In this document: piece by piece, positions 1-64,000 of the stretch | Layout of the letters: every line of letters starts with the position of its first letter | Position numbering within the stretch: position 1 is the first letter of the stretch | Assembly (NCBI GenBank): GCA_030655135.1 | Contig: JAURWC010000020.1 | Span: 1 to 64,000 of the forward strand | Direction of reading: 5' to 3' | Source of the DNA: Hyphomicrobiaceae bacterium | GTDB taxonomy: Bacteria > Pseudomonadota > Alphaproteobacteria > Rhizobiales > Hyphomicrobiaceae | DNA: 64,000 bases | The notes under the pieces: generated by a model | Database searches by the model: none | What the model was told of the DNA's origin: nothing | What the model saw: the letters and a program-made list of their open reading frames with translations, nothing else | Position numbers and translations under genes: made by a program

Positions 1-135
1 GGAAAACCGCTTCACACTTTTCCGGAAGCACTCTGCTGTCGTGCTTCTGTTCGGAAAACCGCTTCACACTTTTCCGGAAGCACTCTGCTGTCGTGCTTCT
101 GTTCGGAAAACCGCTTCACACTTTTCCGGAAGCAC
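1..135. repeat. Tandem palindromic repeat array A (52-bp period)
   Basis: Units start at 1, 53 and 105, so the period is 52 bp; the first is cut by the window edge. Each unit holds GGAAAACCGCTTCACACTTT followed by TCCGGAAGCAC, and the linker ends in CGTGCTTCTGTTC. GTGCTTC and CGGAAAA can pair with TTTTCCG and GAAGCAC, so each unit can form a hairpin. The same family occurs at 5665-5882 and 57082-57127. The array lies just downstream of the Fae-like gene's stop codon. Confidence 0.85.
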
Positions 136-142
136 GAGCTAG

Positions 143-691
143 CTAGATCTCGCCCTTGAGCCCGCGCTCGAAGTACTTGTGGATCACCTTCTCCTGGTTC
201 TCCAGCAGCCAATCGATGGATGGCTCGTTGTTCATCGCCTTCTGGATCGCCAGCGCTGTGCCCTTGCGGTGAATGTCGAACAGCTGGCGATGATCGAGAT
301 TATCGACGTTGACGATCGTCGGCGCCAGCCATACCGAGCAGATAATGCCCAAGTCGTTGGCTTTCGCCTTCGGGATCACGCCGGAGCGTACTGAATCCAG
401 CACGCCCATGGCAGTGGCGTACTGCACGGTGCCCATCAGGATGTTGGTGTACTTCTCGCTGTCGACCGTCACCTTGCTGACGCAGATCGTGGGCGGACGA
501 ACCATCACGTCGGTATTGAGCAAAGCCAGCACGCGCGTGTGGCCGACGACCTGATCGCCGAGCAGCTTGGCGAATGCGGAACCGAACGGGCCGTCGAGTT
601 CACCGATGATCACTTCCGGTTCGGCAGCGGTGCCGGGCGGGCCGCCGGCAACCAGGGCTTCGCCCACGCGCATGATGATGCGATCGCTCAT
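143..691 (-). CDS. Formaldehyde-activating enzyme (Fae) homologue
   Basis: The 182-residue protein matches the Fae family along its length: VGEAL near residue 9, VIIG near 30, PPTICVSKVTV near 68, and LAIQKAMNNEPS near 150. Classical Fae condenses formaldehyde with tetrahydromethanopterin in the cytoplasm of methylotrophs. The ATG at 691 was chosen because GGAGAG sits just upstream. In classical Fae a catalytic His precedes the (I/L)DLIIG strand. Here that stretch reads AAEPEVIIG, so Glu stands in the His position. The protein may be a Fae paralogue with altered activity or a binding role. Family assignment is firm; catalytic activity is uncertain. No H4MPT-pathway genes flank it. Confidence 0.85.
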   Translation of the reverse strand: MSDRIIMRVGEALVAGGPPGTAAEPEVIIGELDGPFGSAFAKLLGDQVVGHTRVLALLNTDVMVRPPTICVSKVTVDSEKYTNILMGTVQYATAMGVLDSVRSGVIPKAKANDLGIICSVWLAPTIVNVDNLDHRQLFDIHRKGTALAIQKAMNNEPSIDWLLENQEKVIHKYFERGLKGEI

Positions 692-858
692 AAGTTCTCT
701 CCGTTTCTGATTGAGATGGCAGCCTATCGCATTGAAACGGACACGTGGCAATTATCAAGCCGCCGCTAAAATGGCCCAAATGCGAAGCGCTCCGGATGTC
801 AATCCAGAGCGCCAAGCCTGAGACCAACCCGGCGACCGCCGGGACATTTGCGCTTCTG

Positions 859-1698
859 TTACTCGCCGCGCGTCGTCGTGCGCTCGCAGGCGTCGCGCCA
901 TTGCTGCTGCGTCATGTGCGTACTGGAATCCCAGACAGACATGCAGTCGTTCATTGATGCGCCGTAAGCAGCGCGGTCCGAGCCGCGAAGATCGGTACTT
1001 TTCGTGCCGGGAGCGCTGGTTCCGCTGCCACTGGAGCCGGTGCTGCCCCCAGTTGCTGCGCCGCCGTTACCGGCCGCACCGGTGCTGCCTTGCCGCGTGC
1101 CGCCTCCTGTTGCTGTGCCACCGGTTACGCCGGTGGGGTCCGTGATGGCGGGCTGGCTGGTTGCGTTGTTGTTCGTGTTGGTGTCGCGCAACGAGTCATT
1201 GTTGGTCGTTGCGGGCGAACCGAACTGATCGGAATTTTGCGGATTGGCGCCCGGCTGCGAGGCCGTCGCCGATCCCGCGGGACCCGTACGGCCGGCGGCT
1301 GAATTTCCAGTACCGGTCGCGGCCCCCTGCGCACCGGCAGGACCCGCCGCCGTACCGGTGGCGGCACCCGTCCCCGCGCCGGTGCTGCCGTTACGCAGCT
1401 GACTATTATCGAGGGACGGTACGGGACGCGTGCCGGTTGCCGACGTGCCGGAGGTTCCGGCTGTGCCGGTTACAGGGTTGATTGCGCGGCCGGGGCTGGT
1501 CGAGCCAGCGCTCGAAGAACCCACCGACGACGTGCCTGACGACCGGCTCGCGCCGGACGCTGACGAGCCCGTCGAGCTGGTGCCGCCAGAACTTGCGCCG
1601 CCGCCCGTCGAGCCGCCGCCGGTTTGAGCCATTGCCGGCACTGCCGCCATCGCGAATGCGAGGCCAGCAACACCAAAATGCTTCGATAGAGCCCGCAT
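859..1698 (-). CDS. Secreted Gly/Ser/Thr/Ala-rich low-complexity protein
   Basis: This 279-residue protein has a clear signal peptide (MRALSKHFGVAGLAFAMAAV, cleavage after AMA near residue 24). About 200 residues of Gly, Ser, Thr and Ala with some Asn and Pro follow. The C-terminal 40 residues are ordered and read MNDCMSVWDSSTHMTQQQW, then DACERT. Short DC...W...THM...W...C motifs of this type recur at the ends of secreted proteins of Hyphomicrobiales; the function is unknown. The ATG at 1698 has GGAGG upstream, which rules out longer in-frame starts. An EcfG-type promoter 35 bp upstream suggests general-stress expression. The repetitive coding sequence gives long spurious frames on the other strand. 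Confidence 0.8.
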   Translation of the reverse strand: MRALSKHFGVAGLAFAMAAVPAMAQTGGGSTGGGASSGGTSSTGSSASGASRSSGTSSVGSSSAGSTSPGRAINPVTGTAGTSGTSATGTRPVPSLDNSQLRNGSTGAGTGAATGTAAGPAGAQGAATGTGNSAAGRTGPAGSATASQPGANPQNSDQFGSPATTNNDSLRDTNTNNNATSQPAITDPTGVTGGTATGGGTRQGSTGAAGNGGAATGGSTGSSGSGTSAPGTKSTDLRGSDRAAYGASMNDCMSVWDSSTHMTQQQWRDACERTTTRGE

Positions 1699-1732
1699 GG
1701 AGCTTCCTCCGCTAATGTCCGATTTCCCTTCG

Positions 1733-1757
1733 AACGCCAACAGATAGCGATGGTTCC
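1733..1757 (-). promoter_or_regulatory. EcfG-type general stress promoter
   Basis: On the minus strand the sequence reads GGAAC, 16 bases, CGTT, which is the consensus for the EcfG sigma factor of Alphaproteobacteria. The -10 element lies 35 bp before the start of the secreted low-complexity protein at 1698. A second exact match occurs at 9816-9840. Confidence 0.75.
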
Positions 1758-1840
1758 AGCAGAACCGTTGCGGGTTTAGCGGGATCTCGGCGCGGAGACG
1801 ATTGATTCCAGGGCGATTCACGCGCCCTGCCTGTGTCGCG

Positions 1841-3364
1841 TCAGAAGTAATTGTAGCCGCGCTCGCCGTGGGACATGACGTCGAGGCCCTCGCGCTCATC
1901 GTAAACGGAGACACGCAGCCCAATCGTCCAATCGACCAGCTTATAGATGATCGCCGATCCTAGTCCTGACCACAGCAGCGTGAGCCCCACGGCCTTGGCC
2001 TGCGCGAGCATCTGGGGTCCCATGTCGTAGCCGATGGCGATCTGGCCGGGCTGGGAAATGTAGTCGGCAACGCCGGTGCCGCCGAAATCCGGATTGACCA
2101 GCAGGCCGGTGCCCAGCGCGCCGACAATGCCGGCCACGCAATGCACGCCGAAGACATCGAGGCTGTCGTCGTAGCCAAGCGCGGCCTTGATGCTGGTGCA
2201 GAACGTGTAGCAGAAAATGCTGGTAACGAAGCCAAGCACCAGCGCGCCGCCTGGTGCGGCGAAGCCGGACGCTGGCGTGACGGCGACGAGGCCGGCGATT
2301 GCGCCGGACGTGGCGCCGAGGATGGACGGCCTGCGGCCGCTGATGCTTTCGATGACCATCCAGCCGAGGGCTGCGGCCGCGGTTGCAGCAAACGTATTGC
2401 CCATGGCGAGTGCCGCGGTGCCGTTGGCCTCCAGATTGGAACCGCAGTTGAAGCCGAACCAGCCAACCCAGAGCAAGCAGGCGCCAACGACACTAAGCGT
2501 GAGTGAATGCGGCGGCATCGGATCGCGGCCGTAGCCGGTGCGAGGCCGAAGCATGATGGCGCCGACGAGGCCGGCAATGCCGGCGTTGACGTGGACGACG
2601 GTACCGCCGGCAAAGTCGATGGCGCCCATCTGGTAAATCCAGCCGGCGTCAGCGATGAGCCGGTCCAGGTCCGCCTGGGCCACGATCTTGGCATCACCGG
2701 TCGCGGCCGCGACTGCAGCGGCGGCATTGGACAAGGCGTCGGGGCCGGGCCAGTACCACACCATGTGGGCGATCGGGCAATAGACGAACGTCAGCCACAG
2801 GGCCATGAAGGTCATGACGGCCGAAAACTTGATGCGCTCGGCGAACGAGCCGACGATCAGCGCCGGCGTGATGGCCGCGAACGTCATCTGGAAGAAGATG
2901 TAGGCATATTCGGGCACAGTGACACCGTGCGAAAACGTGGCCGCTTCCGACGCGGGATTGACGCCGCTGAGAAAGAGGCGCGAGAAGCCGCCGAACCAGC
3001 GGCTGTGATCGCCACCCGAGGTGAACGCCAAGCTGTAGCCATAGGCGATCCACAGAACGCAAACCAGGCAGACGGTGGCAAACACGTGCATCAGCACGGA
3101 CAGGACGTTCTTCGTGCGCACCAAGCCGGCGTAGAAAAGTGCCAGCCCCGGGATGGTCATCAGGAGAACCAGAACGGCGGAGATCATAAGGAAGGCCGTG
3201 TCACCTTTGTCCGGCGCGGCCCATACGGGCGTCGCCATGATCGCCAGCGCCGCGCAAATGCGCACGGCGCGCACACAGATGCGCCCCACGCCAACGCAGG
3301 CGCGCGCCGCGCGCGTCAGGAGCGCTTGAGGCTGCCCTTGCGTCATCCAATCCTCGATTGCCAT
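1841..3364 (-). CDS. amtB: Ammonium transporter, Amt family
   Basis: The 507-residue inner-membrane protein conducts ammonia/ammonium. A positively charged N-terminus and a cleavable signal (ATPVWA near residue 49) precede about 11 membrane segments. The twin pore histidines are visible in CPIAHMVWYW and FGVHCVAGIVGALG, and the phenylalanine gate region in FFQMTFAAITPALIVG. The length is slightly above the usual 400-450 because of the long N-terminus; an internal start cannot be excluded. amtB is usually cotranscribed with glnK, but no glnK is adjacent here. A sigma-54 promoter about 45 bp upstream indicates NtrC control under nitrogen limitation. Confidence 0.95.
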   Translation of the reverse strand: MAIEDWMTQGQPQALLTRAARACVGVGRICVRAVRICAALAIMATPVWAAPDKGDTAFLMISAVLVLLMTIPGLALFYAGLVRTKNVLSVLMHVFATVCLVCVLWIAYGYSLAFTSGGDHSRWFGGFSRLFLSGVNPASEAATFSHGVTVPEYAYIFFQMTFAAITPALIVGSFAERIKFSAVMTFMALWLTFVYCPIAHMVWYWPGPDALSNAAAAVAAATGDAKIVAQADLDRLIADAGWIYQMGAIDFAGGTVVHVNAGIAGLVGAIMLRPRTGYGRDPMPPHSLTLSVVGACLLWVGWFGFNCGSNLEANGTAALAMGNTFAATAAAALGWMVIESISGRRPSILGATSGAIAGLVAVTPASGFAAPGGALVLGFVTSIFCYTFCTSIKAALGYDDSLDVFGVHCVAGIVGALGTGLLVNPDFGGTGVADYISQPGQIAIGYDMGPQMLAQAKAVGLTLLWSGLGSAIIYKLVDWTIGLRVSVYDEREGLDVMSHGERGYNYF

Positions 3365-3405
3365 AGCCGGTCGCCATTCCTCGCGACTTCCCCTGAGCGG
3401 CGGGT

Positions 3406-3421
3406 TGCAGCAATCGTGCCG
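3406..3421 (-). promoter_or_regulatory. Sigma-54 promoter of amtB
   Basis: The minus strand reads CGGCACGATTGCTGCA. GG and GC are separated by exactly 10 bases and sit in the -24/-12 context (GGCACG...TGCA) of RpoN promoters. The predicted start lies about 30 bases before the amtB ATG at 3364. Confidence 0.7.
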
Positions 3422-3578
3422 GATGGCGGCAGCGGCGGTTTTATTGGGCTTTCATGGGAGTTCGGGGTGCGCCCGATTGGAAATGCCGGATCGCTAGCCA
3501 GCCACTGCTGGGCAATGCGGCAAGGGGCGCAGGCGGAGAGAAATCAGTGATGCAGACCGCGCGAAATGCAGCCCGGCG

Positions 3579-4226
3579 CTAGCGCTTTTCGACAGGTGTC
3601 TTGCGCGGGGCGTTGGCGAGAAGGTCGCGAAGCATCTTGACGACGCGCAAGGCCATCTGCTTGCCGCCGCACTGGATGGAGATGCGCGCGCCCTCAAACA
3701 GCAGGAACACTTCGTCGGCCGTCATCTCCGGCTTTTTGTAGTGGGCCGCACGAAACAGTTTCACGAGCTGGTCACGCTTGCGTGCTTTATAGGTCTCGAT
3801 GACGACGCGTGCAGGATGATGCGGTTGCAGCTCGACGGCAGCGTTGGCCAGCGCGCACCCGCGCTCGAACCGGTTCGTGACGACGTCTTCGACGTGATTG
3901 ACCCAAGCAGTCAGGCGCTTTTCTGGGTCGTTCGGATTGTCGGCGTTGATGCGATCCCACACGGCATCGCCCTCGGCGGCGAGCTGTGTACAGTGGGCTA
4001 CGATCAGTTCGTCCTTCGACTTGAAGTGGCGGTAGAGCGTCATCTTATTGGTGAGCGCGGCCTCCGCGATGGCTTCGACTCCGACGGGATGGATGCCCTG
4101 CTGATAGAAAAGCTCGCGCGACGCGATGAGGATTCGCTCACGAGGGGGCAGGTCCGCCAGCGTTGCCGGATCCAGCGGGTTGGCTGCGTCAATCAGACTT
4201 TTTGCGCTTGCAAGCTTTGCGGTCAT
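3579..4226 (-). CDS. TetR/AcrR-family transcriptional repressor
   Basis: The protein has 215 residues from the ATG at 4226; a GTG two codons earlier is also possible. The N-terminal helix-turn-helix is typical: RERILIASRELFYQQG, then VEAIAEAALTNKMTLYRHF, then KSKDELI. The C-terminal ligand-binding part is helical, with no recognisable ligand signature. It is divergent from the RND efflux genes starting at 4458. Two palindromic operators lie between them, the usual arrangement for a repressor that controls itself and a pump. The ligand is unknown. Confidence 0.9.
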   Translation of the reverse strand: MTAKLASAKSLIDAANPLDPATLADLPPRERILIASRELFYQQGIHPVGVEAIAEAALTNKMTLYRHFKSKDELIVAHCTQLAAEGDAVWDRINADNPNDPEKRLTAWVNHVEDVVTNRFERGCALANAAVELQPHHPARVVIETYKARKRDQLVKLFRAAHYKKPEMTADEVFLLFEGARISIQCGGKQMALRVVKMLRDLLANAPRKTPVEKR

Positions 4227-4244
4227 TGCCACTTGACAGATGAT

Positions 4245-4286
4245 GTTACCGATCGGTACCTATAGCGGGTGTTACCGGTCAGTAAC
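4245..4286. promoter_or_regulatory. Twin palindromic operators between tetR and the RND genes
   Basis: GTTACCGATCGGTACC (4245-4260) contains the perfect palindrome TACCGATCGGTA. GTTACCGGTCAGTAAC (4271-4286) is palindromic at 14 of 16 positions. The two share GTTACCG-TC-GTA and lie 26 bp apart centre to centre, immediately upstream of the TetR gene. Both resemble AcrR-class operators. Confidence 0.75.
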
Positions 4287-4457
4287 GTGTAACACGTCTC
4301 ATCGTTCGTTGTCACTGGGTTCATCTCGCAGCGCAACGAACAAAATCACGACCTCGCACGTTCGGGCAAAGGTTTCGGCGGGCTGCCGCCTCTTAAGGTC
4401 GCCTTAAGGCCGCTCAGCGAGATCCGCCACACTGCTGCACTCAGCGCCGGAGGCCCT

Positions 4458-5657
4458 ATGTCGTCGCTTGTCCGTCTATTCCTTTCATCTGCCGCCCTAT
4501 TCGCGCTTGCCGTGTCGCTCTCTGGATGCGGCGAAGGCGACACCAAAGCGAAGGCTGCGGAGGCTCCGCCCGCGCCGCAGGTGACCGTTTCCAAGCCCAC
4601 GAAGAAATTCGTTTCCGACAACGATGAGTATGTCGGACGCTTTGTCGCAATGGATTACGTGGAGGTTCGCGCCCGCGTCTCCGGCTATCTCGACCAGATC
4701 CGCTTCACCGACGGCCAGCTGGTGAAGAAGGGTGATCCGCTGTTCACCATCGACCGCCGCCCGTTCGAGGCGACGCTGGACCAGAGCAAGGCGGCTATTC
4801 AGCAGGCCGAGGCGAACCTAGCGTTTGCCAACGCCGATCTGGCACGCGGTGAGTCGCTGCAGAAGGGCACCGTCATCAGTCAGCAAACGCTGGATCAGCG
4901 TACGCAGGCCAAGCGCGTTGCGGAAGCCAACGTGACAGCGCAGAAAGCGGCCACACGCTCGGCCGATCTCGACCTGCAGTTCACGGAACTGACGGCGCCC
5001 GTATCCGGCCGCATCGGCGATCGCCGCGTGTCGACGGGCAACCTCGTCACCGGCAACACGACGCTGCTGGCGACGATCGCCTCGGTCGATCCGATCCGTT
5101 TCGAGTTCACGATGGATGAGGCCTCATACCTGCGCTACACGCGAGGTGCAGCCACGGTCGCTGCTGCCGACAGCGCCAATCGTGGTCTGGCACTGCCGGT
5201 GAAGCTCAAGCTGATCGACGAGAAGGACTTCTCGCATGAGGGCAAGATCGACTTCGTCGACAACGCGATTGACCAGTCGTCGGGCACGATCCGCGGCCGC
5301 GCCGAGTTTGCCAATCCCGAGGGCCGCCTGACGCCAGGCATGTTCGGCCGCATCCAGCTGGCCGTGTCCGCGCCCGCGGAAGCGCTGCTGGTGCCCGACA
5401 ATGCGGTCGCCACGGAACAGGTGCGCAAGTTCGTCTACACGGTTGGCGCCGACAATGTGGCCATGCCGAAGTACGTGACGCTAGGCGCGCTGGTGGGCGG
5501 GCTGCGCGTCATCACCGCGGGGCTGGATGCCAACGACAGCGTGATCGTCAACGGCCTGATGCGCGTGCGCCCCGGCGCCAAGGTTTCGCCGCAGCAGGCG
5601 TCCGAAGCCAAGACAGCCGACAGCTCTGCGCGTGATGCAGGCGTAAAAGCCAACTAG
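4458..5657 (+). CDS. RND efflux periplasmic adaptor (MexA/AcrA type)
   Basis: The 399-residue lipoprotein has a type II signal with lipobox LSGC (Cys about residue 24). Next come a barrel-sandwich hybrid (VRARVSGYLDQIRFTDGQLV, about 70-90), an alpha-helical hairpin (about 110-165), and the returning lipoyl half (TAPVSGRIGDRRVSTGNLV). The beta-barrel and membrane-proximal domains follow, ending near 375. Adaptors of this kind link the inner-membrane pump to an outer-membrane channel. The ATG follows a GGAGG. The pump gene lies 243 bp downstream, beyond a repeat array. No outer-membrane channel gene is adjacent. TetR control from the divergent repressor is likely. Confidence 0.93.
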   Translation: MSSLVRLFLSSAALFALAVSLSGCGEGDTKAKAAEAPPAPQVTVSKPTKKFVSDNDEYVGRFVAMDYVEVRARVSGYLDQIRFTDGQLVKKGDPLFTIDRRPFEATLDQSKAAIQQAEANLAFANADLARGESLQKGTVISQQTLDQRTQAKRVAEANVTAQKAATRSADLDLQFTELTAPVSGRIGDRRVSTGNLVTGNTTLLATIASVDPIRFEFTMDEASYLRYTRGAATVAAADSANRGLALPVKLKLIDEKDFSHEGKIDFVDNAIDQSSGTIRGRAEFANPEGRLTPGMFGRIQLAVSAPAEALLVPDNAVATEQVRKFVYTVGADNVAMPKYVTLGALVGGLRVITAGLDANDSVIVNGLMRVRPGAKVSPQQASEAKTADSSARDAGVKAN

Positions 5658-5664
5658 ACCTTGT

Positions 5665-5882
5665 CGTGCTTCTTACCGGAAACCGCTTCACACTTTTCCG
5701 GAAGCACTTTGTCTGTTTCGTCGTGCTTCTTACCGGAAAACCGCTTCACACTTTTCCGGAAGCACTTTGCCTGTTTCGTCGTGCTTCTTACCGGAAAACC
5801 GCTTCACACTTTTCCGGAAGCACTTTGTCTGTTTCGTCGTGCTTCTTACCGGAAAACCGCTTCACACTTTTCCGGAAGCACT
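5665..5882. repeat. Tandem palindromic repeat array B inside the efflux operon
   Basis: Four copies start at 5665, 5722, 5780 and 5838 (spacings 57, 58 and 58 bp; the first copy has one A fewer in its GGAAAACC run). The core is CGTGCTTCTTACCGGAAAAC, then CGCTTCACACTTTTCCGG, then AAGCACTTTG. Each unit can fold by pairing GTGCTTC..CCGGAAAA with TTTTCCGGAAGCAC. The array fills the 243-bp gap between the adaptor and pump genes and shares its core with arrays at 1-135 and 57082-57127. Confidence 0.9.
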
Positions 5883-5900
5883 CATTAGAAGGGGCGGCTG

Positions 5901-8900
5901 ATGCGCCTGTCACATTTCTTTATCGATCGCCCCATTTTCGCGAGCGTGATTTCGATTGTCTTCGTTATCCTGGGAGCGGTTTCGCTCGGGCGGCTGCCGA
6001 TCGCGCAGTATCCGGAAATTGCCCCGCCCGTGATCAACATCACAGGCCAGTATCCCGGTGCCAGCTCCGAAGTGGTGGCCAACACGGTCGTCGCGCCGCT
6101 GGAACAGCAGATCAACGGCGTGGAGCGCATGCTCTACATCTCGTCCAACTCGACGGGCGATGGCCGCTTCTCGATATCGGTGACGTTCGACCTCGGCACC
6201 AATCTGGATACGGCGCAGGTGCAGGTGCAGAACCGCGTCGCAACGGCGACGCCGCGCCTGCCCGCCGACGTGCGCAACATCGGCGTGACGGTGGCCAAGG
6301 CCTCGCCCGACCTCATGATGGTCGTGCATATGCTGTCTCCCGACCAGTCGCGCGATACGCTCTTCATCTCCAACTATGCCAACGTCAACGTCGTCGACGT
6401 GCTGAGCCGCATTGAAGGTGTCGGCTCAATCACCGTGTTTGGCGGGCGTGACTATTCGATGCGCGTCTGGCTCGATCCCGACCGGATGCAATCGCTGGCG
6501 TTGACGACGAGCGACGTCGTCGGCGCATTGCAGCGGCAAAACGTGCAGGTGGCCGCGGGCGTGCTGAACCAGCCGCCGATCAATCAGCCTGGCGCGTTCC
6601 AGATCGCGGTACAGACACAGGGGCGGTTGGCCGACCCTGAAGAGTTCGGCAACATCGTCGTCAAGCAATCCAGCACGGCCGTTGTGCGCGTGAAGGACGT
6701 GGCGCGCGTGGAACTTGCCGCGCTCGATTACGGCGTCAACTCGTACCTGGACAAGAACCCCGCCGTCGGCCTCGGCATCTTCCAGTTGCCCGGCTCGAAT
6801 GCCATCGAGACCGCCAAGAAGATCAAGTTGACGATGGAGCAGGTCTCCAAGGATTTCCCGGCGGGCATCAAGTACGACATCATTTATAACCCGACGGACT
6901 TCGTGCAGCAGTCGGTCGACGCCGTCGTGCACACGATCCTGGAAGCCGTCGTACTCGTCGTGCTGGTGGTGATCCTGTTCCTGCAGACGTGGCGTGCGGC
7001 CATCATTCCGATCGTGGCGATCCCTGTCTCGCTCATCGGCACATTCTTCCTCATGGCCATGTTCGGCTTCTCGCTGAACAACCTGTCGCTTTTTGGACTG
7101 GTGCTCGCCATCGGCATCGTGGTCGACGACGCGATCGTGGTGGTGGAAAACGTGGAACGAAACATGGCCGAGGGGATGAGTCCGCGAGACGCGTCCTACA
7201 AGACGATGGACGAGGTCGGCACGGCGCTGATCGCCATCGCGCTGGTGCTGACGGCTGTGTTCGTGCCGTCGGCCTTCATCACCGGCATTTCCGGCCAGTT
7301 CTATCGCCAGTTCGCGCTGACGATCGCCGGTGCCACCGTGATCTCGCTGATCGTGTCGCTGACACTTTCGCCCGCGCTGTGCGCCATGCTGCTGAAGCCG
7401 CACAACAAGCATGGCAAGCCCAAACTGCTCATGCGGCCGATCCACGCCTTCTTCCGCCTGTTCAACTGGAGCTTCGACAAGATGTCGAACGGCTACGCTT
7501 GGCTGGTGGGCAAGACTGTGCGGATGGGCATCATCATGCTCGTGCTCTATGCCGGCATCATCGGCTTCGGCCTGAACGAGTTCCGCAAGACGCCTGTCGG
7601 GTTCATTCCGCAGCTCGACGCCGGCTACCTGATCACCGTAACGCAGCTGCCGCCTGCGGCTTCGCTGGCGCGCACGGACGAGGTGAACCGCCGCGCGGTG
7701 GACCTGGCACTGACCGTTCCGGGCGTGGCGCACGCCGTGAACCTCGTCGGCTTCTCGGGTGCGACGCGCACCAACACCTCGAATGCGGGCGCCGTGTTCG
7801 TGGTGCTGAAGCCGTTCGACGAACGCGCCAAGGATCCGAACATGTCGGCAACGGCCATCCAGGGCGCGCTGCTGCAGAAGTTCGCAACGATCCAGGACGC
7901 CATGGTGCTCGTGGTGGCGCCGCCACCCGTTCGCGGCATCGGCAGTGCCGGCGGTTTCCGCATGATGATCCAGGATCGCGGCGGCAACGGCCCGGCAGCG
8001 CTGCAAGGTGCCGTCGGCGCGATGATGGCCAAGGCCAACGCGACGCCCGGACTGAAGCAAGTGTTCTCGCTGTTTGAGAACTCCACGCCACAACTCTATC
8101 TCGATATCGATCGCGTCAAGGCGCAGATGCTGGGCATCAACGTTGCCGACGTCTTCACCGCGCTGCAGACGTATCTCGGCTCGGCCTACGTCAACGACTT
8201 CAACTTGCTGGGGCGCACGTATCGCGTCACGGCGCAGGCGGATGCGGCGTACCGGCTGAACAACAAGGACGTGCTAAAGATCCGGGTGCGCAACTCGGCC
8301 GGCGAAACCGTGCCGCTGGGGTCGTTCACGACCGTCAGCGACATCTCAGGTCCCTCGCGTGTGCCGCGGTACAACCTCTATCCGGCAGCCGAGCTCGATG
8401 GTTCGGCGGCTCCCGGCTTCTCGCAGGGCCAGGCGATCGACATGATGCAGAAGCTTGCCGCGGAGGTTCTGCCGCAAGGCTTCAGCTACGAATGGACGGA
8501 GCTTGCCTACCAGCAGCAGCGCGCGGGCAACGCGGCCATTTTCGCCTTCGCGCTCGGCGTGGCGTTTGTGTTCCTCGTGCTGGCGGCGCAGTTCGAGAGC
8601 CTGACGTTGCCGCTGGCGATCATTCTGATCGTGCCGATGTCGCTGATCGCGTCGATCACCGGCGTCATCATGCGCGGGCAGGACAACAACATCCTGACCC
8701 AGGTGGGCTTCATCGTGCTGATCGGCTTGGCGGCGAAGAACGCGATCCTCATCGTGGAGTTCGCCGAGCAGCTGGAATCGGCGGGACGAAGCCGCTGGGA
8801 CGCGGCGACGGAAGCAGCGCGCCTTCGAATGCGGCCGATCTTGATGACGTCGCTGGCGTTCATCCTCGGCGTGGTGCCGCTGGTGTGGGCCGTGGGTGCG

Positions 8901-9083
8901 GGTGCGGAGTTGCGTCAAGCACTCGGCACGGCCGTGTTCGGCGGCATGATCGGCGTCACGGTGTTCGGCCTGATCTTTACACCGGTGTTCTACGTGCTCT
9001 GCCGCTGGCTGGCTGAAAAGTTCACGCGCAAGAAGAAGCCCATTGATCAAGGCCCACCGGCGTTGGCTGCGCCAGCCGAGTGA
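5901..9083 (+). CDS. RND multidrug efflux permease (AcrB/MexB, HAE1 family)
   Basis: The 1060-residue inner-membrane pump has 12 transmembrane helices in two halves and two large periplasmic loops. The start is typical of the family: FFIDRPIFASVISIVFVILG. TM4 carries the proton-relay pair in GIVVDDAIVVVENVER (two adjacent Asp), and the second half has GLAAKNAILIVEFAEQ. Length and order match HAE1 pumps driven by proton motive force, which export hydrophobic compounds from periplasm and membrane. It belongs with the adaptor at 4458-5657, separated by repeat array B. A strong terminator follows 23 bp after the stop. The substrate cannot be told from sequence. Confidence 0.95.
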   Translation: MRLSHFFIDRPIFASVISIVFVILGAVSLGRLPIAQYPEIAPPVINITGQYPGASSEVVANTVVAPLEQQINGVERMLYISSNSTGDGRFSISVTFDLGTNLDTAQVQVQNRVATATPRLPADVRNIGVTVAKASPDLMMVVHMLSPDQSRDTLFISNYANVNVVDVLSRIEGVGSITVFGGRDYSMRVWLDPDRMQSLALTTSDVVGALQRQNVQVAAGVLNQPPINQPGAFQIAVQTQGRLADPEEFGNIVVKQSSTAVVRVKDVARVELAALDYGVNSYLDKNPAVGLGIFQLPGSNAIETAKKIKLTMEQVSKDFPAGIKYDIIYNPTDFVQQSVDAVVHTILEAVVLVVLVVILFLQTWRAAIIPIVAIPVSLIGTFFLMAMFGFSLNNLSLFGLVLAIGIVVDDAIVVVENVERNMAEGMSPRDASYKTMDEVGTALIAIALVLTAVFVPSAFITGISGQFYRQFALTIAGATVISLIVSLTLSPALCAMLLKPHNKHGKPKLLMRPIHAFFRLFNWSFDKMSNGYAWLVGKTVRMGIIMLVLYAGIIGFGLNEFRKTPVGFIPQLDAGYLITVTQLPPAASLARTDEVNRRAVDLALTVPGVAHAVNLVGFSGATRTNTSNAGAVFVVLKPFDERAKDPNMSATAIQGALLQKFATIQDAMVLVVAPPPVRGIGSAGGFRMMIQDRGGNGPAALQGAVGAMMAKANATPGLKQVFSLFENSTPQLYLDIDRVKAQMLGINVADVFTALQTYLGSAYVNDFNLLGRTYRVTAQADAAYRLNNKDVLKIRVRNSAGETVPLGSFTTVSDISGPSRVPRYNLYPAAELDGSAAPGFSQGQAIDMMQKLAAEVLPQGFSYEWTELAYQQQRAGNAAIFAFALGVAFVFLVLAAQFESLTLPLAIILIVPMSLIASITGVIMRGQDNNILTQVGFIVLIGLAAKNAILIVEFAEQLESAGRSRWDAATEAARLRMRPILMTSLAFILGVVPLVWAVGAGAELRQALGTAVFGGMIGVTVFGLIFTPVFYVLCRWLAEKFTRKKKPIDQGPPALAAPAE

Positions 9084-9106
9084 TGGCAAAACGCGATTGA
9101 CAGATC

Positions 9107-9136
9107 AAAGCCCGCAACTTTTTGGTTGCGGGCTTT
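9107..9136 (+). terminator. Rho-independent terminator after the RND pump
   Basis: AAAGCCCGCAAC and GTTGCGGGCTTT form a perfect 12-bp stem with a 6-base T/G loop. It lies between convergent genes. Because the stem ends in AAAG/CTTT it may serve both strands. Confidence 0.85.
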
Positions 9137-9159
9137 GTCGTTTCCTCTGCGTGAAGAGA

Positions 9160-9738
9160 TTAAATGTTGGCCGCGTACTTGAAATCAGGCTGGGCCTTCA
9201 GGCTTTCGCGGGTTTCTTCAACAACGATCTTCAGCAGATTATTGTCGCCCTTTCCGGCCTTCAGGGCGCTAAAGGGCATCGCGACTTTCTTTTCGCCGAT
9301 GCCGAGGAAACCGCCGACACCGATCACCACGGTGACGACCGAGCCGCTCGAGGAGATGATCAAATCTTCGATCTGGCCAATATTCTCATTCTGGGTGTTG
9401 TAGACGCTAGCGCCGATGAGCTTGCTGGTGGCGATGTCGCCGGGTGCCTCCGTGAGGGCCGGTTGTTCTTTGGCGGCGTCCTTGAGGGCAGCGGCCGGTG
9501 CGTCTGTCGTGGCCGGGCTCATGCCCGGCGCGGTTTCGGCAGGCGGGGCGACGGCCGCATTATTCGACGGCGGCACGTCCGTGGACGCCTGCGGCCTAGA
9601 GGTGGGCGCAGGGCCGGGCTCGGTTACGGCGGGAATCTTGGGTTTTTCGGTGGTGGGGGGCGCTGGAGACTGAGCAAGCGCGATGCTGCTCGATACGGCG
9701 ACGGTTGCTGCTGCCAAAAAAGGCCTGAAGCGTTCCAT
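9160..9738 (-). CDS. Secreted PRC-barrel domain protein
   Basis: The protein has 192 residues. A signal peptide (to about residue 23, SSIALAQ) is followed by a Pro/Ala/Thr-rich linker to about 105 and a PRC-barrel domain (KLIGASVYNTQNENIGQIED, then a GVGGFLGIGEKKVAMPF stretch) in the last 90 residues. PRC-barrel proteins of this type are common exported proteins of Hyphomicrobiales, often in the general stress regulon; their molecular role is unknown. The ATG at 9738 has GAGGAC upstream. An exact EcfG promoter lies 78 bp upstream. Short direct repeats (CGGGCCAGACAGG) occupy 9780-9815. Confidence 0.85.
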   Translation of the reverse strand: MERFRPFLAAATVAVSSSIALAQSPAPPTTEKPKIPAVTEPGPAPTSRPQASTDVPPSNNAAVAPPAETAPGMSPATTDAPAAALKDAAKEQPALTEAPGDIATSKLIGASVYNTQNENIGQIEDLIISSSGSVVTVVIGVGGFLGIGEKKVAMPFSALKAGKGDNNLLKIVVEETRESLKAQPDFKYAANI

Positions 9739-9815
9739 ATTCCACGTCCTCTGCTCTGCTCGTGAACAGCCGGCCCGGACGGGCCAGACAGGCGGCCCGC
9801 ACGGGCCAGACAGGG

Positions 9816-9840
9816 AACGAAACAGACGACGGAGTGTTCC
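9816..9840 (-). promoter_or_regulatory. EcfG-type general stress promoter
   Basis: The minus strand reads GGAAC, 16 bases, CGTT, identical in spacing to the site at 1733-1757. The predicted transcript starts about 70 bases before the PRC-barrel gene. Confidence 0.75.
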
Positions 9841-10000
9841 AGTGATCTGCCGTGCCGGCCAGGACCAAAAATTCAGCCGGTTGCCTGATGGAGGGCGCTG
9901 AGGGCAGAAAAAGCTTGCAAGCACGGATGAAGAACCCGGGGGGTAGCATTCAACCGCCCCACCCTCAGCATGTGACACATTGGAGCTGGGCTCTGAAACG

Positions 10001-10300
10001 TCAAGCTGCACCTTTCTTGTTCTTGGCCGGCCAGCGCGGCCGGTCTTTCGGATCCATGATCTCGCCCCCGAACCGCTGCTGAAACCGCTCCGCGTGCTCG
10101 CGCTCAGCGAAGCAAAACACGTTCCAGTACTCACCATCGCGAACGAAGGCGTGGCCGCGATCGCAGAGGCTGAGGTCGCGGCAGAAAAACCTGTGTGTGA
10201 GGTAGTTGTCGCCGGTGCACAGCCGGCTCTCGAGCGCGACTTGGTGCGGCCAATCGCGATCGATACGGAATTTCGAAAGTTCCCCTTTGCGGTAGACCAT
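10001..10300 (-). CDS. Conserved hypothetical protein, 99 aa
   Basis: A soluble, aromatic-rich small protein: RIDRDWPHQVAL, LCTGDNYLTHRFF, RDGEYWNVFCFAEREHAERF, RFGGEIMD, and a basic tail KNKKGAA. I recognise it only as a type of small protein conserved in Hyphomicrobiales and cannot give a function. It has no signal peptide or membrane segment. Cysteines at about 28, 40, 46 and 63 and several His could bind metal, but no standard motif is present. It stands alone between the PRC-barrel gene and the MBL-fold gene on the same strand. Confidence 0.65.
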   Translation of the reverse strand: MVYRKGELSKFRIDRDWPHQVALESRLCTGDNYLTHRFFCRDLSLCDRGHAFVRDGEYWNVFCFAEREHAERFQQRFGGEIMDPKDRPRWPAKNKKGAA

Positions 10301-10423
10301 CGGCGGAGGATGGAGAACATACCGGGAACAGTCAATCGGCGTTCTACGCGGCGAAGCCTTTCGTCACCGCCTTGAGCGCGACGGGCCACACGTCACCCAT
10401 CGCATCCCGATGGCGGACCGGGC

Positions 10424-11251
10424 CTAAAGCGCAAGCGACAGTTGCTCACCAACGAGCGGGGGGCGTTGCGTTCTCCTCAGCCAGTCAGAACGCTCGTGCT
10501 GCTGCGCCAAGGTGAGGCGGGGCGCGATCCGGGTGTCGCTGCTGAAGAGCGTCTGGACAAGATCTGGGCAATTGCATTCCAAACTGCGATGCAGCAGCAC
10601 GATGTGATCCGGCAGCCGGCGCGAACGGTCCAGAAGTTTCCGAATAGCGGCGAATGCTTGAGCATTGGACAAGTGGCCGTGTCCGCCGGTGATGCGACGC
10701 TTCAAAAACCAAGGGCGGCCGCTATCGGCCTGCATTTGTGGATCGTAGTTGCTCTCCAGCGCGATGCAGTCCAAATCGCGGAAGCGATCAAAAAAGTAGG
10801 ACGGGACGCGACCAAGGTCGGTCGCGTAGCCGATGCGATAGCTGAAGCCGTCAAGGACGAAGCCATGAGACCCCAAGCGGTCATGCGCAAAGTGAATTGG
10901 TTCGCACTTCAAGCCTTCAATCGGCGAGAAACGCTCGTCTTGGAAGGGCCGAATAAGCGGCAAAAGATCTGGGCAGCGAAGAGCAAGACTAGCGACCTTG
11001 TCGGCGTGGCAGTAGACCGGGATCTCTAAGCGGCAAAGAGTGTTGGTCCATCCAGGAGAAAAGTGGTCGCTGTCGAGGTGGGTGAGGCAAAGCGCAGAGA
11101 TATCGGCTAAATTTACGCCCGTCCCGTCGAGACGTTGAGACAGCGTGCGCGGGCCGATGCCGGCGTCGATGAGCAAGACACCAGACGGCGAACGAAGAAT
11201 AGCAGCGTTGCCGGCCGAGCCGCTGGCTAAAATGCAGAGTTCGAGAGACAT
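10424..11251 (-). CDS. MBL-fold metallohydrolase, WalJ/YycJ-like
   Basis: This 275-residue cytoplasmic metallo-beta-lactamase-fold protein opens with LELCILASGSAGNA and has the family blocks CLTHLDSDHF, ALESNYDP and GHGHLSN. The last two mark the YycJ/WalJ branch, whose members act on nucleic acids. The usual HxHxDH metal motif reads HLDSDH here, so the second His is Asp while the rest is kept. The start at 11251 begins the conserved fold; longer in-frame starts add unrelated sequence. Activity is plausible but the altered metal site leaves it open. Confidence 0.8.
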   Translation of the reverse strand: MSLELCILASGSAGNAAILRSPSGVLLIDAGIGPRTLSQRLDGTGVNLADISALCLTHLDSDHFSPGWTNTLCRLEIPVYCHADKVASLALRCPDLLPLIRPFQDERFSPIEGLKCEPIHFAHDRLGSHGFVLDGFSYRIGYATDLGRVPSYFFDRFRDLDCIALESNYDPQMQADSGRPWFLKRRITGGHGHLSNAQAFAAIRKLLDRSRRLPDHIVLLHRSLECNCPDLVQTLFSSDTRIAPRLTLAQQHERSDWLRRTQRPPLVGEQLSLAL

Positions 11252-11372
11252 CGATCTCGTGTTTTGATCATCAGAGGTTTGCGAAATAAAGCCGCTGGCC
11301 AGCAGCGTCGCGGCGATTTTGCAAGTTTGCGCGAACAATGCCTTCGCCAGTCGACTGCCAGTTCCTCGTTGG

Positions 11373-11561
11373 CTAAACCGAGTTCCTGACTTCATTGTGG
11401 CCGTTGGCTCTGTCGACGACGTAGCGCCAGGACGTGCCGCGTATCTGTGTGTCCTGCTGCGCGGCGTCGATCTCATGCGCCACATCTGCGTCTGGCGTGA
11501 GCGGGCTTCGGCCGGCCGTATCAAGGTGGATAAAGCATGTGGTCGATACTGAAACCGCCAT
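11373..11561 (-). CDS. Possible small protein, 62 aa (weak)
   Basis: An open frame in the 476-bp gap between the MBL gene and the LssY-like gene. It starts MAVSVSTTCFIHLDTAGRSP and ends NGHNEVRNSV. The composition is ordinary for a soluble protein, but I recognise no family, and the frame overlaps other open frames on both strands. No strong ribosome-binding site was seen. Otherwise the gap 11252-11728 holds nothing I can name. Confidence 0.25.
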   Translation of the reverse strand: MAVSVSTTCFIHLDTAGRSPLTPDADVAHEIDAAQQDTQIRGTSWRYVVDRANGHNEVRNSV

Positions 11562-11728
11562 TTGGTGCTAACGTGTCTTGGGGCAGTTCCCGAGGACGAT
11601 CCCATGCTCACCGCCTCCAGCAAACCTGCTTCGCGGCCGATATACGCGGAGGCGGCGAGAAGAGCGGGGCAAGATACTCGGTCCGTTATTTATAACTGGG
11701 ATCCCACCGGCCAAAAGGGTCCAGGACG

Positions 11729-12448
11729 TTGAAGCATATCGCCGCACGGAAGCTATGGTTTGGAGTTGCCGTACTTCTGGCCTGTTATCTGGGCGCCGCG
11801 TACTTGCTTCTGCCGGAGACCTGGACAGTTGTCGATCGCAACGTGGATGTCAGTCCGGCCTCAATGGTGACACGGACCTCTAGCGACATCCCCGGCGACC
11901 CTATCAATGTGGGAGTCGAGGCACGCGATACGGCTGCAGTGCTGCGGGCGTTCGCATCAGCCGGCTGGGACACCGCCGACGCGGTAACACTGAAAACTGC
12001 AGTTGAGATCGGCGTCAGTGTGCTGTTTGACAAGCCTTATCCTGACGCACCTGTCAGTCCATTGACCTATGACGGCCGGCGCCAAGATCTAGCGTTCGAG
12101 AAGCCGGTTGGAGATAGCGCTGACAGGCGCCATCACGTGCGCTTCTGGCGGACGTCGACGACAGGTCCGGACGGCCAAGAGTTGTGGCTTGGTTCAGTCA
12201 GTTTTGACCGTGGTGTCGGCTTGAGCCACGATACCGGCCAGATCACACATCACATCGATCCCAACATCGATGCCGAGCGCGATGGCCTCATCCAAGACTT
12301 GAAGGCAAAGGGTCAAATCGTGTCGACTTACGAGATTAGAGGCATCGGGCCGACGAAGAGCGGACGCAACGGCGGCGGCGACCCGTACTTCACGGATGGA
12401 AACATCGTGATTGGCCGCCTGGCTGATGCCGGCACGGTCTCCCGCTGA
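11729..12448 (+). CDS. LssY C-terminal domain protein
   Basis: The protein has 239 residues with one N-terminal membrane anchor (LWFGVAVLLACYLGAAYLLL, about 9-28). An LssY C-terminal-type domain follows, recognised from GDPINVGVEARD, YPDAPVSPLTYDGRRQDLAF, RRHHVRFW, LWLGSVSFDRGVGLS and TGQITHHIDPNIDAERD. Free-standing LssY_C proteins are of unknown function; in longer proteins the domain is fused to PAP2 or DedA-type membrane domains. The alpha/beta hydrolase starts 18 bp downstream, so the two are probably cotranscribed. Confidence 0.85.
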   Translation: MKHIAARKLWFGVAVLLACYLGAAYLLLPETWTVVDRNVDVSPASMVTRTSSDIPGDPINVGVEARDTAAVLRAFASAGWDTADAVTLKTAVEIGVSVLFDKPYPDAPVSPLTYDGRRQDLAFEKPVGDSADRRHHVRFWRTSTTGPDGQELWLGSVSFDRGVGLSHDTGQITHHIDPNIDAERDGLIQDLKAKGQIVSTYEIRGIGPTKSGRNGGGDPYFTDGNIVIGRLADAGTVSR

Positions 12449-12466
12449 ACAAGCGAGCTGAACAAA

Positions 12467-13459
12467 ATGCGCTTCAGACTGCTGAGCTTGTGTTTTCTAG
12501 CCATGAGCGTGTGCTCTGCCAACGCGCAGACTTACGGTGCAATGCTCGAAGGGTTTGACTATCCCTACCCCCGCCAGCACTTTGCGTTCCAATCGCAGGG
12601 GCAGGACCTATCGATGGCCTACATGGACGTAGCGCCGTCGTCTCAACCCAACGGCCGCACCGCAGTCCTCATGCATGGTAAGAATTTCTGCGGAGCAACA
12701 TGGCAGCGGACAATCTCAGATCTGGCAGCAGCCGGCTACCGGGTCATCGTGCCCGACCAGGTGGGCTTCTGCGCCTCTTCCAAGCCTCGCGGATATCAGT
12801 TCAGCTTCCAGCAGCTGGCGACCAACACCAAGTCGTTGCTCGCGCGCCTCGGCGTTGACCGCGCAATCATCGTCGGCCATTCGATGGGAGGGATGCTTGC
12901 TACGCGATTTGCGCTAAGTTATCCGCAGAGCGTCGAACGCCTGGTACTGGTAAACCCGCTCGGCTTGGAAGACTGGCAAAGTTTGGGCGTCCCCTATGCG
13001 ACGATCGACGACCTGTACAAGAGCGAGCTGAAAACCTCGTTCGACAGCATCAAGGCTTACCAGCTGAAGTTCTACTATCACGGCAACTGGCGGCCCGAGT
13101 ACGACCGGTGGGTGACGATGCTTGCAGGCCAATATGCAGGGCCGGGAAAAGAGGTGGTGGCGCTGAACCAGGCTCAGACCAGCGAAATGCTATTTACCCA
13201 ACCCGTCGTTCAAGAGTTTACAAAACTAAAGGTTCCCGTGCTGCTGATGATCGGCGGCAAAGATCGCACTGCGCCGGGCGCCAATCGCGCAGCCCCTCAG
13301 CTCGCAGCCGAACTCGGCCGCTATGCCGACCTGGGCCGCCTCGCCGCGAAGCACATACCGGATGCCGAGCTTGTTGAGTGGCCGGAGCTTGGACATTCGC
13401 CGCAAGTCGAAGCGCCAGATGTGTTTCATCAGGAGCTCGTTCAGCGGCTTGCTCGATAG
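12467..13459 (+). CDS. Exported alpha/beta-fold hydrolase
   Basis: The protein has 330 residues. A signal peptide (LCFLAMSVCSANA, cleavage about residue 21) precedes an alpha/beta hydrolase with an oxyanion region HGKNFCGATW, nucleophile elbow VGHSMGGM (Ser about 144), acid in GGKDRTAPG (Asp about 266) and His in ELGHSPQVEAPD. The complete triad predicts an active esterase or lipase-like enzyme in the periplasm; the substrate is unknown. It sits directly after the LssY-type gene. The metallophosphoesterase gene downstream is convergent. Confidence 0.9.
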   Translation: MRFRLLSLCFLAMSVCSANAQTYGAMLEGFDYPYPRQHFAFQSQGQDLSMAYMDVAPSSQPNGRTAVLMHGKNFCGATWQRTISDLAAAGYRVIVPDQVGFCASSKPRGYQFSFQQLATNTKSLLARLGVDRAIIVGHSMGGMLATRFALSYPQSVERLVLVNPLGLEDWQSLGVPYATIDDLYKSELKTSFDSIKAYQLKFYYHGNWRPEYDRWVTMLAGQYAGPGKEVVALNQAQTSEMLFTQPVVQEFTKLKVPVLLMIGGKDRTAPGANRAAPQLAAELGRYADLGRLAAKHIPDAELVEWPELGHSPQVEAPDVFHQELVQRLAR

Positions 13460-13567
13460 ACGCCTGCTGCTTGCTCGGCAATTGCGACAGCGGGAGCGGC
13501 GCGTACGACGCCATGAGCGGCGCCAAGCATTGCCGGCATGGACGCTCAGCCCAGCACAACGCGATTG

Positions 13568-14656
13568 CTAAGCGCTCGCCCGGCGTAACGTTATCCGCGT
13601 CAATTCTGCGGTGCGGCCGAGCCGCAGGGCAAAGCCTGGCCAAAGCGCGGTGCCGTTGTTGACGTACAGTATCATGCCTCCGACGTCGTATCGCCCGGAT
13701 ACATAGCCCGCGTTGGCGCGAGCAGTCAGGCGGTCCAAGCCAACAACCATGCCGCCGTGCGTGTGACCAGAGAGCTGGAGCGCCACGCCGTGGGCTGCAG
13801 CGCGGCGCGCTTGGCTCGGCTGATGGTCAAGCAATATGACGGGAACACCCTTCGGCGCGCCGCGGATCGCGCGTGGCAGATCTGGAACAGCGCGTCCTGA
13901 AGCGCGGGCGGCCGCATCGGTCAAGCCAGCGAGGACCAATCGTGCACCTAGCCGATTGATCACGACGTGTTCGTTTTCGAGCACCCGCATTCCCATCGCT
14001 GCATAGTGCGTCATCCACATGTCGTAGCCGAAGTAATACTCGTGATTGCCGGGGACTACGTAAACCCCTCCGGCTGCGCGAAGTCCTCGCAGGGGCTCGA
14101 CGTCTTCGCGCCTCATAGCCATTGTGCCGTCGATCAGATCTCCCGTCACAACAATCAGATCGGCATCAAGCGCATTGGCTTGCCTGACGAGGGCCCGCGT
14201 CCAGGACGCTGGAAAAAGCCGGCTGATGTGAAGATCGGTCAGTTGCAACAGCCTGTAGCCGTCGAACTGCGGCGGAAGTCCCGAAATGGCGAATTCAACA
14301 TCTTTTGCCGGCGGCAGCCCAATGGCCTGCCGCACACCGACCGCCGCAGTGACGGCCGCCACAGCGGCAAGTGTATAGCGCACGCCATCGGGCGCATGGA
14401 TACGGCCGCCTAGGACAAGCCTGGCCAGCAGGACCATGGCGTCGAGCGTGAGCTGCAACGTGGCAAGTAAGAGAAGTGCGCCGAAAGCCCAGTTGAAAAC
14501 GATGATTGCCGCGCGAGGAAACTCCGGAGCAAAAATCGAGCCCGACGAAAGCCGGCTCCATAGGTGATACTGCGAGGCAACGAACAGCAGCACCGCGATG
14601 ACGATCTTAGCGGCGAGCGGCAAATGCAACGGCCACAGAAATCGGGTGACGACCAC
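13568..14656 (-). CDS. Membrane-anchored metallophosphoesterase (YkuE/YaeI type)
   Basis: About four membrane helices (roughly 1-130) precede a calcineurin-like phosphoesterase domain with the full metal set: TDLHIS, VVTGDLIDG, GNHEYYFG, and SGHTHGGM. Relatives hydrolyse phosphodiesters such as UDP-diacylglucosamine or lipids at the membrane. The GTG used at 14656 is uncertain. The frame stays open upstream to 14705 and reads like membrane sequence (ILHLYFGLPFLVVVTRF), but offers no ATG or GTG there. The true start may be a rare codon, or the 5' end may carry a small lesion. Confidence 0.88.
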   Translation of the reverse strand: MVVTRFLWPLHLPLAAKIVIAVLLFVASQYHLWSRLSSGSIFAPEFPRAAIIVFNWAFGALLLLATLQLTLDAMVLLARLVLGGRIHAPDGVRYTLAAVAAVTAAVGVRQAIGLPPAKDVEFAISGLPPQFDGYRLLQLTDLHISRLFPASWTRALVRQANALDADLIVVTGDLIDGTMAMRREDVEPLRGLRAAGGVYVVPGNHEYYFGYDMWMTHYAAMGMRVLENEHVVINRLGARLVLAGLTDAAARASGRAVPDLPRAIRGAPKGVPVILLDHQPSQARRAAAHGVALQLSGHTHGGMVVGLDRLTARANAGYVSGRYDVGGMILYVNNGTALWPGFALRLGRTAELTRITLRRASA

Positions 14657-14894
14657 TAGAAAGGGCAGACCAAAATACAGGTGAAGGATCGGCGGTCTCC
14701 ATTCTCATCGGATGATGCCCCGGCTTAAGAGCAGGCGGAACGGCGCGCAACCCTGACTGATGCCCTGGCCGCAAAACAATTCGCTGCTCACATAAATGAC
14801 ACCGATGGAATGACGAGAACGCCGTCGCGTTGAAATCGTATCCAAGACGCGCGTCCGGCGCCCCGGCCCGCGCGGGGCCGGAGCCACTTAGGGA

Positions 14895-15146
14895 TCACTT
14901 CTTGTCGGGAGCCATCTTGTCGGCCGTGTCTTTGCTCATGGTGTCCTTGGACATGCTGTCCTGCTTCATGGCGTCCGGCTGCATGCCATCCTTCTTCATC
15001 TTGTCTGTTTTCATGCTGTCTTTGGCCATGCTGTCGCTTTTCATGGCGTCGTCCGGCTTCTTCATTTCGTCCGCCGCGTGGGCGAGACCGGCAGCTGAAG
15101 CAGACAGAGCGATCGCTAGAGCGAGGTTGCGAATGAGCGAGGTCAT
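14895..15146 (-). CDS. Secreted pentapeptide MXKDX repeat protein
   Basis: The protein has 83 residues. A signal peptide (ALAIALSASAAGLAHA) is followed by about 10 degenerate pentapeptides of the pattern M-x-K/x-D-x (DDAMKSDSMAKDSMKTDKM, and so on) rich in Met, Lys and Asp. This matches the MXKDX repeat family of small exported proteins, found beside ECF sigma/NrsF systems in Proteobacteria and suspected to bind metal. GGAGACC precedes the ATG. It is divergent from the sigma factor gene at 15320 and shares a similar promoter with it. Confidence 0.88.
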   Translation of the reverse strand: MTSLIRNLALAIALSASAAGLAHAADEMKKPDDAMKSDSMAKDSMKTDKMKKDGMQPDAMKQDSMSKDTMSKDTADKMAPDKK

Positions 15147-15213
15147 GTTGGTCTCCGAAGCACGGTGTGACCACGCGGGACCTCACGTCCGGCGCACACA
15201 CCATGATCACCAA

Positions 15214-15238
15214 TTCGCGGCGGGATTTGCAAAGTTAC
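15214..15238 (-). promoter_or_regulatory. ECF (SigF-like) promoter of the MXKDX gene
   Basis: The minus strand reads GTAAC, 16 bases, CGAATTGG. This closely resembles the site facing it at 15285-15310 (spacing one base shorter). It gives a leader of about 60 bases before the ATG at 15146. Confidence 0.55.
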
Positions 15239-15284
15239 GTGCCGCGTGAAAAATCGCCCGTCAGCATGATAAACTCAGACAGCT

Positions 15285-15310
15285 GTAACCTTTCACCGCG
15301 GGCGAGCGAA
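15285..15310 (+). promoter_or_regulatory. ECF (SigF-like) autoregulatory promoter
   Basis: GTAACC, 16 bases, CGAA (followed by TAG) matches the promoter pattern I recall for SigF-type ECF sigma factors of Caulobacter. The -10 ends only 9 bases before the sigma gene's ATG at 15320, so its message would be leaderless or nearly so. Confidence 0.6.
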
Positions 15311-15319
15311 TAGATTGGC

Positions 15320-15874
15320 ATGAGCGGCTTGCAGGCCCTTGAAGACCGCCTTCGGACACGCATGCTGGCTGCACTGGCCGGCGACGCGGGCGCTTACCGT
15401 CTGCTGCTCTCAGACCTATCGGAGCATTTGCGCCGGTATTATCGCCGGAGGTTGCCCGAAAGCCTTTCGGCCAATGCAGACGATTTGGTGCAGGAAACCT
15501 TGTTGGCCATTCACGCGCGGCGGATGACGTATGACACGAACCGGGCCTTCACGGCCTGGGCTTACGCCATTGCCCGCTACAAGCTCATCGACGCCTTGCG
15601 CAAGTCTCGTCACAAGCAGCACGTTCCCATCGAATCGGTTGCCGAGTTCCTGGCCGATGAAGCGGCGCCGGACGGCCCGGCAGGCGATCTGGCTGCGATG
15701 CTGCACACGTTACCGGAAAAGACGCGCGGCTTGATCTACAAGGTCAAGATCGAGGGGCATTCGGTTGCCGACGTCGCGCAATCCGCTGGGATGTCGCAAT
15801 CGGCGGTGAAGGTCGCCATTCATCGGGGAGTGAAATCCTTGGTCAGCCGCTTCGGAGGCAAGAATGACAGATGA
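15320..15874 (+). CDS. ECF RNA polymerase sigma factor (NrsF-linked, SigF-like)
   Basis: The protein has 184 residues. Region 2 includes SANADDLVQETLLAIHARR and TAWAYAIARYKLIDALRKSR (about 55-105). Region 4 includes LPEKTRGLIYKVKIEGHSV and MSQSAVKVAIHRGVKSLV (about 130-178). It overlaps by 11 bp the gene for its membrane partner NrsF, the usual order for SigF-like ECF factors that answer metal or oxidative stress. The divergent MXKDX gene and its own promoter both carry likely target sites, suggesting positive autoregulation. No ribosome-binding site is visible before the ATG. Confidence 0.93.
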   Translation: MSGLQALEDRLRTRMLAALAGDAGAYRLLLSDLSEHLRRYYRRRLPESLSANADDLVQETLLAIHARRMTYDTNRAFTAWAYAIARYKLIDALRKSRHKQHVPIESVAEFLADEAAPDGPAGDLAAMLHTLPEKTRGLIYKVKIEGHSVADVAQSAGMSQSAVKVAIHRGVKSLVSRFGGKNDR

Positions 15875-16502
15875 CCTGATCGCGCGCCTGGCACATGATT
15901 TGAAGCCGGTCTCCAGCCATGCCGTGGCGGCACATATCGCGTCTGCCCTCGCCATCGGGCTCGTCGTGTCGGCTGGCCTGATGTTGGTGATGTTAGGCGC
16001 CCGCCCGAACCTTGCCGAGGAGTTAGGCTCGTCCAGCTTCATCCTCAAGGTCAGCTACACGCTGGCACTCGGGTCGCTGGGATTATGGGCGACATCCAGG
16101 ATGGCCAGGCCTGGCGAAGACGGCCGGCTTGCGCTCAGCATCGTTCCGGCAGTCGTCGGCCTAATCGCCATCGCCGCGCTCATCGGCTACGCCAACGCTG
16201 CCTCCGAGACGCGGCACCAGATCGTCTTCGGCTCATCGGCGCTGGTGTGCCCGATCTATATCCTCGCCTTGTCCATTCCGCTGCTCATCAGCATCATCGT
16301 CGTCATGCGCCGGATGGCTTCGACACGGCCCCAGTTGGCCGGTTTCTCAGCCGGCCTCATGGCCGGAGGACTTGGCGCCCTGGTCTATTCATTCCACTGC
16401 CCTGAGCCGGGCGTACCGTTCGTCGCGCTTTGGTACAGCTCTGGAATCCTCGGCACCGCTTTGGTCGGAACTGCGCTTGGCGGGCGCTACCTGCGCTGGT
16501 GA
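15864..16502 (+). CDS. NrsF-family (DUF1109) membrane anti-sigma regulator
   Basis: This 212-residue inner-membrane protein has six predicted helices (about 26-47, 60-78, 90-110, 121-145, 160-178 and 187-205). The N-terminal cytoplasmic stretch MTDDLIARLAHDLKPV is typical of NrsF/DUF1109, which holds an ECF sigma factor inactive until a signal arrives. Two cysteines (in SALVCPIY and YSFHCPEPG) correspond to the conserved Cys of the family. Translational coupling to the sigma gene is implied by the 11-bp overlap. Confidence 0.9.
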   Translation: MTDDLIARLAHDLKPVSSHAVAAHIASALAIGLVVSAGLMLVMLGARPNLAEELGSSSFILKVSYTLALGSLGLWATSRMARPGEDGRLALSIVPAVVGLIAIAALIGYANAASETRHQIVFGSSALVCPIYILALSIPLLISIIVVMRRMASTRPQLAGFSAGLMAGGLGALVYSFHCPEPGVPFVALWYSSGILGTALVGTALGGRYLRW

Positions 16503-16691
16503 CGGCTTGCGTGCGGCGCTGCCCCGGTTGCTTCAAGCGCTCTGATCTTTTGCACCACGCAGCCGGAAATCGGACGCATCAGCGAATGGCGATCGTGTTT
16601 GCTTATGGGATAAAGCCGACGTCCCGCCGACAGACCTGAACCGGTCCGGATGGCGCCGTTCCGATGCAAAATCACAAGATTGAGCAAGTAA

Positions 16692-16768
16692 TGGTCGGGG
16701 CGACAGTATTCGAAACTGCGACCCCCTGCTCCCAAAGCAGGTGCTCTACCAGGCTGAGCTACGCCCCG
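16692..16768 (-). tRNA. tRNA-Pro (anticodon TGG), CCA encoded
   Basis: On the minus strand a 77-base cloverleaf begins CGGGGCGTAGCTCAGCCTGG. The acceptor stem is CGGGGCG/CGCCCCG with discriminator A and encoded CCA. The anticodon arm CCTGC-TTTGGGA-GCAGG gives anticodon TGG, and the T-arm contains TTCGAAT. The flanking stretch 16503-16691 shows nothing else. Confidence 0.97.
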
Positions 16769-16987
16769 ACACGTGGGCAGTGTTTAAGCGGGGCGGGATG
16801 GGCGGTCAAGCGAGCGTGTGCGGCGGCACCAGCGGGGGCGGGCGTGCGGCGCAAACGCACTGGCGCAGCCAGCGTCGAACGGATCAGCAGGTGGCGTAGA
16901 CGGGGGCAACGGGCACGCGACCCATCCAGCGAAGACAGGGCGTGGCGCCGCGATCCGATCTTGAAACAATCGAAAACGGCTCGCGGG

Positions 16988-18103
16988 CTAGAGGCTAGGG
17001 CTATTTTGTTCGGATGCCGGGAAGATGAGGTGCGCGGTCAGCCGATCCTCGACGGCCGTGATCTGACAGCGTCCGCGCAGTTGGCGGGCGGCGACCTCCA
17101 TCAACTTGCTGCCAAATCCTTGGGGCTGCACGTGTGACGTATCAGTCCCTTCGGTCCAGAACAGATCGATATCGCCCGACGGCGTATGCGTCCAACTGAC
17201 GTTGACGGTTCCGTGCTTGGAGAAAGCGCCGTACTTGGCCGAGTTGGTTGCCAACTCGTGCAGGAAGAGGCAGATCGGCGTCACTTGATCGTGCCCTAGA
17301 GTCACGTCAGCGCCCTCGATCTGGGCCAGCTGTGCACCCGTGGCGTAGGGTTGCAGGAGCCGCAGAGCCAGATTCTTCAGATCGATGTTGTCAGTATCGA
17401 CGATCAGTGCGTCGTGTGCGCTGGCGAGCGCGGTCAACCGCGAGCCCGCGCTTTTGACCAGGTCTTCAACCGACGTCGCGTCCTTGGCAGACAGTTTGAC
17501 GAGCGCGGCGGAGACAGCAAGCGCGTTCTTCACGCGGTGATGATATTCGCGGGCCAGGATGCCATTCTCGATGGCGAGCGCGCGTGCCCGCAGCGCTTCC
17601 AAGCGAAGCTCGATTTCGTCTTCGACGATGGCGGCAAGGCCGGTCAGAATGTTGATTTCGTGCGGTGTCCATTCGCGCGCAGTTCCGCCGATGGCACATA
17701 GGGAGCCCAGGACGCGGCCATCACGGTCACGCACCGGAACGCCGACGTACGACACGACGCCGATGTCAGTGACAGCGCCGTTTTCGGATACGCGCGGGTC
17801 TAAGCGGGCGTCGCTGACGACGAACGGCTGGTTGAGCTTCACGACGTATTTGCAGAAAGAATGGGAGTGCGGCGTCTGACGCGTGGTGGCATACGGCTCG
17901 GGCAAACCACAACCACTGGCAAAGAACTGCCGGTCGGCATCGACGAGGCTCAGAAGCGCGGTTTCGACGCGCAGAACGCGGGCCACCAGCGCAGTGATAC
18001 GGTCGAGATGCGGCTCCGCCGGGACATCCATCAACGCGATGCGTTGAAGCGACGCCAAGCGTTCGTTCCAGGCTAGAACGGCATCTGCCGGCTTTGCATT
18101 CAT
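16988..18103 (-). CDS. GAF-domain HWE-family histidine kinase
   Basis: The cytoplasmic protein has 371 residues. A GAF domain (about 20-165; CKYVVKLNQPFVVSDARLDP and GVVSYVGVPVRDRDGRVLGS) is followed by an HWE-type kinase core: phospho-acceptor REYHHRVKNALAV (His about 199), ATP-binding FLHELATNSAKYGAFS, the FWTEG block, and a GFGSKLM glycine motif. HWE kinases are typical of Hyphomicrobiales and often act with stand-alone receivers or in stress and light signalling. There is no membrane segment. It is divergent from a receiver-only response regulator at 18224, a plausible partner. Confidence 0.92.
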   Translation of the reverse strand: MNAKPADAVLAWNERLASLQRIALMDVPAEPHLDRITALVARVLRVETALLSLVDADRQFFASGCGLPEPYATTRQTPHSHSFCKYVVKLNQPFVVSDARLDPRVSENGAVTDIGVVSYVGVPVRDRDGRVLGSLCAIGGTAREWTPHEINILTGLAAIVEDEIELRLEALRARALAIENGILAREYHHRVKNALAVSAALVKLSAKDATSVEDLVKSAGSRLTALASAHDALIVDTDNIDLKNLALRLLQPYATGAQLAQIEGADVTLGHDQVTPICLFLHELATNSAKYGAFSKHGTVNVSWTHTPSGDIDLFWTEGTDTSHVQPQGFGSKLMEVAARQLRGRCQITAVEDRLTAHLIFPASEQNSPSL

Positions 18104-18151
18104 TCCAACACGCTGATCAGCAACTCTGTGAGTTTCATACGTTTTTCCGGC

Positions 18152-18175
18152 CGATTGTACAATCGGGTTGCAACC
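18152..18175. promoter_or_regulatory. Two abutting perfect palindromes in the kinase/regulator gap
   Basis: CGATTGTACAATCG (18152-18165) and GGTTGCAACC (18166-18175) are each perfect palindromes and directly adjacent, in the 120-bp divergent promoter region between the HWE kinase and the receiver gene. Confidence 0.5.
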
Positions 18176-18223
18176 GTTTGCCGCTCCGCGGGTTTGTTCC
18201 TACCTGAAAACGAAAATCCGGAC

Positions 18224-18604
18224 ATGTCAGCAAAAGAGCAATACACCGTACTCGTCGTTGAAGACGAATTGCTGGTGCGTCTCGACCTCGTCGAAACGCT
18301 GCAGCGAGCCGGTTACCGGACGTTTGAGGCGGGAACCGCTCGCGAGGCGATCTCGCTGTTGGAGAAACACCCGGAAATTTGCGTGGTGTTTACCGACATT
18401 GAAATGCCAGGGACGATGGACGGCCTAGCGCTGGCGCATTATGTGCGGTTTCGCTGGCCGCCAACGATCATCGTCATCAGTTCGGGGCAAATCCGCCCCA
18501 CGCAAGAATTGCTGCCAACCGAAGTCGATTTTCTGGTCAAGCCGTACCATGCGCGCGAACTGGAGCGGGTTTTCGCGGATATTGGAAGGCGGCTAAGCGC
18601 CTGA
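18224..18604 (+). CDS. Single-domain response regulator
   Basis: The 126-residue protein is a CheY-like receiver with no output domain. Acidic pocket VVEDELLV, phospho-acceptor in VVFTDIEMPGTMDG (Asp about 60), a Ser switch in IVISSG, and the Lys in FLVKPYH are all in place. ATG 18224 starts the receiver; an earlier in-frame GTG at 18128 would add 32 unrelated residues. It faces an HWE kinase and could be a phosphate sink or relay for it. A terminator follows at 18746. Confidence 0.9.
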   Translation: MSAKEQYTVLVVEDELLVRLDLVETLQRAGYRTFEAGTAREAISLLEKHPEICVVFTDIEMPGTMDGLALAHYVRFRWPPTIIVISSGQIRPTQELLPTEVDFLVKPYHARELERVFADIGRRLSA

Positions 18605-18745
18605 CGTGGCGGAACTATAATTTCTGCCGGCGGCGCCTGGAACCAATATGCGCCGGTGTAGTTTTTGCCGGGCTAAACAGGGGAGATGGTCATGAGCACC
18701 CACGCTCCCTAATGCAAGAAACGTAAAACGCACGCCAAGCCCTGG

Positions 18746-18768
18746 AAAGCCGGCCGGAAGCCGGCTTT
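18746..18768 (+). terminator. Rho-independent terminator
   Basis: AAAGCCGGC and GCCGGCTTT form a 9-bp stem around CGGAA, followed by TATTTT on the plus strand. It probably ends the response-regulator transcript. Confidence 0.75.
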
Positions 18769-18790
18769 TATTTTGTGCGAACGCTGGCCA

Positions 18791-19018
18791 TCACTTTGTT
18801 TTCGATCGGGTAATCGTCTTGATAGGAGCACGGGGGCGCCCCGAACGCTCCGCAATCGTGCGATCCTGATCTTCGATAATGCTTTGCGCCGGCTCGTCCC
18901 CGTCGAGGCCGCCCAGGATTTCGGCGGGCACCTTGCGATTGGACGTCTGGGAGCCGTCCTCATAGAGGACGTCGAAGAACACAAATTCGTCTTTGCCCGT
19001 AGGCTTCTTGCGGGCCAT
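18791..19018 (-). CDS. Small conserved hypothetical protein, 75 aa
   Basis: The sequence starts MARKKPTGKDEFVFFDVLYE and continues DGSQTSNRKVPAEILGGLDG, then IEDQDRTIAERSGRPR. I recognise it as a small protein conserved across Hyphomicrobiales without a known function. It is soluble, charged, and has no signal peptide. A strong codon pattern and the conserved EFVFFDV and GGLDGDEPA blocks support a real gene. Confidence 0.7.
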   Translation of the reverse strand: MARKKPTGKDEFVFFDVLYEDGSQTSNRKVPAEILGGLDGDEPAQSIIEDQDRTIAERSGRPRAPIKTITRSKTK

Positions 19019-19177
19019 GGGTGAACCTCTGTCGATATGGCTGGATTTGTGCCTTGCCTACGCGCTGGCGGGCTCCAAGGCAACTTAATGTGCAGCAACG
19101 TGACAAGCGGACGCAAATTGCGGCCGGCACCGCGTCTCCTCTGGATGTTCGCGCCGAGTCGGGGCACACCGCATGTC

Positions 19178-19453
19178 ATGGACTACACGCTGTACATCCT
19201 CGCCTGTGCGGACGGCACGCTCTACACCGGAATTGCGCGGGATGCAGAACGGCGGGCGGCCGAGCATAACGGTGCGACGGGCAAGGGCGCACGCTACACC
19301 GCCTCGCGCCGGCCCGTCCGCATCGTCTATCGGGCGGCATTCGCGTCACGCTCGGAGGCGCTGCGGGAGGAAATCCGCATCAAACGGCTGACCCGGGCGC
19401 AGAAGGACACGCTGATCGCTGAAGCGGCGGCTACTGTGGCTGCGGCGTCATGA
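19178..19453 (+). CDS. GIY-YIG nuclease-domain protein (UPF0213 type)
   Basis: The protein has 91 residues and is a single GIY-YIG domain: YTLYILACADGTLYTGIARD, RRAAEHN, and the KGARYTASRRPV block, with Glu in SEALREEIRIKRL. These stand-alone proteins are presumed nucleases of unknown substrate. ATG 19178 begins the domain; longer frames add unrelated residues. The flavoprotein gene starts 8 bp downstream, suggesting cotranscription. Confidence 0.9.
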   Translation: MDYTLYILACADGTLYTGIARDAERRAAEHNGATGKGARYTASRRPVRIVYRAAFASRSEALREEIRIKRLTRAQKDTLIAEAAATVAAAS

Positions 19454-19460
19454 GCTGATC

Positions 19461-20648
19461 GTGAACGGGACCGCACAGACATTCGATGCCATCGTCATCG
19501 GCGCGGGAGCTGCCGGGCTGATGTGCGCGATGACGGCGGGGCAGCGCGGCCGCCGCGTGCTGGTACTGGATCACGCCGACAAGGTGGGTGCAAAGATCCT
19601 GATCTCCGGCGGAGGCCGGTGCAATTTCACGAACCTGCGCGCGGGGCCGGACAATTTCATCTCAGCCAATCCGCATTTCTGCCGGTCGGCGCTCGAACGG
19701 TATAGGCAGGCCGACTTCGTCGCCCTGGTGCGGCGTCACGGAATCGCGTTCCACGAAAAGACGCTGGGGCAATTGTTCTGCGACGGCTCGGCGCGGGCGA
19801 TCGTCGCAATGCTGATGGCGGAATGCGAGGGGGCGGGCGTCGACGTTCGCACCGGGCATCGCATCACCGAAGTGTCGCGCGCCGATGCGTTCCGGGTCGA
19901 GACAAGCGGCGGCACGTTTACGGCACCCGCGCTGGTGCTGGCGACCGGCGGATTGTCGATCCCGAAGATGGGCGCCACGGGTTTTGCCTACGACGTTGCC
20001 CGGCGTTTTGGGCTTGGCGTGACGCAGACGCTGCCAGGGCTTGTACCGCTGACGGCGGATGCCGCCGCGATTGGCTTTCCCGAGCAACTCGCCGGACTGG
20101 CGTTGCCTGCCGTGACGTCGTGCGGCAAGCGAAGCTTTGCCGAGAGCATCCTGTTTACGCATCGCGGATTGTCGGGGCCGGCGATCTTGCAGATCTCGTC
20201 GTACTGGCGGCAGGGCGAGACGATCGAGCTTGATCTTTTGCCTGGCACAGATGCGGCCGCAGTGCTGCAACAGCGCAAGCGGGAACGGGCAAGGACGGAA
20301 ACGAAGGGCGCCCTGGGCGAGCTGTTGCCCGCGCGCCTAGCGCAGGCGGTGGCACTGGCATACCTGCCGCCGGGGCAGATGTCGAATGTCCCCGATCGCG
20401 CGCTGGCGGAGCTGGGGGCGCGGCTGCGCAAGTGGCCGATCCGGCCGACAGGCTCGGAGGGGTACGCCAAGGCCGAAGTGACCGTGGGCGGCATCGACAC
20501 GCGGGACTTGTCGTCCAAGACGATGGAGGCCAGCCGCGTGCCGGGCCTGTTCGCCATCGGCGAAGCCGTGGACGTGACAGGCTGGCTGGGCGGCTACAAT
20601 TTTCAATGGGCATGGTCGAGCGGCTGGTGCGCGGGACAAGCCATCTGA
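19461..20648 (+). CDS. HI0933/YhiN-family FAD-dependent oxidoreductase
   Basis: The protein has 395 residues and starts at GTG. A Rossmann FAD site (DAIVIGAGAAGLMCAMTAG, about 9-28) is followed by the family signature KILISGGGRCNFTN, ATGGLSIPKMGATG in the middle, and the closing GEAVDVTGWLGGYNFQWAWS. Members are NAD(P)/FAD oxidoreductases of poorly known role; BaiN is one named homologue. It probably shares a transcript with the GIY-YIG gene. The reaction is unknown. Confidence 0.9.
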   Translation: MNGTAQTFDAIVIGAGAAGLMCAMTAGQRGRRVLVLDHADKVGAKILISGGGRCNFTNLRAGPDNFISANPHFCRSALERYRQADFVALVRRHGIAFHEKTLGQLFCDGSARAIVAMLMAECEGAGVDVRTGHRITEVSRADAFRVETSGGTFTAPALVLATGGLSIPKMGATGFAYDVARRFGLGVTQTLPGLVPLTADAAAIGFPEQLAGLALPAVTSCGKRSFAESILFTHRGLSGPAILQISSYWRQGETIELDLLPGTDAAAVLQQRKRERARTETKGALGELLPARLAQAVALAYLPPGQMSNVPDRALAELGARLRKWPIRPTGSEGYAKAEVTVGGIDTRDLSSKTMEASRVPGLFAIGEAVDVTGWLGGYNFQWAWSSGWCAGQAI

Positions 20649-20657
20649 CCGACTGCC

Positions 20658-21071
20658 TCAGCCCGCAGCTGCCTCGGCCCGCGCATTCATCTGCGCGCCG
20701 CTTGGCGGTGGGCCGAGCTTATCAAGCTCGTCGGTCTCAGCTTCCGAATAGACGCGGCTGCGCGTCAGAAAGCGGATGCCGTCGGGCGCTTCGAGCGAGA
20801 AGCCGGAACCGCGGCCGGGCACCACGTCGATGATCAAATGCGTGTGCTGCCAGTATTCCCACTGCGACTTGCCCATGTAGAACGGCTGGCCGCCGATCTC
20901 GCCCATGTAAACATCCTGCTCGCCGACCTTGAAGTCGCCGCGCGGATAGCACATCGGCGCGCTGCCGTCGCAGCAGCCGCCCGACTGGTGGAAGAACAAC
21001 GGGCCGTGCTGCTTTTCAAGACGGACGATTTCTGTGAGCGCCTTCTCCGTGGCGCTGACCCGCTCAACCAT
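20658..21071 (-). CDS. DUF779 protein, cysteine-containing
   Basis: The protein has 137 residues. The DUF779 signature is complete: GPLFFHQSGGCCDGSAPMCY, then VGEQDVYMGEIGGQPFYM, then THLIIDVVPGRGSGFSLE and GIRFLTRSR. DUF779 genes usually lie beside acetaldehyde/aldehyde dehydrogenase genes of alcohol metabolism, as here (21692-23212), but the function is unknown. ATG 21071 has a GGAGG five to six bases upstream. A second, divergent DUF779 protein is encoded just upstream. Confidence 0.85.
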   Translation of the reverse strand: MVERVSATEKALTEIVRLEKQHGPLFFHQSGGCCDGSAPMCYPRGDFKVGEQDVYMGEIGGQPFYMGKSQWEYWQHTHLIIDVVPGRGSGFSLEAPDGIRFLTRSRVYSEAETDELDKLGPPPSGAQMNARAEAAAG

Positions 21072-21130
21072 GACGTCCTCCAGACTTCGTTTGTTCGTTG
21101 TCATCAATATAGCGATGCGCGGCAAGGAAA

Positions 21131-21508
21131 TCAGCCCTCTGCATGAGAGGACTGACGTCCCTGACCCGTCCAGTCTCGCAGGCTGGGATCCAAACGGCGG
21201 CGCAGGGTGAAGTGCACGCGCTCTGGCCCCTCGATCGAAAAGCCGACACCGACGCCCTTGGCGACATCGATGATGACCCGCGCATCGCGCCAATAGCGCT
21301 CCTCATTGATCATCATGGTGACGGGCGTCTCGCCGATATGGCCGACCAGTTCATCGCGTGCGCCCAGCCGAAGCTCAGCGGCCGGAAGACAGATTACGGA
21401 AACGCCGTAGCTGCCCGATATCTGCAACCGCAACGGGCCATGCTGAGCATGCAGCTTGGCGAGTAGATCAGTTGCTGCGTCGGTCGCCGTGATCTCGTTC
21501 AGGGGCAT
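21131..21508 (-). CDS. DUF779-like protein lacking the cysteine motif
   Basis: The protein has 125 residues. It aligns with its neighbour (HGPLRLQISGSYG, LGARDELVGHIGETPVTMMI, ARVIIDVAKGVGVGFSIEGP) but has ISGSYGVSVICL where the neighbour has QSGGCCDGSAPMC, so the Cys-Cys and following Cys positions are gone except one. The two genes are a diverged pair transcribed in the same direction, 59 bp apart. The loss suggests a structural partner or a different ligand. Confidence 0.75.
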   Translation of the reverse strand: MPLNEITATDAATDLLAKLHAQHGPLRLQISGSYGVSVICLPAAELRLGARDELVGHIGETPVTMMINEERYWRDARVIIDVAKGVGVGFSIEGPERVHFTLRRRLDPSLRDWTGQGRQSSHAEG

Positions 21509-21525
21509 CCGCGCACTCTCTTGTA

Positions 21526-21603
21526 GGTTGGGTCAAGCGCAGCGCGACCCAACAGTTCTAGGTTGTGCCGTGGATGTTGGGTCGCGCTGCGCTTGACCCA
21601 ACC
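21526..21603. repeat. 28-bp perfect inverted repeat (REP-like)
   Basis: The arm at 21526-21553 (GGTTGGGTCAAGCGCAGCGC, then GACCCAAC) is repeated exactly inverted at 21576-21603, with a 22-base spacer. Each arm is itself a hairpin (GTTGGGTC/GACCCAAC). It lies between the aldehyde dehydrogenase terminator and the DUF779 genes. Confidence 0.85.
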
Positions 21604-21633
21604 TTCGAAGTAGAAAGCTACGAAGCAGAAAGC

Positions 21634-21661
21634 AAAACAGCGCGGCGTTGCCGCCGCGCTG
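21634..21661 (-). terminator. Rho-independent terminator of the aldehyde dehydrogenase
   Basis: CAGCGCGGCG and CGCCGCGCTG pair perfectly around a 4-base loop. On the minus strand the stem is followed by TTTT, 31 bp after the dehydrogenase stop. Confidence 0.8.
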
Positions 21662-21691
21662 TCGGGATCACACAACCGCAACGGCCGGGGC

Positions 21692-23212
<1,521 letters not shown>

Positions 23213-23380
23213 TGGCGTCCTCCTAGGTGACACACAGAAGCAGTCAGGGCTGCCATTTGTTATTGTTGTGTGGCGGAAACGTATCGCCCCCGCGCTAACT
23301 AAGCAAGCTGACGGGGCCAGTCTATTGACCTAAGGTCTAGTGTGCGGGCGGTTCGACTCGATCATCTGGCGAATACTGCT

Positions 23381-23400
23381 CATCACACGCGAATGTGATG
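23381..23400. promoter_or_regulatory. Candidate operator upstream of the aldehyde dehydrogenase
   Basis: CATCACA-N6-TGTGATG is a perfect 7-bp inverted repeat 170-190 bp before the dehydrogenase start. The surrounding gap 23213-23599 holds no other gene that I can support. Confidence 0.4.
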
Positions 23401-23569
23401 CGGGCCGGCCCGATATCATCTTCAGCTATTGCATCAGAACTCGGTCATTTTGAGACGATCGATGGCCAGCGGCAGTCGTCGGGGCGGACGGCAGGTTTGA
23501 CCTGACTAGTCTGTCCACGGATGCGCGCAGGCGCGCTGCGGCGTGCGTGAGAGGTTGTGCTCGTCGTCA

Positions 23570-23593
23570 GGGGTCAGACCGAGGTCTGACCCC
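23570..23593. repeat. GGGGTCAGACC palindrome (copy 1)
   Basis: GGGGTCAGACC, GA, GGTCTGACCCC: 11-bp arms. It ends seven bases from the leuA stop codon and could end that transcript. A second copy is at 56191-56216. Confidence 0.8.
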
Positions 23594-23599
23594 GTCAAG

Positions 23600-25180
23600 T
23601 CAAACGGCGTCGTGGGCCATCGCCGTTTTTTGGCGGCGGACCATCAGCTTGTTCAGGGCCGCCACGTAGGCCCGGGCCGAAGACACGAGCGTGTCCGTGT
23701 CGGCGCCGCGGCCGGTGACCATGCGGCCCTCCTCCTCGAGGCGCACGGAAACTTCGGCCTGCGCGTCGGTTCCCTCGGTTACGGCGTGGACCTGGTACAG
23801 AGCCAGCTTGGCCTCATGCGGCACCAGCATCTTGATGGCGTTGAAGGTGGCGTCGACAGGCCCGTTGCCCGTGGCGTGCACCGTCTGCTGGTTGCCGTCG
23901 ATGTCGAGCGTCAGCGTGGCGGACTGCGGTCCGTTGGTGCCGGCGACGATCTGCAAAGCGACCACCTTCATGCGATCGTTCAAGTGGGCCACGTTGTCGT
24001 CGGCCAGCGCCTCGATGTCCTCGTCGTAGATGTGCTTCTTGCGGTCGGCCAGCGCCTTGAAGCGATTGAAGGCATCCTCGAACGCGTTGTCGCCCAGCTC
24101 GTAGCCCAGCTCCTTCAGCTTGGAGCGGAAGGCGTTGCGGCCGGAGTGTTTGCCCATCACCAGCGAGGTCTTGCCGACGCCGACCGACTCCGGCGTCATG
24201 ATCTCGTAGGTCTGCTGGTGCTTCAGCATGCCGTCCTGGTGGATGCCGCTTTCGTGCGCGAACGCGTTGCGGCCGACGATCGCCGTGTTGTACTGCACCG
24301 GGAAGTTGGTGACGGCGGAGACGAGCTTGGACGCGCGCGTCAGCATGGTGCTGTCGATGCCGGTCATGTACGGCAGTGCATCGCCACGCGTCTTGATGGC
24401 CATCACGACTTCTTCCAGCGCGGCATTGCCGGCACGCTCGCCAATGCCGTTCAGCGTGCATTCCACCTGGCGCGCGCCGCCAGCGACACCGGCCAGCGAG
24501 TTGGCGACGGCCATCCCTAGATCGTTGTGGCAGTGGACCGAGAAGATCGCTTTGTCGGAATTGGCCACGCGCTCGCGCACCTGGCGGAACATGTCGCGAT
24601 ACTCATCCGGCGTGGCGTAGCCGACCGTATCGGGCAAGTTGATCGTCGTGGCGCCGGCCTTGATGGCGGCGTCGACGCACTGGACGAGATAATCGATCGG
24701 CGTGCGCGTGGCGTCCATGGCAGACCACTCGACGTCTTCCACCAGGTTGCGCGCGCGCGTGACAGTTGCGGCGATGATGTCGAGCACCTCGGCTTCGGTC
24801 TTCTTCATCTGATGTGCCAGATGGATCGGCGATGTCGACACGAACGTGTGGATGCGGCCGCGCCTGGCATGGCGCACGGCTTCGCCGGCTCGATCGATAT
24901 CCTTGTCGATGGCGCGCGCGAGGCCGGCGATCGTGGCCTTCTTGGTGCGCTTGGCGATCTCAGAGACGGCTTCGAAGTCGCCGTCTGAGGCGATGGGGAA
25001 TCCGGCCTCGATGATGTCGACGCCCATCTCATCCAGATAGGCGGCGACTTCCAGCTTCTCTTCGAACGTCATGGTCGCGCCGGGGCACTGCTCCCCGTCG
25101 CGCAGGGTTGTATCAAAAATGAAGACGCGGTCGGTGTTCGGTTTCGCGTGGGGTGCGCCCTCGTCGGGTTTCGCAGTCAT
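23600..25180 (-). CDS. leuA: 2-isopropylmalate synthase
   Basis: The 526-residue enzyme condenses acetyl-CoA with 2-oxoisovalerate, the first step of leucine synthesis. The N-terminal TIM barrel carries FDTTLRDGEQCPGATM and the metal site HCHNDLGMAVANS. The FAHESGIHQDGMLKH block is typical of long LeuA. The C-terminal regulatory domain (about 400-520) is present, so leucine feedback is expected. ATG 25180 has AAGGAC upstream. A Leu-rich leader peptide and hairpin in the 5' region suggest attenuation. Confidence 0.96.
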   Translation of the reverse strand: MTAKPDEGAPHAKPNTDRVFIFDTTLRDGEQCPGATMTFEEKLEVAAYLDEMGVDIIEAGFPIASDGDFEAVSEIAKRTKKATIAGLARAIDKDIDRAGEAVRHARRGRIHTFVSTSPIHLAHQMKKTEAEVLDIIAATVTRARNLVEDVEWSAMDATRTPIDYLVQCVDAAIKAGATTINLPDTVGYATPDEYRDMFRQVRERVANSDKAIFSVHCHNDLGMAVANSLAGVAGGARQVECTLNGIGERAGNAALEEVVMAIKTRGDALPYMTGIDSTMLTRASKLVSAVTNFPVQYNTAIVGRNAFAHESGIHQDGMLKHQQTYEIMTPESVGVGKTSLVMGKHSGRNAFRSKLKELGYELGDNAFEDAFNRFKALADRKKHIYDEDIEALADDNVAHLNDRMKVVALQIVAGTNGPQSATLTLDIDGNQQTVHATGNGPVDATFNAIKMLVPHEAKLALYQVHAVTEGTDAQAEVSVRLEEEGRMVTGRGADTDTLVSSARAYVAALNKLMVRRQKTAMAHDAV

Positions 25181-25258
25181 GGGATTTTGTCCTTGGCTCC
25201 GGGCCGGCCTCAGTCTATCGGGCCGGCAGATAATGAAAGGTCTGGCTTGTCGCGTGAT

Positions 25259-25305
25259 CCCCTGAGCGCGTCCGGGCGCGGGCCCGGACTGTGGCGGCTC
25301 AGGGG
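25259..25305 (-). promoter_or_regulatory. Leader hairpin of leuA (attenuator candidate)
   Basis: The outer stem CCCCTGAGC/GCTCAGGGG (25259-25267 with 25297-25305) encloses the stem GTCCGGGC/GCCCGGAC (25270-25277 with 25282-25289). The outer stem overlaps the leader peptide's stop codon, so a stalled ribosome would prevent it forming. No U-run follows, so simple intrinsic termination is not evident. A further GCCGGCC/GGCCGGC stem lies downstream. Confidence 0.55.
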
Positions 25306-25409
25306 CCGCTAAGGAGAAGGAGCGAAGCCTGTAGCGTGCACGCCAGCGCCCGGCCGCGAGCAATGTCGCGATCCTCGTTCGGGCCAATACTGGTAGCCAA
25401 TTGGCGCAC
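25299..25409 (-). CDS. leuA leader peptide, 36 aa with four consecutive Leu
   Basis: A GTG start at 25409 has AGGAAG five bases upstream. The peptide ends QASLLLLSGP, with the Leu run encoded by CTC CTT CTC CTT, and the stop lies inside the base of the 25259-25305 hairpin. This is the classic arrangement of a leucine-responsive leader. The gene ends 119 bp before leuA. A TTGACA element on the minus strand at 25473-25478 may be the -35 box. Confidence 0.65.
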   Translation of the reverse strand: MRQLATSIGPNEDRDIARGRALACTLQASLLLLSGP

Positions 25410-25505
25410 AGATACTTCCTGCTAGGACTGGTGTTTCCGCAAATCATGCGTTGCAGAGCGAAGACCGTAATGTGTCAAATAACAACGGTTTTTGCAAGTG
25501 GCGGG

Positions 25506-27218
25506 TCAGGCGCGGTTGGGCGTGGCGCGGGCGAGGATTGCCGTCTTGTCCGCCCAATCCAGCCCCTGGCCGTACGTGAACCGCGGGATGGAGCCCATGC
25601 GCGTGGCGATGAACGCATCTGCCACGGCCGCCGGGGCGTGTGCCCGCAGGATCGTGCCGGCAGCCAACACCGCCAACCCCTCCACCAGCGTTCGTCCGCG
25701 GACGTCGAGCAACCGCGGCTCCTGCAGGATGCTCTCCAGCCTGGCGTGAGCGGCCTTCAAGTGCGGGTCGTCGCCGGCGGCCTGCTTGAGTTCTTCCATC
25801 ACGGTCTCAACGACGTCGCCGTCCCGCTGCAGCACGCGCAGCACGTCCAGCGCCATGACGTTGCCGGAGCCTTCCCAGATCGCATTCACCGGCACTTCGC
25901 GATAGAGCCGCGCCAGCGTGTGATCTTCCACGTAGCCGTTGCCGCCCAGGCATTCCATCGCCTCGGCGACGACGGCGGGTGCGATCTTGCACACCCAGTA
26001 TTTGGTCACCGGCGTCATCAGCCGCCGCCAGGCTGCCGCGCGCTGGTCGGTGGCCCGGTCGAATGATCGCGCGAGCCGGAACGCCAGGGCCGTCGCCGCT
26101 TCGACGTCGAGCGCGAGATCGGCCAGCACCTCGGCCATGAGAGGCTGCTTGATCAATGGCGTGCCGAACACCGAGCGGTGCTCGGCATGATGGATCGCGT
26201 GCGCCACGGCGCTGCGCATCAGGCCCGCCGACGACACCGCGCAGTCGAGCCGCGTGTACGTGACCATCTCGATGATGGAGGGGACGCCGCGGCCCTCCTC
26301 GCCGATCAGCCAGGCGTGCGCGCCGTGGAATTCAACCTCGGACGACGCATTCGAGCGATTGCCCAGCTTGTCCTTCAGGCGCTGGAACTGCAGGCCGTTG
26401 ACGCTGCCGTCCGGCAGGAAGCGCGGCATCAGGAAACAGGACAATTTTCCGTTGTCTGTCTGCGCCAAGACCAGAAAGCCGTCGGACATCGGCGCCGACA
26501 TGAACCACTTGTGGCCGTCGAGAATGTACTCGGTGCCTGGTCCGCCTTTGCCGCCGGCTGGGCGCGCACGCGTGATGTTGGCGCGCACGTCCGTGCCGCC
26601 CTGGCGCTCCGTCATGCCCATGCCGATGGTGACGGCCGTCTTGTCGGGGAAGGCCAGGAAGCGGCGGTCGTACGCCTTCGGCAAGATCTTCGGCAGCCAC
26701 TCGGCGGCAATATCGGGTTGCAGCAACAGCGTCGGCACGGCCGCGTTCGTCATGGTGACGGGGCAGCAGTGCCCTGCCTCCATCTGCGCCGCCATGTAGC
26801 AGCCGGCCGCGCGCACGACGTGGGCGCCGGCCTTCGGCGACGCATCGGGCGTGGCGTGATGCGCCCATACGGAAGAATGCAGCCCCTCCGCGCAGCTGAT
26901 GTCCATCAGCGCGTGATAGGCGGGATGGAACTCGACCACGTCCAAGCGCTCGCCGCGCGGCGAATGCGTTTTCAGCTTGGGAGGATTCTCGTTCGCGAGG
27001 CGCCCTAAATCTGCATTCGCGGCCGATCCGCAGATCTGGCCGAACGCCGTCAGCGCCTTGGCGGCGCGGCCGCCACCCTCGCGCTGGACCGTGTCGCCCA
27101 GCGCCACATCGGACGTGAACAGATTGAGGTCACCCAGGGGCGGCGGCTGATTAGAGGCGTCCGATTTCGCGGGGGTATCGGTCACGGCGGACGGGGTCGC
27201 TTTGTTGTGCAGGTTCAT
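25506..27218 (-). CDS. AidB-like acyl-CoA dehydrogenase
   Basis: The 570-residue flavoprotein belongs to the isovaleryl-CoA dehydrogenase/AidB branch. Visible: [19 protein letters not shown] (flavin-binding TERQGG-D), [39 protein letters not shown], and [20 protein letters not shown]. Length, the N-terminal extension and the Arg-rich tail match AidB, which is linked to the alkylation response and binds DNA. The start is taken at ATG 27218; a longer frame begins at 27254. It is divergent from pyrB. Confidence 0.88.
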
Positions 27219-27305
27219 CAAACGCGATTCATTCACTTTAAATGGCGTCACCAAGGCAGACCCGGGTTGCTCCCGGGGTGCAATTGCCTTATACGCACGC
27301 CTTTA

Positions 27306-28259
27306 ATGACATCATTGGCCAAGAAGCAGAAATCGGGCTTCCCGCATCGCCATCTTCTCTCTTGTGAGAAGCTCACGGTGCAAGAGATCAATTGCATCCT
27401 CGATCTGGCCGACAAGGCCGCCGATCAGAACCGCAAACCCGACAAGCGCCGCACCGTGCTTGCCGGCCGCACCCTCATCAATCTGTTTTACGAAAGCTCC
27501 ACGCGCACGCAAAGCTCGTTTGAGCTGGCGGCCAAGCGCCTGGGCGCCGACGTCATGAACATGAACGTTGCCACGTCGTCCGTCACCAAGGGCGAGACGC
27601 TGGTGGACACAGCCATGACGCTCAACGCCATGCGGCCGGACATCATCGTCGTGCGCCATCATGCGGCAGGCGCCGTCGAGCTGTTGTCGCAGAAGGTGGA
27701 CTGCAGCGTCGTCAATGCGGGAGACGGCGCGCACCAGCATCCGACGCAGGCGCTGCTCGACGCGCTGACCATCCGCCGCGCCAAGGGCCGCATCGCCGGG
27801 CTGACGGTGGCGATCTGCGGCGACATCCTGCACTCGCGCGTCGCCCGTTCCAACATCGACGTGTTGAATACGCTGGGCGCGCAGGTGCGCATCATCGCGC
27901 CGTCCACTTTGTTGCCGTCCGCCGCCAACCGGCTCGGCGCGGAAGTCTTCACCGACATGTGGAAAGGTCTTTCCGGCGTCGACGTCGTCATGATGCTGCG
28001 GCTGCAGCGCGAGCGCATGCAAGGCTCGTACGTCCCGTCGAGCCGCGAGTTCTATCACTTCTTCGGCCTCGATCACGAGAAGCTGGCGCTGGCCAAACCC
28101 GATGCGCTGATCATGCATCCGGGACCGATGAACCGCGGCGTCGAGATCGCCTCGACGATCGCCGACCACTCCCGCTCCGTCATTCGCGAGCAGGTTGAAA
28201 TGGGCGTTGCAGTGCGCATGGCCGTGCTCGAAGCCGTCGCCACGCAACTGCCAGGTTGA
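27306..28259 (+). CDS. pyrB: Aspartate carbamoyltransferase catalytic subunit
   Basis: The 317-residue enzyme makes carbamoyl-aspartate in pyrimidine synthesis. Carbamoyl-phosphate loop [45 protein letters not shown] and [12 protein letters not shown] are all present. ATG 27306 gives the usual length. It is followed after 7 bp by a dihydroorotase homologue lacking key metal ligands, the arrangement known where the DHOase-like protein supports the transcarbamoylase complex. No pyrI regulatory subunit is present. Confidence 0.96.
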
Positions 28260-28266
28260 GACCGAG

Positions 28267-29574
28267 ATGACCAAGCCGTCCACCGTGTTCCTGAACGCGC
28301 GCCTGATCGACCCGGAAACGGAGCGTGATGAGCCCGGCGGCCTGCTCGTTAAGGATGGCATCATTGCCGACATCGGCCCGCACCTGCGCCGCAACGCGCC
28401 GGAAGGTGCCGAGGTAATCGACTGCAAGGGTCACGTGGTGTGTCCCGGGATCGTCGATGCCCAGGTGTTCACCGGCGAACCTGGCGCCGAGCATCGCGAA
28501 ACGCTGAAGACGGCGAGCCAGTCGGCAGCGGCAGGCGGCGTCACCACCATCATCGTCATGCCGGACACGCAGCCGGTGATCGATCAGGTGGCCCTCGTCG
28601 ACTTCATCTCGCGCCGCGCGCGCGACAACGCCCTAGTGCACGTCTACACGATGGCAGCGATGACGCGCGGCCTCGAAGGCGAGGAGATGACGGAGATCGG
28701 CCTGCTGAAGCGCGCCGGCGCCATCGCCTTCTCGAACGGCAAATCCAGCATCACCAACACGCGCGTGATGCGCAACGTGCTGAATTACTCCAAGGACTTC
28801 GGCGCGCTGATCGTGCACCATACCGAAGACCCTTATCTCAGCGGCAGCGGCGTGATGAACTCCGGCGAAGTGGCCACGCGCCTCGGGTTGCCCGGCGTCT
28901 CCAAGGTGGCCGAGACCATCGTGCTGGAGCGAGACGTCCGACTCGTGGAGATGACAGGCGCGCGCTATCACGCGGCCACCATCACCTGCGAGGAAAGCCT
29001 CGATGTCGTGCGCAAGGCGAAGGCGCGCGGACTGCACGTGACGTGCGGGGTGTCGATCAATCATTTGACGTTGAACGAGATCGACATCGGGTCGTACCGC
29101 ACCTTCCTCAAGGTACGCCCGCCGCTGCGTCACGAAGACGATCGCCAGGCCATGGTGCGCGGCATCGCCAACGGCGAGATCGACGTCATCGTTTCCAGCC
29201 ACGACCCGCAGGACGTGGACGTGAAGCGCCGTCCCTTCAGCGAAGCCGCTGACGGCGCCGTTGGTCTGGAAACGCTGGTGCCCGCGGCTTTGCGCTTGCA
29301 CCACTCCGGCGATCTGACGCTGATCGACCTGCTGAGGCCGATGACCATCAATCCGGCAAAGCTGTTTGGGCTGCCGACCGGCCGGCTGTCCGCGGGCGCG
29401 CCCGCGGACCTCATCGTCGTCGACCTGGGGGAGCCCTGGGTGGTGAACAAAGACTTGCTGCGGTCCCGTTCCAAAAACTCCGCTTTCGACGAAAGCAAGA
29501 TGCAAGGCCGCGTGCTGCGCACCCTGGTTGCGGGCCAAACCGTCTATCAGTACGCTGGCGTCGAACGCACGTGA
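28267..29574 (+). CDS. Dihydroorotase homologue, probably non-catalytic (PyrC'/PyrX type)
   Basis: The 435-residue amidohydrolase-fold protein is clearly of the dihydroorotase family (VKDGIIADIGPHL, GGVTTIIVMPDTQPVID, SSHDPQDVDVKRRPFSEAAD, SAGAPADLIVVDLGEPW). The strand that normally ends in DxHxH reads PGIVDAQVFTGEPG, so both metal-binding His of the HxH motif are missing, although the late Asp (SSHDP) is kept. In pseudomonads such a protein is needed to assemble PyrB; the same is likely here, with an active PyrC elsewhere in the genome. It is tightly linked to pyrB (7 bp). Confidence 0.88.
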   Translation: MTKPSTVFLNARLIDPETERDEPGGLLVKDGIIADIGPHLRRNAPEGAEVIDCKGHVVCPGIVDAQVFTGEPGAEHRETLKTASQSAAAGGVTTIIVMPDTQPVIDQVALVDFISRRARDNALVHVYTMAAMTRGLEGEEMTEIGLLKRAGAIAFSNGKSSITNTRVMRNVLNYSKDFGALIVHHTEDPYLSGSGVMNSGEVATRLGLPGVSKVAETIVLERDVRLVEMTGARYHAATITCEESLDVVRKAKARGLHVTCGVSINHLTLNEIDIGSYRTFLKVRPPLRHEDDRQAMVRGIANGEIDVIVSSHDPQDVDVKRRPFSEAADGAVGLETLVPAALRLHHSGDLTLIDLLRPMTINPAKLFGLPTGRLSAGAPADLIVVDLGEPWVVNKDLLRSRSKNSAFDESKMQGRVLRTLVAGQTVYQYAGVERT

Positions 29575-29601
29575 CCGCCCAGGACTGCACAGGCTGACAC
29601 C

Positions 29602-30225
29602 ATGGACGTACTGACATCACCGATTGCCTGGGCCGCACTCGCCTTCGGCTACTTGCTGGGCTCGATTCCGTTTGGGCTGATATTGACGCGCATGGCGGGG
29701 CTGGGCGATGTGCGCAAAATCGGGTCGGGCAACATCGGGGCCACCAATGTGCTGCGGACCGGGCACAAGGGACTCGCGGCGCTTACGCTCGTGCTTGATG
29801 CGCTGAAGGGTACTTTGGCGGTCCTAATCGCGCATGACGTCGCTGGCCTGTACTTCGGACTGGCTATTCTCGCCGGCCTGTTGGCCGGACTTGGCGCCTT
29901 CTTCGGCCACCTGTTCCCGGTCTGGCTGAACTTCCGCGGCGGCAAAGGTGTCGCGACCTACATCGGCGTCGTGCTGGGTCTTGTCTGGCCCGCGGCGCTG
30001 ATCTTCTGCGCGATCTGGATCGGCGTCGCCGTTCTGACGCGCTACTCGTCGCTATCGGCGCTGTTTGCCAGCGTCGTGACGCCCGCACTCCTTCTTCTCG
30101 TCTTCGATGACCGGCCCGCGGCGCTGGTGGCAGCAATCATGACCGTACTCCTGCTGTGGAAACACCGCAGCAACATCGGCAGATTGATGCGTGGCGAGGA
30201 GCCCAAGATCGGTGCGGCAGCGTAG
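29602..30225 (+). CDS. plsY: Acyl-phosphate:glycerol-3-phosphate acyltransferase
   Basis: The 207-residue inner-membrane enzyme makes lysophosphatidate from acyl-phosphate. The three PlsY motifs are visible: GSIPFGLIL, then [16 protein letters not shown], and [13 protein letters not shown], plus the final RHNSNI-like [19 protein letters not shown]. About five to seven membrane helices are predicted. It overlaps the dprA start, in the order pyrB-pyrC-plsY-dprA common in Alphaproteobacteria. Confidence 0.95.
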
Positions 30226-31399
30226 CGGCAATTCTCACGACGCAAGTCTATTCACGGCCGCGCCGCTTCCCGTCGCGGTTCTCGACGCGGCCGAGCGGCT
30301 CGCCTGCCTGCGGCTGATCCGCTCCGGCAATGTGGGGCCGGTGACGTTCCGCGAGTTGGTCAATCAGTTCGGCGGGGCCCAGCGCGCGTTGGACGCCTTG
30401 CCCGATCTCACGCGCCGCGCGGGAGGCCCTGCTCACCCCATCTGCCCCAAGGCCGATGCAGAACGGGAACTGGCGGCCGCGGACAAGATCGGCGTTCGGC
30501 CGATTTTCACCATTGAACCGGGCTATCCGGCTTCGCTGGCCGCCACGGGCGTGCCGCCGCCGCTGCTTTACGTGAAAGGCAACGACGAGCTGCTGCAGAA
30601 GCCTACCGTCGCCATTGTGGGCTCGCGGCAGGCGTCAGCGGCGGGGCACAAGCTGGCGCGCCAGTTCGCGGCTGAGCTTGGCCGCGCCGGGTACGTCATC
30701 GCCTCGGGCTTGGCGCGCGGCATCGACGGGGCCGCGCACGAGGCGGCGCTGTTGACCGGCACCGTCGCGGTCGTCGCCGGCGGGATCGACATCATCTATC
30801 CGCCCGAGCACGCCGACCTGACACAGCGCATTGCCGAGAAGGGCTGCATCGTTTCCGAGATGCCGCCCGGCTTCGTGCCGCGCGCCAAGGAATTCCCCCG
30901 GCGCAACCGCATCATAGCCGGTGTCTCACTCGGCGTGCTGGTGGTCGAAGCCGCGCGCCGCTCCGGTACCTTGGTGACGGCGCGCCTTGCCGCAGAGCTT
31001 GGTCGCGAGGTGTTCGCCATTCCGGGGCACCCGCTGGATCCCCGCGCGGAAGGCACCAACCAGTTGCTGAAATCGGGGGCCGTATTCGTAACGGAGGCAG
31101 CCGATCTCATCGCGGCCCTGCAGCCAATGATCGAACAGCCTGAGGACAGGGGTCTCGCGCGGGAGCCCGAAACGCCACCAGCGCCGTTCAGCGAACCTGC
31201 GTTGAGCCATTCCGATCGACAGCGGGTGTTGTCGGCTTTGGGTCCGCATCCCAGCGACGTCGACGAAATCGGCAGGGCGGCGGGGCTGTCGGCGCGCGCG
31301 GTACGCCTCGTGCTTGTGGAGCTGGATCTGGCCGGCCGCATTGAACGGCACGGGCAGCATCTGGTGTCTCTGCTGCCGGCATCCGGCAGCTTCGATTAA
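30212..31399 (+). CDS. dprA: DNA-processing protein DprA
   Basis: The protein has about 395 residues. A SAM-like N-terminus (about 25-75) and a Rossmann-like DNA-binding domain with [50 protein letters not shown] and [10 protein letters not shown] are followed by a C-terminal winged helix (about 335-385). DprA loads RecA onto incoming single-stranded DNA. A GTG at 30212 with GAGGAG upstream is used; a GTG at 30191 is the alternative. topA, often next, is absent. Confidence 0.93.
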
Positions 31400-31407
31400 T
31401 TGGCCGA

Positions 31408-31596
31408 TTAACGGCGGCCACGCAGCTGACCGAGGCGGCTGGCTTCCTCATGGGCAGCAGACAGGTGCCGGCTGACGGTTGGATAGTCGGCCGCCGCCAT
31501 GCTTTGCAGCTGGCGGATCATGTCGATCATGTATTCGAGCCGCTCCTGGGAACTCCCAAAATTGTCGGCTTTATCTCTCTGATGATTGAGGGCCAT
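31408..31596 (-). CDS. Small conserved hypothetical protein, about 62 aa
   Basis: The helical sequence SSQERLEYMIDMIRQLQSMA, then HLSAAHEEASRLGQL, resembles short proteins conserved in Hyphomicrobiales that share the RL-YM-DMI-QL pattern. The function is unknown. It is convergent with dprA (8 bp apart). The start may be ATG 31596 or GTG 31605. No signal or membrane segment is present. Confidence 0.65.
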   Translation of the reverse strand: MALNHQRDKADNFGSSQERLEYMIDMIRQLQSMAAADYPTVSRHLSAAHEEASRLGQLRGRR

Positions 31597-31740
31597 GTGC
31601 GTCACGGTTGAAACGCGTGCAGGGTAAATCCTTTAGATTGCATAGTAGTACAGCGCACCCGCGTTGGTTGCAAACCCATTTAATCGGCCGATTTGCTGAA
31701 TTCAGGAGGCGTCGAGCTGCCGCACCAGTGTCGTGAACTC

Positions 31741-31767
31741 CTAGCACTCGGGCGATTTGAGTGCTAA
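31741..31767. promoter_or_regulatory. CIRCE element (HrcA operator)
   Basis: CTAGCACTC-N9-GAGTGCTAA matches the CIRCE consensus TTAGCACTC-N9-GAGTGCTAA except for one base. It lies 58 bp before groES, so HrcA repression of groESL is expected. Confidence 0.95.
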
Positions 31768-31824
31768 ACCGGCCCAGTTCGCGCGCCGAATGGCGCCTTA
31801 AACCTAGAAGCGAGACATCACGAC

Positions 31825-33805
<1,981 letters not shown>

Positions 33806-33829
33806 GAGCCCGCCGTTTTCGAAAGCTCG

Positions 33830-33861
33830 GCGCCGGCAGGCAACTGCCGGCGCATTTTTTT
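33830..33861 (+). terminator. Rho-independent terminator of groESL
   Basis: GCGCCGGCAG and CTGCCGGCGC form a perfect 10-bp stem with loop GCAA, followed by A and a run of T. Confidence 0.93.
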
Positions 33862-33954
33862 GCCAGGAAAGGCTTTTGGTCAGCCGGGCGTTAACGCCGG
33901 TTGAGGACTATTTCTGTACGTTGGACGTATACGTTCCTTTTATTTGGTTTCTCG

Positions 33955-35913
33955 ATGTCTTCGTTGCAGACGAAACTTCAAGCTAGTGACCACGGCAATG
34001 TTGCCGCATCGGATGTCAACGGCACGCAGCATGGCGTGTTGGCCCATACGGCCTGGGCCTTTCTGCCGGTGCTGGTTGTGAACCTTATCCTGATCACCTC
34101 GGCAGGAATTGATCGCGCACCCTGGTGGGTCGTGTTCCCGGTTCCGTTCGCTGCGATCTGCATCTGCGGCCATCAATACTGGAATCTGCGCCGGCACAAC
34201 CGCACCGGGCTCACGGCTGAAGAGCAACGGCAAGTCCTGCAGACCCAAACCTGGCGCTCCGCGGGCACGGCCGCGGTCGTTTCCGCTTGGGGCTTTGCCA
34301 TGTGCGTCTACGCCCCGGACATGGCGCACTTTTTCGCGGCCGTCGCTGGCTTCACGGCCATCGGCAGCGCCACCTACGTCGCCTACCTCCAGCTGCCGAT
34401 GCGGCTGATCTTCATTGCTGTCGCGACATCGTTGCTGGCCCTGGCTCTTGCAACGCAGGACTACCTCAGTTTCATCATCGCCTTCTGCTTCGCCACCAAT
34501 GCTCTCTTGCTCGAGTTGTATTTATCGACCCACTACCGGACGTTCGGAAACGTCGTCAGTCAGCACGTCGAGGCACAAAGCAAATACCAAGACTCCAAGC
34601 GCGCTCAGGCTGAGATCCTGAGCATCGCCAATACGGACGACCTGACGGGCGTCATGAACCGGCGCGGCTTCCTGAGCGAAGTCAACGCCTTGATCGCAGA
34701 ACGCAGCACGAGCGGAGAGGTTTTCGCGCTCGGCGTCATTGATCTCGATGGCTTCAAGCCGGTCAACGACTGCTTCGGTCATGCGGCCGGCGACCGCGTG
34801 CTGATCGAAGTGGCCCGGCGGCTGTCCGCCCATGTCGGCGAGCGTGGCGCCCTGGCTCGACTAGGCGGAGATGAATTCGCCTTGCTCATCCTGCATCCTG
34901 AGAACAAAGACGCCGTTCTGGCGGAGGGCCGGGCGGCCATCCGTGCCTTGAGCGCCCCGATCGAATTCAATGGTCAGGTAGCGCAGGTTTCGGCGTCGTG
35001 CGGCTTCGCATTGTATCCGGAGGCCGGAACGACCGCAGCGACGCTTCTGGAACATGCGGACGAGGCGCTATACGCCGTCAAGGATGAGCGCCGCTCCGCC
35101 CCGGCGATCTATGACGGGCGAAATGCAACCGCCGTGGTCCGGCGCGCGACCATCCAGCAGCGCCTCCGGCGGGCTATGGGCACCGCTGAAATCTACCTGG
35201 AATATCAGCCGATCGTTTGCACCGAGACGGGGCGTCTGCTCTGCTATGAAGCGCTCGCACGCTGGAAGGATCCCGAGATTGGCCAGGTCTCGCCTGGCGA
35301 ATTCATCCCAATTGCTGAAAACTGCGGCGTCATGGGTGAGCTCTCCAGGCACCTTCTGCGCGAGGCTCTGGTAACGGCAACGACCTGGCCCTCTCATGTG
35401 GGCGTGTCGTTCAATGTGTCCCCGACAAGTTTCGCCGACAATACCCTGGCGCTGACAATCATCGGCTGCCTGGATGCCGCCGGCCTGTCGCCATCGCGGC
35501 TGACGATCGAGATCACCGAGTCGGCTTTTGCCTCCGACCACGAACGTGTGTGCGAGGTGCTGGATTTACTACGCCACGTCGGCATTCGCGTGGCCATGGA
35601 CGACTTCGGCGTTGGCTATTCCAGCTTCGCCAACCTCGATCGCCTGCCCGTCGACATCCTCAAGCTGGATCGCAGCTTCATCGCGGACGTTTCCGCTGAC
35701 ACGCGCCGCCAGCACATCGTCGCGGGCATTGTCGAGATGTGCCACAAATTGAAGCTCACGTGCGTGGCAGAAGGCATTGAAGACGTAGCGCAGCTGGATT
35801 TCATCACGAAGATCGGTTGCAACGCGGTGCAAGGCTACTTGCTCGGCAGACCCGCTCGTCCCGCAGCCTTAACGCACGAGATTGAACCGACGATGGCACG
35901 CGCTCGCGCTTGA
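33955..35913 (+). CDS. Membrane GGDEF-EAL protein (c-di-GMP turnover)
   Basis: The protein has 652 residues. About five membrane helices (25-190) form a MASE-like sensor. A GGDEF domain follows (NTDDLTGVMNRRGFL; LARLGGDEFALLIL intact, about 220-380), then an EAL domain (YEALARWKDP; ITESAFA; DDFGVGYSSFANLDRLPVDI; LKLDRSFI; VAEGIED; QGYLLGRP, about 400-645). Both catalytic motifs look intact, so it could make and break c-di-GMP. ATG 33955 is the first ATG; a TTG at 33901 would add 18 residues. A PilZ protein, a possible c-di-GMP receptor, is encoded convergently 55 bp away. Confidence 0.93.
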   Translation: MSSLQTKLQASDHGNVAASDVNGTQHGVLAHTAWAFLPVLVVNLILITSAGIDRAPWWVVFPVPFAAICICGHQYWNLRRHNRTGLTAEEQRQVLQTQTWRSAGTAAVVSAWGFAMCVYAPDMAHFFAAVAGFTAIGSATYVAYLQLPMRLIFIAVATSLLALALATQDYLSFIIAFCFATNALLLELYLSTHYRTFGNVVSQHVEAQSKYQDSKRAQAEILSIANTDDLTGVMNRRGFLSEVNALIAERSTSGEVFALGVIDLDGFKPVNDCFGHAAGDRVLIEVARRLSAHVGERGALARLGGDEFALLILHPENKDAVLAEGRAAIRALSAPIEFNGQVAQVSASCGFALYPEAGTTAATLLEHADEALYAVKDERRSAPAIYDGRNATAVVRRATIQQRLRRAMGTAEIYLEYQPIVCTETGRLLCYEALARWKDPEIGQVSPGEFIPIAENCGVMGELSRHLLREALVTATTWPSHVGVSFNVSPTSFADNTLALTIIGCLDAAGLSPSRLTIEITESAFASDHERVCEVLDLLRHVGIRVAMDDFGVGYSSFANLDRLPVDILKLDRSFIADVSADTRRQHIVAGIVEMCHKLKLTCVAEGIEDVAQLDFITKIGCNAVQGYLLGRPARPAALTHEIEPTMARARA

Positions 35914-35968
35914 TTGTGGAACCGGTTCACGTCTTCGATGCGAAGTGCGCTCGCCCTCAGACCGGCCT

Positions 35969-36286
35969 CTAGCGCAAGTCGTCCAGTCTCGGATCATCGG
36001 GCGAGAGAACGACAGGCTCGCCTTCGAAGCGCACGCCGAGCGTATCCTGCTGGCGGCGAACGACAACAACCTCGCGAAGCGTTTTGGTGGCCGAATAGAA
36101 CAAGCTGAACTGATCCGGCACCTTTTCGTGAATCAGCACCAGAGCACCGGTCGTCGATAGGTCGAGGATGATACAAGGATAAATCTTGCGCGGCTCGTCA
36201 ACGATGATACGGCCGACCTTGCGCACTTTTTTACGCGTATCGACGCGCCGCTCTCCGCGAGTCTTGGCTGAATCGGGCCGCTTCAT
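35969..36286 (-). CDS. PilZ-domain protein (c-di-GMP receptor candidate)
   Basis: The protein has 105 residues. The c-di-GMP-binding pattern RxxxR (ERRVDTRKKVRKVGRI) and DLSTTGALV (the D/NxSxxG element) are present, followed by a beta-barrel (FSLFYSATKTLREVVVVRRQ, VRFEGEPV). ATG 36286 begins the domain. It is convergent with the GGDEF-EAL gene, which suggests a functional pair. Confidence 0.85.
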   Translation of the reverse strand: MKRPDSAKTRGERRVDTRKKVRKVGRIIVDEPRKIYPCIILDLSTTGALVLIHEKVPDQFSLFYSATKTLREVVVVRRQQDTLGVRFEGEPVVLSPDDPRLDDLR

Positions 36287-36429
36287 TGCATTGTTCCGTT
36301 TCCTGGATGTGGTTCCGGCGCACACGGAAGCACTCGCAAGATGCTACGCCACCGCAAGTTGCTGCCCGGTAAACATCGAGCCATGACGTAGCAACTGGCG
36401 AAGATGCCGCGACCTTGCCAGCGAGTTTC

Positions 36430-38004
36430 TCAGGATTCCGGCGCGATATAACGCGGAAAAACACCAGTCGGTGTGGGAATTGGCGTCCCCGGAGAAAGGC
36501 GGTGGGCAGGCCCCAGCGATGCAAAATCGCGGGCGGCAGCCGCCACTCCGAGCGCATCGAGTAGCTTTCCTGCCGACGCGGGCATGACAGGAAGCGCCAG
36601 GATCGCCACCTGACGCACCACCTCGGCCGTCACATAGAGGATCGTGCCCATGCGTGCCGGGTCGGTCTTCTTCTTCGCCCATGGCTCCTCGCCCGCAAAG
36701 TAGCGGTTCGCCTCGCCGACGACGGCCCACACGGCGTCGAGGTAGCGCGTGATCGCCTGCCGATCCATTGCCTCGCGTGCCTTGGCCAACATCCCGTCGG
36801 CCGCGGCGAGGATTGCTTCGTCGGCCGAGGTGAACGCACCCGGCTGCGGTAGCGTCTCGTTGCAGTTCTTCGCCACCATCGACAGCGAGCGCTGCGCCAG
36901 GTTGCCGAGGTCGTTTGCCAGATCCGCGTTGATGCGGTTGGCAATCGCTTCCGGGCTGTAGTTGCCGTCCTGGCCGAACGATACCTCGCGCAGGAAGAAG
37001 TAGCGGACCTGATCGAGGCCATAGGCCTTCACCAGATCGAATGGATCGACGACGTTGCCGACCGACTTCGACATTTTCTCGCCGCGGCTCAGCACGAAGC
37101 CGTGGCTGAAAATGCGTTTCGGCAAGGGCAACCCCGCCGACATCAAGAACGCCGGCCAATAAACCGCGTGGAAACGCGTGATGTCCTTGCCGATGACGTG
37201 CACATCGGCCGGCCAGAAGGCCCAGCGGGGCGAGGTATCGTCGGGGAAGCCGGTGCCCGTGAGATAGTTCGTCAGCGCGTCGACCCACACGTACATCACG
37301 TGCTGGGGGCCATTGGCGCCGGCACGCGCCTGACTGCTCTGAGGCACCGGAATGCCCCAGTCGAGCGTGGTGCGCGAGATCGACAGATCCTCCAGCCCGC
37401 CTTTGACGAAGCTGACGATCTCGTTGCGCCGTTCGGGCGGCAAGATGAAGTCGGGGTTGGCCTCGTAGTGGGCCAGCAGCTTGTCCTGGTAGGAGGATAG
37501 CCGGAAGAAATACGTCTCCTCCTCCGTCCACTCGACGGGCGTACCCTGCGGTCCGCGGCGCACGCCATCGTCGCCGACAGTGGTCTCGGTCTCGTTGTAG
37601 TAGGCCTCGTCGCGCACGGAGTACCAGCCGGCATAGGCCTTCAAGAAGATGTCGCCGTTGGCCTCCATGCGCCGCCAGATTTCTTCCGACGCCGCGTAGT
37701 GGCGCGGTTCCGTCGTGCGGATGAAGTCGTCATTGGACAGGCCCAGCGCTGCGGCCATCTCGCGGAATCGCGCAGAGTTCCGGTCGGCGAGTGTTCGCGG
37801 GCTCACGTCGAGCTTCGTGGCGGTCTGCCGCATTTTCAAGCCATGCTCGTCCGTGCCGGTCAGGAAGAAGACGTCCTTGCCGTCGGCCCGCTCGAAGCGC
37901 GCGATCACGTCCGTCGCGATCGCCTCATAGGCGTGGCCGATGTGCGGCTCGCCGTTGGGATACGAGATCGCGGTCGTGATGTAGAATTTCTGCTGTCCGC
38001 TCAT
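36430..38004 (-). CDS. metG: Methionyl-tRNA synthetase
   Basis: The 524-residue enzyme charges tRNA-Met. Class I signatures: HIGHAYE in [20 protein letters not shown], and [30 protein letters not shown] and an anticodon-binding helical domain follow. It is of the shorter type without a zinc four-Cys knuckle or C-terminal dimer domain. Last gene of the rlpA-dac-tmk-holB-metG series on the minus strand; the usual tatD and MBL genes do not follow. Confidence 0.96.
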
Positions 38005-38070
38005 GGACACATGACCTTTATGTGGAATTGAGAGTGTGCTGGTTCAAGCGCCGGGCGCGATGCCCCCCGG

Positions 38071-38112
38071 CCTCACAAACGTGAGGCTGTGCACCTGTCT
38101 CACATTCGTGAG
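38071..38112. promoter_or_regulatory. Two short palindromes between holB and metG
   Basis: CCTCACAAACGTGAGG (38071-38086) and CTCACATTCGTGAG (38099-38112) share CTCAC-N4-GTGAG and are 27 bp apart centre to centre, 70-110 bp before metG. They could be operators or mRNA hairpins. Confidence 0.4.
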
Positions 38113-38179
38113 CTCGGCATCGAGGATGTTGTGAACCAGGCCATGGGCGATCCAGACATTCGTGGGCAGTTCGCCGGGA

Positions 38180-39322
38180 TCAGGCCGCCCTGCGCGCCGC
38201 TGCCTCCAGCCGCTGAAAAATCCCCACGATCAGGGACTTGCGGTCGAGGTTGAGGAGCATGACGTCGGCCTTTTCGGCGACGATGGTTTCCCACAGCTCG
38301 GCCCACGTGGCAAGGGCGCCCTCGGGGATCAGGCGCGCGGCCAGTTTTGCATCCTCAAGATCGCTACCGGGCGCGCCCGCGCGCGCGCGGATCAGGCGCG
38401 ACAGCAGCGTCAGCAGCAGCTCAAAAAACAGCTCGAAGCGCTGTTCGGCCGCGGTGCCGCCGAGCTCGTCGGAAAGAGTGTGAACCGCCGTCCAGTCCAG
38501 CTTCGGCAGCGAGCCAACGAGATCGTTCAAGCGCTTGTAGAGCGCAATTCCGCCGCCGCCGCGCAGACCCAGCAGACGGCGCACGCTGCCCTCGGCCAGT
38601 CGCTCCAGAACCGCCCACTCGCTTGGCGCCGGCAGCGAATCCGTCACCTCTTCGGTGCTGGCCGTCAGCGCCTGCCGCACGGCCTGGCGTAGCGGCTCGG
38701 ATGACAACGCTGCAAGATCCAGTGTGCGGCAGCGCGACCGGATGGTGGGCAGCAGCCGGCCCGGCTCGGATGCGAGCAGCAGAAACAGCGTGCGTGCAGG
38801 CGGCTCTTCGAGCGATTTCAGCAGCGCGTTGGCGGCATTGGGATTGAGATCGTCTGCCGTGTCGACGATGACCACCCGCCAGGCCGCGTCGGCGCCGCGC
38901 AGGCCTAAGAAATTGCGCAGCCTTCGCACCTCGTCGATGGCGATCGAGGCCGTGAAGCGCTTGGCCTTGGTGTCATATGTGCGCCGCAGGATGAGCAAGC
39001 CCGGATGCGACAGCGCGCGCACTTGGCGCGTGGCTGGTGAATCCTCGGCGGTGGCGAGCGACTGCGCGAACGGATCGCGTTCGTGCGGTTCGCTCAATGC
39101 GTAGCGTGCCAGCCGGTACGCCAGCGTTGCCTTGCCGATGCCCTCCGCACCCGCGATGAGCCAGCCGTGATGCATGCGGCCCGTGGCAAACGCTTCCGCC
39201 AGTCCACGCTCGACGGCTTCGTGTCCGTAAAGGTTTTGCGTGTGCCGCGGATGCAGAAAGCCTTCGAGGCGATCGGCCTCGGGCAGCACTTCCATTTCTT
39301 GCAATGCTGGCGCCCGCGCCAT
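38180..39322 (-). CDS. holB: DNA polymerase III delta' subunit
   Basis: The 380-residue AAA+ clamp-loader subunit has GHEAVERGLAEAFATGRMHH, Walker A-like AGAEGIGKATLAY, ARFS-like RVVIVDTADDLNPNAANALL, KSLEEPPARTLFLLLAS and the SRC motif TIRSRCRTL. It helps load the beta clamp. It starts 2 bp after tmk stops, as usual. Confidence 0.95.
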   Translation of the reverse strand: MARAPALQEMEVLPEADRLEGFLHPRHTQNLYGHEAVERGLAEAFATGRMHHGWLIAGAEGIGKATLAYRLARYALSEPHERDPFAQSLATAEDSPATRQVRALSHPGLLILRRTYDTKAKRFTASIAIDEVRRLRNFLGLRGADAAWRVVIVDTADDLNPNAANALLKSLEEPPARTLFLLLASEPGRLLPTIRSRCRTLDLAALSSEPLRQAVRQALTASTEEVTDSLPAPSEWAVLERLAEGSVRRLLGLRGGGGIALYKRLNDLVGSLPKLDWTAVHTLSDELGGTAAEQRFELFFELLLTLLSRLIRARAGAPGSDLEDAKLAARLIPEGALATWAELWETIVAEKADVMLLNLDRKSLIVGIFQRLEAAARRAA

Positions 39323-39324
39323 CG

Positions 39325-39981
39325 TTAGGCTATTCCGAGAACGCGTTGGGCAGCGCCCCAGACGCGTGCGGCAACGTCCTCTTCGCTGCCTGAGCCATCA
39401 ATGACGACGCAGCGTTGCGGATTGGCCTTCGCCAGGTCAAGGAAACCCTGGCGCAATGTTTCGTGGAACGTACGGTCGCGGCCTTCGAAACGATCGGCAT
39501 CGTTGCGCTCGGTCTTGGCGACGCGCCGCGCATGCGCCCGCGCCAACCCTTCGCCAACATCCATGTCGACGACGAGCGTGAGGTCGGGGCGCGTTTCGCC
39601 GATTATCGCATGCTCCAGCGCGTCGAGCACTGCGGCGGGCACGTTGCCGGCGTAGCCCTGGTAGACGCGTGTGGAATCCGCGAAGCGATCGCAGATCACC
39701 CAGGCGCCGGCCGCAAGGGCCGGCCGGATTGCCACGTTGAGGTGGTCGGCGCGTGCGGCGGAGAACAACAGCGCCTCCGCCAAAGGCCCGTGTGCGGGCG
39801 TCGCCGGGTCAAGCAGCAAGGCGCGGACGCGCTCGGCGAAGGGTGAGCCTCCAGGCTCGCGCGTCAGGACGGTCGGTACGCCGTCCTTCTGCAAGCGAGC
39901 GGCCAGACGCCTGGCCTGGGTGGACTTGCCTGAGCCCTCGCCGCCTTCAAAGGTGATGAACTTTGCCGATGCAGGTGACAT
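39325..39981 (-). CDS. tmk: Thymidylate kinase
   Basis: The 218-residue enzyme converts dTMP to dTDP. P-loop ITFEGGEGSGKSTQARRLA, VLTREPGGSPFAERVRALLL, LLFSAARADHL, ICDRFADSTRVYQGYAG (DRF/Y motif) and the lid region are clear. ATG 39981 is chosen because it begins the conserved part. The upstream gap 39982-40095 contains a partial copy of the array-type repeat (GCTTCCGGAAAAGTG at 40035). Confidence 0.95.
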   Translation of the reverse strand: MSPASAKFITFEGGEGSGKSTQARRLAARLQKDGVPTVLTREPGGSPFAERVRALLLDPATPAHGPLAEALLFSAARADHLNVAIRPALAAGAWVICDRFADSTRVYQGYAGNVPAAVLDALEHAIIGETRPDLTLVVDMDVGEGLARAHARRVAKTERNDADRFEGRDRTFHETLRQGFLDLAKANPQRCVVIDGSGSEEDVAARVWGAAQRVLGIA

Positions 39982-40095
39982 GATCCGACGTATGGCTGCC
40001 CTGGCCGGTGAGTGCAATCGGAAACGCGCGCGCGCTTCCGGAAAAGTGGTGCGCAGTGCGGCGTATGCGCATTTCAGCTGAAAGGAGATGCGTCG

Positions 40096-41304
40096 CTATT
40101 CGCGGTGGATCAAGCCTGAGACCCAGCGCGTTGTCATGACCGCAAGGGTATCGACGCCGCGCCGGAGAATGCCACCGGTTTCCACGTCTTCGGCAACGTA
40201 GAGCGGTGCTTCGCTGACCGCGCGGTTCGGCGTCGTCACGCGCAGCATCGCGACCTGATCGCCCTTCTTCAAAGGCGCCTTCAGGGGGCCCTGATAAACG
40301 ATCTCCGCGCGCAGCTTCGGATTGGGTGGAAAGCGCGGCAGCACCACCATGACGTCGCCCTTACCGGTGAGGGGCACGTAGAAGCGCTCGCCACCCCAGA
40401 CCCGGGCGCGGCCGACCTCTTCGCCCGCATCGAACAGCTTGAAGCGCGAGGAGCTGTTGAAGCCCCAGTCGATCATTTTCTTGGCTTCGTCGCGGCGGTC
40501 TTTTTCGTTCGCCAATCCCATGACGACGCCCACGAGCCGGCGGCCGTCGCGAACCGCGGAGGCGACAAGACCGTAGCCAGCCTCGCTGGTATGGCCGGTC
40601 TTGAGACCGTCGACACCCATGTCCAGGCTGAGCAACGGATTGCGATTGTAGAACTTGTGTTTGCGGTAGGGAAATTCGCGCTGGCCAAAGACCTTGTACT
40701 GCTCGGGATATTCGCGGATGAGGAACATCGCCAGCGTCGCGAGTTCGCGCGCCGTCATCTTCTGTCCGTCGTTGTGCAGTCCCGTAGAGTTCACGAAAGT
40801 CGCCTTCGGCAGGCCGATGCGGCGCGCCTCAGCCGTCATCATTTCGGCGAACTTCGCTTCCGTTCCGGCAAGACCCTCGGCCACGGCAATGCACGCATCG
40901 TTGCCCGACTGCACGACGATGCCCTGGATCAACTCGTCGATGCGCGCCTTGGTGTTGATCGGCACGAACATCGCCGATGTACCGGAGGGAGCGCCACCGG
41001 TACGCCAGGCATTCTCGCTCATGAGGAACTCGTCCTCGAGCTTGACCTTGCCGTCTTTGATCGCCTTGAACAGCACCGCGAGCGTCATGAGCTTGCTCAT
41101 GCTGGCTGGATAAACCAGCTCATCGGCGGCCTGCTGGTAAACGACGGCGCCGCTTTCGACGTCGACGAGGATGGCGTTCTTGGCCTTGGTCGACAGTTCG
41201 CCCTGCGCGAACGCGTGGGAGGCCGGAAGACAGACTGCCAGAATTGCGACGGCCAGCATCGCAGCCACGACGGCGTATGGCCGATGACCGGAAAACCCGC
41301 GCAT
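40096..41304 (-). CDS. D-alanyl-D-alanine carboxypeptidase (PBP5/6, DacC type)
   Basis: The protein has 402 residues. A signal peptide (to about residue 34, SHAFAQ) is followed by a penicillin-binding core with SxxK in YPASMSKLMTLAV, SxN in VVQSGNDACIAVAEG, and KTG in VDGLKTGHTSEAGY. The C-terminal PBP5-like beta domain is present and ends in an amphipathic helix (TLAVMTTRWVSGLIHRE). It trims peptidoglycan stem peptides in the periplasm. It lies between rlpA and tmk. Confidence 0.95.
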   Translation of the reverse strand: MRGFSGHRPYAVVAAMLAVAILAVCLPASHAFAQGELSTKAKNAILVDVESGAVVYQQAADELVYPASMSKLMTLAVLFKAIKDGKVKLEDEFLMSENAWRTGGAPSGTSAMFVPINTKARIDELIQGIVVQSGNDACIAVAEGLAGTEAKFAEMMTAEARRIGLPKATFVNSTGLHNDGQKMTARELATLAMFLIREYPEQYKVFGQREFPYRKHKFYNRNPLLSLDMGVDGLKTGHTSEAGYGLVASAVRDGRRLVGVVMGLANEKDRRDEAKKMIDWGFNSSSRFKLFDAGEEVGRARVWGGERFYVPLTGKGDVMVVLPRFPPNPKLRAEIVYQGPLKAPLKKGDQVAMLRVTTPNRAVSEAPLYVAEDVETGGILRRGVDTLAVMTTRWVSGLIHRE

Positions 41305-41404
41305 GATTCCTTTTGATTTCACGCGCGGACTATCGAGCGGCCCTGCCTGCAATGTCAACGGCGATGCAGGTCTAAGATCGGCCTTGACGGCCGCCCGTGG
41401 AGCG

Positions 41405-42526
41405 CTATCGGCGGTTGGACGCTTTTACCTGCTCGCGATGGTCGAACGGCGACCACATTTGCTGGCCGGGAGAGGCCGGGCGCCGCGGCTCAACAGGAGC
41501 GTCCGGCACGGGCGGCTGGTCGGGATCATACGCCCGGGCGGCGCGCTGAGGCTGGCGCGGTGCCGTATCGTCGTAATCCGCCTCCGGGCCGGCCTGGCGG
41601 CGGCGCTGTTCGCTGTACACCGGCTGAGTGCGCTCAGCGGAATAGTCGTTTTCAAATCCTGGGCCTTGCGAGGCCTGGTCATAGCGCGCGTCATCATACT
41701 GGACAGGATCATCGCGCCGCTGGTCGTAACGACCGTACGGCCTGTCGTTTTCCGCGTCTGATCTGCTACTCATATCTTGCGCATAGCGCGCCTGTGGCGA
41801 CTGGTAGCGCCGGTCGGGTAGCGGGGCCGTTGGCCGGTCGAAACGGGCAACGGCGGGCGGTTGCGGCCCACCTCCGTTCCAGGGCTGATTGCGCAGGAAG
41901 GCCTGCTCGCGGCTGTCATCGCCGTTGAGGGGGGCATGGCCCGCCCAACGCACGCGAACCTGGCCGAGACCGCCCTCGGCATAGCCGATGACGCGGGCCG
42001 ACGCGCGCGACAGATCGATCTCGCGATTGGCGACGTACGGGCCGCGATCGTTGATGCGCACAAGGATGGTGCGGCCGTTCCGCATATTGGTGACGTACGC
42101 ATAAGACGGCAGCGGCAGCGTCGGGTGCGCGGCCGTCAAAGCGTCCATGTCGAAAATCTCGCCGTTGGCCGTCTTGCGGCCGTGAAATTCCTTGCCGTAC
42201 CAGGAGCCGACGCCCTGCCGGTCGTAGTAAGGCTCGTGCCGCGGCACGTACCAACGGCCGCCGATCTGGTAGGGACGGCCTAGCTTGGCGTGGCCGCCGC
42301 CCTTGGGGATTGGCCCCGAGACCAGCACGCGCTGGCTGGAGCTGACGCCCCATTTGCTGTCGAATGTATCGGCAATGGAGGTGCTGCCGGTGGAGCCGGC
42401 ACACCCGCTCAGCACCGTTATCATCGCGACTGGAAATAGCGCTGCCAAGGGGGTTCTCGCGTGTTGAGGCCGCAACGCGCATACTTCTTCCGGTTCGGCT
42501 AAACCGATTTCGCAACGCAAACGCAT
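41405..42526 (-). CDS. rlpA: RlpA-like septal ring lytic transglycosylase lipoprotein
   Basis: A lipoprotein with lipobox VLSGC (Cys about residue 42 from this start), a double-psi beta-barrel RlpA domain (GVGSWYGKEFHGRKTANGE, ILVRINDRGPYVANREIDLS, SARVIGYAEGGLGQVRVRW), then a long Arg/Asp/Pro/Tyr-rich tail without a clear SPOR domain. RlpA cleaves naked glycan strands at the septum. The signal is long from this ATG. A TTG 17 codons later, with GAAGAAG upstream, gives a more normal 25-residue lipoprotein signal and may be the real start. Confidence 0.88.
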   Translation of the reverse strand: MRLRCEIGLAEPEEVCALRPQHARTPLAALFPVAMITVLSGCAGSTGSTSIADTFDSKWGVSSSQRVLVSGPIPKGGGHAKLGRPYQIGGRWYVPRHEPYYDRQGVGSWYGKEFHGRKTANGEIFDMDALTAAHPTLPLPSYAYVTNMRNGRTILVRINDRGPYVANREIDLSRASARVIGYAEGGLGQVRVRWAGHAPLNGDDSREQAFLRNQPWNGGGPQPPAVARFDRPTAPLPDRRYQSPQARYAQDMSSRSDAENDRPYGRYDQRRDDPVQYDDARYDQASQGPGFENDYSAERTQPVYSEQRRRQAGPEADYDDTAPRQPQRAARAYDPDQPPVPDAPVEPRRPASPGQQMWSPFDHREQVKASNRR

Positions 42527-42701
42527 ACGACGTCCCCAACTCGGCGCGGCGGGGCTAATCCGAACGCACCTCGAGCCCGCAACGGCGGGCCCTACGCAAA
42601 CTCATCGGATGCTGGCACAAAGTTTTTGAGATCGCGTAAAGAGAAAAGCCTTAAATGTTTGCAAATGCAGGGCCCCGCAACGGGGGGCATAAGGACATCG
42701 C

Positions 42702-43019
42702 ATGACGGACGAGATCGAGCGCCAGAAGCTGGACCGGCTGGTTGAACGGCTGAAACAGAAAATGCCGGACAGTTTGGCGCGCGCCATCGGCTGGCTCGTT
42801 GGCCCGTCCGCCATCCTTATCCGCCTGCCGCTAGGGCTGCTGTTTATCGCCGGCGGGATCTTTTCGTTCCTGCCGTTGCTGGGCGTCTGGATGCTGCCGC
42901 TCGGCATCCTGCTGATCGCCGTGGATGTGCCGTGGGTGCGCCGCTGGGTCATTCGCACTTGGCCCCGGATTGAAGCGCGCTGGCGGCTGTGGCGCGCGCG
43001 GCGCAACCGCTCCGCTTAA
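42702..43019 (+). CDS. Small inner-membrane protein, 105 aa
   Basis: After a charged helix (EIERQKLDRLVERLKQKMP) come two hydrophobic segments (about 32-53 and 57-75), separated by FSFLPLLGVWMLPLG, and a strongly basic tail (RRWVIRTWPRIEARWRLWRA). AAGGA precedes the ATG. I know it only as a conserved membrane protein type of Hyphomicrobiales. Its stop overlaps the stop of the convergent lipid A acyltransferase gene by 4 bp. Confidence 0.7.
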   Translation: MTDEIERQKLDRLVERLKQKMPDSLARAIGWLVGPSAILIRLPLGLLFIAGGIFSFLPLLGVWMLPLGILLIAVDVPWVRRWVIRTWPRIEARWRLWRARRNRSA

Positions 43020-43933
43020 TTCCAGCGCCGGTTCGACCACATCCACTGCTCGGGGCAGTCGCGGACCCACAGCTCGAATTGCTGCTGCATTTCCGTCATG
43101 ATGGTGCGGACGTCGGCTGACGTATTCGCGGTGCGCGGCACGCGTAGTTCTTTCAATTCGATCTGGAAGCGGCTCGACGTGCCCACGCGCATGCATCGCG
43201 ACATCCACACGCGCGTGCCCAGCCGGCGGGCGATCATGGCGGCGATCGGCGTGGTTTTCGCATCCTTGCCGAAGAACGGCACGGCCATGCCGCGGCGATC
43301 GTACAGGTCGGAGACAATGCCGAGCCGGCCGCCGTGGCGCACGAAGTCGGTCAGCAGCCGCGCCGTTCGCTGGTCATCGCCGTGGTCGCCTTCCACCGTG
43401 CCGCGGCCGAACAGGCCACCGGGATAGAGATCCTTGCGCTGGTGGCGCAAATAGCGATCGACGTAAGGGTTGTTGACGGACCGGTAGACGGCGGCCGGGT
43501 TGGCGTTGGCCGCGACGAACGGCCAGATCGCCAACTCCCAGTTACCCATGTGCATCGAAACGCCAATGATTGGACCCAGCTTGCCGGAGTAACGGCCGAA
43601 TACCTTGGAATTAAGGATCTCGATCGCACCGGGCTGCGCCAGCACGCGATCGATCTGCATCGTCTCGGCCATCACGCGGCCAAGGTTTTGCCAGTGGGCC
43701 AAGGCAATCTGATCGCGCTCGGCCTGGGTTTTCTCTGGGAAGGCGATGTTCAGATTATCGAGCGCCCGCTTGTGACGGCGCGGATTGATGCGCGGCGCGA
43801 GATGGCCCCAGGACCAAGCGGAGAACGATGTCGCCACCGACAGCGGCATCAGGCGAATGAACCCTACGATCAGCCGCAGCAGCGCATATTCCAGGCGGAA
43901 TTGAACGTCTCGCAGGCGGGAGGGTTCGCGCAT
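43016..43933 (-). CDS. Lipid A biosynthesis acyltransferase (LpxL/HtrB family)
   Basis: The 305-residue inner-membrane enzyme adds a secondary acyl chain to lipid A. One N-terminal membrane helix (about 18-35), catalytic H-x4-E in GVSMHMGNWELAIWPF, the RSVNNPYVDRYL and DLYDRRGMAVPFFGKDAKT blocks, and the EQWMWSNRRWN ending typical of the family are seen. Which chain is added cannot be told. Confidence 0.92.
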   Translation of the reverse strand: MREPSRLRDVQFRLEYALLRLIVGFIRLMPLSVATSFSAWSWGHLAPRINPRRHKRALDNLNIAFPEKTQAERDQIALAHWQNLGRVMAETMQIDRVLAQPGAIEILNSKVFGRYSGKLGPIIGVSMHMGNWELAIWPFVAANANPAAVYRSVNNPYVDRYLRHQRKDLYPGGLFGRGTVEGDHGDDQRTARLLTDFVRHGGRLGIVSDLYDRRGMAVPFFGKDAKTTPIAAMIARRLGTRVWMSRCMRVGTSSRFQIELKELRVPRTANTSADVRTIMTEMQQQFELWVRDCPEQWMWSNRRWN

Positions 43934-43997
43934 CTCAACTCATGGACGGGGCGGTGGGCGGTGGCAGAGAGCCTGATGCCAACGTCGCGCGACAACG

Positions 43998-45254
43998 TCA
44001 AGTTTTGCCTGACGCAATGGTCATGGGGGGTGTGGACGGACGAGCGATTTCCGCCAATCCATCCGGCAACATGGCCGCTGGCGTCGCCAGCGAGGGCTGC
44101 AGGCCCTCATTGACCACAAACCGGCGCAGGGCCGGAACGGCGCCGAGGACATAGATGCCCAGCCCGCGGAGCAGGTGAACCGGCAGCAACTCGGTGAGAA
44201 GTGAGCGGTTCAACGCGTCGATTGCCGCAATGCGCGAGGCCACGTCCGGTGCGCGCGCACGCGCGTAAGCGGCGACGGCGGCCTCCTCGCTGCCCGGCTG
44301 GGCTTCGACCACGCAGCCGGCCAGCACGGCAACGTCGCGCAACCCGAGGTTCAACCCCTGTGCGCCGATGGGAGGCATCACGTGGGCGGCCTCCCCTACA
44401 AGCGCGATCCGGCCCTGACCGAGCGTGTCGGCCGACAGGCCCGACAACGGGAACGTCGCCCTGGGGCCAATGTCTTCCACGCTTCCCAGCAAACCCTGCA
44501 GCGAGGTTTCCAGAGCCTCACGAAATGCGAAGCCGTCGAGCGCTTGCAGGCGCGCGGCTTCGTCGCGGCTTTCCACCCACACCAGGCTGGAGACCCGGCC
44601 CGGCATGGGTACCGTCGTCAGCGGGCCGGTTGGCCGATGGAACTCGGTCGATATTCCGCGGTGCGGGCGGCCATGGCCGAAAGCGCAGACGACAGCCGCC
44701 TGCGGATAGTCCCAGGTTCGCGAGGTAATGCCCGCCGCGTGCCGGCTCAGCGACTGGCGCCCGTCTGCCCCAACCACCAGCGCTGCCAGCATCTGGGAGC
44801 CGTCCTGCTGCCGGATGATCACGCCGCTGTCTTGGGTTATCAGTTCGGCCACCGAGCTTGGGATGACCGTAACCCCCGGCTCGCGGACGATCGCCTCCGT
44901 CAAGGCCGCGACCAGCGCTGCGTTGGGGACATTGAAGCCGAATTCCTCTAGCCCTGCCTCTTGCGCTCGGAAGATCGTCTCTGGCGCACGTAACAGCCCG
45001 CCCTGCCCGTCGATCAGCCGGATGCCGAGCATGCGCTCGCTCAATGGCGCCAGTTGCGGCCAGATGCCGAGGTTGCGAAGAAGTTGTATCGAGCCGGCAA
45101 ATAGGGCCGCCGTCCGCCGGTCTGCACCTGCCGGCTGAGTTGCCGGGAAGATAGCGGCCGTCGGGACCCCCAGCCGCCCAAGCAGCAGCGCTGCGGCCAG
45201 ACCAGCCGGCCCGCCCCCGATAACCGCCGCCCGATAGCTGGTGTCGCTGCGCAT
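43998..45254 (-). CDS. UbiH/COQ6-family FAD monooxygenase
   Basis: The protein has 418 residues. A dinucleotide fold AAVIGGGPAGLAAALLLGRL opens the chain. VVGADGRQSLSRHAAGI in the middle and GRIALVGEAAHVMPPIGAQG (GD-type motif with Glu for Asp), then LNLGLRD, identify the ubiquinone-hydroxylase family. Which ring position it hydroxylates, or whether it acts on another substrate, cannot be told. No ubi genes are adjacent. The gap 45255-45623 upstream carries the porin control region. Confidence 0.88.
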   Translation of the reverse strand: MRSDTSYRAAVIGGGPAGLAAALLLGRLGVPTAAIFPATQPAGADRRTAALFAGSIQLLRNLGIWPQLAPLSERMLGIRLIDGQGGLLRAPETIFRAQEAGLEEFGFNVPNAALVAALTEAIVREPGVTVIPSSVAELITQDSGVIIRQQDGSQMLAALVVGADGRQSLSRHAAGITSRTWDYPQAAVVCAFGHGRPHRGISTEFHRPTGPLTTVPMPGRVSSLVWVESRDEAARLQALDGFAFREALETSLQGLLGSVEDIGPRATFPLSGLSADTLGQGRIALVGEAAHVMPPIGAQGLNLGLRDVAVLAGCVVEAQPGSEEAAVAAYARARAPDVASRIAAIDALNRSLLTELLPVHLLRGLGIYVLGAVPALRRFVVNEGLQPSLATPAAMLPDGLAEIARPSTPPMTIASGKT

Positions 45255-45468
45255 GCCTCAGTGTTAGCGGCTTTCGGCAAGCAAACAAAGCCGCTGTCCA
45301 ACCAGCGGACGGACGGTTGCGGGGGAGACGCACCCTGCCCGAACCTCTTTGACTTCGCGATTTCGCAGTCCGTTCCATGGGCTAGTCTGCCACATGGCTG
45401 TCGCGAAACGCCTTGCCTTTCCAAGGCACCCGAAAGTGCTGCAATACAAGCTGGTTGCGCGCTTGCAC

Positions 45469-45497
45469 TGTCGTAATGTCACAAACCTGTCGCAAAG
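45469..45497 (+). promoter_or_regulatory. Pho-box-like direct repeats upstream of the porin
   Basis: TGTCGTAA, TGTCACAAACC and TGTCGCAAAGG follow one another; the last two repeat at exactly 11 bp, as PhoB sites do (CTGTCA-like units). They lie about 130 bp before the porin start. Confidence 0.45.
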
Positions 45498-45623
45498 GCT
45501 TTAGCCGTTTACCGGCCAACTTTTCCCAACTACTTCCGGGCTCAGCTGCAGCTCGATGAGACCTGCGGTGCCGACGAGCGCACCATGCCGGGCGACGCGG
45601 CCTTATCGGGAATTGGGGGACAT

Positions 45624-47036
45624 ATGATCCGGGGTTGGATGTCGAAAGCTTCCGCCGCGCTTCTTTTGACGGCGTCTGCGTTGGCACTGAACACTGCATC
45701 CGCGCAAGCGGCTGATCTGGGCGGCAACTGCTGCGCCGATCTGGAAGAGCGTATCGCTGAACTCGAGGCGACAACGGCACGCAAGGGCAACCGCAAGGTC
45801 AGCCTGGAAGTTTCGGGCCAAGTCAACGAAGCGCTGATGTATTTCGACGACGGCACGGAAAGCAACGCTTACGTCGTCACCAACGACAACTCACGCTCGC
45901 GCTTCCGCTTCAAGGGCAAGGCAAAGATCAGCAGCGATCTCGAAGCTGGCTACCTGCTTGAGATCGGCGTTCGCGGCGCGAACTCCAAGCGCGTGACACA
46001 GGATGACGATAACGCCGTTGCCGATAGCGGCTTCGACCTTCGTCACTCGACCTGGTTCTTGAAGAGCAAGACCTTCGGCCAAGTCAACGTCGGCCTCACG
46101 GGCACCGCCTCGGAAGAGATCACCGAAGCCAACCTGTCGCAGACCGGCGCCTTCGCCAAGTATTCCGACGTGGAAGACTCTGGCCTCGGCCTGCGCCTGC
46201 GCCGCAACGGCAGCCCGGTCAGCGCCCTTTCTTGGCGTCGCCTGCTGAAAGATACGGGCGACCAGGCCGGTGAGGGTGATCGCGAAAACATCGTTCGCTA
46301 CGAGACGCCCGAGTTCAAGGGCTTCACGGCCGTTGCCGCTTGGGGCGAAGACGATTTCTGGGACGTGGGCCTGAAGTACGCCGGCGAAATTGGCGACTTC
46401 AAGTTGATCGGCCGCGTTGCCTACAGCGAGACGACGGAAGATCTCGTTACGGCTGCCGGCAACACAATCGACACGCAGTGCTTGTCGAATTCCCCTGCCG
46501 GAATAGACACAGAACCTGACGCGCAGTGCAATTCGCTCGGCGGATCTATCAGCGTCATGCACTCGCCGACCGGTCTCTATGCCAACTTCGCAGCAGGCCA
46601 GTTTCAGGACGACCTGATCGAAAATAGCACCGGCGTCAACGGCTTCGCCGGCACAGGTGCTGACGACACCAGCACGTTCTACGCCGTTCAGGCCGGTATA
46701 GAGCGGAAGTGGATTGAGCTCGGCAAGACAACCGTTTACGGCGAATACTACAACAACGACGGCGGCGCGAATGGCCGTCGTGCAGTAGCCGCCAACGACA
46801 GTGTCAATCCGTTCGGCGCCACTGCCTCGCGCATCTTCGGCTCGGAAGTCGAAGTCTTCGGTCTGGGCGTGGCTCAGGGCATCGATGCCGCTTCGATGAC
46901 GCTGTACCTCTCTTATCGCCACATCGAAGGTGATCTAACGGTAAAGCAGAACTCATCCGGCGCTGCCGGGGCAGTCAGCACCATCGGGCTCGACGATCTC
47001 GACATCGTCATGACGGGCGGCATCATCAAGTTCTGA
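45624..47036 (+). CDS. Outer-membrane porin
   Basis: The protein has 470 residues. A signal peptide (LLLTASALALNTASAQA) is followed by a short coiled coil with two Cys (GNCCADLEERIAELEA). A long beta-barrel with alternating strands follows (KVSLEVSGQVNEALMYFDD, ARFRFKGKAK-like strands) and ends in a C-terminal Phe (GGIIKF), the BAM signal. This is the alphaproteobacterial porin type. GGGGGA precedes ATG 45624. Pho-box-like repeats upstream hint at phosphate-starvation control. Confidence 0.88.
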   Translation: MIRGWMSKASAALLLTASALALNTASAQAADLGGNCCADLEERIAELEATTARKGNRKVSLEVSGQVNEALMYFDDGTESNAYVVTNDNSRSRFRFKGKAKISSDLEAGYLLEIGVRGANSKRVTQDDDNAVADSGFDLRHSTWFLKSKTFGQVNVGLTGTASEEITEANLSQTGAFAKYSDVEDSGLGLRLRRNGSPVSALSWRRLLKDTGDQAGEGDRENIVRYETPEFKGFTAVAAWGEDDFWDVGLKYAGEIGDFKLIGRVAYSETTEDLVTAAGNTIDTQCLSNSPAGIDTEPDAQCNSLGGSISVMHSPTGLYANFAAGQFQDDLIENSTGVNGFAGTGADDTSTFYAVQAGIERKWIELGKTTVYGEYYNNDGGANGRRAVAANDSVNPFGATASRIFGSEVEVFGLGVAQGIDAASMTLYLSYRHIEGDLTVKQNSSGAAGAVSTIGLDDLDIVMTGGIIKF

Positions 47037-47062
47037 TTTCGCGTCTTCATCGCCATAGTCTT

Positions 47063-47091
47063 AAGGGGCCAGCAGTGATCTGGCCCCTTTT
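47063..47091 (+). terminator. Rho-independent terminator of the porin
   Basis: AAGGGGCCAG and CTGGCCCCTT form a 10-bp stem with a 7-base loop, followed by TT. Confidence 0.88.
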
Positions 47092-47266
47092 GCGTCTATC
47101 CGGCCGATCGTTGGTTGGTGTACCTTCAGTGCCACATGGCCCTGCCACAACACCCGTCCCAATAAACGCGGCCGGCAAGGCGAAATTCGCTAAATCCACT
47201 TGTTTTCATGGCAGCCTACCAGCACTTTCCGGCCTTCAAGAGGGTCGGAAGACTCGCGGGGTCGTT

Positions 47267-47611
47267 ATGAATACTAAGTACGTGCTGGCGCTGAGCTTGG
47301 GCCTGTTTATGGCCGCGACCTCGGCGTGGGCATTTTCTGAAGAAAAGCCGGCTGCGCCGGGTGCTTCGTCGTCGGCACCCTCGGCAGGCGTTGGCACGCA
47401 GGATGGGGCTGCCCAGCCGGCCCAGGACGGTACGCAGGTCAACATTCCCGGCCTTGGCAATCTCGGCACCCTGCCGAAGATGGATTTTGGCCTGGAGCTG
47501 CTGTACGGCGCCAATGAAGGCAAGCCGGCCGAAGCCGAGCCTGCCAATCCTGCCGCCACGCCCGAGCAGGAAGACCTGACCATTCGCGGAACGATGAAGC
47601 ACAACTTCTAA
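47267..47611 (+). CDS. Small secreted protein, 114 aa
   Basis: A signal peptide (YVLALSLGLFMAATSAWA) is followed by a Pro/Ala/Gly/Ser-rich stretch. A more ordered end reads MDFGLELLYGANEGK and later LTIRGTMKHNF. I recognise no family. The final Phe and the DFGLELLYG strand are weakly reminiscent of an outer-membrane-associated peptide. It lies alone between two terminators. Confidence 0.7.
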   Translation: MNTKYVLALSLGLFMAATSAWAFSEEKPAAPGASSSAPSAGVGTQDGAAQPAQDGTQVNIPGLGNLGTLPKMDFGLELLYGANEGKPAEAEPANPAATPEQEDLTIRGTMKHNF

Positions 47612-47636
47612 TTCTGTCCGCCACTGAACGATACCG

Positions 47637-47660
47637 AGGGAGCGCTTTCGCTCCCTTTTT
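47637..47660 (+). terminator. Rho-independent terminator
   Basis: AGGGAGCG and CGCTCCCT pair around CTTT and are followed by TTTT. It ends the small secreted protein's transcript. Confidence 0.88.
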
Positions 47661-47697
47661 GTTTGCGCTTTACCGCCCGGCTGGGCTCAAGCACACT

Positions 47698-48435
47698 TTG
47701 GCATCGTCTCCGGCGCATCGTCACCTGCGAAAGCCCCGTGTCTTGCCCCTTGGCCCTATACTGGTCCACATCCTCACAGCCCTCGGGGTTGTATGCGCCT
47801 TAATGGCCACCCTGGCCGTGGCCGATCAGCGCTACGAGGCAATGTTCCTGTGGCTGGGCCTCGCCTTCGTGATCGATGGCATCGACGGCCCGCTGGCGCG
47901 CTACGTCGACATCAAGCGGCGCCTGCCCCGCTTCAGCGGCGAGCGGCTGGATCTCGTCATCGATTACCTGACCTACGTCTTCGTTCCGGTCTTGGCCGTG
48001 CTGAATGCCGGTTTGTTGCCCAGCGCCCTGGCCTTACCCATCGGCGCCGGCATGCTGCTCTCGTCGCTCTACCATTTCTCCGATACCGCCAGCAAAGCGG
48101 AGGACAACAGCTTCATCGGCTTTCCCGCGATCTGGAATATCGTTGCGTTTTATCTTTTCGTGTTTCAACCGGCGGCGTGGATCGCAGCGCTTGCCTGCGT
48201 CGTCTGCATCGGCCTGACGTTCGTTCCGGTCAAATGGGTGCATCCCATGCGGGTCGTATCCCGGCGGAGCATCACGCTGGCAATGTTGGCATTTTGGCTC
48301 ATCGCCGCGGCCGCAGCCGTCGCCGCGGGCTTCGGCTCGGTTCCACTGTGGTGCAAGGTGGTACTGCTCGCCGTCGCCGCGTATGCGCTGAGCCTGCCGT
48401 TTCTGGCTGATGCAAAGGCGCCGCGCGCGCCATGA
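47698..48435 (+). CDS. pcs: Phosphatidylcholine synthase
   Basis: The inner-membrane enzyme has about 245 residues and about eight helices; it condenses CDP-diacylglycerol with choline. The CDP-alcohol phosphotransferase motif is complete: DGIDGPLARYVDIKRR, then GERLDLVIDYLTY. LYHFSDTASKAEDNSFIGFP, WNIVAFYLF and WVHPMRVV are typical of Pcs. No ATG or GTG exists in the right place; TTG codons at 47659, 47698 and 47743 are the options, and 47698 gives the usual length. 47659 overlaps the preceding terminator. Confidence 0.88.
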   Translation: MASSPAHRHLRKPRVLPLGPILVHILTALGVVCALMATLAVADQRYEAMFLWLGLAFVIDGIDGPLARYVDIKRRLPRFSGERLDLVIDYLTYVFVPVLAVLNAGLLPSALALPIGAGMLLSSLYHFSDTASKAEDNSFIGFPAIWNIVAFYLFVFQPAAWIAALACVVCIGLTFVPVKWVHPMRVVSRRSITLAMLAFWLIAAAAAVAAGFGSVPLWCKVVLLAVAAYALSLPFLADAKAPRAP

Positions 48436-48594
48436 AGGATGTGCAGAGCCGCGCCGGGAGCGTTCACGGCGGCGGGAATCCTTTAAACTCGCCTCACGAT
48501 TCGCTTTGCCGATGCCGTCCCGGGGGATGTCTCTGGTAAGCCGCACTTGTAAGCCGCACTGGCGTTCCGCGGGGCCACCGTTGCGGAGAGCGCA

Positions 48595-49968
48595 ATGTCA
48601 CTGAGCGGGTCACAGACCGCAACACACCTCGTACCGCTCATGCGCTACCGCGACGTCGGGATAGCGTCCGAATGGCTGTGCGCAGCGTTTGGCTTCGAGC
48701 CGCATTTCGCCGCCAAGGCGCCGGACGGCGCGGTCTTCTATGCAGAGTTGCGGCTCGGCGATAGCATGATCATGCTGGGTGCTGCCGGCGAGCCGAGCCC
48801 CGATGACGTGATGGGCGAGTTGCCAGGCGCGGCCGGCGATGCGAACGTGCAAAGCTGCTACGTCGTTCTTGACGACGTCGATGCCCACTACGAGCAGGCA
48901 AGGCGCGCGGGCGCCACCGTGACTTTGGATATCAAGAGCGATGATATCGGCGGCCGCGGCTATTCGTGCCGCGACCTGGAGGGGCACGTCTGGAATTTCG
49001 GGACGTACGATCCTTGGAAGGGCCAAAGCAACGCGCCGCGCGCAAAGCGCAATCACACAGCGCCGGCAAAGGTGCCGGGACTTACGGCTGCAATTGCCCT
49101 GACCGTGGCCGTGTCAATTGTCTCGGGATGGTATGTTTATGGGCAAGTTCGCGGTCCTGGCGACGGCCTAACGCTGGAACGGATTCGCGAGGCCCTCTTG
49201 GGGCCGCGGCCGCCTAGCACAGGGTTGTCGACGGGCGGTATCAGCCGCGACGAGGAGGCCGCCGAGAAGCAAGCTGCCAGGCTCGAAGCTTCGCGTGCGC
49301 AGCGGGCCATGGCCGCGTTGAAAGAGGAACTGGAGCAGGAGCGGCGCGCCAAATCGGACGCGCTCGACGCCGCGGCGCAAGCGCAGGCCGCGATCGACAA
49401 GGCGCAAGCGAACGTCGAACAGGCCCAGACGGACGCGCTTAAGGCGCAAGCCGATACGCAAAAAGCTCAAGCGGAAGCTGAAGCGGCGCAAGCTGTGGCA
49501 GACAAGGCGGCGAAGTCGCAGTCAGCCGAGAGCGAGGCAGCCCGGCGGGAAGCTGAACGCGCGCAACAAGCCCTTGCAGCCGCTGCGAGGGCGCAAGAAA
49601 CAGCGGTCGCTCTTCGTGCCGATCTTGAACGAGAGCGCGCGGCCGTCTCGCGACCGGCTGCCGCGCAGCCGAGCAAGACCGACGCCGAACTGCGCGACGC
49701 CATAGCGGCTAAAGACGCCGCGCTGAAATCGGCACAAGAGGCCGCGGACGCCCTGGCCAAAGAGCGCGCGACCAAAGATTCCGCCTTGCGGGCGCTCGCC
49801 GACGCCGGTGCGCGCATTGCGACGCTGGAGGTCGAGCTGAAGGCCATGAAAACGCAGGCCGCACAGGCGCAATTGAAGCGTATGCGCGCGACATCTGCGG
49901 CACGAAACCCAGTCAAGCCGAAAGCAAAATCTGGATCGCAGCAGCCCTGGCCGTATTCCGAATGGTAG
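48595..49968 (+). CDS. VOC (glyoxalase-like) domain fused to a membrane anchor and coiled coil
   Basis: The protein has 457 residues in three parts. First, a VOC/glyoxalase-fold domain (about 8-140: HLVPLMRYRDVGIASEWLCA, AELRLGDSMIMLG, GYSCRDLEGHVWNFGTYDPW). Second, one membrane segment (about 162-183: LTAAIALTVAVSIVSGWYVY). Third, a 240-residue Ala/Gln/Glu/Lys coiled coil (about 215-440) with many AQA repeats, ending PWPYSEW. VOC domains of this kind resemble fosfomycin/bleomycin-resistance and PhnB-like proteins. The fusion to a long coiled coil is unusual, and the function is unknown. Confidence 0.8.
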   Translation: MSLSGSQTATHLVPLMRYRDVGIASEWLCAAFGFEPHFAAKAPDGAVFYAELRLGDSMIMLGAAGEPSPDDVMGELPGAAGDANVQSCYVVLDDVDAHYEQARRAGATVTLDIKSDDIGGRGYSCRDLEGHVWNFGTYDPWKGQSNAPRAKRNHTAPAKVPGLTAAIALTVAVSIVSGWYVYGQVRGPGDGLTLERIREALLGPRPPSTGLSTGGISRDEEAAEKQAARLEASRAQRAMAALKEELEQERRAKSDALDAAAQAQAAIDKAQANVEQAQTDALKAQADTQKAQAEAEAAQAVADKAAKSQSAESEAARREAERAQQALAAAARAQETAVALRADLERERAAVSRPAAAQPSKTDAELRDAIAAKDAALKSAQEAADALAKERATKDSALRALADAGARIATLEVELKAMKTQAAQAQLKRMRATSAARNPVKPKAKSGSQQPWPYSEW

Positions 49969-50148
49969 CAGCCGGCCTCCGTCGTTGCGCCGCCGGTCCG
50001 ATTGCGGAACCTGGATGGTGGTTCGCACGTCTTGCCAATGCGTAGGGCGCGCTGGCTTGCAGAGGCGCCCTTGAGCCGGACGCCGGTAACGAATACGCAC
50101 CTTTGAGCGTATTAGCGCCACGAGATCCGGCACTGAAAGGCGAAGACA

Positions 50149-50598
50149 ATGCAGAAATACCAAAAGGACGAAGCTGCCATCTCCAAGCTGACACCGGAGC
50201 AATACCGCGTGACGCAGCAGAGCGGCACGGAGCGTCCCGGCACAGGCGAATACCTGGACAACAAAGAGGCCGGCATTTACGTCGACATCGTTTCCGGCGA
50301 GCCGCTGTTTGCGTCATCCGACAAATATGAATCCGGATGCGGCTGGCCGAGCTTCACGAAACCTATCGAGCCCGCCAACGTCAACGAACTGCGCGACGAA
50401 ACGCTGGGCATGGTGCGCACCGAGGTTCGCTCGGCGCATGGCGACAGCCACCTCGGGCACGTCTTCGAAGATGGACCACCCGACCGTGGCGGCCTGCGCT
50501 ATTGCATCAACTCAGCGTCGCTGCGCTTCATTCCGCGCGAACGGATGCAAGCCGAAGGCTACGGCGACTTTCTCGACCAGGTCGAAGATATCGGTTGA
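50149..50598 (+). CDS. msrB: Peptide-methionine (R)-S-oxide reductase
   Basis: The 149-residue enzyme reduces methionine-R-sulfoxide. Core motifs [31 protein letters not shown] and the catalytic Cys in [13 protein letters not shown] are present. The two CxxC zinc pairs of many MsrB proteins are replaced ([14 protein letters not shown]), so this is the zinc-free form. There is no signal peptide, so it is cytoplasmic. Confidence 0.95.
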
Positions 50599-50645
50599 GT
50601 GATATCGCTGGGTTCTCCTGAGAAGATGCGCTTTGGACGTTAGAT

Positions 50646-50680
50646 AGGCCGTGTCGCGATCGTGGTCGTCACGGCCTTTT
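50646..50680 (+). terminator. Rho-independent terminator after msrB
   Basis: AGGCCGTG and CACGGCCT pair around a 16-base loop and are followed by TTTTAT. Confidence 0.8.
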
Positions 50681-50730
50681 ATAGTGTGTGGCATCGGGCT
50701 GCCGCGCGCGTCTTTTCGTTAACGGCCGAC

Positions 50731-50771
50731 ATCGGGAAGAATTGGCAGGCATATCGGGAGCTACTCCTGTG
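50731..50771. promoter_or_regulatory. Candidate operators upstream of xoxF-1
   Basis: ATCGGGAAGAATTGGC (50731) and ATCGGGAG-CTA-CTCCTGTG (50753-50771). The second matches the site at 59320-59338 at both ends (ATATCGGGA and TCCTGTG). They lie 250-290 bp before the dehydrogenase. The rest of 50681-51018 holds no gene I can support. Confidence 0.5.
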
Positions 50772-51018
50772 GCGTGGTTGGACGCTGCTGCGTAGCTTCC
50801 AATCACTGCAGTACGGTTCGGTCTGCAAGATGGCTTGAGCTTCCTCTCCGCCCCTCTTACAGCCGAGCCGATCTTCAGCCAGGTAGGCTCCGCCGGCACG
50901 ACTGGCGGCAATATCAAGAAACGTATCGTCCACCAGCAATTGTCCCCCCTCGCGGCGGGGCACGGCGACCTATTGCGCGTGCTCATCTGAGGCGGGCGAG
51001 AGCCAATGAGGAAACGGC

Positions 51019-52905
51019 ATGAACCGGAAACTCCTAATGTTAGCAGGCAGCCTGTTGGTTGCCTCGCTCGGAGTGAGCGCGCCAGCGTTCGCCAACTCCG
51101 AGATCGAAGAAAGGGCCAAGAACGAAAATCTGTGGCCCGCGCCCGGCCGCGACAATCAGCTGACGCGTCATTCGAAGCTGAAAGACATCAACACCGAGAC
51201 CGTCGGCAAGATGCACATGGTCTGGACGCAGTCGATGAACTCGACGCGCGGCCAGGAAGGCCAGCCCGTCGTCGTCGAGCATGACGGCAAGCCGATGATG
51301 TTCTTCTCGTCCGGCTGCCCCGACATGGCGCGCTGCAACGTCGTGCAGGCGCTCGACCTGTCCGACCCGGACAACCCCAAGCAGATCTGGAACTACGTCA
51401 AGACCACGGATCGCGACGAGTCCGCCATCCCGCGCGCTTGCTGCGATACGGTTCACCGCGGCGTGAACTACGTCAAAGGCAAGCTGATCTATCACACCCT
51501 CGACGGCTTCGTGATCGCGCTCGACGCATCGACCGGCAAGGAAGTCTGGGTCGTCAAGCACGCGTATCCTGAAAAGGGTGAGACGCTGACCGGCCCGACG
51601 CTGGTTGCCGAGAACGTCGTGATCGCCGGCTTCGGCGGCGACGAGTTCGCAGCCCGCGGCCGCCTGACGGCCTACGACATCGAAACCGGCAAGGTCGTGT
51701 GGAACTGCCACTCGACGGGTTCGGACAAGGATGTCTGCCTGACGCCCGAGACCAACAAGGCCAACCCGCATTTCGGTACGGCCGGCACCGACCTGGGCAT
51801 TTCCACGTATCCGGCCACGAACGGCGGCGAGTGGAAAATCGGCGGCGGCGCTTACTGGGCCTGGGGCAGCTACGACCCCGACCTGAAGCTCGTCTACTGG
51901 TCCACCGGCAACCCCGGTCACTGGAGCCCGACCTATCGTTGCGGCGACAAGACCCACGACGAATGCAACACCGGCAAGTGGGACAACAAGTGGTCGATGA
52001 CCATTTTCGCCCGCAAGGTGGACACCGGCGAAACCGTCTGGGCCTACCAGATGACGCCGTTCGACCAGTGGGACTATGACGGCGTCAACGAAAACATCCT
52101 CTCGGACATGGAAATCGACGGGAAGAAGTATAAGACGCTGACGCACTTCGACCGTAACGGCTTTGCCTACGTTCTCAATCGTGTCGACGGCACGCTGCTG
52201 CGCGCCAACAAGTTCGTCACGGTGGACTGGGCCGAGAAGGTCGACCTGAAAACCGGCCGTCCCGTGAAGGTGCGCGAGCACTCGCCGTTCGAGGTTGGCC
52301 GCAACACGCCGGCTTGCCCGTCGGCGATGGGTGGCAAGGATCAGCAGCCCTGCGCTCACGATCCGGCCGAACCGACGAAGTTCTATTGCCCCACGAACAA
52401 CTGGTGCATGGAAGACGAACCGCAGGAGCGCACGCACACGCAGCAGGGCACGGTCTACGTGTTCGCCAACGTGTACATGTATCCTGAGAAGCCCGGCATC
52501 ACCGGCAAATTCAAGAAGTTCGACGTCGTGACCGGTAAGGCCGATTGGGAAATCCCCGATCCGTTCCCGAACTGGGGTGGCGCGCTCGTCACCGATGGCG
52601 GCCTAGCCTTCTACGGCTCGCTAGGTGGTGACTTCCGTGCCGTCGACAAGAAAACCGGCAAGGTTCTTTGGCAGCGCAAACTGTCGTCCGGCATCATCGG
52701 CAACCCGATCACCTACAAGGTCAAGGGTAAGCAGTACGTGTCGGTGTTCGCGGGCATCGGCGGCTGGATCGGTCTTCCGGTCACCGCAGGTCTCGACATG
52801 AACGACAAGTTCGGTGCGATCGGTGCAACGGCAATGGCGAAGGCAGCGAACCTGACTTCGATCCCGCCGGGCGCCAACCTCTACACCTTCCGTCTGTTCG
52901 ACTGA
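51019..52905 (+). CDS. xoxF: PQQ-dependent methanol dehydrogenase, XoxF type (copy 1)
   Basis: The protein has 628 residues: a signal peptide (to residue 25, APAFA), then an eight-bladed propeller. The vicinal disulfide CC at 141-142 and WDYDGVNEN with Asp 352 (catalytic) and Asp 354 (the extra Asp marking lanthanide-dependent enzymes) are present. It oxidises methanol or another primary alcohol in the periplasm. It carries 12 Cys (100, 106, 141, 142, 230, 240, 308, 316, 433, 445, 457, 463), far more than classical MxaF, and all have counterparts in copy 2. The sequence is clearly diverged from XoxF5. No cytochrome cL gene is adjacent. The next gene encodes its probable XoxJ-like partner. Confidence 0.93.
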   Translation: MNRKLLMLAGSLLVASLGVSAPAFANSEIEERAKNENLWPAPGRDNQLTRHSKLKDINTETVGKMHMVWTQSMNSTRGQEGQPVVVEHDGKPMMFFSSGCPDMARCNVVQALDLSDPDNPKQIWNYVKTTDRDESAIPRACCDTVHRGVNYVKGKLIYHTLDGFVIALDASTGKEVWVVKHAYPEKGETLTGPTLVAENVVIAGFGGDEFAARGRLTAYDIETGKVVWNCHSTGSDKDVCLTPETNKANPHFGTAGTDLGISTYPATNGGEWKIGGGAYWAWGSYDPDLKLVYWSTGNPGHWSPTYRCGDKTHDECNTGKWDNKWSMTIFARKVDTGETVWAYQMTPFDQWDYDGVNENILSDMEIDGKKYKTLTHFDRNGFAYVLNRVDGTLLRANKFVTVDWAEKVDLKTGRPVKVREHSPFEVGRNTPACPSAMGGKDQQPCAHDPAEPTKFYCPTNNWCMEDEPQERTHTQQGTVYVFANVYMYPEKPGITGKFKKFDVVTGKADWEIPDPFPNWGGALVTDGGLAFYGSLGGDFRAVDKKTGKVLWQRKLSSGIIGNPITYKVKGKQYVSVFAGIGGWIGLPVTAGLDMNDKFGAIGATAMAKAANLTSIPPGANLYTFRLFD

Positions 52906-52969
52906 TGCCGTCTTAGCAAAACCGGCAGACGCCTGGTGCCGAAAGGCCCCGGGCGTCTCGCCGTTTAAG

Positions 52970-53001
52970 CTCCCTCACCCCTTTCTTACGGGGAGAGGGA
53001 G
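52970..53001. repeat. REP-like CTCCCTCACCCC element
   Basis: CTCCCTCACCCC, TTTCTTAC, GGGGAGAGGGAG: a palindrome of the family that also forms the pair at 54972-55129. It lies between xoxF-1 and the XoxJ-ankyrin gene. A stem AGACGCC/GGCGTCT just before it (52927-52957) may stabilise the xoxF message. Confidence 0.75.
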
Positions 53002-53046
53002 AAGAGGCGTTCACCTGCGACGACACTGTGACCTGAGGACACTGAA

Positions 53047-54894
53047 TTGCGTACTCTTCGAGCACTCGCCGTGATCGCATTTGCGCTAGCCGCTACGAAC
53101 GTCGCCAGCGCCCAGCGATTGAAGGAATACACGAAGAACAAGAACTTTGACGACCTCACCCACGCCGAACACAGCGCCGCCAAGTCGGAGGCGCGCAACC
53201 GCACGCTGAAGCGTTTGCGCGTGTGCGCCGATCCCGGCAACATGCCGATGTCCAACGACAAGGGCGAAGGCTATCAGAACAAGATCGCCGAGCTGCTCGC
53301 GCGCTCCATGGGCGGCGAGGTCAGCTTCTTCTGGCGACCGTATCTGGAGCGCGGCGTGACGCGCGAAACCTTTGCCAACGACGAATGCGATGTGCTGATG
53401 GACATGCCGGTCGGTGGCCAGGCGCACATCCTCACTACCAACCCGATCTATCGTTCCACATACGTGTTGGCTTGGCGAAGCGACAGCGGTTACGACTTCA
53501 CCAGCCTCGACGATCCGAAGCTGAAAGAGCTGCGGATCGGCGTCTTCCAGCACTCCGGCATGCGTGAGGCGCTGGCGCGTCGCGGCTACGACGAACGCAA
53601 GATCGACCTGCACATCATTTCGCACATGGCGGATCTGCGGCCGGAAGAACAGCCGTGGCGTCAGGTGCAAAAGGTTCTCGACCGCCAGATCGACCTGGCT
53701 GCCGTCTGGGGTCCGTTCGCGGGCTGGCTGCCGAAGATGAAGAACGAGCCGCTCGTCATCCGTCCGGTCAACATGATGGAAGACAAGGTTCCGATGGAGT
53801 TCGACCTCGCCATCGGCATGAAGCAGAACAACGTGCTGCTGAAATACATGATCGACTGGGCGCTGGATCGCAACAAGAACGAGATCGCCAAGATCCTCGC
53901 CGACTACGGCGTGCCGCTGGTCCAGTGCAGCAAGTGCACGGTACAGGGCGACATCCCCTCGCACGGCAGCTACTACGAAAAACTCCGCGGCCTCGCCCAT
54001 GCCGAAGACCGCTACCTGAAGCAAGCCGCTCCGATGCAGGCAACCGCCAAGGCGTCGGCCGACCAAGTCGTGACCGCCGAGCGGGTGGAGCAATGGCTCA
54101 AGGACGGCGCGGATCTGAACGAAGAACTGCACAACGGCATCATCGCCAACGACGCGACGCGCGTCGCGCTGCTGATCGGCAAAGGCGCGGACGTCAATCA
54201 ACAAAACGCGCAAGGCTATGGCCCGTTGCACAGCGCCGCTCGAAACCGCAATGCGCCGATCGTCGAGCTGCTGGCGAAACACAAGGCGGACGTCAACGGC
54301 CTGGACAGTGACGGCTTCACGCCGCTCGACTACGCGGTTGGCCGCAATCACGTGCCGACGATCGACATGCTGCACAAGCTGGGCGCCGATCTGAACCTGA
54401 AGGACCGGAACGGCATCACGCCTCTCGTGCAGGCGCTGTCTGACGGCCGCTACCATGCCGCCAAGGCGCTTATGGATCGCGGTGCCGACGTCAATCGTGC
54501 GGCCGGCAACGAAGACATCACGCCGCTGATGGCGGTGGCGACGCAGATCACGGCGCAAACGCGCCAGACGCACATTACGCAGGGCCCGCCGCCGTCGGCG
54601 CTGGCGGACGAGCTCATCAAGAAGGGTGCCAGCGTCAACGCCGTGTCGAAGCACGGAGTAACCCCGCTGATGATCGCGGCCGGGCACAACAATGCGCCGA
54701 TGATCGGTCTCTTGCTGCGTGCCGGAGCCGATCCAGCGATGAAGTCGGCCGACGGAAAGACGGCCATCGACGTGGCGCAAAAGGCCCTGAACGACGACGC
54801 CATCGGCGCGCTGAAGTTCCTGGCGAGACCAAGCGGCCCGGGCGCCGCAGGCGTTGCGCCGTCCAAGCCAGCGCCGCCGCCCGCGCAGAACTGA
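53047..54894 (+). CDS. XoxJ-like quinoprotein-associated binding protein fused to ankyrin repeats (copy 1)
   Basis: The protein has 615 residues and starts at TTG with GAGGA upstream. A signal peptide (to about 22) precedes a periplasmic binding-protein-like domain of the quinoprotein-associated (MoxJ/XoxJ, TIGR03871-like) family at about 55-300 (LRVCADPGNMPMSN, FFWRPYLERGVTRETF, CDVLMDMPVG, VWGPFAGWLPK). That domain ends with a conserved CSKC. About six ankyrin repeats (345-600) follow (GADVNQQNAQGYGPLHSAAR, GITPLVQAL, GVTPLMIAAGHNNAP) and a Pro-rich tail. XoxJ is thought to help mature or activate XoxF. The ankyrin extension should add a protein-binding surface in the periplasm. Copy 2 is at 61965-63788. 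Confidence 0.9.
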   Translation: MRTLRALAVIAFALAATNVASAQRLKEYTKNKNFDDLTHAEHSAAKSEARNRTLKRLRVCADPGNMPMSNDKGEGYQNKIAELLARSMGGEVSFFWRPYLERGVTRETFANDECDVLMDMPVGGQAHILTTNPIYRSTYVLAWRSDSGYDFTSLDDPKLKELRIGVFQHSGMREALARRGYDERKIDLHIISHMADLRPEEQPWRQVQKVLDRQIDLAAVWGPFAGWLPKMKNEPLVIRPVNMMEDKVPMEFDLAIGMKQNNVLLKYMIDWALDRNKNEIAKILADYGVPLVQCSKCTVQGDIPSHGSYYEKLRGLAHAEDRYLKQAAPMQATAKASADQVVTAERVEQWLKDGADLNEELHNGIIANDATRVALLIGKGADVNQQNAQGYGPLHSAARNRNAPIVELLAKHKADVNGLDSDGFTPLDYAVGRNHVPTIDMLHKLGADLNLKDRNGITPLVQALSDGRYHAAKALMDRGADVNRAAGNEDITPLMAVATQITAQTRQTHITQGPPPSALADELIKKGASVNAVSKHGVTPLMIAAGHNNAPMIGLLLRAGADPAMKSADGKTAIDVAQKALNDDAIGALKFLARPSGPGAAGVAPSKPAPPPAQN

Positions 54895-54937
54895 TAGCGC
54901 GCCCTTCTCGATCTTCCCCACTCTGGAGACGTACCTG

Positions 54938-56131
54938 ATGTCCACGCCGCCAACGAAGTCCGCCGCCCGGTCCCCTCTCCCCGTCCTTCACGGGGAGAGG
55001 GTTAGGGTGAGGGGCAGGTTCCAGGCGAGCGGCCTAGCCAGCTCCAACCACAAGACTCATGCGCCCTCAGCGGCGCGCCAGCCGCTGCCCCTTACCCCGA
55101 CCCTCTCCCCGCGCGCGGGAAGAGGGGGACGTGCTGCCGCAGCGCTAACGCGAATGACAATGGTTTCGGCGATTGCCGCGATTGCCGTGGCGGCGACGCC
55201 GGCGTCCGCTCTGGCCGATACCATTTTCGTGTCGAACGAGAAGGACAACACCATCACCGTGCTCGACAGCGAAACGCTGAAGGTGATCAAGACCATCCCC
55301 ACAGGACTTCGCCCGCGCGGCATCGTGATGACCCCCGACTTCAAGGAGCTGCTGGTGTGCGCGGGCGACGACAACCGGCTCGACGTCATCGACACGGCCA
55401 CGCTGGAAGTCACGCGCACGCTGCCGTCGGGCCCCGACCCCGAATTGCTCGATGTCGATCCGAAAGGCGAACGCATTTACATAGCGAATGAGGACGACAG
55501 CATCGTCACCGTGCTGCAGCGCGCCGACGGTAAAGTGTTGTCGGAAGTCGCTGTCGGCATCGAGCCGGAAGGCATGGCCGTCAGCCCGGACAACAAGATC
55601 ACGGTGGCGACATCCGAAGCCACCAGCATGGCGCACGTGATCGACAACGCCACGTTCGAAGTCCTCGCCAACATTCTCGTCGACACACGGCCGCGCGAAG
55701 CGCGCTTCACATGGGACGGCAAGCACGTCTGGGTGTCGTCGGAGATCGGCGGTACGGTTACGGTGATCGATGCCGCGACGCTGCAGCCCGTAAAAAAGTT
55801 CGGCTTCGAAATTCCCGGCGTCGATCCCGATCTCATCCAGCCGGTCGGCATTCGCTTCACGCTGGACGGCAAGCGCGCGTTCGTGGCGTTGAGCCATGCC
55901 AATCGCGTGGCCGTCGTGAACGCGGCCACGTTCGAGATCGAACGCTACATCCTGGTTGGCCAGCGTCCCTGGCACATGCAGCTGTCACCCGATGGCAAGA
56001 CGCTATACGTCGCCAACGGTCTCACCAACGACATGACGGTCGTCGATGTCGAAACGTTCAAACCGGAGAAGTCGGTGCCGGTCGGCCGGCTGCCGTGGGG
56101 CGTCGCAATCAAGCCGGGCAAAGCGCCGTAG
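54938..56131 (+). CDS. Exported YVTN beta-propeller protein, PQQ-dehydrogenase-associated
   Basis: About seven 40-residue YVTN-like repeats (DTIFVSNEKDNTITVLDSET, IYIANEDDSIVTVLQR, LYVANGLTNDMTVVDVET) fill the C-terminal 320 residues. This matches the beta-propeller family tied to PQQ-dependent alcohol catabolism (TIGR03866-like). The signal peptide is VSAIAAIAVAATPASALA. From ATG 54938 (GGAG upstream) about 70 residues precede the signal. They are the in-frame translation of a REP-element pair (54972-55129), read as LTPTLSPRAGRG and PVLHGERVRVRG. The alternative start is ATG 55154, without a ribosome-binding site. Confidence 0.85.
   Translation: MSTPPTKSAARSPLPVLHGERVRVRGRFQASGLASSNHKTHAPSAARQPLPLTPTLSPRAGRGGRAAAALTRMTMVSAIAAIAVAATPASALADTIFVSNEKDNTITVLDSETLKVIKTIPTGLRPRGIVMTPDFKELLVCAGDDNRLDVIDTATLEVTRTLPSGPDPELLDVDPKGERIYIANEDDSIVTVLQRADGKVLSEVAVGIEPEGMAVSPDNKITVATSEATSMAHVIDNATFEVLANILVDTRPREARFTWDGKHVWVSSEIGGTVTVIDAATLQPVKKFGFEIPGVDPDLIQPVGIRFTLDGKRAFVALSHANRVAVVNAATFEIERYILVGQRPWHMQLSPDGKTLYVANGLTNDMTVVDVETFKPEKSVPVGRLPWGVAIKPGKAP
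54972..55129. repeat. Inverted pair of REP-like elements (REPIN)
   Basis: CCCCTCTCCCCGT...ACGGGGAGAGGG followed by TTAGGGTGAGGGG (to 55014), and the inverse CCCCTTACCCCGACCCTCTCCCCG...GAGGGGG (from 55088). The two face each other across 73 bp. The pair lies within the 5' end of the propeller reading frame and is read through. Confidence 0.85.
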
Positions 56132-56190
56132 GCGCGGCTGTACGAAACTGCGTAGCGCTCGTGACGCGAGATCTTGTGAGTGCGTGCCCT

Positions 56191-56216
56191 GGGGTCAGAC
56201 CCATGGGTCTGACCCC
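56191..56216. repeat. GGGGTCAGACC palindrome (copy 2)
   Basis: A perfect 26-bp palindrome, GGGGTCAGACCCA/TGGGTCTGACCCC, between convergent genes. It is related to 23570-23593 and may act as a terminator. Confidence 0.8.
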
Positions 56217-56298
56217 GAAACTGGCGTTCGCTGTTGGCGAATAATTGCGCATCATTAAGGGCTGCGCACGTCAAGTCGCCAGGATGCAGCCAAGCGAC

Positions 56299-56811
56299 TT
56301 ACTGCACCATCACCCGATTGCCGTCTTCGGTCATGGCTTCACCGGGTTTGATGTCTCCGCAGTCGGCGCCGAGATACTCGCCAGTCTGATCGATCTTGCG
56401 CTCGCGCTGCAGCGGCTTGCCGGAGGGCGGCGTCGTGATTGTCGTCGAGACAATCTTGACCGCGAACGATTTCTTGAAGTCGCCCGAGATTTCCGTGCGG
56501 CTCGTCACCTTGTCGACGGCGTAGGCGCACTCGGCATCGACGACCGTCGTATTGCCGTCCTGCTTGACGTCGTAGCGGGAGCAGTTCGATTTGTGCTCGC
56601 TGGCGCTGGCTTCCGCGGTGTTTTTTTCCATCTCCGCCGTGATGCACATCGTCAGCGACTGCTTGATCGGGCCGCGGCCCTCATCCATCTCGGTCTGCAG
56701 CTTCCACTTGCCCGGCTCTCGCTGCGGAAGCTCTCCGTCGGCGGCGAATGCTGTTGAGTTGAGCAAGGTGGACAACAGCAGCGCCGTGGCAATAGCTGGG
56801 AAATTCGGCAT
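56299..56811 (-). CDS. Exported DUF3617-family protein
   Basis: The protein has 170 residues. A signal peptide (LLLSTLLNSTAFA) is followed by REPGKWKLQTEMDEGRGP, CITAEMEKN, SNCSRYDVKQDGNTTVVDAE, the FKKSFAVKIVSTT strand and YLGADCGDIKPGEAM. This matches DUF3617, small periplasmic proteins of unknown role with a lipocalin-like look. ATG 56811 has GAGG upstream. A perfect copy of the ATCGGGAA palindrome lies 80-100 bp upstream. It sits between the two xoxF modules. Confidence 0.8.
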   Translation of the reverse strand: MPNFPAIATALLLSTLLNSTAFAADGELPQREPGKWKLQTEMDEGRGPIKQSLTMCITAEMEKNTAEASASEHKSNCSRYDVKQDGNTTVVDAECAYAVDKVTSRTEISGDFKKSFAVKIVSTTITTPPSGKPLQRERKIDQTGEYLGADCGDIKPGEAMTEDGNRVMVQ

Positions 56812-56891
56812 CGGGGAAACCTCGGACTGATTGGCTTGGCGAGCGGGCGACCGTATCCGACCGCGCCCTAATCGCAAGATATCCAACGCAT

Positions 56892-56912
56892 ATCGGGAAC
56901 TTTTCCCGATCG
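56892..56912. promoter_or_regulatory. ATCGGGAA-CTT-TTCCCGAT palindrome
   Basis: A perfect 8-3-8 inverted repeat (56894-56912) preceded by AT. It lies 83 bp before DUF3617 (minus strand) and 222 bp before the serine hydrolase (plus strand). It is the best copy of the motif also found upstream of both xoxF modules. Confidence 0.6.
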
Positions 56913-57081
56913 GAACGGCGCTAACGGCCGAACCTATTGCGCAAGCGAACGATTTCACCGGATACTGCCCGGCATAGACACGCCCCGACGGGCCAAATTC
57001 CGGGCAAGCGGATGCGAGTGCGGATGCTAGCGACTTTCAGTCTTTCGTCGAATTGCAGAGTGTCTCTAGCTGCTCGTTTTG

Positions 57082-57127
57082 TCGTGCTTCTGTTCGGAAA
57101 ACGGCTTTACACTTGGCCGGGAAGCAC
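57082..57127. repeat. Single variant copy of the array A/B repeat
   Basis: TCGTGCTTCTGTTCGGAAAA, CGGCTTTACACTTGGCC, GGGAAGCAC: one unit of the 1-135 family with several changes. It ends 8 bp before the serine hydrolase start codon. Confidence 0.85.
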
Positions 57128-57134
57128 TCTTGCG

Positions 57135-58247
57135 ATGATGATGGTTATCGCTCTCGGGTGCGGCGCGGCAAACGCGCGGGCAGCGTCCTGGAACGACGAC
57201 AAGGCGCGCCAGACGCAGGCGATGGCCGAGCATTTCCTGCAGCCGCACGGCACCGCACCGATCCGCCCGCCGGCCATCAGCATCGCCATTGGCTTGGATG
57301 GCCAGCTGCTGTTTGCCGGCGGCGCAGGCGCGGCCGGCCTTGGCCGCAGTGCCACGGCCGACACCGTGTACCGCATCGGCTCGGTGACAAAGCAGTTCAC
57401 AGCGGCCGCCGTGCTGCGCATGATCGAACAAGGCGCACTGGCGCCACGGACGCTAACCGCGATCACGCTGGACACGGACATCGGCGATATATTCGAGGGA
57501 ACGACCGACTGGCGGGTCGAGGGGCAGAACCCGATCACGATCCGCAGCCTGCTCAACATGACGTCGAACCTGCCCAACTTCACGCGCAAGCCGCCCGATG
57601 CCGTGGACCCGTGGGGCACAGTGCAGGCTGCAACGCTGCTGACGGAACTGAAGAAGCAGAAGCCAAGCGGGTGGCCCGGCACGTTCGAGTATAGCAATAC
57701 GAGCTATTTCATTCTTGCGGAGGTGCTCGAAGCGGCTTTGTGGAAAGACGGAGCGCCGCACCCTTACGAGAAGGTGCTGCAGACGGAGGTGTTCGCGCTT
57801 GCGGCGATGCGGTCCACGGATTTCACGGGCTATCGCATGGATCGGATGGCGATCCCGGCCTATCACCGCCGCGCTGCGTTCTCGGACCGGGACTGGCTGA
57901 AAGGAAGCGGGGATGCGGCCAGTACGGTGCGCGATCTGTTCACCTGGAACGTGGCGCTGATGTCCGGCAAAATCCTGTCGCCCCGGATGCACCAGGAGAT
58001 GTTTCGCGAGGGCGGCCGGGTGACGCCTACGATCTACTACGGAATGGGCTGGTTCATGGATGAGACGGACGGCCGGAAGCGATGGTTCCATTCGGGCACC
58101 GTTCCCGGCTTCACGGCCTACAACTCCATCGTGCAGCGAACGGGCAGCGGGCAGTGGATCTCCATCACGTTGCTCACGAACTCCGACGGGGTCGAAGGCC
58201 TGGAGGAACTGGCGGACGATCTGATGTTTCTGGTCGAGGCAAACTGA
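57135..58247 (+). CDS. Exported serine hydrolase, beta-lactamase (class C/PBP4*) family
   Basis: The protein has about 370 residues. A short signal (MMMVIALGCGAANARA) is followed by the serine-hydrolase core: SxxK in YRIGSVTKQFTAAAVL, YxN in GTFEYSNTSYFILAEVLE, and HxG in RWFHSGTVPGFTAYN. Members are peptidases, esterases or carboxypeptidases; resistance to beta-lactams cannot be inferred. Three consecutive ATG codons (57135, 57138, 57141) lie directly after a repeat copy. The frame is open upstream through the repeat, so the native signal peptide may have been interrupted. Confidence 0.85.
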   Translation: MMMVIALGCGAANARAASWNDDKARQTQAMAEHFLQPHGTAPIRPPAISIAIGLDGQLLFAGGAGAAGLGRSATADTVYRIGSVTKQFTAAAVLRMIEQGALAPRTLTAITLDTDIGDIFEGTTDWRVEGQNPITIRSLLNMTSNLPNFTRKPPDAVDPWGTVQAATLLTELKKQKPSGWPGTFEYSNTSYFILAEVLEAALWKDGAPHPYEKVLQTEVFALAAMRSTDFTGYRMDRMAIPAYHRRAAFSDRDWLKGSGDAASTVRDLFTWNVALMSGKILSPRMHQEMFREGGRVTPTIYYGMGWFMDETDGRKRWFHSGTVPGFTAYNSIVQRTGSGQWISITLLTNSDGVEGLEELADDLMFLVEAN

Positions 58248-58347
58248 CGGTCAGCCGCGCCGGCGGATGCGCAGCTCGGTCAGGTATGGGAGACGAGTGA
58301 GGCAGCCGCAATCGCTCGCCATCGCACTGACACCCGGCAAGGCCGCA

Positions 58348-59172
58348 TTACGTGCCGCTATCGCGTTCGCCCCCGGAGAATTTGGTGTCCTCGGTATCCT
58401 TGGCGGTGACCGAGAGGCGGTCGGCGACCGCAGTGGTTCCGTAGGTGAAGCGCAAGTTGGGGTTCTCTGAAATGGAGATGCCGCCGAGCATGGAGAACAG
58501 CAACCTGCCGCCGAGGGACACCTCGAGCTTGTCCACGTAACGGGCGGGCGTGTAGTTGCGCGTCTTGGCATCCATCTGCATGCCGGTGAAGTTCGGGTGG
58601 CGAACCATCACGACACCGTCGCGCCAGGCCTCGCCGTGCTGCGCGCTACTCATCGCCTTGACCTGCACCTTGCCCATGGCGGCGAGCGCCTCGTCGGGAT
58701 CTTTCGAGTTCGGTGCCGAGCAGCCGCCGGCACCGGCGACGAACTTGGCGATCATGAAGAGTTCGCCGTCCGTCGTCTCAAGGATGGCACGCACCTTCGA
58801 GAAATTGTCGATGCGCACGCGCGTCGACAGAGCGCGCTCGCCGATATCGAGCTTGCGGTAGGCGTCTTCGAACTTAAACGTGGCTGCAAGCGGAACGGGG
58901 TTACGATCGATCACGAGCGTGAGGGCCTTGACCTTGCCAGCGATGCTGGAGGGAAAGCGAATATCGATCGGTACCACCGAGGCATCGGCGGCTTGCGCTG
59001 GCGCATAAAGTGCGAACGGCGGGCTCGTTTCCTTGATCGCCCGGTCGCTAAAAATTTCCTTGCGGATCTCGGGCCAGGGCTCGGAGGCCGCAGCGGATGC
59101 TGGGGTAAGCGCGCAGAAGGCGGTGACCAGGGCACCGATGCGGAACGCTGCCAAGAGCTTGGTGAAGGACAT
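58348..59172 (-). CDS. Quinoprotein dehydrogenase-associated SoxYZ-like carrier
   Basis: The protein has 274 residues. A signal peptide (ALVTAFCALTPASAAA) is followed by a SoxY-like domain (PEIRKEIFSDRAI; AILETTDGELFMIAKF; GAGGCSAPNS, the Cys-bearing loop) and a SoxZ-like domain (VRHPNFTGMQMDAKTRNY, ISISENPNLRFTYG). This matches the SoxYZ-like fusion found beside PQQ dehydrogenases (TIGR04557-like), thought to carry a substrate or electrons on its Cys. GAGGAG precedes ATG 59172. It is divergent from xoxF-2, with candidate operators between. Confidence 0.87.
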   Translation of the reverse strand: MSFTKLLAAFRIGALVTAFCALTPASAAASEPWPEIRKEIFSDRAIKETSPPFALYAPAQAADASVVPIDIRFPSSIAGKVKALTLVIDRNPVPLAATFKFEDAYRKLDIGERALSTRVRIDNFSKVRAILETTDGELFMIAKFVAGAGGCSAPNSKDPDEALAAMGKVQVKAMSSAQHGEAWRDGVVMVRHPNFTGMQMDAKTRNYTPARYVDKLEVSLGGRLLFSMLGGISISENPNLRFTYGTTAVADRLSVTAKDTEDTKFSGGERDSGT

Positions 59173-59317
59173 CAATCAACTCCTCGGTGGCGCCAGGTGC
59201 TTGCGGGCCCAGCCGTGGATCGTGCCTGTGTTCAATGCATGGATTGCAACCCTATCACGGTCACGGGTCACAATGTAGCAACGCATGTGCTGTCTGAGAA
59301 AAGTCCAATGCCGCGCG

Positions 59318-59338
59318 ATATCGGGAAGTTGTCCTGTG
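59318..59338. promoter_or_regulatory. Candidate operator between the SoxYZ-like gene and xoxF-2
   Basis: ATATCGGGAAGTTGTCCTGT (plus G): shares ATATCGGGA, a 4-base gap and TCCTGTG with 50751-50771. It lies about 150 bp before the SoxYZ-like gene. Confidence 0.5.
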
Positions 59339-59493
59339 TGAGGACGCTCTGAGCCCACCTAGTATGATGAAGCTTGCAGACCTCAGCGGGTGTCGCGACG
59401 GCTGACCTCCATTAGCTCTTACGGCACCCGCTTTTCCTTCCCCACCGCATGACGGTATGGGCAACGGCCGCAGCAAACCGTCCATAGAAGCGT

Positions 59494-59550
59494 GCCGGGA
59501 ATTTTTCCCGATCAGACTTTTTCCCAGATCGATCGGGAAGAAGTCCCGTA
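59494..59550. promoter_or_regulatory. Cluster of ATCGGGAA-type palindromes upstream of xoxF-2
   Basis: GCCGGGAA-TTT-TTCCCGAT (59494-59512) and ATCGGGAA-GAA-GTCCCGTA (59532-59550), 38 bp apart, with a half-site TTCCCAGATC between. They lie 370-430 bp before xoxF-2. The remaining gap 59551-59922 shows no gene and no further motif. Confidence 0.55.
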
Positions 59551-59922
59551 GCGTTTGCTTATTCCTCATCGGAAAGTCGCACCGTCCGCGCCATTCGCGC
59601 GACGAGATGCCTCAACGGAAGACTGTGCCCTTTAGAAGCACAGCGCCGCGGCGCTCGGTGCAACGGTCGTGCTGCACCTAAGGGAGGATGGCGAAGTCAC
59701 TTCGAGAGATGAACCCGGGAGTTAAGCCTGCCATCCGGTGACGATTGGACGATCCAACGCCGGAGCGGAGCTTGAGGAAGGCGGCCTGTTTGCCAGGTCT
59801 GTCAACGCGAACTGCTGTGCGTGCGCGTTTGCGCAATCGCACGGCGGACGCCGAGTGACCCGGGTCCGGCCAGAAGCATGAGAACGAATGCTTTGGGACA
59901 TTGACCAAGGAGAGGAAGCAAA

Positions 59923-61803
59923 ATGAGTTACAAGAAATTGCTGATGCCAGCTGCACTTGCTGCAGCATGGCTCGGTATGGCGGGAGGTGCCCTTGCCAAC
60001 GCCGAAGTCGAGAAACGCTCGCAGAACCCCGACGTCTGGGGTGCGCCCGGTAAAGACAACAAGCTCACGCGTCACAGTGAGCTGAAAGACATCAACACCA
60101 AGAACGTTTCCAAGCTCAACATGATCTGGTCGCAGTCGACCGGCGCGTTGCGCGGCCATGAAGGCCAGCCGCTTGTGATCGAAGACGTGGGCGGTAAGCC
60201 GATGATGTTCTTCATTTCGGGCTGCCCCGAAATGTCCAAGTGCAACATCGCCCAGGGCCTCGACCTTTCGGACCCCGACAATCCCAAGCAGATCTGGAAC
60301 TACGTCAAGCAGACGGACCGCGATGAATCGGCTGTGCCGCGCGCTTGCTGCGATACCGTCAACCGCGGTGCGGCCTATGCCGACGGCAAGCTGGTTTACG
60401 GCACGCTGGACGGCTTCATCATTGCGCTCGATGCCGCCACCGGCAAAGAGCTCTGGGTCGTCAAGAGCGCCTTTCCCGACAAGGGCGAGACCATCACCAG
60501 CGCTCCGGTGATCGCTGAGAACCTCGTCATCACCGGCTTCGGCGGCGACGAGTTCGCAGCCCGCGGCCGCGTGACGGCCTACAACCTTGCCGACGGCAAG
60601 GAAGTCTGGGCCTGCCATTCGACCGGCTCGGACAAGGACGTCTGCCTGACGCCCGACACGAACAAGGCCAACCCGCACTTCGGCACGGCCGGCACAGACC
60701 TCGGCATCAAGACGCACGTCGGCGAGGACTATAAAATCGGTGGCGGCGCGGCGTGGGGCTGGTTCAGCTACGATCCCGAGTTGAAGATGGTCTACTACTC
60801 GACCGGCAACCCCGGTCTTTGGAGCCCAGCTTATCGCTGCTCGAAGAAAACCCACGAAGAGTGCAACACGGGCGAGTTCGACAACAAGTGGTCGATGACC
60901 ATTTTCGGGCGCAAGGTCGACACCGGTGAAGCCGTGTTCGCCTATCAGATGACCCCCTTCGACCAGTGGGACTATGACGGCGTCAACGAGAACATCCTCG
61001 TCGACATGGACGTGGACGGCAAGAAGCGCAAGACGCTCGTTCACTTCGACCGTAACGGCTTCGCTTACGTTCTCGATCGTACGGACGGCACGCTGCTGCG
61101 CGCCCACAAGTACGTGACGACGGATTGGGCCGAGAAGGTCGACCTGAAGACGGGCCGTCCGGTCAAGGTGCGCGAGCACTCGCCGCTGGAGCGTGGCCGC
61201 AACGTCGCTGCTTGCCCGTCTGCGATGGGCGGCAAGGACCAGCAGCCCTGCGCGATCGACCCGAAAGATCCGAGCAAGGCCTACTGCCCCACCAACAACT
61301 GGTGCATGGAGCTGGAACCGCAGGAGCGCACGCACACGCAGCAGGGCACGGTCTACGTGTTCGCCAACGTGTTCATGTATCCTGAGAAGCCCGGCATCAC
61401 CGGCAAGGTCAAGAAGTTCGACGTGCTGACCGGCAAGACCGATTGGGAAATTCCGGACCAGTACCCGAACTGGGGTGGCACGCTCGTGACCGACGGCGGC
61501 CTGGTGTTTTACGGATCGCTGGGCGGTGACTTCCGCGCTGTCGACCGTGAGAGCGGCAAGGTGCTCTGGAGCCGCAAGCTGGCATCCGGCATCATCGGCA
61601 ACCCCATCACCTACAAGCTGAAGGGCAAGCAGTACGTGTCGATCCTCTCCGGCATCGGCGGCTGGATCGGTCTGCCGGTCACGGCTGGTCTCGATCTTTC
61701 CGACAAGTTCGGTGCGATCGGTGCAACCGCCATGACGAAGGCAGCCAACCTGGACAAGATTCCCCAGGGCGGCGCGCTCTTCACCTTCCGCGTCATGGAC
61801 TAA
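59923..61803 (+). CDS. xoxF: PQQ-dependent methanol dehydrogenase, XoxF type (copy 2)
   Basis: The 626-residue protein is a close paralogue of copy 1 (51019-52905) with the same features: signal peptide (to about 26, GGALANA), vicinal CC at 142-143, and FDQWDYDGVNEN with catalytic Asp 350 and lanthanide Asp 352. The same 12 Cys are present. RGHEGQPLVIED and CCDTVNRGAAYADGK are nearer to canonical XoxF than copy 1, which has STRGQEG and CCDTVHRGVNYVKGK. AAGGAGAGGAAG gives a strong ribosome-binding site. A XoxJ-ankyrin gene follows after 161 bp containing two hairpins. Codon use resembles copy 1, so duplication within the lineage is likely. Confidence 0.93.
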   Translation: MSYKKLLMPAALAAAWLGMAGGALANAEVEKRSQNPDVWGAPGKDNKLTRHSELKDINTKNVSKLNMIWSQSTGALRGHEGQPLVIEDVGGKPMMFFISGCPEMSKCNIAQGLDLSDPDNPKQIWNYVKQTDRDESAVPRACCDTVNRGAAYADGKLVYGTLDGFIIALDAATGKELWVVKSAFPDKGETITSAPVIAENLVITGFGGDEFAARGRVTAYNLADGKEVWACHSTGSDKDVCLTPDTNKANPHFGTAGTDLGIKTHVGEDYKIGGGAAWGWFSYDPELKMVYYSTGNPGLWSPAYRCSKKTHEECNTGEFDNKWSMTIFGRKVDTGEAVFAYQMTPFDQWDYDGVNENILVDMDVDGKKRKTLVHFDRNGFAYVLDRTDGTLLRAHKYVTTDWAEKVDLKTGRPVKVREHSPLERGRNVAACPSAMGGKDQQPCAIDPKDPSKAYCPTNNWCMELEPQERTHTQQGTVYVFANVFMYPEKPGITGKVKKFDVLTGKTDWEIPDQYPNWGGTLVTDGGLVFYGSLGGDFRAVDRESGKVLWSRKLASGIIGNPITYKLKGKQYVSILSGIGGWIGLPVTAGLDLSDKFGAIGATAMTKAANLDKIPQGGALFTFRVMD

Positions 61804-61809
61804 GAGTGG

Positions 61810-61891
61810 GTGGCAGCCTTGCGGGCTGCCACACCATCGCTTCGTATTCCCGACTCTAATCGGAGGGCTTCGCCTAGGCGACTGCCCTCCG
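61810..61891 (+). other. Two hairpins between xoxF-2 and the XoxJ-ankyrin gene
   Basis: GTGGCAGCC/GGCTGCCAC (61810-61832) and CGGAGGGC/GCCCTCCG (61861-61891). Neither has a T-run. They probably stabilise the abundant xoxF message or reduce read-through. Confidence 0.6.
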
Positions 61892-61964
61892 ACGCATCTT
61901 GTAAACTTCGGCACCCTCAACGTTCCGCCCGGCTGCAAGCCAGGTGATCCCGAAGGTAGATTGA

Positions 61965-63788
61965 GTGAAGCACCACACATTTTCCCGCCTGCTGTCCGGC
62001 TTCCTTGCCAGCCTCGCCGCGGTGTTGCCCGCGCACGGCGAAGACAAGCCGCTGTCTCCGGAGGAACGTGCCCTCAAGACGGCTATCGGCAAGCTCGACT
62101 CGCAGCTGCCCTTGTCGTCGGCCGATCATACCGCGCTGAAGAAGGCGGCCGCTGCCCGCAAGCTGGAACAGCTGCGCGTCTGTGGCGATCCAGGCAACAT
62201 GCCGCTCTCGGATATCAACCGCGCGGGCTACGGCAACAAGATCATCGAACTCGTCGCCAAGGAGATGGGCACCGAAGTGCACTACTTCTGGCGGCCGTAC
62301 CTCGAGCGCGGCATCACGCGCCAGACGTTCGAGGTCAACGAATGCGACGTGCTGCTCGACATGCCGGTCGGATTCGAGCGCATCCTCACGACGACGCCGC
62401 TGTACAAAACGACATACGTTCTGGCCTATCGCAACGATCGTGGCATCGAGATCGCCAACCTGGATGATCCCAAGCTGCACGACTTGAAGATCGGTGTGTT
62501 CCAGACCTCCGGGCTGCGTACCGCGCTGAACAAACGCGGGGTTATAACAAACGTCTCGCTGCATGTCCTCAGCCACAACGCCGACCTGAAACCCGAGAAC
62601 CAGCCGTACCAGCAAGTGCGGCAAGTGCTCGACGGCAAGCTGGACGTTGCCGGCATCTGGGGGCCGTTCGCCGGCTGGCTGAAGGCGCAAGGCGAGCCGC
62701 TCACGGTCCTGCCAGTAAATATGTGGGAAGACGAAATCCCGCAGGAATTCGAGATCGCGATCGGCCTGCGCAACATCGATTGGATCTTGAAGTACAAGTT
62801 CGATCTGGCGCTGGAAGCGCGCAAGGGAGAGATCGAGAAGACGTTGCGCGACTTCGGTGTGCCGTTGGTGCAATGTTCCAAGTGCGTGGTGCAGGGTGAC
62901 CTGCCGGCGCACGGCATCTATACGGTGCCGTTGCAGCAAGCGGCAAATCCGGCCACTGGACAGCCGCTCGCCGTCGCGCCCGACCAACTCGTGACGCAAG
63001 AACGCGTCGAATCCTGGTTGAGCGACGGCGCTGACATCGACAGCGAACTGGCCAATGCCGTGTTGGCGGCCGACGCGCCGCGCATCAAGTTCCTCGTCTC
63101 CAAGGGCGCCGATCTCAACAAGCGCGACAGCCAGGGTTACACCGCTTTGCAAAGCGCGGCGCGGCACCGCAAGACCAAGCTGCTGGAAGAGCTCATCACG
63201 CTGAAGGCGGACGTCAACGCGACCGACCAGGACGGCTATGCCGCCCTGCATCACGCTATTTTGCGCGATCATCCCGACTCGGTACGAGTGCTGATGCAGA
63301 ACGGCGCGGACAGTAGCCTGCGCACAGCTAGCGGTTTCACACCGCTGGCTTTGGCCATCCTGGAGAACCACTACAAAGCCGCCGTTGCGCTCATCGAGAC
63401 CGGCGCGCCCGTCGACACGCCGGTCGGCGAAGCCAAGCTCACGCCGCTCATGCTCGCGGCCGGCTCGGAAGGCAACAAGCTGCACTTGGGCGCGGGCAAG
63501 CACCGCGTCGAGAAGTGGAATCCCAAAGATCCGGGCGTTCTGGAGATCACGCGCGCGTTGCTGGACAAGGGTGCCAACGTCAACGCCGTGAGCGAAACGG
63601 GCGTGACGGCATTGATCCTTGCTGCGTCACACAACAACGCGCCGATCGTCGGCATGCTCGCACAGGCCGGCGCTGATCCGTTGGTGAAGACCAAGGACGG
63701 GAAGACCGCAGCGGACCTAGCAAAGCAGAACGGCAACGAAGCCGTGGTCAGTCTCCTGCGGCTTCTGGAACAGGCAGGTAACAACTGA
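61965..63788 (+). CDS. XoxJ-like quinoprotein-associated binding protein fused to ankyrin repeats (copy 2)
   Basis: The protein has 607 residues and starts at GTG with GAAGG upstream. Same architecture as copy 1: signal peptide (to about 25, AVLPAHG), XoxJ-like domain (LRVCGDPGNMPLSD, YFWRPYLERGITRQTFEVNE, CDVLLDMPVG, IWGPFAGWLKA), conserved QCSKC at its end, then about six ankyrin repeats (GADLNKRDSQGYTALQSAAR, ATDQDGYAALHHAI, GVTALILAASHNNAP). The N-terminal helix before the domain is longer than in copy 1. The stop TGA overlaps the next ATG (TGATG), implying translational coupling. Confidence 0.9.
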   Translation: MKHHTFSRLLSGFLASLAAVLPAHGEDKPLSPEERALKTAIGKLDSQLPLSSADHTALKKAAAARKLEQLRVCGDPGNMPLSDINRAGYGNKIIELVAKEMGTEVHYFWRPYLERGITRQTFEVNECDVLLDMPVGFERILTTTPLYKTTYVLAYRNDRGIEIANLDDPKLHDLKIGVFQTSGLRTALNKRGVITNVSLHVLSHNADLKPENQPYQQVRQVLDGKLDVAGIWGPFAGWLKAQGEPLTVLPVNMWEDEIPQEFEIAIGLRNIDWILKYKFDLALEARKGEIEKTLRDFGVPLVQCSKCVVQGDLPAHGIYTVPLQQAANPATGQPLAVAPDQLVTQERVESWLSDGADIDSELANAVLAADAPRIKFLVSKGADLNKRDSQGYTALQSAARHRKTKLLEELITLKADVNATDQDGYAALHHAILRDHPDSVRVLMQNGADSSLRTASGFTPLALAILENHYKAAVALIETGAPVDTPVGEAKLTPLMLAAGSEGNKLHLGAGKHRVEKWNPKDPGVLEITRALLDKGANVNAVSETGVTALILAASHNNAPIVGMLAQAGADPLVKTKDGKTAADLAKQNGNEAVVSLLRLLEQAGNN

Positions 63789-64000
63789 TGGCGATGATCA
63801 GATCTATCAGCGTGGCGCTCCTGCTGACCGCAATAGGCGGCATCGTCCCGGTATGGGCAGCGGGAGGGCCAGAAGAAAAGGCAGCGAAGCGGGAGGACGG
63901 CATCTGGAAGTCGGCTATTCCGCCGCACGGCATGACGGGCGAATTTGGCAACCACGATCCCATCGGACTCGCGGCAGGTGCCGTCATCAAGACGGACTGC
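63788..64000 (+). CDS. Exported protein, 3' end outside window
   Basis: Only the first 71 residues are present. A signal peptide (SISVALLLTAIGGIVPVWAA) is followed by EDGIWKSAIPPHGMTGEFGN and HDPIGLAAGAVIKTDC. The DP(I/V)GLAAG...DC segment resembles short YHS-like secreted proteins seen beside quinoprotein genes, a weak recollection. Coupling to the XoxJ-ankyrin gene suggests a role in the same system. Confidence 0.6.
   Translation, partial: MAMIRSISVALLLTAIGGIVPVWAAGGPEEKAAKREDGIWKSAIPPHGMTGEFGNHDPIGLAAGAVIKTDC

Follow-up and report, generated by a model that had tools for sequence, protein, structure and literature searches.

A short palindrome, in its best form TCGGGAA-N3-TTCCCGA with the core GGGA-N5-TCCC, recurs before the quinoprotein genes in the 64,000 nucleotides of a Hyphomicrobium-like bacterium analyzed here (the window), and its presence at these genes is real. 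Judged by sequence comparison, it is probably the operator of a two-component regulon of the NarL/LuxR type for lanthanide- and alcohol-linked quinoproteins, with the family of the response regulator C3:119-739 as the predicted regulator. The computations show that the motif is enriched, fixed in spacing, preferentially located, conserved, and co-occurring with a regulator of the C3 type, and an inverted repeat does stand before the target genes, as in NarL/LuxR-type regulons. To our knowledge, what has been learned about the regulation of lanthanide-type methanol dehydrogenases comes chiefly from mutants in a small number of methylotrophs, and a full-text literature search, with most subscription papers outside its scope, identified no operator sequence for an xoxF regulator. 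The palindrome and a named candidate regulator make the lanthanide switch directly testable. The motif can also serve as a tag for further lanthanide-linked genes, such as adjoining TonB receptors and small exported proteins, and would join the expression of the enzymes to uptake and cofactor synthesis within a single circuit.

Palindrome copies in the quinoprotein cluster

The cluster holds two PQQ dehydrogenase genes on the forward strand, xoxF-1 (51019-52905) and xoxF-2 (59923-61803), both above the cut-off of TIGR03075 and both with the lanthanide signature DYD read in the sequence. Also on this strand are genes for a MoxJ-like periplasmic binding protein with ankyrin-like repeats (53047-54894; TIGR03871 above cut-off, with matches to ankyrin-type models), a PedA2-like, PQQ-associated beta-propeller protein (54854-56131; TIGR03866 above cut-off), a beta-lactamase/AmpH-like protein (56937-58247; NCBIfam matches below cut-off), and, downstream of xoxF-2, a second MoxJ-like/ankyrin protein (61965-63788; TIGR03871 above cut-off). 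The reverse strand encodes a DUF3617 protein (56299-56958; PF12276 above cut-off, the domain starting from residue 81), for which the NCBIfam profile search gave no match, and a quinoprotein-associated SoxYZ-like carrier (58348-59175; TIGR04557 above cut-off). The ORF starts of the beta-propeller and DUF3617 genes are probably too early.

All five copies of the original prediction are present within 2 bases of the places given for them, with the perfect one, ATCGGGAACTTTTCCCGAT, at 56892-56910 rather than at 56894-56912. This putative operator, to which no strand is assigned, lies between the divergent DUF3617 and beta-lactamase-like genes. Two more putative operators precede xoxF-2 on the forward strand, GCCGGGAATTTTTCCCGAT (59494-59512) and ATCGGGAAGAAGTCCCGTA (59532-59550), the second with an intact core, while degenerate ones are found before the SoxYZ-like gene (ATCGGGAAGTTGTCCTGTG, 59320-59338, reverse strand) and approximately 250 bp before xoxF-1 (ATCGGGAGCTACTCCTGTG, 50753-50771, forward strand). 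Scored by mismatches at the 14 fixed positions of TCGGGAANNNTTCCCGA, the copies at 56893, 59495, 59533, 59321, and 50754 have 0, 1, 2, 3, and 4 mismatches, respectively. The half sites placed at 50731 and 59515 also exist, at 50732 and 59521. The first, TCGGGAA (50732-50738, forward strand, upstream of xoxF-1), may be due to chance, as the window has 12 copies of TCGGGAA or TTCCCGA; the second, TTTTTCCC (59518-59525, forward strand), lies between both xoxF-2 operators. The statement that the window contains no other copy was slightly wrong: a match with 2 mismatches at 58092, inside the beta-lactamase-like gene and without the GGGA core, is probably a product of chance.

Two sites in the window have no more than 1 mismatch, compared with a mean of 0.017 in dinucleotide shuffles, and four have no more than 2 (mean 0.32), counts reached by 0 of 300 shuffles in each case. 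At up to 3 mismatches, the 7 sites (mean 3.2) were reached by 6% of the 300 shuffles, and in a separate run 7 of 100 shuffles equaled the window count. Because this count is not significant, the copies at 59320 and 50753 are not significant alone, and tests based on the strict core, the whole genome, and relatives were used.

The motif in the whole genome

An equal frequency of the motif elsewhere, named in the original prediction as its refutation, was not seen: with one mismatch or none, the genome contains 5 sites versus 0 for the reversed pattern, and with up to 2 mismatches 26 versus 13. With up to 3 mismatches, the counts (168 versus 133) are nearly noise. A dispersed repeat, or palindromes arising by chance in GC-rich DNA, would account for about half of the 2-mismatch matches and for most of the 3-mismatch matches, which are the numbers expected by chance. 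However, the sites of this genome share only the core, their flanks being different, the spacing is fixed at N5, and relatives have 14 of 29 motif loci in intergenic DNA versus 5 of 30 control loci (by rough gene calls). As a general explanation, repeat or chance is thus very improbable, and for the strict sites it is ruled out by the enrichment and spacing tests.

The scan of the genome and of relatives proposed with the original prediction found strict-core sites before PQQ dehydrogenase genes on other contigs and, in relatives, before genes of the xoxF type and pqq, transporter, and regulator genes. The predicted regulon therefore extends far beyond the cluster. GGGAAN4TCCC, on either strand, lies within 500 bp upstream of four of the seven PQQ dehydrogenase genes (0.02 genes expected from its 26 places in 4.06 Mb), and a fifth is preceded by a degenerate site. 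All four dehydrogenases with the DYD signature have an upstream site, one of which is degenerate. No N5 site was found within 700 bp of mxaF (calcium-type, DYA), at the C84 dehydrogenase, or at the pqq operon of this genome, though in a relative pqqBCD and a cut pqqE (L221) do have a site. Some strict sites of this genome lie inside genes or show no evident link to quinoprotein metabolism. Sigma-70-like hexamers were found on the right side at only 3 of 16 sites (C22:216053, C22:261058, and, weakly, C91), and for this reason no promoter geometry is claimed.

Spacing and conservation in relatives

The spacing GGGA-N5-TCCC is specific and fixed. In named records, N5 was observed in 15 of 60 xoxF upstream regions of up to 700 bp (71 loci were fetched, of which 11 were not used), and every other spacing from 0 to 14 at most 3 times. 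One record with an N5 site before xoxF is L041, the cultured Hyphomicrobium strain NDB2Meth4. Among sampled genomes, N5 was present at 9 of 14 close xoxF genes (at locus L276, no site was found), with spacings 3, 4, 6, and 7 found 0, 1, 0, and 0 times, the two sets overlapping in part (L079 is G032, and L032 is G010).

Sixty genomes were compared, the relatives among them not being independent samples. In the congener G001, the copy at 59321 is kept as CCGGGAAGTTCTCCTGT, as are the operator at 59532-59550 and the half site next to it, and the copy at 50754 is unchanged over 17 bases as TCGGGAGCTACTCCTGT, at about the same distance before an xoxF with 90% identity to xoxF-1. A one-mismatch site lies between the same DUF3617 and beta-lactamase-like gene pair as at 56892-56910, and the block of 59494-59512 is kept, but with the first core base changed. 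Tblastn with the regulon proteins of this genome gave matches at 3 of the first 29 relative motif loci versus 0 of 30 control loci: one at a congener site, one to a TonB receptor, and one, weak (28%), to a regulator outside the family. Since these were few, the neighbor genes at most motif loci were first read by eye, and part of them were then checked against families. Sites were found in this way at a PQQ dehydrogenase/SoxYZ pair (L207), at genes of the PedA1A2BC type (L217), and at TonB-receptor loci (L206, L210, L211, L213, L214, L219, and L224). Loci of this last kind hold many of the best palindromes seen in other genera, and some of the receptors have sub-threshold similarity to PqqU.

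A candidate response regulator and its kinase

The response regulator C3:119-739 has a PF00072 receiver and a PF00196 GerE domain above cut-off, and the neighboring kinase of the same operon (C3:736-2109) matches PF07730 (HisKA_3), PF02518, and PF00672 above cut-off and, below threshold, the LapD/MoxY periplasmic domain. The 16 family genomes with an ortholog of this regulator have 39 sites versus 10 control matches, while the 19 without it have 10 versus 9 (Mann-Whitney p 0.003). In the six genomes with XoxF but no ortholog, the counts were 2 versus 4. There are exceptions on both sides: G015, G030, G034, and G044 have the ortholog and 0 sites at the stringency used, and G026 lacks the ortholog (best identity 28%) yet has two sites at a TonB locus.

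The motif also precedes the regulator operon itself. A site lies at most 350 bp upstream in 7 of 19 operons by script, or in 8 of 19 when L222 is counted from its aligned start, compared with a background of one match across 87,937 bp of control loci and none across 50 kb of the window. These 19 remain of 21 loci after the exclusion of L305, which gave no kinase match, and of L315, whose kinase is truncated by the contig end; at L309 and L313, the region searched precedes a further regulator gene that lies before the kinase. In the named records, just one of 11 kinase operons has a site no more than 400 bp away, the L222 locus again, and the operon of the genome under study has none in the 350 bp upstream nor anywhere in C3:1-10500.

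Some other transcription factor, metal-responsive or redox for example, might be tied to TonB uptake and include the quinoprotein genes as one part of its regulon. The TonB-receptor loci, the receptors with sub-threshold PqqU similarity, and G026 would fit such a factor, but in several genera the motif lies immediately ahead of the kinase/regulator operon, it co-occurs with the C3-type family, and no alternative regulator explaining the pattern was found, MoxX being the sole one examined. We consider this factor unlikely.

MoxX and a second paralog, RR2, are encoded beside mxaF on the contig that also carries the window (C71:69-73 kb), with two sites, C71:71381 and C71:71466, between MoxY and the gene that follows, and the operator could belong to one of them instead of to the C3 regulator. 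Both carry the KTVAN helix of the C3 regulator, and therefore recognition could overlap. Against this, MoxX orthologs (E up to 1e-50) occur in just 6 of the other 59 genomes, the 11 genomes with a C3-regulator ortholog and no MoxX still have 28 sites versus 6, and mxaF has no nearby N5 site. Moreover, N5 was present at 8 of 13 xoxF loci linked to a C3-type pair versus 0 of 8 linked to MoxX (p 0.007; classes assigned by hand, L031 by its kinase only, with 39 of the 60 loci unclassed). Ownership by MoxX or RR2 is accordingly improbable. That the C3 regulator is itself the MoxX ortholog was rejected, as the two share 37% identity and are distinct paralogs.

The genome and relative scans support well the single dimeric regulator first proposed, for which the NarL-type response regulator C3:119-739 is the candidate. 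The kinase C3:736-2109 would phosphorylate it, and the regulator would then bind the palindrome as a dimer, with one recognition helix per GGGA half, co-ordinating DYD-type dehydrogenases, SoxYZ/SoxH-like partners, and electron carriers. In relatives, the regulon may also take in the PedA1A2BC-type transporter, pqqBCD, TonB-receptor loci, and the regulator's own operon. The pair would most likely respond to lanthanide or methanol/formaldehyde status, and the regulator would most likely act as an activator. More tentatively, and with some doubt on our part, this could be a dedicated rare-earth regulon. Across a family of Alphaproteobacteria, a DosR-like pair would then sense periplasmic lanthanide status and, via one palindrome, switch the capture of lanthanide by TonB receptors and PedA1A2BC, the synthesis of PQQ, the lanthanide dehydrogenases together with their electron carriers, and the expression of the pair itself.

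Comparison with known systems

The best PDB match of the C3 regulator, and its best solved relative, is the NarL-type DevR/DosR of Mycobacterium (3c3w, E 8.6e-28), which shares a KTVxN recognition helix. The DevR/DosR palindrome has GGGAC halves at a spacing of N6, versus N5 here. Base contacts in DosR are made by Lys179, Lys182, and Asn183 (PMC4082495, in the text available), which correspond to both K residues and the N of KTVKN. In the aligned KTVAN, the first K and the N are kept and Lys182 is replaced by Ala, so that two of the three residues, not the full set, are shared. Sensor and regulon are unrelated, and as far as sequence can tell the relation is one of resemblance, not membership.

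In Pseudomonas putida, the kinase and LuxR-type regulator PedS2/PedR2 (EraS/EraR) control lanthanide- and calcium-type PQQ dehydrogenases that adjoin PedA1A2BC, SoxYZ-like, and SoxH-like genes (PMC6115532, PMC12997753, in the text available). The targets here likewise include lanthanide-type dehydrogenases, with sites before all four DYD genes and no N5 at the DYA-type mxaF. Unlike in descriptions of PedS2/PedR2, the motif here is also found at TonB-receptor loci and at the regulator operon, the comparison being by description and not by sequence. As regards a PedR2 operator, the words motif, binding site, inverted, and consensus are absent from the available text of PMC6115532, and that of PMC12997753 gives none.

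FlhSR of Paracoccus denitrificans is a two-component system for methanol/formaldehyde genes (PMC8879981, in part) and, compared by description rather than sequence, resembles the C3 pair in being two-component and alphaproteobacterial. MxaY/MxaB and MoxXY pair a MoxY-type kinase with a response regulator for the lanthanide switch (PMC9291206, PMC11845868, both in part); here, the motif does not follow MoxX, a separate paralog. Finally, the ACTU motif is an imperfect inverted repeat needed for activation by the LuxR-type regulator CrbR, as tested by mutation (PMC5715377, in part), and differs in motif sequence and in serving an acetate regulon.

Palindromes in the window

Sequence comparison supports a regulon that extends beyond the quinoprotein cluster, across the own genome and related genera, together with a candidate regulator whose predicted operator is the palindrome TCGGGAA-N3-TTCCCGA (core GGGA-N5-TCCC, the N5 site). 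The recurrence of this palindrome in the window, as first proposed, was borne out: four places matched with at most two mismatches, a number reached by none of 300 dinucleotide shuffles (0.32 expected). The only perfect copy is at 56893–56909; a one-mismatch copy is at 59495 and two-mismatch copies are at 59533 and 58092, the last lying in coding sequence and lacking the GGGA core. Matches with up to three mismatches (seven, versus 3.2 in the 300 shuffles) were not significantly above chance. All five copies originally listed are present, but while those with at most two mismatches exceed chance, the copies at 59321 (three mismatches) and 50754 (four) draw their support from conservation in the congener G001. 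The former is retained there as CCGGGAAGTTCTCCTGT and the latter unchanged, before a xoxF with 90% identity to xoxF-1. The double site before xoxF-2 is also retained as a block amid diverged flanks, and G001 has a one-mismatch site between the DUF3617 and beta-lactamase-like genes. G001 and the fetched locus L029, identical across the aligned stretch (701/701), were counted once.

Other features of the window were also observed. The perfect 26-bp palindrome GGGGTCAGACCCATGGGTCTGACCCC (56191–56216) resembles a dispersed repeat and recurs beside an operator site on contig C84 (L014, just downstream of 7575). Palindromes resembling CTCTCCCCG...CGGGGAGAG recur in intergenic DNA (about 52966–53010, 54973–55003 and 55095–55130; L017 near 8.0–8.1 kb) and are regarded as a REP-like dispersed element. 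Ankyrin-repeat models match the C-terminal halves of both MoxJ-like binding proteins (53047–54894 and 61965–63788), a fusion that is unusual among periplasmic proteins.

Sites across the genome

In the 4,055,843 bases of the own genome, whose closest named records are mainly Hyphomicrobium, the palindrome was found at five places with at most one mismatch, and its reversed pattern, the control, at none; with two mismatches allowed the counts were 26 versus 13, and with three, 168 versus 133. The core GGGAAN4TCCC gave 38 strand hits (26 distinct places) versus 19 for the control. Because about half of the weak matches are noise, the analysis rests on the strict ones.

The genome has seven PQQ-dehydrogenase genes (PF01011), and the strict core stands within 500 bp upstream of four, xoxF-2 and those on contigs C22, C91 and C17, where 0.02 would be expected by chance (26 places per 4.06 Mb). 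The C22 gene (TIGR03075) is divergent from that for a SoxH-like quinoprotein metallohydrolase (TIGR04559), and the C91 enzyme carries a cytochrome domain. A fifth gene, xoxF-1, has a degenerate site upstream. No site was found for the C84 gene, and in the 700 bp upstream of the calcium-type mxaF (C71:73.9 kb) there is no GGGA...TCCC pair with a spacing of 0–15. DYD, a signature common to rare-earth-dependent dehydrogenases (PMC11845868), is carried by xoxF-1, xoxF-2, C22 and C17, a distribution that agrees with that of the sites; the corresponding residues are DYN in C91 and DYA in mxaF, and no such signature was found in the C84 dehydrogenase. Upstream of mxaF (L015, between 9480 and 9990) there is a longer-spaced inverted repeat, GGGAATTGGTTGCCATCAATTCCC, perhaps read by MoxX or RR2, the paralogous response regulators beside this gene.

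Further own sites lie between the genes for Ada and pseudoazurin (TIGR02375), between those for a cytochrome c and a family-less exported protein, between MoxY and the gene that follows it, and before genes for a Polyketide_cyc2 protein, a TonB receptor (C43) and small exported proteins (C84; C71:87 kb). The C84 operator (C84:157503, minus strand; L014, 7504 downwards) directly precedes the gene for an Asp/Ser/Gly-rich protein of 100 residues that looks exported and is possibly a metal-binding periplasmic protein. Some strict sites show no obvious connection to this metabolism: C22:422144 and C51:223583, which precede genes judged by eye to be acetolactate-synthase-like and CheY-like, respectively, and several that fall within genes.

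Spacing and sites in relatives

Among 60 of the 71 named-record xoxF loci, a GGGA...TCCC pair with spacing 5 was found within 700 bp upstream in 15, and each other spacing from 0 to 14 in at most three. In the sampled genomes, 9 of the 14 xoxF genes with at least 73% identity to xoxF-2 had the N5 site; spacings 3, 4, 6 and 7 gave 0, 1, 0 and 0.

Sites before xoxF, pqq or cytochrome genes, named at the outset as support for the proposal, were found for xoxF, cytochrome c and, at locus L221 in another genus of the family, pqqB, pqqC and pqqD (above cut-off, followed by a cut pqqE); the own pqq operon has no site. Among the other best palindromes in related genera, that at L207 separates the genes of a SoxYZ-like carrier (TIGR04557) and of a PQQ dehydrogenase (TIGR03075), and that at L217 precedes PedA1 (TIGR03863), PedA2 (TIGR03866), an ABC ATPase and PedC (TIGR03861). 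At seven loci (L206, L210, L211, L213, L214, L219 and L224) the palindrome stands at TonB receptors, often with ExbB/TolQ-like neighbours. Further palindromes in relatives are at unrelated or coding places; by rough gene calls, 14 of 29 motif loci were intergenic, versus 5 of 30 control loci from the same genomes. TonB-receptor loci with the palindrome (L206, L211, L224; L205, 2543–3034) have in common a small exported protein, LNKLE...CRAYLVV, whose own copy had no match in NCBIfam or Pfam. Candidate substrates of these receptors are a lanthanide chelate, an iron chelate or PQQ.

Candidate regulator

Ten LuxR-type (GerE) matches were found in the own genome. The candidate pair comprises a regulator (C3:119–739) and a kinase (C3:736–2109) with HAMP and HisKA_3 domains and a sub-threshold LapD_MoxY_N match. 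Preceding the pair are genes for ExbB (TIGR02797), ExbD (TIGR02803), a TonB-like protein and a TonB receptor. Orthologs of the regulator occur in 17 of 59 other genomes (54–69% identity; 98% in the congener). A C3-type kinase or regulator was inside the fetched xoxF flank in 13 of 60 named loci, and in G032 (L222) the pair is located between xoxF and the SoxYZ-like gene.

Motif and regulator co-occur. When up to one mismatch was allowed and the own genome was excluded, there were 39 sites versus 10 control matches in the 16 family genomes that carry the ortholog, and 10 versus 9 in the 19 that lack it (p 0.003, uncorrected for phylogeny). Over all 42 genomes lacking the ortholog the counts were 22 versus 28. 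Six genomes with XoxF and no C3-type regulator had 2 versus 4. Where this regulator was present, the counts were 28 versus 6 without MoxX (11 genomes) and 11 versus 4 with it (6 genomes). The N5 site was found in 0 of 8 MoxX-linked xoxF loci versus 8 of 13 C3-type-linked ones (p 0.007). Against this, G026 has two sites and no ortholog, and G015, G030, G034 and G044 have the ortholog and no site at this threshold. Together, the strict sites before PQQ-dehydrogenase genes elsewhere in the genome, the N5 spacing and this co-occurrence support the proposed shared regulator.

A site stands within 350 bp upstream of 7 of 19 kinase operons by script (8 counting L222 from its aligned start); the same criterion yielded one site in control loci totalling 87,937 bp and none in the window's first 50 kb. 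In named loci 1 of 11 operons had a site within 400 bp, the L222/L079 locus again. The own kinase operon has no site anywhere in C3:1–10500. In G001 a site (L300:3518) lies about 100 bp beyond the 3′ end of the regulator, in the convergent intergenic region shared with a short-chain dehydrogenase, where an unannotated transcript is possible. The matching own site (C42:270121) and the dehydrogenase end contig C42, and the regulator begins C3, so these contigs probably adjoin.

Proposed DNA recognition

No description of an operator of this type was found in the literature searched. The palindrome of DevR/DosR has GGGAC halves. Among 130 sequences this protein was the best solved relative of the C3 regulator (3c3w, E 8.6e-28). 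DosR contacts DNA through Lys179, Lys182 and Asn183 (PMC4082495), which in the 3c3w alignment numbering are both lysines and the asparagine of KTVKN. The aligned helix is KT(V/I)AN in 24 of 25 orthologs (the remaining one is cut off there), so two of the three contact residues are kept and the third differs. In a natural model, the regulator would bind GGGA-N5-TCCC as a dimer, with a helix at each GGGA half. MoxX and RR2 carry the same helix, making cross-talk possible.

Two-component control of PQQ dehydrogenases is an already known kind of system. Activation would be expected of the C3 regulator, by analogy with the usual role of such proteins. The analogous PedR2 of Pseudomonas is described as activating pedE and taking part in pedH repression, under lanthanum control (PMC6115532).
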